This document shows, in pieces, positions 1-20,151 of a stretch of 20,151 bases of DNA (position 1 is its first letter; each line of letters starts with the position of its first letter). The notes beneath the pieces are model-generated. The model made no database searches, had not been told where the DNA came from, and saw only the letters and a program-made list of their open reading frames with translations. A program made the position numbers and the translations under genes. The stretch comes from Pilasporangium apinafurcum (taxonomy: Eukaryota; Oomycota; Peronosporomycetes; Pythiales; Pythiaceae). The stretch covers positions 1-20,151 of the forward strand of contig BCKE01000038.1 of NCBI GenBank assembly GCA_001600495.1, read 5' to 3'.

Positions 1-199
1 ACAGAAAATTATTCACATAGCTCAATATGATTGGCTTCATCATGCTTTGAGAAAGTTCTTCAAATAACAGTATGTGATTGGAAAGTCTGTGTTATGTGTG
101 ACCTTTTAAGTTTACAACTGCCCATTACAGGCTTCGTTATCACAGACTCGTCACAAAAATTAATTACGGAATTTTTCGCATTTCTTTCAGTGTGGCATA

Positions 200-349
200 T
201 TTTTTTTATTTTTTGAAAAGTTGGCGTATTTTTTTTATTTAATTTTAAAACTGGCTTATTATTTTTATTGTCTCTTTTTTTTATTTTTTGAAAAGTTGGC
301 GTATTTTTTTTATTTAATTTTAAAACTGGCTTATTATTTTTATTGTCTC
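200..349. repeat. Tandem duplication, 75-bp unit, two copies
   Basis: Two nearly identical AT-rich units occupy 200-274 and 275-349; the word GAAAAGTTGGCG starts at 215 and again at 290. Each unit also holds weaker inner repeats of a TTGGCGTATTTT-like word. It lies upstream of the first ankyrin gene. The rest of 1-199 shows no convincing gene. Confidence 0.9.
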
Positions 350-420
350 AATAGAAAAAGATAGCTATTTAGTCAACAGTTCGAGCCCATCTCCATGAGG
401 AGGTCTGGCAACTGGGTACT

Positions 421-436
421 GTTCATTTGTCAAAAA
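421..436 (+). promoter_or_regulatory. Initiator-like site of the first ankyrin gene
   Basis: GTTCATTTGTCAAAAA matches the oomycete initiator consensus GCTCATTYYNCAWTTT at about 11 of 16 positions. It lies about 20 nt before the start codon, where oomycete transcription starts are often found. The match is moderate and the start site is inferred. Confidence 0.4.
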
Positions 437-456
437 CCAGTCACGTGTGAAATGCC

Positions 457-2070
457 ATGGATGTACAGCTGCATAAGGTTGCTCAAGAGGGAGATCTACA
501 GAGGCTCCAATACCTCGTAGAGGAAGAAGGAGCATCAGTGAATGAGAAGAACGACACTGGTGAGACTTTATTACATGTAACAGCAAGTAAGGGTAATCTT
601 GATATGGTCAAATATTTGATCGACAAAGGCGCATCGGTGAATGAAAAGAACAACTATGGTATGACTCCATTACATGAAGCAGCAAGGTGGGGTCGTCTTG
701 ATATGGTCAAGTATTTGGTCGACAAAGGAGCATCGACGAACCAGAAGGACGAGAATGCCATGACTCCATTACATCTAGCAGCATGGTCAGGTCATCTTGA
801 TATAGTAAAGTATTTGATGGACAGGGGAGCATCAGTGAATGAGAAGAGCGAGAATGGCTGGAGTTTACTACATCGAGCAGCATGTGGGGGTCATCTTGAT
901 GTAGTCAAGTATTTGGTTGAGAATGGAGCATCAATGAATGAAAAAGGCAGTATTGGCAGAACTCCATTATATTTAACAGCAAGGTGGGGTCATCTTGATG
1001 TGGTCAAGTATTTGGTCGACAATGGAGCATCAGTGAATGAGAAGAGCAATGATGACTTGACTCCATTACATGAAGCAACATGGCGGGGTCATCTTGATTT
1101 GGCCAAGTATTTGGTCGACAAAGGAGCATCAGTAAATGAGAAGAACAAATATGACATTAGTTTATTGCATGAAGCAGCAATGCGGGGTCGTATTGATATA
1201 GTCAAGTATTTGATCAACAAAGGAGCATCGGTGAATGAGAAGAACGAGAGTGGCTGGAGTCTACTACATCGAGCAGCATGTGGGGGTCACCTTGATGTTG
1301 TCAAGTATTTGATCGACAGTGGAGCATCAGTGAATGAAAAGAGCAAGGAAGACATGACTCTATTATATGAAACAGCAAAAGTGGGTCATCTTGATATAGT
1401 AAAGTATTTAGTTGACAGTGGAGCATCGGTGAATGAGAAGAACGGCGCTGGTGAGACTTTATTATATGTAGCAGCAAATGAAGGTCATCTTGATGTTGTC
1501 AAATATTTGATCGACAAAGGAGCATTGGTGAATGAAAAGAATACTGATGGCAAAATACCATTGTATCAAGCAGCAAGGTGGGGTCGTTTTGATATAGTAA
1601 AGTATTTGCTCGACAATGGAGCAGCAGTGAATGAGAAGAACGAGAATGGCAAGACGCTATTATATACAGCGGTAAGGCAAGGTCGTCTTGATGTGGTCAA
1701 ATATTTGATCGACAATGGAGCAGCAGTGAATGAGAAGGCCAATAATGGCTGGACTCCATTACATGCAGCAGCAATGCAGGGTCGTCTTGACATAGTCAAA
1801 TATTTGATCAATAAAGAAGCATCAGTGAATGAGAAGAGCAAGGACGACATGACTCCATTACATGGAGCAGCAATGCAGGGGCATCATGATGTGGTGAAGT
1901 GTTTGATCGACAGTGGAGCATCAGTGAATGAAAAGAACAACTATGGCATGACTCCATTGCATGTCGCTACGAGATATGGTCACGCAGAGACCATCAAGCT
2001 GTTACTTGATAATGGTGCTGATCCAGACAACAGCTTTGGAACTCATGGCGATTTATCACCCAACAAGTAG
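457..2070 (+). CDS. Ankyrin-repeat protein, 537 aa, 16 units
   Basis: The protein is almost entirely ankyrin repeats: a 30-residue N-terminal cap, then fifteen 33-residue units (residues 31-537) ending in a short tail. Each unit has the TPLHxAA turn-helix and a GHLDVVKYL second helix, and nearly all end in GASVNEK. There is no signal peptide, membrane segment or catalytic domain, so it is probably a soluble protein-binding scaffold with an unknown partner. The start is the ATG in GCCATGG, a strong Kozak context, closely preceded by an initiator-like site. The frame is open throughout and ends in TAG. Units 4 and 8 are nearly identical in DNA, which points to recent exchange among repeats. The gene converges on a kinase relic downstream. 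The family call is secure; the function is unknown. Confidence 0.93.
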   Translation: MDVQLHKVAQEGDLQRLQYLVEEEGASVNEKNDTGETLLHVTASKGNLDMVKYLIDKGASVNEKNNYGMTPLHEAARWGRLDMVKYLVDKGASTNQKDENAMTPLHLAAWSGHLDIVKYLMDRGASVNEKSENGWSLLHRAACGGHLDVVKYLVENGASMNEKGSIGRTPLYLTARWGHLDVVKYLVDNGASVNEKSNDDLTPLHEATWRGHLDLAKYLVDKGASVNEKNKYDISLLHEAAMRGRIDIVKYLINKGASVNEKNESGWSLLHRAACGGHLDVVKYLIDSGASVNEKSKEDMTLLYETAKVGHLDIVKYLVDSGASVNEKNGAGETLLYVAANEGHLDVVKYLIDKGALVNEKNTDGKIPLYQAARWGRFDIVKYLLDNGAAVNEKNENGKTLLYTAVRQGRLDVVKYLIDNGAAVNEKANNGWTPLHAAAMQGRLDIVKYLINKEASVNEKSKDDMTPLHGAAMQGHHDVVKCLIDSGASVNEKNNYGMTPLHVATRYGHAETIKLLLDNGADPDNSFGTHGDLSPNK

Positions 2071-2369
2071 ATGCAAAATGAAAATACTATACGAAAATAC
2101 AATTAATCGTGATAACAAGATCAAAGAACTTAGATACAACTTAATAGTGATATGGGAATATGATTGGAAAAAAGTCGAATAAGTCAATTTCGCTCATTCA
2201 ACGAAAGTTTAGAGATTATTATATTCGAGTGCGAGTTCAGAACTTAGGAAAGAAACTCTTAAGTAAGTCTGATGAAGAGGAATGCCCGAGCTGCATTTCT
2301 TAAACAAAATGCCTATTTCAAAATTTTTGATATTAAAGTTAAGATAGAAGTATGATTATGTTGAGAACT
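2071..2369. other. Convergent intergenic stretch
   Basis: This AT-rich DNA lies between the stop of the ankyrin gene and the probable last stop of the minus-strand kinase relic. I see no gene or clear repeat. It presumably holds both 3' ends. Confidence 0.5.
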
Positions 2370-4204
2370 CTACGAGAACAACTCCTGCAAGCGGTGCTGC
2401 TCTTTGTCTTCAGTAATAGCATCCCGTAATTTTGCGTTGTTCGGACACTTTTGTGACTTAACGACTCTTTCATTAGATCTATGCATCCCATAAATACAGC
2501 TTGCTTGATTTCACAGCTGCAAATATGTGTTCAATTGTTGAGGTTTCCTTGTTCTACTTGCTTCTCCCAAGCCCTTATCAATTCGGTCAACCTTAATCTA
2601 TCACGACAATCCTGCTCCCACGTGGCGATCAGATCCCAAGCTTCTTCAATGAGTCGTCCTTCGTGTCGTGGTGAAAGCGTGCTTGCCTTATGTTTGCTGA
2701 TGATGGTGTCTTCATTTTCTGGTTCAATACCTGTTCGACTCTTTATGTCTTTGTTCAGAGTTGCTTCTACGTTGAGTTTTTTCTGTTCTGCTAGCGTCTC
2801 CAGAATCACGATCACTTTCGCCAATTTCATTCTGTTATGATAGTCATGTGCGCACATTTTTTGATCAAATCCCATGCTTCATCAGTGATTTTCCCTTCGG
2901 ATCGTGTTGGCAGTTCGCCAGATTTAATTTTCTCGATGTTTGTGTCCTTCTCTCCCCCTTCATACGGTGGCGATCCGAACATGGCTTCAAAGATGCATAT
3001 TCCCAAAAAATGCACGTCAAATTCAGGACGAGCGTTCGCGTTCACCCTCACTGCAAAGCATTCGGACGCCTTTCAATAATACGATTCTGGCTGCTTCTTG
3101 AAACTTAATGCTGAATTGACGCGCACAAAAGCATACCAAAAGTCCGAAATTACCGCCGTAGTACTTGCAGTCACGAGTAAAGTACTACATTTGAGATTAT
3201 TGTGTACGATATTCTTACTGTGAAGGAACGCGAGGCCACGTGCGACGTCAAGAAACACCTGCCAGAATCGCTGTTTATTTTTGGGTAAATAGTCGTTGAA
3301 ATTCCCTTGCTCAGCATATTCCAAGACAAAAAAACAAAAGGGTTCCAATATGACACACTCCATAAAATGGAAGCACATTGGGATGCTTCAAATCATTCCA
3401 CCTCGTCGTTTCTTCAACGAAACACTTACAAGTCTCCGTATCATCTTCATTTGCATGTACGATCTTGACAACAACTTTGGTCCCCCAATACATGGTAGCG
3501 TGGTGCAGATTGCAAAATTTTCTAGAATCGAAAGGGTTCGCAGTGTCGAAACGAATATCGGAGGGGGAGATATACCATCGTAACGATGATGCAGGTTCTT
3601 ATAGTGACAACGTTCCAAATGTCTATCAGCTTGTCAAACTCATCACACGTATTTAGGTCTTTGTGATATAGGAGTTCATACTTGAGATCAGTAAGCACCA
3701 CCACAGTCACACCTCTTCTCACAATACTCCTGGTGAATTCGTTCAATGCTTCTTTCACGAATTTGTAGAAAATAGCAAAATCTTTCTTGTATTGTTCTTC
3801 TAGGTATCCGTCTCGAACCTTCGCATTCTCGAGCTCCAAATTAGCCAATTCCTTGATGATGTCAATTTGGATGTGAAATTTCTTGATTCTTTCTTTCATT
3901 TTCCAATATTTCCCAATGAGGGTAAAAATGTCGCCCTTACATACTCCTTGAGAAAGTACTTAATGTCTTCGATGAAGTTCTTGTATCTTTGAAGTACTTT
4001 TGTAATCTTGACTTCGCCTTCGTCAAGCATTGCCTTCAATCGTGGATGAAGTAGGTCTAAGCGTTCAACAAGCTCCTTGCACATTTCTTTGTTTTCGTAA
4101 CTCTTAGTGGCTAATTTGTCCAACTCAAATAACAGACTTCCTGTTTCGCCGAGCAGTACTGCATCGGAAGCAATAACAGTCGCTTTTTTCCCGACGACTT
4201 GCAT
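2370..4204 (-). pseudogene. Broken TKL-family pseudokinase with helical N-terminus
   Basis: The reading starts at the ATG at 4204. Residues 1-102 are helical with a NKEMCKELVERLDLLHPRLK pattern, reminiscent of the four-helix bundle of MLKL-like proteins. A coiled segment follows in another frame (3899 to about 3600). The kinase N-lobe then runs from RWYISPSDI to the GTKVVVKIV lysine and HPNVLPFYGVC. The C-lobe has LEYAEQGNFNDYL, IVHNNLK, ISDFW and EAWDLI. The catalytic HxD aspartate is Asn, the following metal-binding Asn is Thr, DFG is DFW, and the glycine loop is lost, so it could not work as a normal kinase. Frameshifts lie near 3897, 3600, 3350 and 2855. TGA stops lie at 3073-3075, where WxAPE expects Trp, and at 2531-2533. 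A third frame carries the tail to TAG at 2370-2372. Sequencing error could explain some breaks, but not the lost catalytic residues. Confidence 0.8.
2373..2946 (-). repeat. Repeated kinase C-lobe tail (two clear copies, one likely third)
   Basis: Copy A (about 2946-2774) and copy B (about 2710-2540) both encode 57 residues and align without gaps: DT at the start, EG then EAWDLI in the middle, then a D-R-L-I pattern ending EQxxL. A third, weaker copy (about 2539-2373) has IDLMKES, PNNAKLRDAI and LQELF at matching places. This part of a kinase normally occurs once. Confidence 0.6.
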
Positions 4205-4249
4205 TTCGCTCTTTTTCCTTAAGTGCTTGGTAGTTATCGCTTAGAAGGA

Positions 4250-4265
4250 AAAAAGAAAAGTGAGC
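4250..4265 (-). promoter_or_regulatory. Initiator-like site of the kinase gene
   Basis: On the minus strand GCTCACTTTTCTTTTT matches the oomycete initiator consensus at about 14 of 16 positions. It is followed by a pyrimidine run ending CCTTC and lies about 46 nt before the ATG at 4204. This is the best initiator match in the window and supports that start codon. Confidence 0.55.
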
Positions 4266-4398
4266 GACTCTTGTATTGAATAATATTTTGTGTTTTGATC
4301 TCTTTTTTTGTTCAACAAATCTAGTGAACTCTGTAGCTAAGAGTCACTGTGCTCAAAAGTTGATAGCTTTTCTAGCATTCCTAGCATTCATCGTTGTT

Positions 4399-5061
4399 TC
4401 AAAAAATATGACAACCAGGGACTGAAGAGCTATCGGTTGGCACCTGGCAGTTCGCAGAGTTGTTCTCAAGAGCATTTGCGTCAGCGCCATGTCGCAGAAG
4501 AAGTCTCATCATGTCAACATGCTTTTTCTTAGTGGCATATACCAACGGAGTCTGTCCATTCATATCCTTTGCATTTATGTCGGCGCCATGCCGCAGAAGA
4601 AGTTTCGCCAGGTCAACATACCCTTCTCCAGCAGCAAATGCTAGTGAAGTCTGTTCACCAATATTCTTTGCATTTACGTCCGCACCTTCCTCCAAAAGTA
4701 CTTTCATCATGTCACCATTCTCTTTCATAGTAGCATGTATTAGTGGAGTGAATCCCATGATATCCTTCATTTCTGTGTCTGCGCCATGCTGTAGGAAAAA
4801 TCGAACCATTTCCGCATTCCCACTTCCAGTAGCGTATGTTAGCGGAGTCCATCCATGGATATCCTTTGCATTTACGTTGGCACCGTACTGCAGGAGAAGT
4901 CTTGCCATATCCATATCTCCTTTTCCAGCAGCATATATCAGCGAGGTCCACTCGTCTCCATCTTTTTCATCCACATCCATGCCTTGTTGCAAGAGAAGTT
5001 CCACATCTTCCAATGATCTCTCGCTCACAGCTTAAAATAATCTCGACTTGGAATTTCCCAT
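4399..5061 (-). pseudogene. Ankyrin-repeat gene with stop at codon 10
   Basis: From an ATG in strong context (ACCATGG, 5061-5059) the frame reads MGNSKSRLF, then TAA (5034-5032), then AVSERSLEDVELLLQQG and five ankyrin repeats, ending CHIF before TGA. Downstream of the TAA the frame is fully open (209 codons), but its first usable codon is GTG and no ATG occurs until the MDVDEKD segment. LF-E-AV is the expected reading, so one G-to-T change (GAA to TAA) would explain the stop. MGNSKS resembles an N-myristoylation signal, which would place an intact ancestor at membranes. An alternative is that translation starts at the internal ATG, losing the cap helix. A sequencing error at one base is also possible. 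The repeats differ from those of the first ankyrin gene (GADVNAKD type). Confidence 0.8.
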
Positions 5062-5206
5062 GGTCACCCCAAAAGCTTTGTTTCAGTATTGAAAAAAACA
5101 AAGGGGGGAGGGGATACAAAAACCACTCCGCTTGTTTTTTATCCAGTCGTTCAATCCAAACGTATTTAATTGAAACATATGTGTTATGTATCAATTATGT
5201 TAAAAT

Positions 5207-5260
5207 GTGCGCCATAAATACAGTGCGCTCCATAAATACAGTTCGCGCCATAAATAACTG
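5207..5260. repeat. Three tandem copies of an 18-bp unit
   Basis: Units at 5207-5224, 5225-5242 and 5243-5260 share GCGC(T)CCATAAATA followed by CAGT or ACTG. They lie about 150 bp upstream of the second ankyrin gene (minus strand), so they could be regulatory. From 5261 to about 5454 I see only AT-rich DNA. Confidence 0.8.
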
Positions 5261-5618
5261 AACACGAAAAAAACGTTATTTTCTGGAATAACTTTTTGAA
5301 TTCTAAAAATTAGAGGCTAAAACTTGGTATATATATAATATAAAATGCTTGAATACTGGTGTCAAATTTCAAAACACTAACTCACAATATTCACAGCACT
5401 AGAGCAATATATAAATTTGGAGAGTGCGACATAAGTGTATGGACATTTTAAGAGTTGCGCTTGGAGGGGCATTATATTAGCGAAATTATGACGATTACTT
5501 GGTTTCCGATACGATGATTGGCTGAAAGTCTATTGTAAGAGTTCTGATTGGCCGAAATACAAAGAACTTGGAGGACGTTGGTGGGCGGAGATGGCAACTT
5601 GATGGCAAAATGAAAAGT

Positions 5619-5773
5619 GAATTACATGGAGGACTTAGTTTGCTACCACTANATCTAAGCTCCCTTTCAATGCATCTTTTCCTAATCTGATTACGATCAG
5701 CTTTCTACTTTCTTNCTTTACACATTATAACATGCAAGTATGTATTTCTGATTATTTTCCCTCTTAATGTATT
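5619..5773 (+). repeat. Left inverted terminal repeat, conserved inner part
   Basis: Inverted match to 7888-8045. Both N bases here (5652 and 5715) can be read from the other arm as C and T. Confidence 0.9.
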
Positions 5774-5978
5774 GAAATGCCTGTTGTGTAGCAGTTGAAC
5801 AACAAACCCAAACTTGACGTGAACACGGAACTCTCGGTTCTTGGACTTGGGTCTTCGGGTTCACCAAGGGTGATTTTTTCTTTAAAAAAACTTGCCACTT
5901 CACGCGGCTGCCGTCGCGCGTTGATCAGGCGCTACCGGTTGACGCAAACAGCCTTGTAAGGTACTTAGTTGTTTTGAA

Positions 5979-5999
5979 GTAAATTGGAAAGTGAGATTA
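5979..5999 (+). other. 21-nt match to the MULE fragment
   Basis: GTAAATTGGAAAGTGAGATTA is identical to the minus strand at 10674-10654, where it encodes VNWKVRL at the end of the MULE N-terminal fragment. About 20 nt upstream a TGTAAGG word is shared as well. This suggests that the element at 5.5-8.2 kb once carried a related transposase. No open frame remains. Confidence 0.5.
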
Positions 6000-6209
6000 A
6001 TGACATTAAACGTAAAAGTCTGGCATTCTAGCTACTCCTGTCCATTCCTTTCTTTTAGCGCTCTAGAGCCACTCGTTTCTACTTAATGCGCAAACATGTA
6101 GTGAGTATGCAAAGATGTTAGGATGATGTGCCTCTCATCTCCACAACCTTTATCTTTAACTATCTTTGAATGATGACTTGGTCAAAAAGAAGAAACTTGG
6201 CATACACTA

Positions 6210-6355
6210 TGAATATATGCAAAAGTGTGCAATGGTGGGACTTGAACCCCGGTCACACACATAGCAGTCTAGGTGCTTAACCAGCTGAGCCCGCTGGGAT
6301 AACTAAAGGTTTTAGATGTGTTAACGTATAAATGTCTTCAATCCTTACAAGCCTT
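6210..6355 (-). mobile_element. tRNA-derived SINE-like copy 1
   Basis: On the minus strand a box A-like GGGCTCAGCTGG (6292-6281) is followed by a perfect box B, GGTTCAAGTCC (6248-6238). The acceptor, anticodon and T stems do not pair well, so it is not a working tRNA. Its upstream part holds a 16-nt word (6349-6334) that recurs at 9734-9749 in the other orientation, which marks it as a dispersed family. Confidence 0.5.
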
Positions 6356-6759
6356 CTGCGCGCTCAAAATATGATATCGCTCGCGAGCGAGCACTGATTC
6401 CCACCTCGCTACTCCTTGTGAAGCGAGCGGAGAGAAGAACACAAGGGAGACTTGCGTACTGTTGGGCAAATTTGGGAGTGTTCACTATTTTCCCTCTGAG
6501 GGAAGTTAGTGGTAATTGAAGAGGATGCTGACCTGCTGGTTACTTACTACGTACTATCTCCTATCACCAGTAGGCTAACTGCAATTATATGGAACATACA
6601 AATTAGTCACCCATGGGGAGTAAAACTTGGAGTGACAATGCTTCCAGGCAGTACCGTAAGACGGATAAGATGCTCGTTATCCGAACACTTATCTGGTTTT
6701 GCAGAATTTTAAAACTGCTCCATCACACTGCTGCGCATATCAAGATCAATGGCAGTACA

Positions 6760-7084
6760 TGTAACAGGGTGACTGTTACAGCTGCACACACTGTAGGTTG
6801 AGGAAACGTATTGTGTTACTTAGCTAACTACGAGTAACTTAAGCAAGTCTAAAGTTACTCCTGATTGTATAGGAAGTATGCAATCAGTGGAAAATTTGAG
6901 AGTGTATTATTTGGTGAGTTATAAATGGAAATCTAGGCTAAGATAAGCATGTAAAATAACCTAAAACCTTGATATATCTGCCAATGAGTGGCTCTCAGCA
7001 TTTAGAATGCAAAGTAACATGTAATTGGTTAAAATGTGGAATTTTAACCAATGAAATGCATGTAACGGAGCTTACCCCGTTACA
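6760..7084. mobile_element. Solo-LTR-like element A, 325 bp, with 5-bp target duplication
   Basis: The element begins TGTAACAG and ends CCGTTACA. It is flanked by perfect 5-bp copies of GTACA (6755-6759 and 7085-7089). TG...CA ends with 5-bp duplications fit a solo LTR; a small non-autonomous DNA element using a 5-bp target is the alternative. It sits within the Fanzor frame, and its length plus one duplication (330) is a multiple of three. There is no coding sequence inside. Both ends are palindromes. Confidence 0.8.
7024..7052. repeat. Perfect 12-bp inverted repeat, 5-nt loop
   Basis: ATTGGTTAAAAT and ATTTTAACCAAT flank GTGGA inside LTR-like element A, close to its right end. It could form a strong hairpin in the element's RNA. 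Confidence 0.85.
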
Positions 7085-7887
7085 GTACACTTCACGGAAT
7101 TTGCGCAAGAATTTTCAGCAAATTCAAAGGAAAGGATGGTGATGCAAATCTACTTGGTGTACATGTGACCAAAAATGCGATCGCATACAAGGACTATTTT
7201 CGAGAGAACAGAGATAAATTGCTTCGTCTTGCGCTTAAGATATCGCAATTCGAGACCGGAAACCGAATACTCGCACATCAAATTACGACAAATGGTTATA
7301 GTGCATCGGTACTATTATCGCGACCCAAGACTGATGTTGAGATCAAACGCGAGAGACTAAAAAAAGATTAAATTCAAGAAGAATGCTCTTGGAGTTCCAG
7401 ATAACTACGGCCCACATGTAGTAATTGACATCGATCCTGGAATGCGTACTATGTGTGCCGCTGTTATTGAAGGTCACACATAATTTCTTCCATCATCGAG
7501 TCGAAGACTTAAGAAGAAGATCTGTCGAAAGGGCAATAAGCATGGCAAGATACGCAAACGACATAAGCGATGCCCTGCTCATGAACGTCAGCAACATCGA
7601 GAGCGAATGATCAAGTCTGAACACAGGATTTGCGGGATCAATACAAAAGAACACTGGTATCTTGCAGGAATGAATAAGGCACGATATTGGAATAAAAGAC
7701 TATTGGCTCGAAATGAGAACTACGCTTCAATTATTTCTGGTATCCCGTCATACAAGACAGTTAACTACGATGCATATCTCGGATATAACACATACCTGAC
7801 TTCGCACGCAACGAACAAGTATAGCGTCGGCACATGCCTGACCTTGCATCCGAGATCAGATGACATTACATACCTCAAAGTCATCTT

Positions 7888-8045
7888 AATACATTAAGAG
7901 GGAAAATAATCAGAAATACATACTTGCATATAAATACATGTGTAAAGAAAGAAAGTAGAAAGCTGATCTTAATCAGATTAGGAAAAGATGCATTGAAAGG
8001 GAGCTTAGATGTAGTGGTAGCGAACTAAGTCCTCCATGTAATTCA
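7888..8045 (-). repeat. Right inverted terminal repeat, conserved inner part
   Basis: Inverted match to 5619-5773 with a few small differences, including a short insertion near 7931-7940. The Fanzor reading frame runs into this repeat and stops at 7897. Confidence 0.9.
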
Positions 8046-8175
8046 TTTTTTATTTTCCCAACAAACCCCCACTTCCTCCCCAAGTTCCATAATCGTCCAA
8101 GTTTCAAGTTTACGAATTTTGACCAATCATCGTACTCTGTCCTTACATATACCGATCCGGATTTCGTATAAATAT

Positions 8176-8405
8176 GCATAGAAGTACGTTGCTACGGGCG
8201 AAATCAAGTGTTGCAGCAGCTTCCAACTTTCGACGTCACTGTCCTAGACGATCTCTACAAGCGCATGAGCTATGTGCATTTGCTCCCTGCTATCAAGCTT
8301 TGGTTAGTCTTTTGGTCAATATGGCCGCGCGCAATGGGGGCTCCAATTGTGACTTTTTACATGAAGGAGGATTTTCCTAGCGCCGAACTGCGAAAACTGC
8401 CATGA
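8176..8405 (+). other. Short unassigned open frame beside the transposon
   Basis: After an in-frame TAA the frame stays open for about 76 codons to TGA at 8403-8405. It contains QQLPTFDVTVLDDLYKRM and PAIKLWLVFW, which look protein-like. The only early starts are TTG at 8208 and internal ATGs. I do not recognise a family. It directly abuts the right end of the inverted-repeat element, so it may be an exon fragment cut off by that insertion. From 8406 to 8696 I see only AT-rich DNA and pyrimidine runs. Confidence 0.25.
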
Positions 8406-8701
8406 TACGGTCCTTTTTGGGGTTGCATCTTGATAATTGTATACTTGATTTTTGTATTGCCATTACATTAGGCTGCAGGCACTTTTGCATAGCTAGACCA
8501 TAACTATATGTTTGAATATACAACTATGTAAATTTATACGGAATCCAGATAATCGGTATACATGTGTCCTATTTCTCTTATTTATTGTTGGAATGCCCTA
8601 TCTTTATTTTTCAATTATAATGTCCTATTTTTTTAAAAGGGAAAGTCTAATTCATCCCCCTAAAAAAATATCCTAAACTTTTTTGTCCCATTGGTTGAAT
8701 T

Positions 8702-9138
8702 TGTAATTGAACCAGTTACACACACGATAGCGATAGAGGAAGACTTAAGAAAATCCAGACTCAATGAGACTAGAGTTTTCTACTTGGGTAAGACGCTTGT
8801 GTGTTTGCTGGAAAAATACAAAGTGAATTTAATGAATTATTGGTAGAGAAGCTCCGCAAAGTTCTGCAGCTAACCTTCTAATACTCACATCTTATTCGCT
8901 AACTAACTACCAATGAAATCTTTATAGAATCATGACGTGTATTCTTGAATATTTCTAATGACAAGGTTCTGTCATATGTGTAACTCTGCGTTCGAGTAAC
9001 ATTTCGTTAACATTTGTGTAACCTTCTTAGTTACGTATTTACCCACAGACTTGTGACATTAAGTCATGTGGCATTAGACGCTCACTTAAGTGCGCCTGTA
9101 AGTTGTAACTAAGTGATGTGTAACAGTGCCCTGTTACA
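8702..9138. mobile_element. Solo-LTR-like element B, 437 bp, with 5-bp target duplication
   Basis: The element begins TGTAATTG and ends CCTGTTACA. It is flanked by perfect 5-bp copies of GAATT (8697-8701 and 9139-9143). Its internal sequence has no evident coding capacity. The right end, TGTAACAGTGCCCTGTTACA (9119-9138), is a palindrome; the left end is nearly one. It lies 45 bp from the stop of the MULE C-terminal fragment, so it may have inserted into the MULE's 3' side. Confidence 0.8.
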
Positions 9139-9733
9139 GAATTGAGAAAGCTAAGGCAAACAAAATTTTATGAAGGACAGCTTTACTGTTTATAAGTGTG
9201 CAAATTATGGCCTGGTCTACCACACTTTTGGCATTTGCGTCCCTTAACATATTCGAAGTGGCTTTTGTCTCTACTGTTGGCCCTGTTCTTTGATCCAGCG
9301 GATCTACCCCGTTTTCGAGTAATTGGATTCAGGTTTTGCAATTCTTTGGGCTCTTCCGTAGTAATTTTATCTACCTTGGCCATCAGATCGAATACAATTG
9401 AACAAAAACGCTATTATGGGGCCAGAAGCTATTTCTTATCCACTGTTCATTTTTAAGACATCATGCAGACTTATTTAGATCCAATTTTTCACCAATAAAT
9501 CACTTCTCTGTTGATCCATTTGACCTCACATCTCTTTATCCAATTAATACAGTCGTAGAAACATTTTTGCTATTTTGAAATGAATGATCATTGTTTCACC
9601 AGCCGCGAGGCTGCAATAGAAGCCGTTATTAACCATTATCGAGAATAAAGATTTCTAATCACGCTGGAAAAGCACTCTGACAGTAGAAGGATACACTTTC
9701 TGTAACGATGGGGATCTCTGATTGGACGAAAAA

Positions 9734-9800
9734 TGTAAGGATTGAAGACCTTTTATATCTTGACGTCCCTGGTTCGAATCACACAAGTTCATAATTTTGT
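9734..9800 (+). mobile_element. tRNA-derived SINE-like copy 2, box A lost
   Basis: TGTAAGGATTGAAGAC (9734-9749) is identical to the minus strand of copy 1. Just downstream is GGTTCGAATCA (9771-9781), a near-perfect box B. The spacing between them is 21 nt against 85 nt in copy 1, so the box A region seems deleted. Confidence 0.45.
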
Positions 9801-9838
9801 ATATCAAGTTACATATCTAATATCATTATGATTGCTAC

Positions 9839-9907
9839 ATTTACAAAAGCGTAATTACTGTATTTACGAAAACGCAATTACTATATTTACGAAAGCGTAA
9901 TTACGAG
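9839..9907. repeat. Three tandem copies of a 23-bp unit
   Basis: Units start at 9839, 9862 and 9885 with ATTTAC(A/G)AAA(A)GC(G)(T/C)AATTAC. The period is exactly 23 bp with few mismatches. Confidence 0.9.
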
Positions 9908-10368
9908 GTAATCATTGCATGTTTATGTGTAAGGAAGAATGGTTGGTTCTTAGGTGTAATGGGACTGACACAATAATCCCAAAACACAACACACACGCTT
10001 GTGCGAAAGAAGAAGCAATACTCCTGACTTGGAAGGAGAGGGAAGAAGCTTAGGAAGGAGACTTGAGCAGTATAAAGAAAATCTGCAACTGAATTAAATG
10101 TTAATGATTCCTAAAATATAAAACCACTAGGAGCNTATGGGGCTAAATGCAATGAACCTACTAAAGTGATATAAAACCTATGAATCTGATACATATAACC
10201 TTGGGTACATTCCTGGAAGTGAGGTTGAACCTAGAGAACTTCTTTCAGTCAGTTGAAGAAGAGAATCTTCTTCAAATGAAGCTCTGTGATTGGCTGGAGC
10301 CACGCGTATGAATCTTCAGTGACGCATCGTTCTCGTTACCAACATTCTTCCCAAAGTAGGAACCATCA

Positions 10369-10427
10369 TTCTGTACTGACTAGTACAGAAACCTTCATGA
10401 CGTACTCAGATGACTGAGTGACGTCAT
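10369..10427. repeat. Two adjacent palindromes in element C
   Basis: TTCTGTACTGACTAGTACAGAA-type arms (8 bp, 10369-10390) are followed by a second hairpin at 10397-10427, with arms ATGACGT-ACTCAG and CTGAGT-GACGTCAT and one bulged base. The second ends in TGACGTCA-like DNA (CRE/bZIP-type). These may be promoter or RNA elements of the LTR. Confidence 0.75.
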
Positions 10428-10540
10428 CTGTACATGTGGGATATGTTTTGCGCAAACAGTATCTCATCTCCGTACCCACAATGTACGTAGAGAAGGTGTT
10501 GTTGTGACACACGAATCTGTAATCAGATTCCACCTTCTTA

Positions 10541-10596
10541 TGTAATGGGTGAGGCTCCATTACAGCATCTTATGTAATGGAGAAGGGCCCATTACA
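10541..10596. repeat. Duplicated terminal palindrome of element C
   Basis: 10541-10564 and 10573-10596 both have arms TGTAATGG and CCATTACA around different 8-nt centres, and both are preceded by TCTTA. The terminal palindrome has been duplicated with a 32-bp period. Confidence 0.85.
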
Positions 10597-10998
10597 TTTG
10601 GCCAATAAGAAATGAATGGTTAGCAAGAAAGAGAGTAGTGCAAGCTAAAACAGTAATCTCACTTTCCAATTTACCTCTAAATACTCAAGCTCCTTACAGC
10701 TAGCGGTTAGCTGCTTCTTCGTAGGCTTCACAATGCCGGTGCAATTCTGATGATCCAGGTTATACTTCGATATATACCAGTGGTTTGGCCGATCTTTGCG
10801 CAGAGAGAGTGTCACACTGACAAACCAGTTGCATTTGGACTGGCTATCACACCGTAAGCACCGGAAAGTGCCTCCCTTTTTGTCAATGACAGCATTTTTC
10901 CCTTGCAAAAGTGCCAGATCCTTGATAACTGAAACGGCATCTCTTCCTTTCTCCTATTTCTGCGCAATTAGATGCTGAATAGGTTCCATCTTGTCCAT

Positions 10999-11523
10999 CT
11001 TCACTATAATTTTGATGTGAGCACATGGTAAGTTGCTTGATATACTGTCCTATAATAGCTCAAACATTGAAATTGTGGGGTCAAATTGCCGCACTTTAGT
11101 CCATCTAAAAAAAAGTCTAAAAAAAGGATAGTGCTGTAATTCTTTAGGGATTCCGTAATTTACAACAAAGTGTTGGTAAGAAATACTAAGGTAGATACTT
11201 AAAACAATTTGTATCATCTTCTGCGCAAATATTCGATTTGTGTCACCTTTTGCAATTTTTCCTTGAATCCATGTGTAATATTTTAGCATTTGCATTTGGT
11301 ATCCCCTAGCCCTATTCAAAATAAATATGGCTTATAACATAGGAATGATGGTATTTTATTGAACACAAGGATACAATGGCTTCATTTTTCTGCTCAAATC
11401 TGATTTGTGCAACCCCAAAAACATTCTTCATGGCTATGAAGGGAAAGCGAGAAATAAAAAAGCAATTCAGTTCGGACTAGAGACGGTTCGTTTGTTCACG
11501 GTTTAAGTTACATCAAACTGTTC
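10999..11523. other. Stretch without a recognised gene
   Basis: A minus-strand open frame (11319-11050, 89 codons) is AT-rich and matches nothing I know. Short A/T runs occur near 11105. I see no repeat boundary or RNA gene here. Confidence 0.4.
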
Positions 11524-11708
11524 GTGATAGTGATGAGGTAGGACAAAGGTGGGAACAGAAAGCTTCCCATCACATGTAACTCTAGCGAACATACTAAAAG
11601 CCTTTAATGTGCTCACGGGACAGGATAGAACCAACTGGTTAGGGCAAAACAGGAAACAGGAGGTGGGGCATTCATGATGGGTGATAGGCGATAGGACAGA
11701 GGTGGGAA
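11524..11708. promoter_or_regulatory. Direct repeat pair upstream of the copper ATPase
   Basis: 11524-11555 and 11681-11708 share GTGATAG, GAT and AGGACA(A/G)AGGTGGGAA, with a 5-nt difference in spacing. They lie about 290 and 110 bp before the start codon. They could be factor-binding sites or a local duplication. Confidence 0.5.
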
Positions 11709-11710
11709 GG

Positions 11711-11730
11711 GACGTGTGTCTCCACACGTC
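11711..11730. promoter_or_regulatory. Perfect inverted repeat in the ATPase promoter
   Basis: GACGTGTG and CACACGTC flank TCTC, about 20 bp upstream of the initiator-like site and immediately after the second direct repeat. This suits a dimeric regulator. ACGTG is a bZIP/bHLH-like core, but no factor can be named. Confidence 0.5.
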
Positions 11731-11749
11731 ACACTTGTGGCTCACACTT

Positions 11750-11766
11750 CTTCACTTTCCAAATTG
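11750..11766 (+). promoter_or_regulatory. Initiator-like site of the copper ATPase
   Basis: CTTCACTTTCCAAATTG matches the oomycete initiator consensus at about 12 of 16 positions. It is followed by CAACTGCTTTTTCCTTCC, like the flanking element often seen with it. It lies about 55 nt before the ATG. Confidence 0.55.
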
Positions 11767-11816
11767 CTCAACTGCTTTTTCCTTCCGTCTCTGCTAAACT
11801 TGCATTACCCCGCGGG

Positions 11817-14800
11817 ATGAGCGGCCTGGTCGTGAAGAGTGTTGAGCTCCATAAGCCGAACGATGACGTTCGTCTTGGGCGAGACCAGAGAAATTCCGTC
11901 AAACTATGGATTGACGGTCTGGTTTGTGAGGAATATTGCACTAAAGTGGTTCGCACCGCTTTGTTGGAGGTTGCAAGTGTTACTGCAGTCACCATCGACT
12001 TTCAGTCTGGGCAAGCTGTCGTGGAGGGGGTCCCGGCTCTGGATGACTTGTGTCGCGCGGTTAAAGCTGTTGGCTACGGAGCTATTCCTATGTTCACAAT
12101 TGACAGCGTCAAAACGCCAACACAGCAAAGTCGGAGGAAAGTGGGAGGTGCTCTGCAAACAGTATGTTACACTATCGACGGAATAGCTACCGGAGAATGC
12201 TACAAGAAAATACAAGAAGCATTGGCTGCTGCTCCGGCTGTGTTTGACTGCATGGTGGACGTGTTTGCGAGTTTAGTTACGTTGACGGTGGCATGTCAGC
12301 AGGCAGCTAATATTCTCGCCTTGCAGCACGCTCTCGAGGTCGCTGAGATCTGCTCGCTACAACAGCAGCTTCGTCTGAAGACTCGTTCCTCCCAGTCCGA
12401 AATTGACGTGAGCGAGGGCTTTTACGATGGTACCGATGCGTCTCCCGGCCAAGTTAGTGACAAGGTCGTTGTCTCTGATCCTTCTGGACCGACTGAGGCA
12501 AGCGGTGCTGAGTACGATTATCGTGAGCTTACCACTCCCAGACCCATAGAACCACTTGAAAGTTCATCAGACAAGAGGTTGGAAGTCCTGATCGATGGCA
12601 TGACGTGTCAGACTTGTGTGCAATCAGTTGAGTCGGCGTTGAGGCAAGTTGAGGGGGTGCGGAAAGCGGATGTCAACCTGATGACTGAGAAGGCGGCTGT
12701 CCATTTCGACCCACGTATTTGTGGTGTGATAGATATCTTAGAGGCAGTCCGCTCTGTTGGCTATGAGTCGTCTGTGGTTGATGATACCTTGAACTCGGTC
12801 TCTCTACAAGTTGAGGGCATGACGTGCTCTTCGTGCTCCAACACGATTGAAAGTGGATTAAGGGCACTTGTTGGAGTATTCAGTGCCGCAGTGAACCTTA
12901 GCACGGAAACCGTCTTTATCAAGTTTGACAGCTCGAAGACGTCTGTGCACGCCCTAGTGGATGTAATCTCATCATTGGGATACACAGTGGTCCTAAGTGA
13001 AGAAGGAAAGGCAGGACCGATGGAGGGCGCGACACAGTCCAAGGATCGAAACTGGATCGCGCACCAGCGACGCTTTATTGGAGCGTTGTTATTGGCTATT
13101 CCCGTCTGGATTGTCATGTTGCTTAAGGCGACAGGAAGCATTGACGATGCTCTTGAGCAAGCGACCATCCCTGGGATGTCGCTGGAATCGCTCTTAACTC
13201 TCCCTTTCGCGACTGCCGTTCAGTTCTGGTCCGGCCGGAGCTTCTATTGGAGCGCATGGTCTGGTCTTCGACACCGCAACATCGGTATGGCAATGCTTGT
13301 CGTTCTTGGCACAAGTGTTGCGTACTTTTATTCCGCGGCGACCATTCTCTACGGCTTAGCTGTGTCAGATCCCGCTGCCGGAGATCCTATGCTCTTCTTC
13401 GACTCCAGCACGTTGATTACCTTTATACTATTAGGGAAGCTTTTGGAGGGCATGGCGAAGAGCCGAACTGCTGACGCTCTCGCGCGGTTGGCAAGTCTTC
13501 AATCTAAGACGGCGCTGCTTATGGGCCCCAATGGTGAAGTAGAGGTACCCGTTGAACAGCTGCACAAGGGAGACATAGTGAAGGTTATCAGAGGTTCTAT
13601 CATTCCAGCGGATGGAAATGTGACCGAAGGTCGAGGGGAAGTGGACGAATCCATGATTACTGGGGAATCTGTGCCAGTCTCAAAGGTCGCAGATGCTCAG
13701 GTGATCGGTGGCACAGTTGCCATTGACGGCTTGCTTCTTGTGCGAGTTGAGCGAGTCGGTGAAGCTTCAACTCTTTGTCAGATCATGCAGTTGGTCGAGA
13801 ACGCACAGCTATCTAAACCTCCGATCCAAGAGCTTGCAGATAGAATATCAGGAGTATTTGTTGGAGTGATGATCGTCATTGCCTTGCTAGCGTTCGTAAT
13901 CTGGTGGTCCCTTTCGGCAGGTGGTGTGGTGCCTGTAAAGTGGCTGCATGGTGACAGTTCTTTTTTGTTCGCCCTGATGTTCGCCGTTTCTACTCTTGTT
14001 GTCGCATGCCCTTGTGCACTTGGCCTCGCGACACCAACAGCGATGATGGTAGGGACTGGAGTTGGAGCTCGGTATGGTGTGTTGATTAAAGGTGGGGAGC
14101 CTTTGCAGAAGGTTCAGAATGTAACGACCGTAGTATTTGATAAGACAGGAACACTAACCAAGGGAGTACCAGTTGTCAGCGATTGGATACCTGCTGTTAC
14201 GAATACGTCACGCACTGCTCAGTTCATGCGGCTTGCAGTTATCGCGGAACAAAACAGTGAACATCCCATTGCTAAAGCTATTGTCAATTTTGCGAAGAAA
14301 CAAGGCGGAGAGAATCTCACGTCAAAGAATGATTTCTTAACCAATTTTAAGGCGGTGTCGGGAGGCGGTGTTGTGTGTACGGTAGGTGGTCATGAAATCG
14401 TCATAGGGAACAAGAAGTTTCTCGCCCAGTTTGGAATTGCTGTGGATACATCAGTCAATGACTCTTCGAGCGGACTGACGGTAGTTTGGGGGGCCATGGA
14501 TGGAGAGATGATAGGCTCGTTTCTCGTGAGAGACGAGATACGGCAAGAAGCAGCAGTGACGGTGGGAAAGTTGCATAAAATGAACGTCCGTGTGCGGATG
14601 CTGACTGGTGATAATTGGGGAACGGCGGAGAGAGTAGCCACTGCTCTAGACATTCCAATGGATTGTGTGACGGCGGAGATGCTGCCGGATGACAAGATAA
14701 ACCGAGTGAAGATGTTTCAAGCACAGGGCGAGATCGTGGCGATGGTCGGTGATGGTATCAACGATTCTCCATCGCTTGCCCAGGCTGATATCGGAATTGC

Positions 14801-15101
14801 AATTGGGGCAGGAACCCAAGTAGCCATGGAGACGGCCGATGTCGTGCTGATGAAGTCTGACTTACGGGATGTAGTGACCGTACTTGATTTATCCCGTGTC
14901 GTCTATCATCGGATCTGCTGGAACTTCGTCGGAGCGTTTGTGTACAATGTTTGTCTCATACCGTTCGCAGCGGGTATCTGGTATCCCCTAACGGAGTTTG
15001 CCCTGCCGCCGTGGGTGTCCGGTATCGCGATGGCTTTGTCGTCAGTAACGGTAGTGGTGTCATCGTTGCTTCTTAATCTTTATCGCCCTCCGCGCTTCTA
15101 G
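11817..15101 (+). CDS. Cu(I)-transporting P1B-type ATPase, 1094 aa
   Basis: It pumps Cu(I) across a membrane, out of the cytosol into a secretory compartment or out of the cell, using ATP. Four heavy-metal-associated folds precede the pump (residues about 28-92, 112-178, 254-320, 327-393). The third and fourth have GMTCQTC and GMTCSSC. The first has CEEYC (CxxxC) and the second lacks the pair, so probably only two bind copper. The core has all hallmarks: TGES at 615-618, CPC at 731-733 in a membrane helix, DKTGT with the phosphorylated Asp775, SEHP at 814-817, TGDN at 930-933 and GDGIND at 978-983. YN (1043-1044) and MALSS (1072-1076) in the last helices mark the Cu(I) subtype. Eight membrane helices are expected. 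It is one uninterrupted exon starting at GGGATGAGC and ending in TAG. All Trp codons are TGG. An ATP7/CCC2-like role is inferred. Confidence 0.97.
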   Translation: MSGLVVKSVELHKPNDDVRLGRDQRNSVKLWIDGLVCEEYCTKVVRTALLEVASVTAVTIDFQSGQAVVEGVPALDDLCRAVKAVGYGAIPMFTIDSVKTPTQQSRRKVGGALQTVCYTIDGIATGECYKKIQEALAAAPAVFDCMVDVFASLVTLTVACQQAANILALQHALEVAEICSLQQQLRLKTRSSQSEIDVSEGFYDGTDASPGQVSDKVVVSDPSGPTEASGAEYDYRELTTPRPIEPLESSSDKRLEVLIDGMTCQTCVQSVESALRQVEGVRKADVNLMTEKAAVHFDPRICGVIDILEAVRSVGYESSVVDDTLNSVSLQVEGMTCSSCSNTIESGLRALVGVFSAAVNLSTETVFIKFDSSKTSVHALVDVISSLGYTVVLSEEGKAGPMEGATQSKDRNWIAHQRRFIGALLLAIPVWIVMLLKATGSIDDALEQATIPGMSLESLLTLPFATAVQFWSGRSFYWSAWSGLRHRNIGMAMLVVLGTSVAYFYSAATILYGLAVSDPAAGDPMLFFDSSTLITFILLGKLLEGMAKSRTADALARLASLQSKTALLMGPNGEVEVPVEQLHKGDIVKVIRGSIIPADGNVTEGRGEVDESMITGESVPVSKVADAQVIGGTVAIDGLLLVRVERVGEASTLCQIMQLVENAQLSKPPIQELADRISGVFVGVMIVIALLAFVIWWSLSAGGVVPVKWLHGDSSFLFALMFAVSTLVVACPCALGLATPTAMMVGTGVGARYGVLIKGGEPLQKVQNVTTVVFDKTGTLTKGVPVVSDWIPAVTNTSRTAQFMRLAVIAEQNSEHPIAKAIVNFAKKQGGENLTSKNDFLTNFKAVSGGGVVCTVGGHEIVIGNKKFLAQFGIAVDTSVNDSSSGLTVVWGAMDGEMIGSFLVRDEIRQEAAVTVGKLHKMNVRVRMLTGDNWGTAERVATALDIPMDCVTAEMLPDDKINRVKMFQAQGEIVAMVGDGINDSPSLAQADIGIAIGAGTQVAMETADVVLMKSDLRDVVTVLDLSRVVYHRICWNFVGAFVYNVCLIPFAAGIWYPLTEFALPPWVSGIAMALSSVTVVVSSLLLNLYRPPRF

Positions 15102-15243
15102 ATACGGTGAAGCGCACGGCATAATGCAAACCTGGATCATGTATCGTTAGCAGGCATGATTGCATTTACGATTACATTAAGATTAATAGTGCTTATTTAT
15201 GAATGCAAGGCGTACCATATCACACTTTAATGTCCTTGTTATT

Positions 15244-15302
15244 TAACCTTCATTCCCCACTTGTACAACGCGTTGTACAAATGATGTAGAGAATAAGGAT
15301 TA
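15244..15302. repeat. Perfect 20-bp palindrome within a longer inverted repeat
   Basis: TTGTACAACGCGTTGTACAA (15261-15280) is a perfect palindrome about 160 bp after the ATPase stop. It is flanked by imperfect inverted arms, TTAACCTTCATTC and GAATAAGGATTAA. The whole could form a cruciform or RNA hairpin. Confidence 0.85.
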
Positions 15303-15699
15303 AAGCTAAGATTGCCTTGAGAGTAGACTTTAGGATTCATTGGATGGAGAGACTTCTTGGTGGCTATTGCTGCGTGCGTAATCATCTTGAAAGGCCATGT
15401 TGACAATCAATCGCGTTTCCAGAAAAATGAAATTATACACCTTGGGTGGGGAAAAAAGGTTAAGATATATGGAGTTAGAGAAACCAACTCTTGAATGAAT
15501 CGTTTCCGGCTTCTCAATAGCGAAGCGTATTGAATTGAAGTATTTACTACCTCACGTCCTAGCAGCCATCCATTGAGTGCTGCTTCAACACCATTTGCCA
15601 AGATGGAAAGAACTGTAGCTTTGAGAAACAGCATAATCAAAGGCACCGAAAAAATCAATCCAACTACGAGGCGTCCTTGTTTTTGAACGTTGTGATAAA
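15303..15699. other. Leader region of the Fanzor copy
   Basis: No gene with a recognisable product. CGTTTCCGG at 15501-15509 faces its complement CCGGAAACG at 17618-17626, on the far side of the Fanzor gene. This could be a remnant of element ends, but 9 bp is short. A minus-strand open frame here (15709-15407) matches nothing I know. Confidence 0.35.
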
Positions 15700-17589
15700 A
15701 TGGCATCAACGAGCGACGGTATTGGAGAGAACACCACTAAAAAGCGGAGAGCCCGTCCGGATTTTGCGGAACGGAAAGTTCGACAAAAGCAAAGCGTATA
15801 CACCACTGTGAAGACTGGGTGGCGAAAGTTTTGCAAAGACAAAAGAATAGCAAAAAAGATTGATGAGGCTGTGCAACTTTGTTCAAGAATAGCATGTGAG
15901 GCATCTATGCTGGCATCCGTCCATGTTCTGCGATTATTGAAAGCTGGCAAAGAACTTCCTCCATTGGATAATGACTTTTTCAATCGATGCTCATCTGTAA
16001 TAGCCAACTTGGCCGGCAGCGAAGAGGTCCATCCTGACTTGGAAACCAGTCGGAATATTTACATGGACCAGCACCCTTCAGTTTATGAACCGACAGAGAA
16101 GAAATCCTATATGACTCAGATGTTGGTTATGATCGCTCAGCACGCAAGGCAGAATTTGCAAGTTAGCAACGAGTTGACGTTCTACTCCTGATTGTGTAAG
16201 TGGATGCGCCTGCGGATACGTCTTCACAACAGTGACTATTTTGAAAAGCACCAAGACAAGATAATCAAGAGTGGTGTTTCACTACTGGTCCGTGCAAGCA
16301 CCCAAACTCAGCATAGCTTATCCAATCTGATGCCCGCGTACTCCAGGTTCAAGAAGTATCCCATCCCTGCTGAGGAGATTGTTTGGATGCAGGAATTATC
16401 GGATAGAGTAAGAAACGAGATCGGATCGCTGCCACTCGACTTGAACAAATCACCGGAACGTCACATACCCTTTCTCCGCACAATGTTGAAAGACATACAA
16501 GCTTATGTGGATGATGGAATGAAGGGTTGCCGAGTCTGGTCTCTGCTTCCACAGAAACAGTTCAAACCCATTTTCATCAAGATCAACACCACCGTCCTGA
16601 AGAAACTTGCTAAGGCTTTGGGTGACCCTGTTGAGCTTTACGCCGACAAAGCTGAGTTATGGCGCACGTACTTCAATATAGGTCTTGTGACCAAAGACNA
16701 GCGAAAGGAGTTTGAGCACTTCATCTCGACCGACGGTATGTCAGTTGGTGTGACAATCTCCCGTCCAAAGCTTCCCGCGAGAGAGAAATAAAGGCATTTT
16801 CTCTTGAAGACCAGATCATCGGTTTAGATCCGGAGAGAAAGAAGATCTTCACTGCTGTTGTCTACAAAGAGAAAAGCATGGCTACTTTGCAAAAATCGAA
16901 AGGAGAGAACGTAAAACATGAAGTCATCCACTGGTCTAAGGGCCATTTTTACAGAGAGTGCGACTACCATAGACGAACAAAGTTGACCAAAGAGTGGATT
17001 GATGCCGAGCCTGACATCAAAATCTTCAATGAAAACGTTCCTTCGGCAAAAGTTGCGGATCTTGCCTCCTATTTGAAACGGATGAGATTTTGTTTCGTGT
17101 ATTTAGATCATCTTCTTGACGTGTATTCATCAAGGAGGATGAAGAGGCTACGATGGTCGACCTACATCCGTCGACAAAAGACGTACGAGAAGGTAGTCAA
17201 GAGCCTTACAGATGGCGATAAATGAACTGCTATCGCATATGGAGATGCAAGTTTCACAAGCTCAGCTAAAGGCAACATTGCTGTTCCTACGGAAGAAAAT
17301 TAGTTCCAGGTGTCGTGTTGCTGATGTGAATGAATTCAGGACGAGCAAGCTATGTTGTACTTGTCACAAGAAGATGAAGGGGTTCGTCCTTGACGAAAGA
17401 ATTGTCAGTGACGGTCTTTATGGTGTGCAACACTGCAAAAATAGTGAATGCTATCACACATTGTGGGACCGTGACATCAACGCCGCAATCAAGATTTTGA
17501 GACTATTCATCGACCAAGTGAAGAAAAAGAGGAGACTCAAGGCGTTCATGAGGAAAGAGAATGAATTGGTACTCGAAATCAAAAACTGA
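15700..17589 (+). pseudogene. Fanzor nuclease pseudogene (copy 1), nearly full length
   Basis: Fanzors are eukaryotic relatives of TnpB/Cas12 that cut DNA guided by an RNA. The reading totals about 630 residues. From the ATG at 15700 it begins with a nuclear-localisation-like TKKRRARP and a helical N-terminal half. RuvC-I is IIGLDPERKKIFTAVV (Asp at 16827-16829). RuvC-II is VADVNEFRTSK (Glu at 17332-17334), preceded by AIAYGDASF. The zinc finger is CCTC with HCKNSEC, and RuvC-III is DRDINAA (Asp at 17473-17475). All catalytic residues are kept. Breaks: TGA at 16189-16191, a frameshift near 16775-16791, TGA at 17223-17225, and a two-base loss or one-base gain near 17286-17291. One N lies at 16699. 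Because flanking pieces stay in register, decay looks recent; sequencing error cannot be excluded. No transposase is seen beside it. Confidence 0.88.
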
Positions 17590-17634
17590 GGTGATAAACG
17601 ATGTCACTGCTATGATTCCGGAAACGGATGAGTG

Positions 17635-17650
17635 TAACCTTTATTCCCCA
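17635..17650 (+). repeat. Direct copy of a 16-nt word flanking Fanzor copy 1
   Basis: TAACCTTTATTCCCCA matches 15244-15259 (TAACCTTCATTCCCCA) at 15 of 16 positions in the same orientation. The two copies bracket 2.4 kb containing the Fanzor gene. They are too long for a usual target duplication, but could be duplicated flank or terminal sequence. From 17651 to 17795 I see no gene. Confidence 0.5.
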
Positions 17651-17795
17651 GGTTAAAGCGAATTAGGTTCTATATCTGCAGTTTGGCATAACAAACATCG
17701 AAGGCTGGGAGGATACTAGACATCATAGGCTGAATGTACAATGAATGTAAGATGTGCGATAGCATTACTGCCTCTCAACACGCTAGAGTCTATGA

Positions 17796-18463
17796 CTAAG
17801 CGACAGACATCATCCCCATGCTACCTTTCATCGTTGACATGCTTCCCATTGCTGGTGGCATATTATGTCCACTGTCTTCCTCGGGAAGATCAAAAGAGTA
17901 GTTCTATTTGGTCGCGCCGGGAGTTCCGCAAAACACGGATAGACCATCGCTCCTACTAGTGCACATGACCTGCCAGGACTGGCAGCCCGACGTTTCTGCC
18001 ATCGTTCCCATGGCGGCCGCCTTCTGAGAGTAGCGGCTAAGATCTGCACGAGAGGAAGCCTATCGACAAATGGATCTGTGCAATTTGTCGCACTCTGACA
18101 TAACTCATAGCCTTCCATCATCATAAACGCGCTGGCCTTCAACAGATTTGTTGCCCCCATAGACGGCGGCACCAGATTCGCAATCGGAGGATTTGACAAG
18201 CACTGCTTCACGGCAGATCTTGCTCTGCACAATCTGACAACAGGCACACACTCATCAAAAGCCGTCATCTCAGGCTCATCTGTGCATAGATCTCGCATGA
18301 TGCTCGTTGTGCTGCAGGCATAGTCCACCGCGTTATTCCTTGCCAGAGACTGCCTTGCAATACTGCAAACCGACATTTGAAGCATCGTTCGACAAAGTGC
18401 TCTAATACTCTGTGTTAGGTATGTCGATGGCAACTCGAATGCGGCGCATGCACACTGTGTGGG
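17796..18463 (-). pseudogene. Cys-rich, Met-rich protein relic, possibly CTR-type copper importer ectodomain
   Basis: The minus-strand frame opens after TGA (18466-18464) with CACAAFELPSTYLTQ and carries about ten regularly spaced cysteines to DPFVDRLP. Near 18045-18060 the reading shifts frame to AAAMGTMAETSGCQSW and DGLSVFCG. TAG follows at 17906-17904, then in the same frame a methionine-rich run, NMPPAMGSMSTMKGSMGMMS, and a final TAG (17798-17796). Methionine clusters of this MxM/MxxM kind bind Cu(I) in the extracellular part of CTR-type importers, and the neighbour is a copper ATPase. The expected three membrane helices after the Met motif are not visible, so the relic seems truncated. 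The start is also missing; a CACAG just before CACAAF could be a splice acceptor. A different secreted Cys-rich protein is possible. Confidence 0.45.
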
Positions 18464-18488
18464 TCATTGATACAGATACCATCCTGTG

Positions 18489-18820
18489 ATGGTGCGACAT
18501 AGTCACCCAGCCAGTTCACTCTACTCGAAACCAGCAAACACGAATTTCCTCCAGGAGCTTGATTGGGAGATGACAAGGAGGAACGAAGAGGGGGAACAGC
18601 GCGAAGCCGCCATACAAGCTGCACATTTCCTTCGCTGTGAGTACACTAGACTGGACCCCACTGCTCGCTCATTTTCTTCGACTCATCTTCGGATGAAGGC
18701 TGCCTCCTCTCCAATGGTGGCACTTCAGGTACTATTGAGAGACATTTGAGTACACTATTTAGTAGCTTATCGGAATTTACACTAGATCCTGAAAAAGTTA
18801 AATGGTTCGACAGAGTGTAG
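18489..18820 (+). CDS. Possible small two-exon gene, product unknown
   Basis: Exon 1 runs from an ATG at 18489 (in-frame TGA upstream at 18468) to 18636 and encodes a helical, charged segment including NFLQELDWEMTRRNEEGE. A classic intron follows: GTGAGT at 18637 and CTTCAG ending at 18728, 92 nt. Exon 2 (18729-18820) continues in frame with TIERHLSTLF and LDPEKVKWFDRV before TAG. The peptide is protein-like on both sides and the splice joins frames cleanly. It would encode about 80 residues, or be the last exons of a longer gene. It would be head-to-head with the Cys-rich relic. I do not recognise a family. Conservation or RNA data would decide. Confidence 0.35.
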
Positions 18821-19215
18821 GGTGTGTCGCGGTAGTTTCTTGGTGTTGTCATTGTTGGTCTTGTATCACACAGATTTTGATTATAACGAAGCGAATGCAG
18901 CTGATTCAAGTGAGAAGACGATGGCTATCCCCGATATTTTTTTAAGGGAAATAAATCCATCGTGTAGCATTTGTAATACAAGTGGATTGAAAATTGATTG
19001 GATCATGGGAACGATCTCGAGGATTATGTGTCATGGCTAAAATGAGAAAAAAGAGATTTATACATTAATGGTTCTCAAGATTGGCAGCAAGTTAGGTGGC
19101 AGCTAAAAAGCAACAAATTTTTTTGGCTAATTAAAAGTGATTAACTTTGAAAGCCCCAAATTTTGTAACTAGCAGCTAATCAGTAACTGACCGAACATTG
19201 AGATAGCACAGAGAA
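18821..19215. other. AT-rich stretch without a gene
   Basis: I see no convincing coding sequence. A GTG-started frame (18822-19040) begins with a hydrophobic run but has no proper start codon. Near 19080-19180 the words GGCAGCAAG, GGCAGCTAA and AGCAGCTAA recur loosely. Confidence 0.4.
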
Positions 19216-19500
19216 ATGCCGCGAAAATCGAAGCGCTTGCAGTTTATTGAAGAGCTGAACAGCGTGATCTAGGCGCGTCTTGTACGAAAATACGCTCGCC
19301 TCTTGCATTCTGTAAACGACGATGAGGAGGATTTTGCCGACAATGTAAAAGAGCAACCCTTTTACTGGCGTACACTGTTTTGCAGTGAGGAAGCGCAATT
19401 GATTGGCGACAGACATCGTCAATCAAGAGGAAAGGAAAGAGGAAAACCGAAAGAGACTTACTCTTTTGGAGAAATATTAGGAACTGAATTATTGTTTTAA
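19216..19500 (+). pseudogene. Short broken ORF, possibly the N-terminus of a transposon protein
   Basis: From ATG at 19216 it reads MPRKSKRLQFIEELNSVI, then TAG (19270-19272), then continues in frame through LVRKYARLLHSV and an acidic patch DDEEDF to TAA at 19498-19500 (94 codons). A basic start followed by an acidic segment is reminiscent of the fronts of oomycete transposase genes, but I cannot name a family. The single in-frame stop may be a mutation or a base error. Confidence 0.35.
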
Positions 19501-19946
19501 CAAGCAATCCGCGAGTCAAGGGCGCCGGATTTCTGGGGGCTTCCTTGACCCAAAAGATCCGCAAATATTTCTTTGAGGGTGCAATCTTGGTGCAAGAAAG
19601 TCGCTTACATTTGGTGGCGGATAATGCAAACAGTGTTCAAATAGACTTAGTGGTTGTTGAGCAACAAGCATCCAAACATATGTACCTTGCTTCGGATTTG
19701 CATTGATTTAGCATGTTGGTCATTGCTTTTAGTTAAAAAATCGGGTATTAATTAGCATTTGTCCTAATCTTATTGGGTGAAATAGCAGCTGTAGGAATGT
19801 TTGCCGTTTATTTCTACTTCTCCGAATTTGGCGGCAAAAGCGGAGCTACTGATGATAACCTAGCTGCACTAAGTGTTCCGGGATATTGAAGCACAGAAAT
19901 TTCTGTCAACTTTTAGACAGTGCTTTGCTCTTACAATTACAGCACC
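19501..19946. other. Intergenic stretch
   Basis: No gene is seen. GTCAAGG and CCTTGAC (about 19515-19551) form short inverted arms after the broken ORF. The last 30 bases probably belong to the leader of the next gene. Confidence 0.4.
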
Positions 19947-20151
19947 ATGGAGCGTCCCCATCCGTTGCTGTGCAAGTGCAAAGTGGGACGTTGTGAGTTA
20001 GTACAAGGTTGCTCATCGTGCAAGAGGTGCGGATGCGACCACGACGGCAAATCCGTCGCAGAAAAGATGAATAGAAAACACGGACAACGTGGAGTTGCAC
20101 AGCATCGAGCGACAAAAAAACCTAAGAGAACAGTAAACACTTACCAGACTG
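19947..20151 (+). CDS. Cys-rich, probably zinc-binding protein, 5' part only
   Basis: From an ATG in strong context (CACCATGG) the frame is open to the window edge, 68 codons. It starts MERPHPLLCKCKVGRCELV and continues GCSSCKRCGCDHDG, placing eight cysteines in about 22 residues, then a basic tail KMNRKHGQRG and KKPKRT. The CxC...C...CxxCxxCxC spacing suggests a compact zinc-binding module followed by nucleic-acid-binding or nuclear-targeting residues. I do not recognise the family, and the rest of the gene lies outside. The opposite strand also has open frames here, but without this cysteine regularity. Confidence 0.55.
   Translation, partial: MERPHPLLCKCKVGRCELVQGCSSCKRCGCDHDGKSVAEKMNRKHGQRGVAQHRATKKPKRTVNTYQT

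Follow-up and report, generated by a model that had tools for sequence, protein, structure and literature searches.

Fanzor1 genes have been described by Bao and Jurka (2013) in Helitron, Mariner, IS4, Sola and MuDr elements (PMC3627910). In the same description the insect-virus Fanzor1 families HVav-1, SFav-1, PUgv-1, HAgv-1 and HAmn-1, which have 4-bp TTAN duplications and 13-bp terminal inverted repeats (TIRs), are placed in none of these groups (PMC3627910). Fanzor1 guide RNAs are described as having three stems, as including the TIR and the target-site duplication (TSD), and as extending past the TSD (PMC10711439). The RNA of SpuFz1, from the element SPu-1 of Spizellomyces punctatus, is reported to lie between the stop codon and the right repeat; the same source gives for SpuFz1 a conserved CA outside the left repeat and the motif CATA, and for GtFz1 the motif TTAAN (PMC10432273).

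The elements analysed here form a new family within the known Fanzor1 transposons; no account of this palindromic-ended family was found in the openly licensed (CC) PMC literature. The new family resembles the insect-virus families, as these are described, in its TTAN duplication and in that no transposase was found in the element (PMC3627910), and its outer arm of 13-14 nt after TTAA is, compared by description, close in length to their 13-bp TIRs. It differs from them in occupying more than 100 places of a cellular genome, in its long palindromic ends, and in that 30 of 30 copies are broken. As in the accounts of SPu-1 and SpuFz1 (PMC10432273, PMC3627910), there is a single-frame Fanzor1, of 633 residues, with inverted-repeat ends, a predicted scaffold between the stop codon and the right repeat, and conserved bases outside the left end; in contrast, SPu-1 is described with TA duplications, a CATA motif and intact copies, where the new family has TTAN and none of 30 frames intact. 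CMe-1A of Cyanidioschyzon merolae is similar in having about 150 diverged Fanzor1-bearing copies in one genome, but is described without TIRs and with no duplication assigned, both of which are present here (PMC3627910). Helitron2 elements have hairpins at both ends, a RepHel protein and asymmetric TIRs, whereas the ends of the new family are symmetric and accompanied by a TTAN duplication.

The window, i.e. the whole stretch of DNA that was analysed, consists of 20,151 nt of the oomycete Pilasporangium apinafurcum (contig BCKE01000038.1). It contains one copy of the family, a transposon spanning 15243-17656 (2.4 kb) that encloses a broken gene. This copy is very probably a decayed relic of a small Fanzor-bearing transposon, not a live or newly lost gene. 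Elsewhere in the window, at 457-2070 (+), 4399-5028 (-) and 3073-3378 (-), two ankyrin-repeat frames and one protein-kinase fragment are seen. The features of the transposon copy are:

15242, plus strand: T adjacent to the left TTAA on its outer side, a candidate component of a target-adjacent motif (T+TTAN)
15243-15246, no strand: left target-site duplication TTAA, from left/right comparison and the empty-site paralogues of two other copies
15247-15303, no strand: left terminal palindrome, outer arm CCTTTATTCCCCA, core TTGTACAACGCGTTGTACAA, mutated here and perfect elsewhere, e.g. in copy L034
15304-15699, plus strand: 5' leader, conserved across copies, no frame assigned
15700-17589, plus strand: broken Fanzor1-type gene, ATG at 15700 and stop at 17587-17589, recognized by PF07282, the TnpB model and RuvC residues
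16189-16191, plus strand: in-frame TGA, found in the window copy alone among 30
16786, plus strand: 1-nt deletion, place approximate, also in L029 and L035
16827-16829, plus strand: RuvC-I Asp D377, in DPE where DPG is usual, from copy comparison
17223-17225, plus strand: in-frame TGA, also in 6 other copies (5 without the duplicate L028)
17286, plus strand: 11-nt deletion, place approximate, also in L025 and L037
17332-17334, plus strand: RuvC-II Glu E549, six residues ahead of the zinc finger as in Fanzors
17353-17451, plus strand: zinc finger with four cysteines (C556, C559, C583, C588), from the PF07282 match and copy comparison
17473-17475, plus strand: RuvC-III Asp D596, from copy comparison
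17587-17650, plus strand: remnant of the predicted guide-RNA scaffold, with a mispaired stem 1, a stem 2 at 17617-17628 that has a GAAA loop, and one arm, the first, of the right palindrome
17635-17652, no strand: collapsed right terminal palindrome, about 66 nt when intact
17653-17656, no strand: right target-site duplication TTAA, after which a guide would begin

The family reading frame comprises 634 codons including the stop (633 residues). It has a single stop, the terminal one, whereas the other two phases have 27 and 40 stops in 633 codons each, indicating a frame beyond chance. The sequence-only reading had named the gene a Fanzor, and the profile searches agree: the last piece of the gene matches PF07282 with 31.0 bits (cut-off 26.3, E 2.8e-7) and NCBIfam guided_TnpB with E 1.5e-6, the latter under the cut-off of the model. 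The same piece searched alone against the PDB gave no hit. The RuvC half of a relative, L063, resembles the Spizellomyces punctatus Fanzor structure 8gkh (E 3.1e-4), with the Glu in DEYKTS aligned, and this sequence match to SpuFz1 suggests the assignment to Fanzor1. In Fanzors the RuvC-II Glu is described as lying six residues N-terminal of the zinc finger (PMC10711439); the window sequence around this residue is VNEFRTSKLC. The RuvC-I motif is DPG, as in Fanzor1, in the majority of 29 copies, and the DPE of the window can be read from this comparison as decay of one copy. The gene contains one N, at 16699.

The genome comprises 36.5 Mb in 136 contigs. A DNA search of it with 15000-17900 gave at least 63 matches (40 of 279 candidates scored). 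From these, 29 other near-full copies were fetched with their flanks, giving 30 with the window; L027 and L028 represent one duplication, so that 29 of the 30 are independent. A 199-residue middle piece of the protein gave at least 152 matches (150 of 247 candidates scored), and the 150 matches listed, merged at 1.2 kb, fall in at least 131 places, fragments included. PF07282 has 852 first-look candidates in the genome; all 150 that were scored pass the cut-off, and they include several Fanzor types. Among the 30 copies a recognisable left arm is present in 28 and a right arm in 21, and the flanks are unlike. In-frame stops interrupt each of the 30 at least once, no stretch being open for more than 549 residues (L025), and the intact homologues for which a search had been proposed did not appear among these near-full copies.

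The copies have a mean pairwise identity of 91.2%, i.e. they are about 9% apart, and their tree has long tips and short inner branches. By a rough count, the ratio of nonsynonymous to synonymous variants (N/S) relative to expectation is 0.92 for variants in one copy, 0.96 for those in two, 0.72 for those in 3-6 and 0.61 for those in 7-14 copies. There was weak constraint in the past and almost none later; decay is near neutral. RIP-like hypermutation was considered as a separate matter and rejected: among C-to-T departures CpA is the least affected context (CpC 9.2%, CpG 8.2%, CpT 4.6%, CpA 4.0%), with a twofold excess at CpC and CpG.

The four breaks reported for the gene, two in-frame TGA codons and deletions of 1 and 11 nt, are present in the sequence as given, frame changes being called relative to the 29 other copies. 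They had been ascribed either to very recent loss of the nuclease or to base errors in a live gene, and comparison with the family supports neither account. A loss at this locus so recent that the gene would still be nearly functional is very unlikely. It draws on the retention of the three RuvC acids and the four zinc-finger cysteines, and this observation stands but carries little weight: all seven residues are retained in 18 of 29 copies, where control sets of like residue types give a mean of 14.4 (SD 5.1) and 30% of 2,000 sets match or exceed 18. Since this is no better than the controls, the retained active site of the window says nothing on recency. The window copy is at best 92.8% identical to any of the 29 fetched copies and has an average break load, 2 stops and 2 frameshifts where the other 28 independent copies have on average 2.8 and 1.3. 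Its DPG motif has changed, its palindrome at the right end has collapsed, and stem 1 of its predicted guide RNA is mispaired.

Sequencing or assembly errors in a live gene might be suspected from the N in the gene and the Ns in some other copies. However, three of the four breaks are found at identical positions elsewhere in the family, 29 of 29 other copies are broken too, and the adjoining frame at 11817-15101 (+) is clean; it encodes a heavy-metal P-type ATPase with three HMA domains over 1,094 unbroken codons and served as a control of sequence quality. We give errors hardly any credence. A spliced gene with the breaks inside introns would suit a genome of eukaryote type (36.5 Mb, with ankyrin, kinase and piggyBac-type genes), but the frame of the other copies continues across the break sites and the deletions measure only 1 and 11 nt, making introns the most improbable of these explanations. 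The 11-nt and 1-nt breaks recur without a common local background, which points to mutational hot spots rather than base errors. Gene conversion behind the shared 11-nt deletion was rejected, as the window has no local similarity to the other two carriers, and recurrence of this deletion is taken, from the sequence comparison, as repeated mutation. Shared breaks in general are therefore not proof of common descent, which is argued below only from breaks within supported clades with unlike flanks. The window copy is best regarded as the decayed relic proposed above.

At each end the family has a palindrome of about 66 nt, which in some copies is perfect, for example on the left in L034 and on the right in L029. 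The left and right palindromes have the outer arm TTAACCTTTATTCCCCAC in common, while their cores are unlike. With no more than one mismatch allowed, the genome contains the arm TTAACCTTTATTCCCCA 426 times and the reversed control 0 times. Ends were gathered by pattern from the loci in hand, so that badly decayed ends are absent from the following counts. In 56 distinct right ends the fourth base of TTAN is A in 46, C in 4, G in 4 and T in 2; in left ends it is A in 35 of 41. Four copies have a non-A fourth base on the left with both ends in register, of which L023 and L038 match the right end and L030 and L033 differ from it. L019 has A on the left and C on the right, and L012 is out of register.

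A paralogous empty site of L026 fits one TTAN with one mismatch, and that of L038 fits TTAC, the left 127 nt adjoining the site being unaligned; an empty site of L007, from a second family described below, has one base unlike TTAA. Empty sites were sought for five more copies and none was seen; the two flanks of each of these copies overlap by 3-5 nt where they join, as expected from a short duplication. A 4-bp TTAN duplication is supported by few but direct cases. The TA duplication of Tc1/Mariner Fanzor elements was not found, since TTAN fits both empty sites of the window family, although at sites with A as the fourth base a TA duplication combined with a preference for TTAN could give the same pattern. 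At L083:209-274 a left-type palindrome stands by itself, flanked by TTAA left and right and without an attached element; the palindromic ends may be able to move alone.

A guide-RNA gene had been suggested for either flank of the Fanzor gene. The right flank (17587-17656) is a plausible site, and the left is not. In 50 right ends, each of 100-118 nt without N and with shorter, collapsed ends omitted, the sequence that runs from the stop codon as far as TTAN can fold into three stems: stem 1 is predicted to overlap the stop codon, stem 2 has a GAAA-type loop, and the third stem is the right palindrome. Folding z-scores are -11.9 for L029, -11.9 for L023 and -6.0 for L095, compared with -1.15 for the window. 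Stems 1 and 2 together show pairing in 94.6% of cells. In stem 2, double changes occupy 5 cells (shuffled mean 2.1, reached in 23 of 500 shuffles) and affect 3 pairs (reached in 112 of 500 shuffles), and in stem 1 no double change was found among the 50 right ends. The right palindrome has double changes in 13 of 30 pairs (1 of 500 shuffles) and in 44 cells, against a shuffled mean of 21.3, with 0 of 500 shuffles reaching 44; this covariation may arise at the DNA level. A candidate guide RNA on the right flank, with a predicted three-stem fold that fits the Fanzor1 description and is weakly supported in stems 1 and 2, is therefore plausible; its transcription, and cleavage guided by it, are presumed. 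In the window copy the collapse of the right palindrome removes the third stem, and probably neither the guide RNA nor the right end still functions. Most likely this copy has no remaining activity as a nuclease, guide RNA or transposon end.

The base before the left TTAN is T in 35 of 41 ends, C in 5 and G in 1. At the mirror position, 20 of 56 right ends have A (Fisher p 1e-6 against the T in 35 of 41 on the left). T-TTAN is thus a candidate target-adjacent motif on the left side. Two observations speak against it: the right side prefers purines (42 of 56, p 0.001), and the second family, which has the same left end, is also T-biased (5 T and 2 C of 7), so the preference may partly be that of the transposase.

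This second Fanzor family comprises L002, L003, L004, L006 and L007, which have 75-96% DNA identity in parts. Seven of its left ends (L070, L072, L073, L074, L077, L006 and L007) start with the 17 nt of the window family, the first five having been found by that 17-nt pattern. On the right, similarity ends at GG(A)TTAA in five loci; no palindrome was found there, nor any arm at up to 4 mismatches in the five loci. In L003 the frame is unbroken over 504 codons from stop to stop and includes DPG as well as the Glu placed as in Fanzors. Its protein matches PF07282, PF12323 and PF01385 (the latter under its cut-off), and BLASTP detected no similarity between it and the window family (best E 1.4). 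Viral relatives of the two Fanzors were sought and none was confirmed. The end sequence matched 19 viral contigs, once in 17 of them and twice, on a single strand, in the other 2; these matches are taken as chance.

A third Fanzor/TnpB type was observed at L001 (G000:C7) and L005 (G000:C135), which have 604 nt in common at 90%. L005 has DPG and no Glu six residues ahead of the zinc finger; a Glu about 54 residues upstream of the finger is near the position in bacterial TnpB. Its frame, of 572 codons within the locus, adjoins an opposite-strand ORF with HTH_23 and HTH_33, which has a weak match to the HTH of IS630 transposases. At G000:C53:214292 and C29:297585, Fanzor-domain matches lie inside frames of 8,140 and 2,332 codons, perhaps N runs.

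Some broken copies of the window family moved. L033 and L036, about 2% apart with unlike flanks, have a 1-nt insertion and a 4-nt deletion exclusive to the pair, and also share two stops seen elsewhere. The supported clade L012/L013/L030 shares a stop exclusive to it. L062 and L063 are internally deleted yet have both ends, the right palindrome of L062 being shortened. The movement of broken and internally deleted copies indicates that the gene of the element itself was not needed, and points to machinery, presumably a transposase, acting in trans.

A transposase with these ends was sought and not found: of the three piggyBac-type matches in the genome, none has intact ends in the DNA read. 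It is possible, though doubtful, that the ends are of piggyBac or another TTAA-specific type and that one of the few piggyBac-like genes moved the family. The TTAA preference speaks for this, as does a 540-residue DDE_Tnp_1_7 ORF on contig C5, which lies between two right-type palindromes about 5.4 kb apart (the locus is covered by L059:1420-3475 and L064:1465-1510). Against it, those palindromes are degenerate and also have a tRNA-Thr gene between them, and the fourth base varies (A in 46 of 56 right ends). Moreover, 100 of the 426 arm places were listed, 49 of them away from known Fanzor matches, and 20 of these 49 were read at about 165 nt each; 13 belong to the window family and 5 to the second, and of the other two one is a solo palindrome and one is unclear. 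The ORF is suggestive, but not conclusive, as a source of transposase.

The interpretation we favour, with considerable confidence, is that the window holds a dead copy of a high-copy Fanzor1 transposon without a transposase of its own. The element would have used TTAN, most often TTAA, as its insertion site, and would have had a long palindrome at either end, with outer arms common to both. It would have carried one gene, for a 633-residue RNA-guided nuclease, whose 3' end ran into the guide-RNA scaffold. The right palindrome would have had two functions, one as an end of the transposon and the other as the last guide-RNA stem, the guide itself being taken from flanking DNA. The elements would have been moved by a transposase in trans, and the nuclease presumably cut the empty site, favouring copying.

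A more speculative combination, which we consider unlikely, is that the TTAN-inserting end was a shared vehicle for unrelated Fanzors, that the T-TTAN on the left is the footprint of a nuclease motif, and that the right palindrome had a dual role. The surviving insertions would then be those for which cleavage of the empty allele by the nuclease allowed copying back, and copies with a dead gene would also have been served in trans. The second family, which has the left end and the TTAA boundary but lacks the right palindrome, makes this combination less likely.

The dead high-copy transposon proposed for the window is in itself an ordinary locus, and the family to which it belongs is a usable data set. 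It illustrates how RNA-guided cutters travel, and together with the second family it shows two unrelated Fanzors with one type of left transposon end. Its many independent insertions, with 41 left and 56 right readable ends, allow a test, from sequence alone, of whether an RNA-guided nuclease shaped where its transposon survives.
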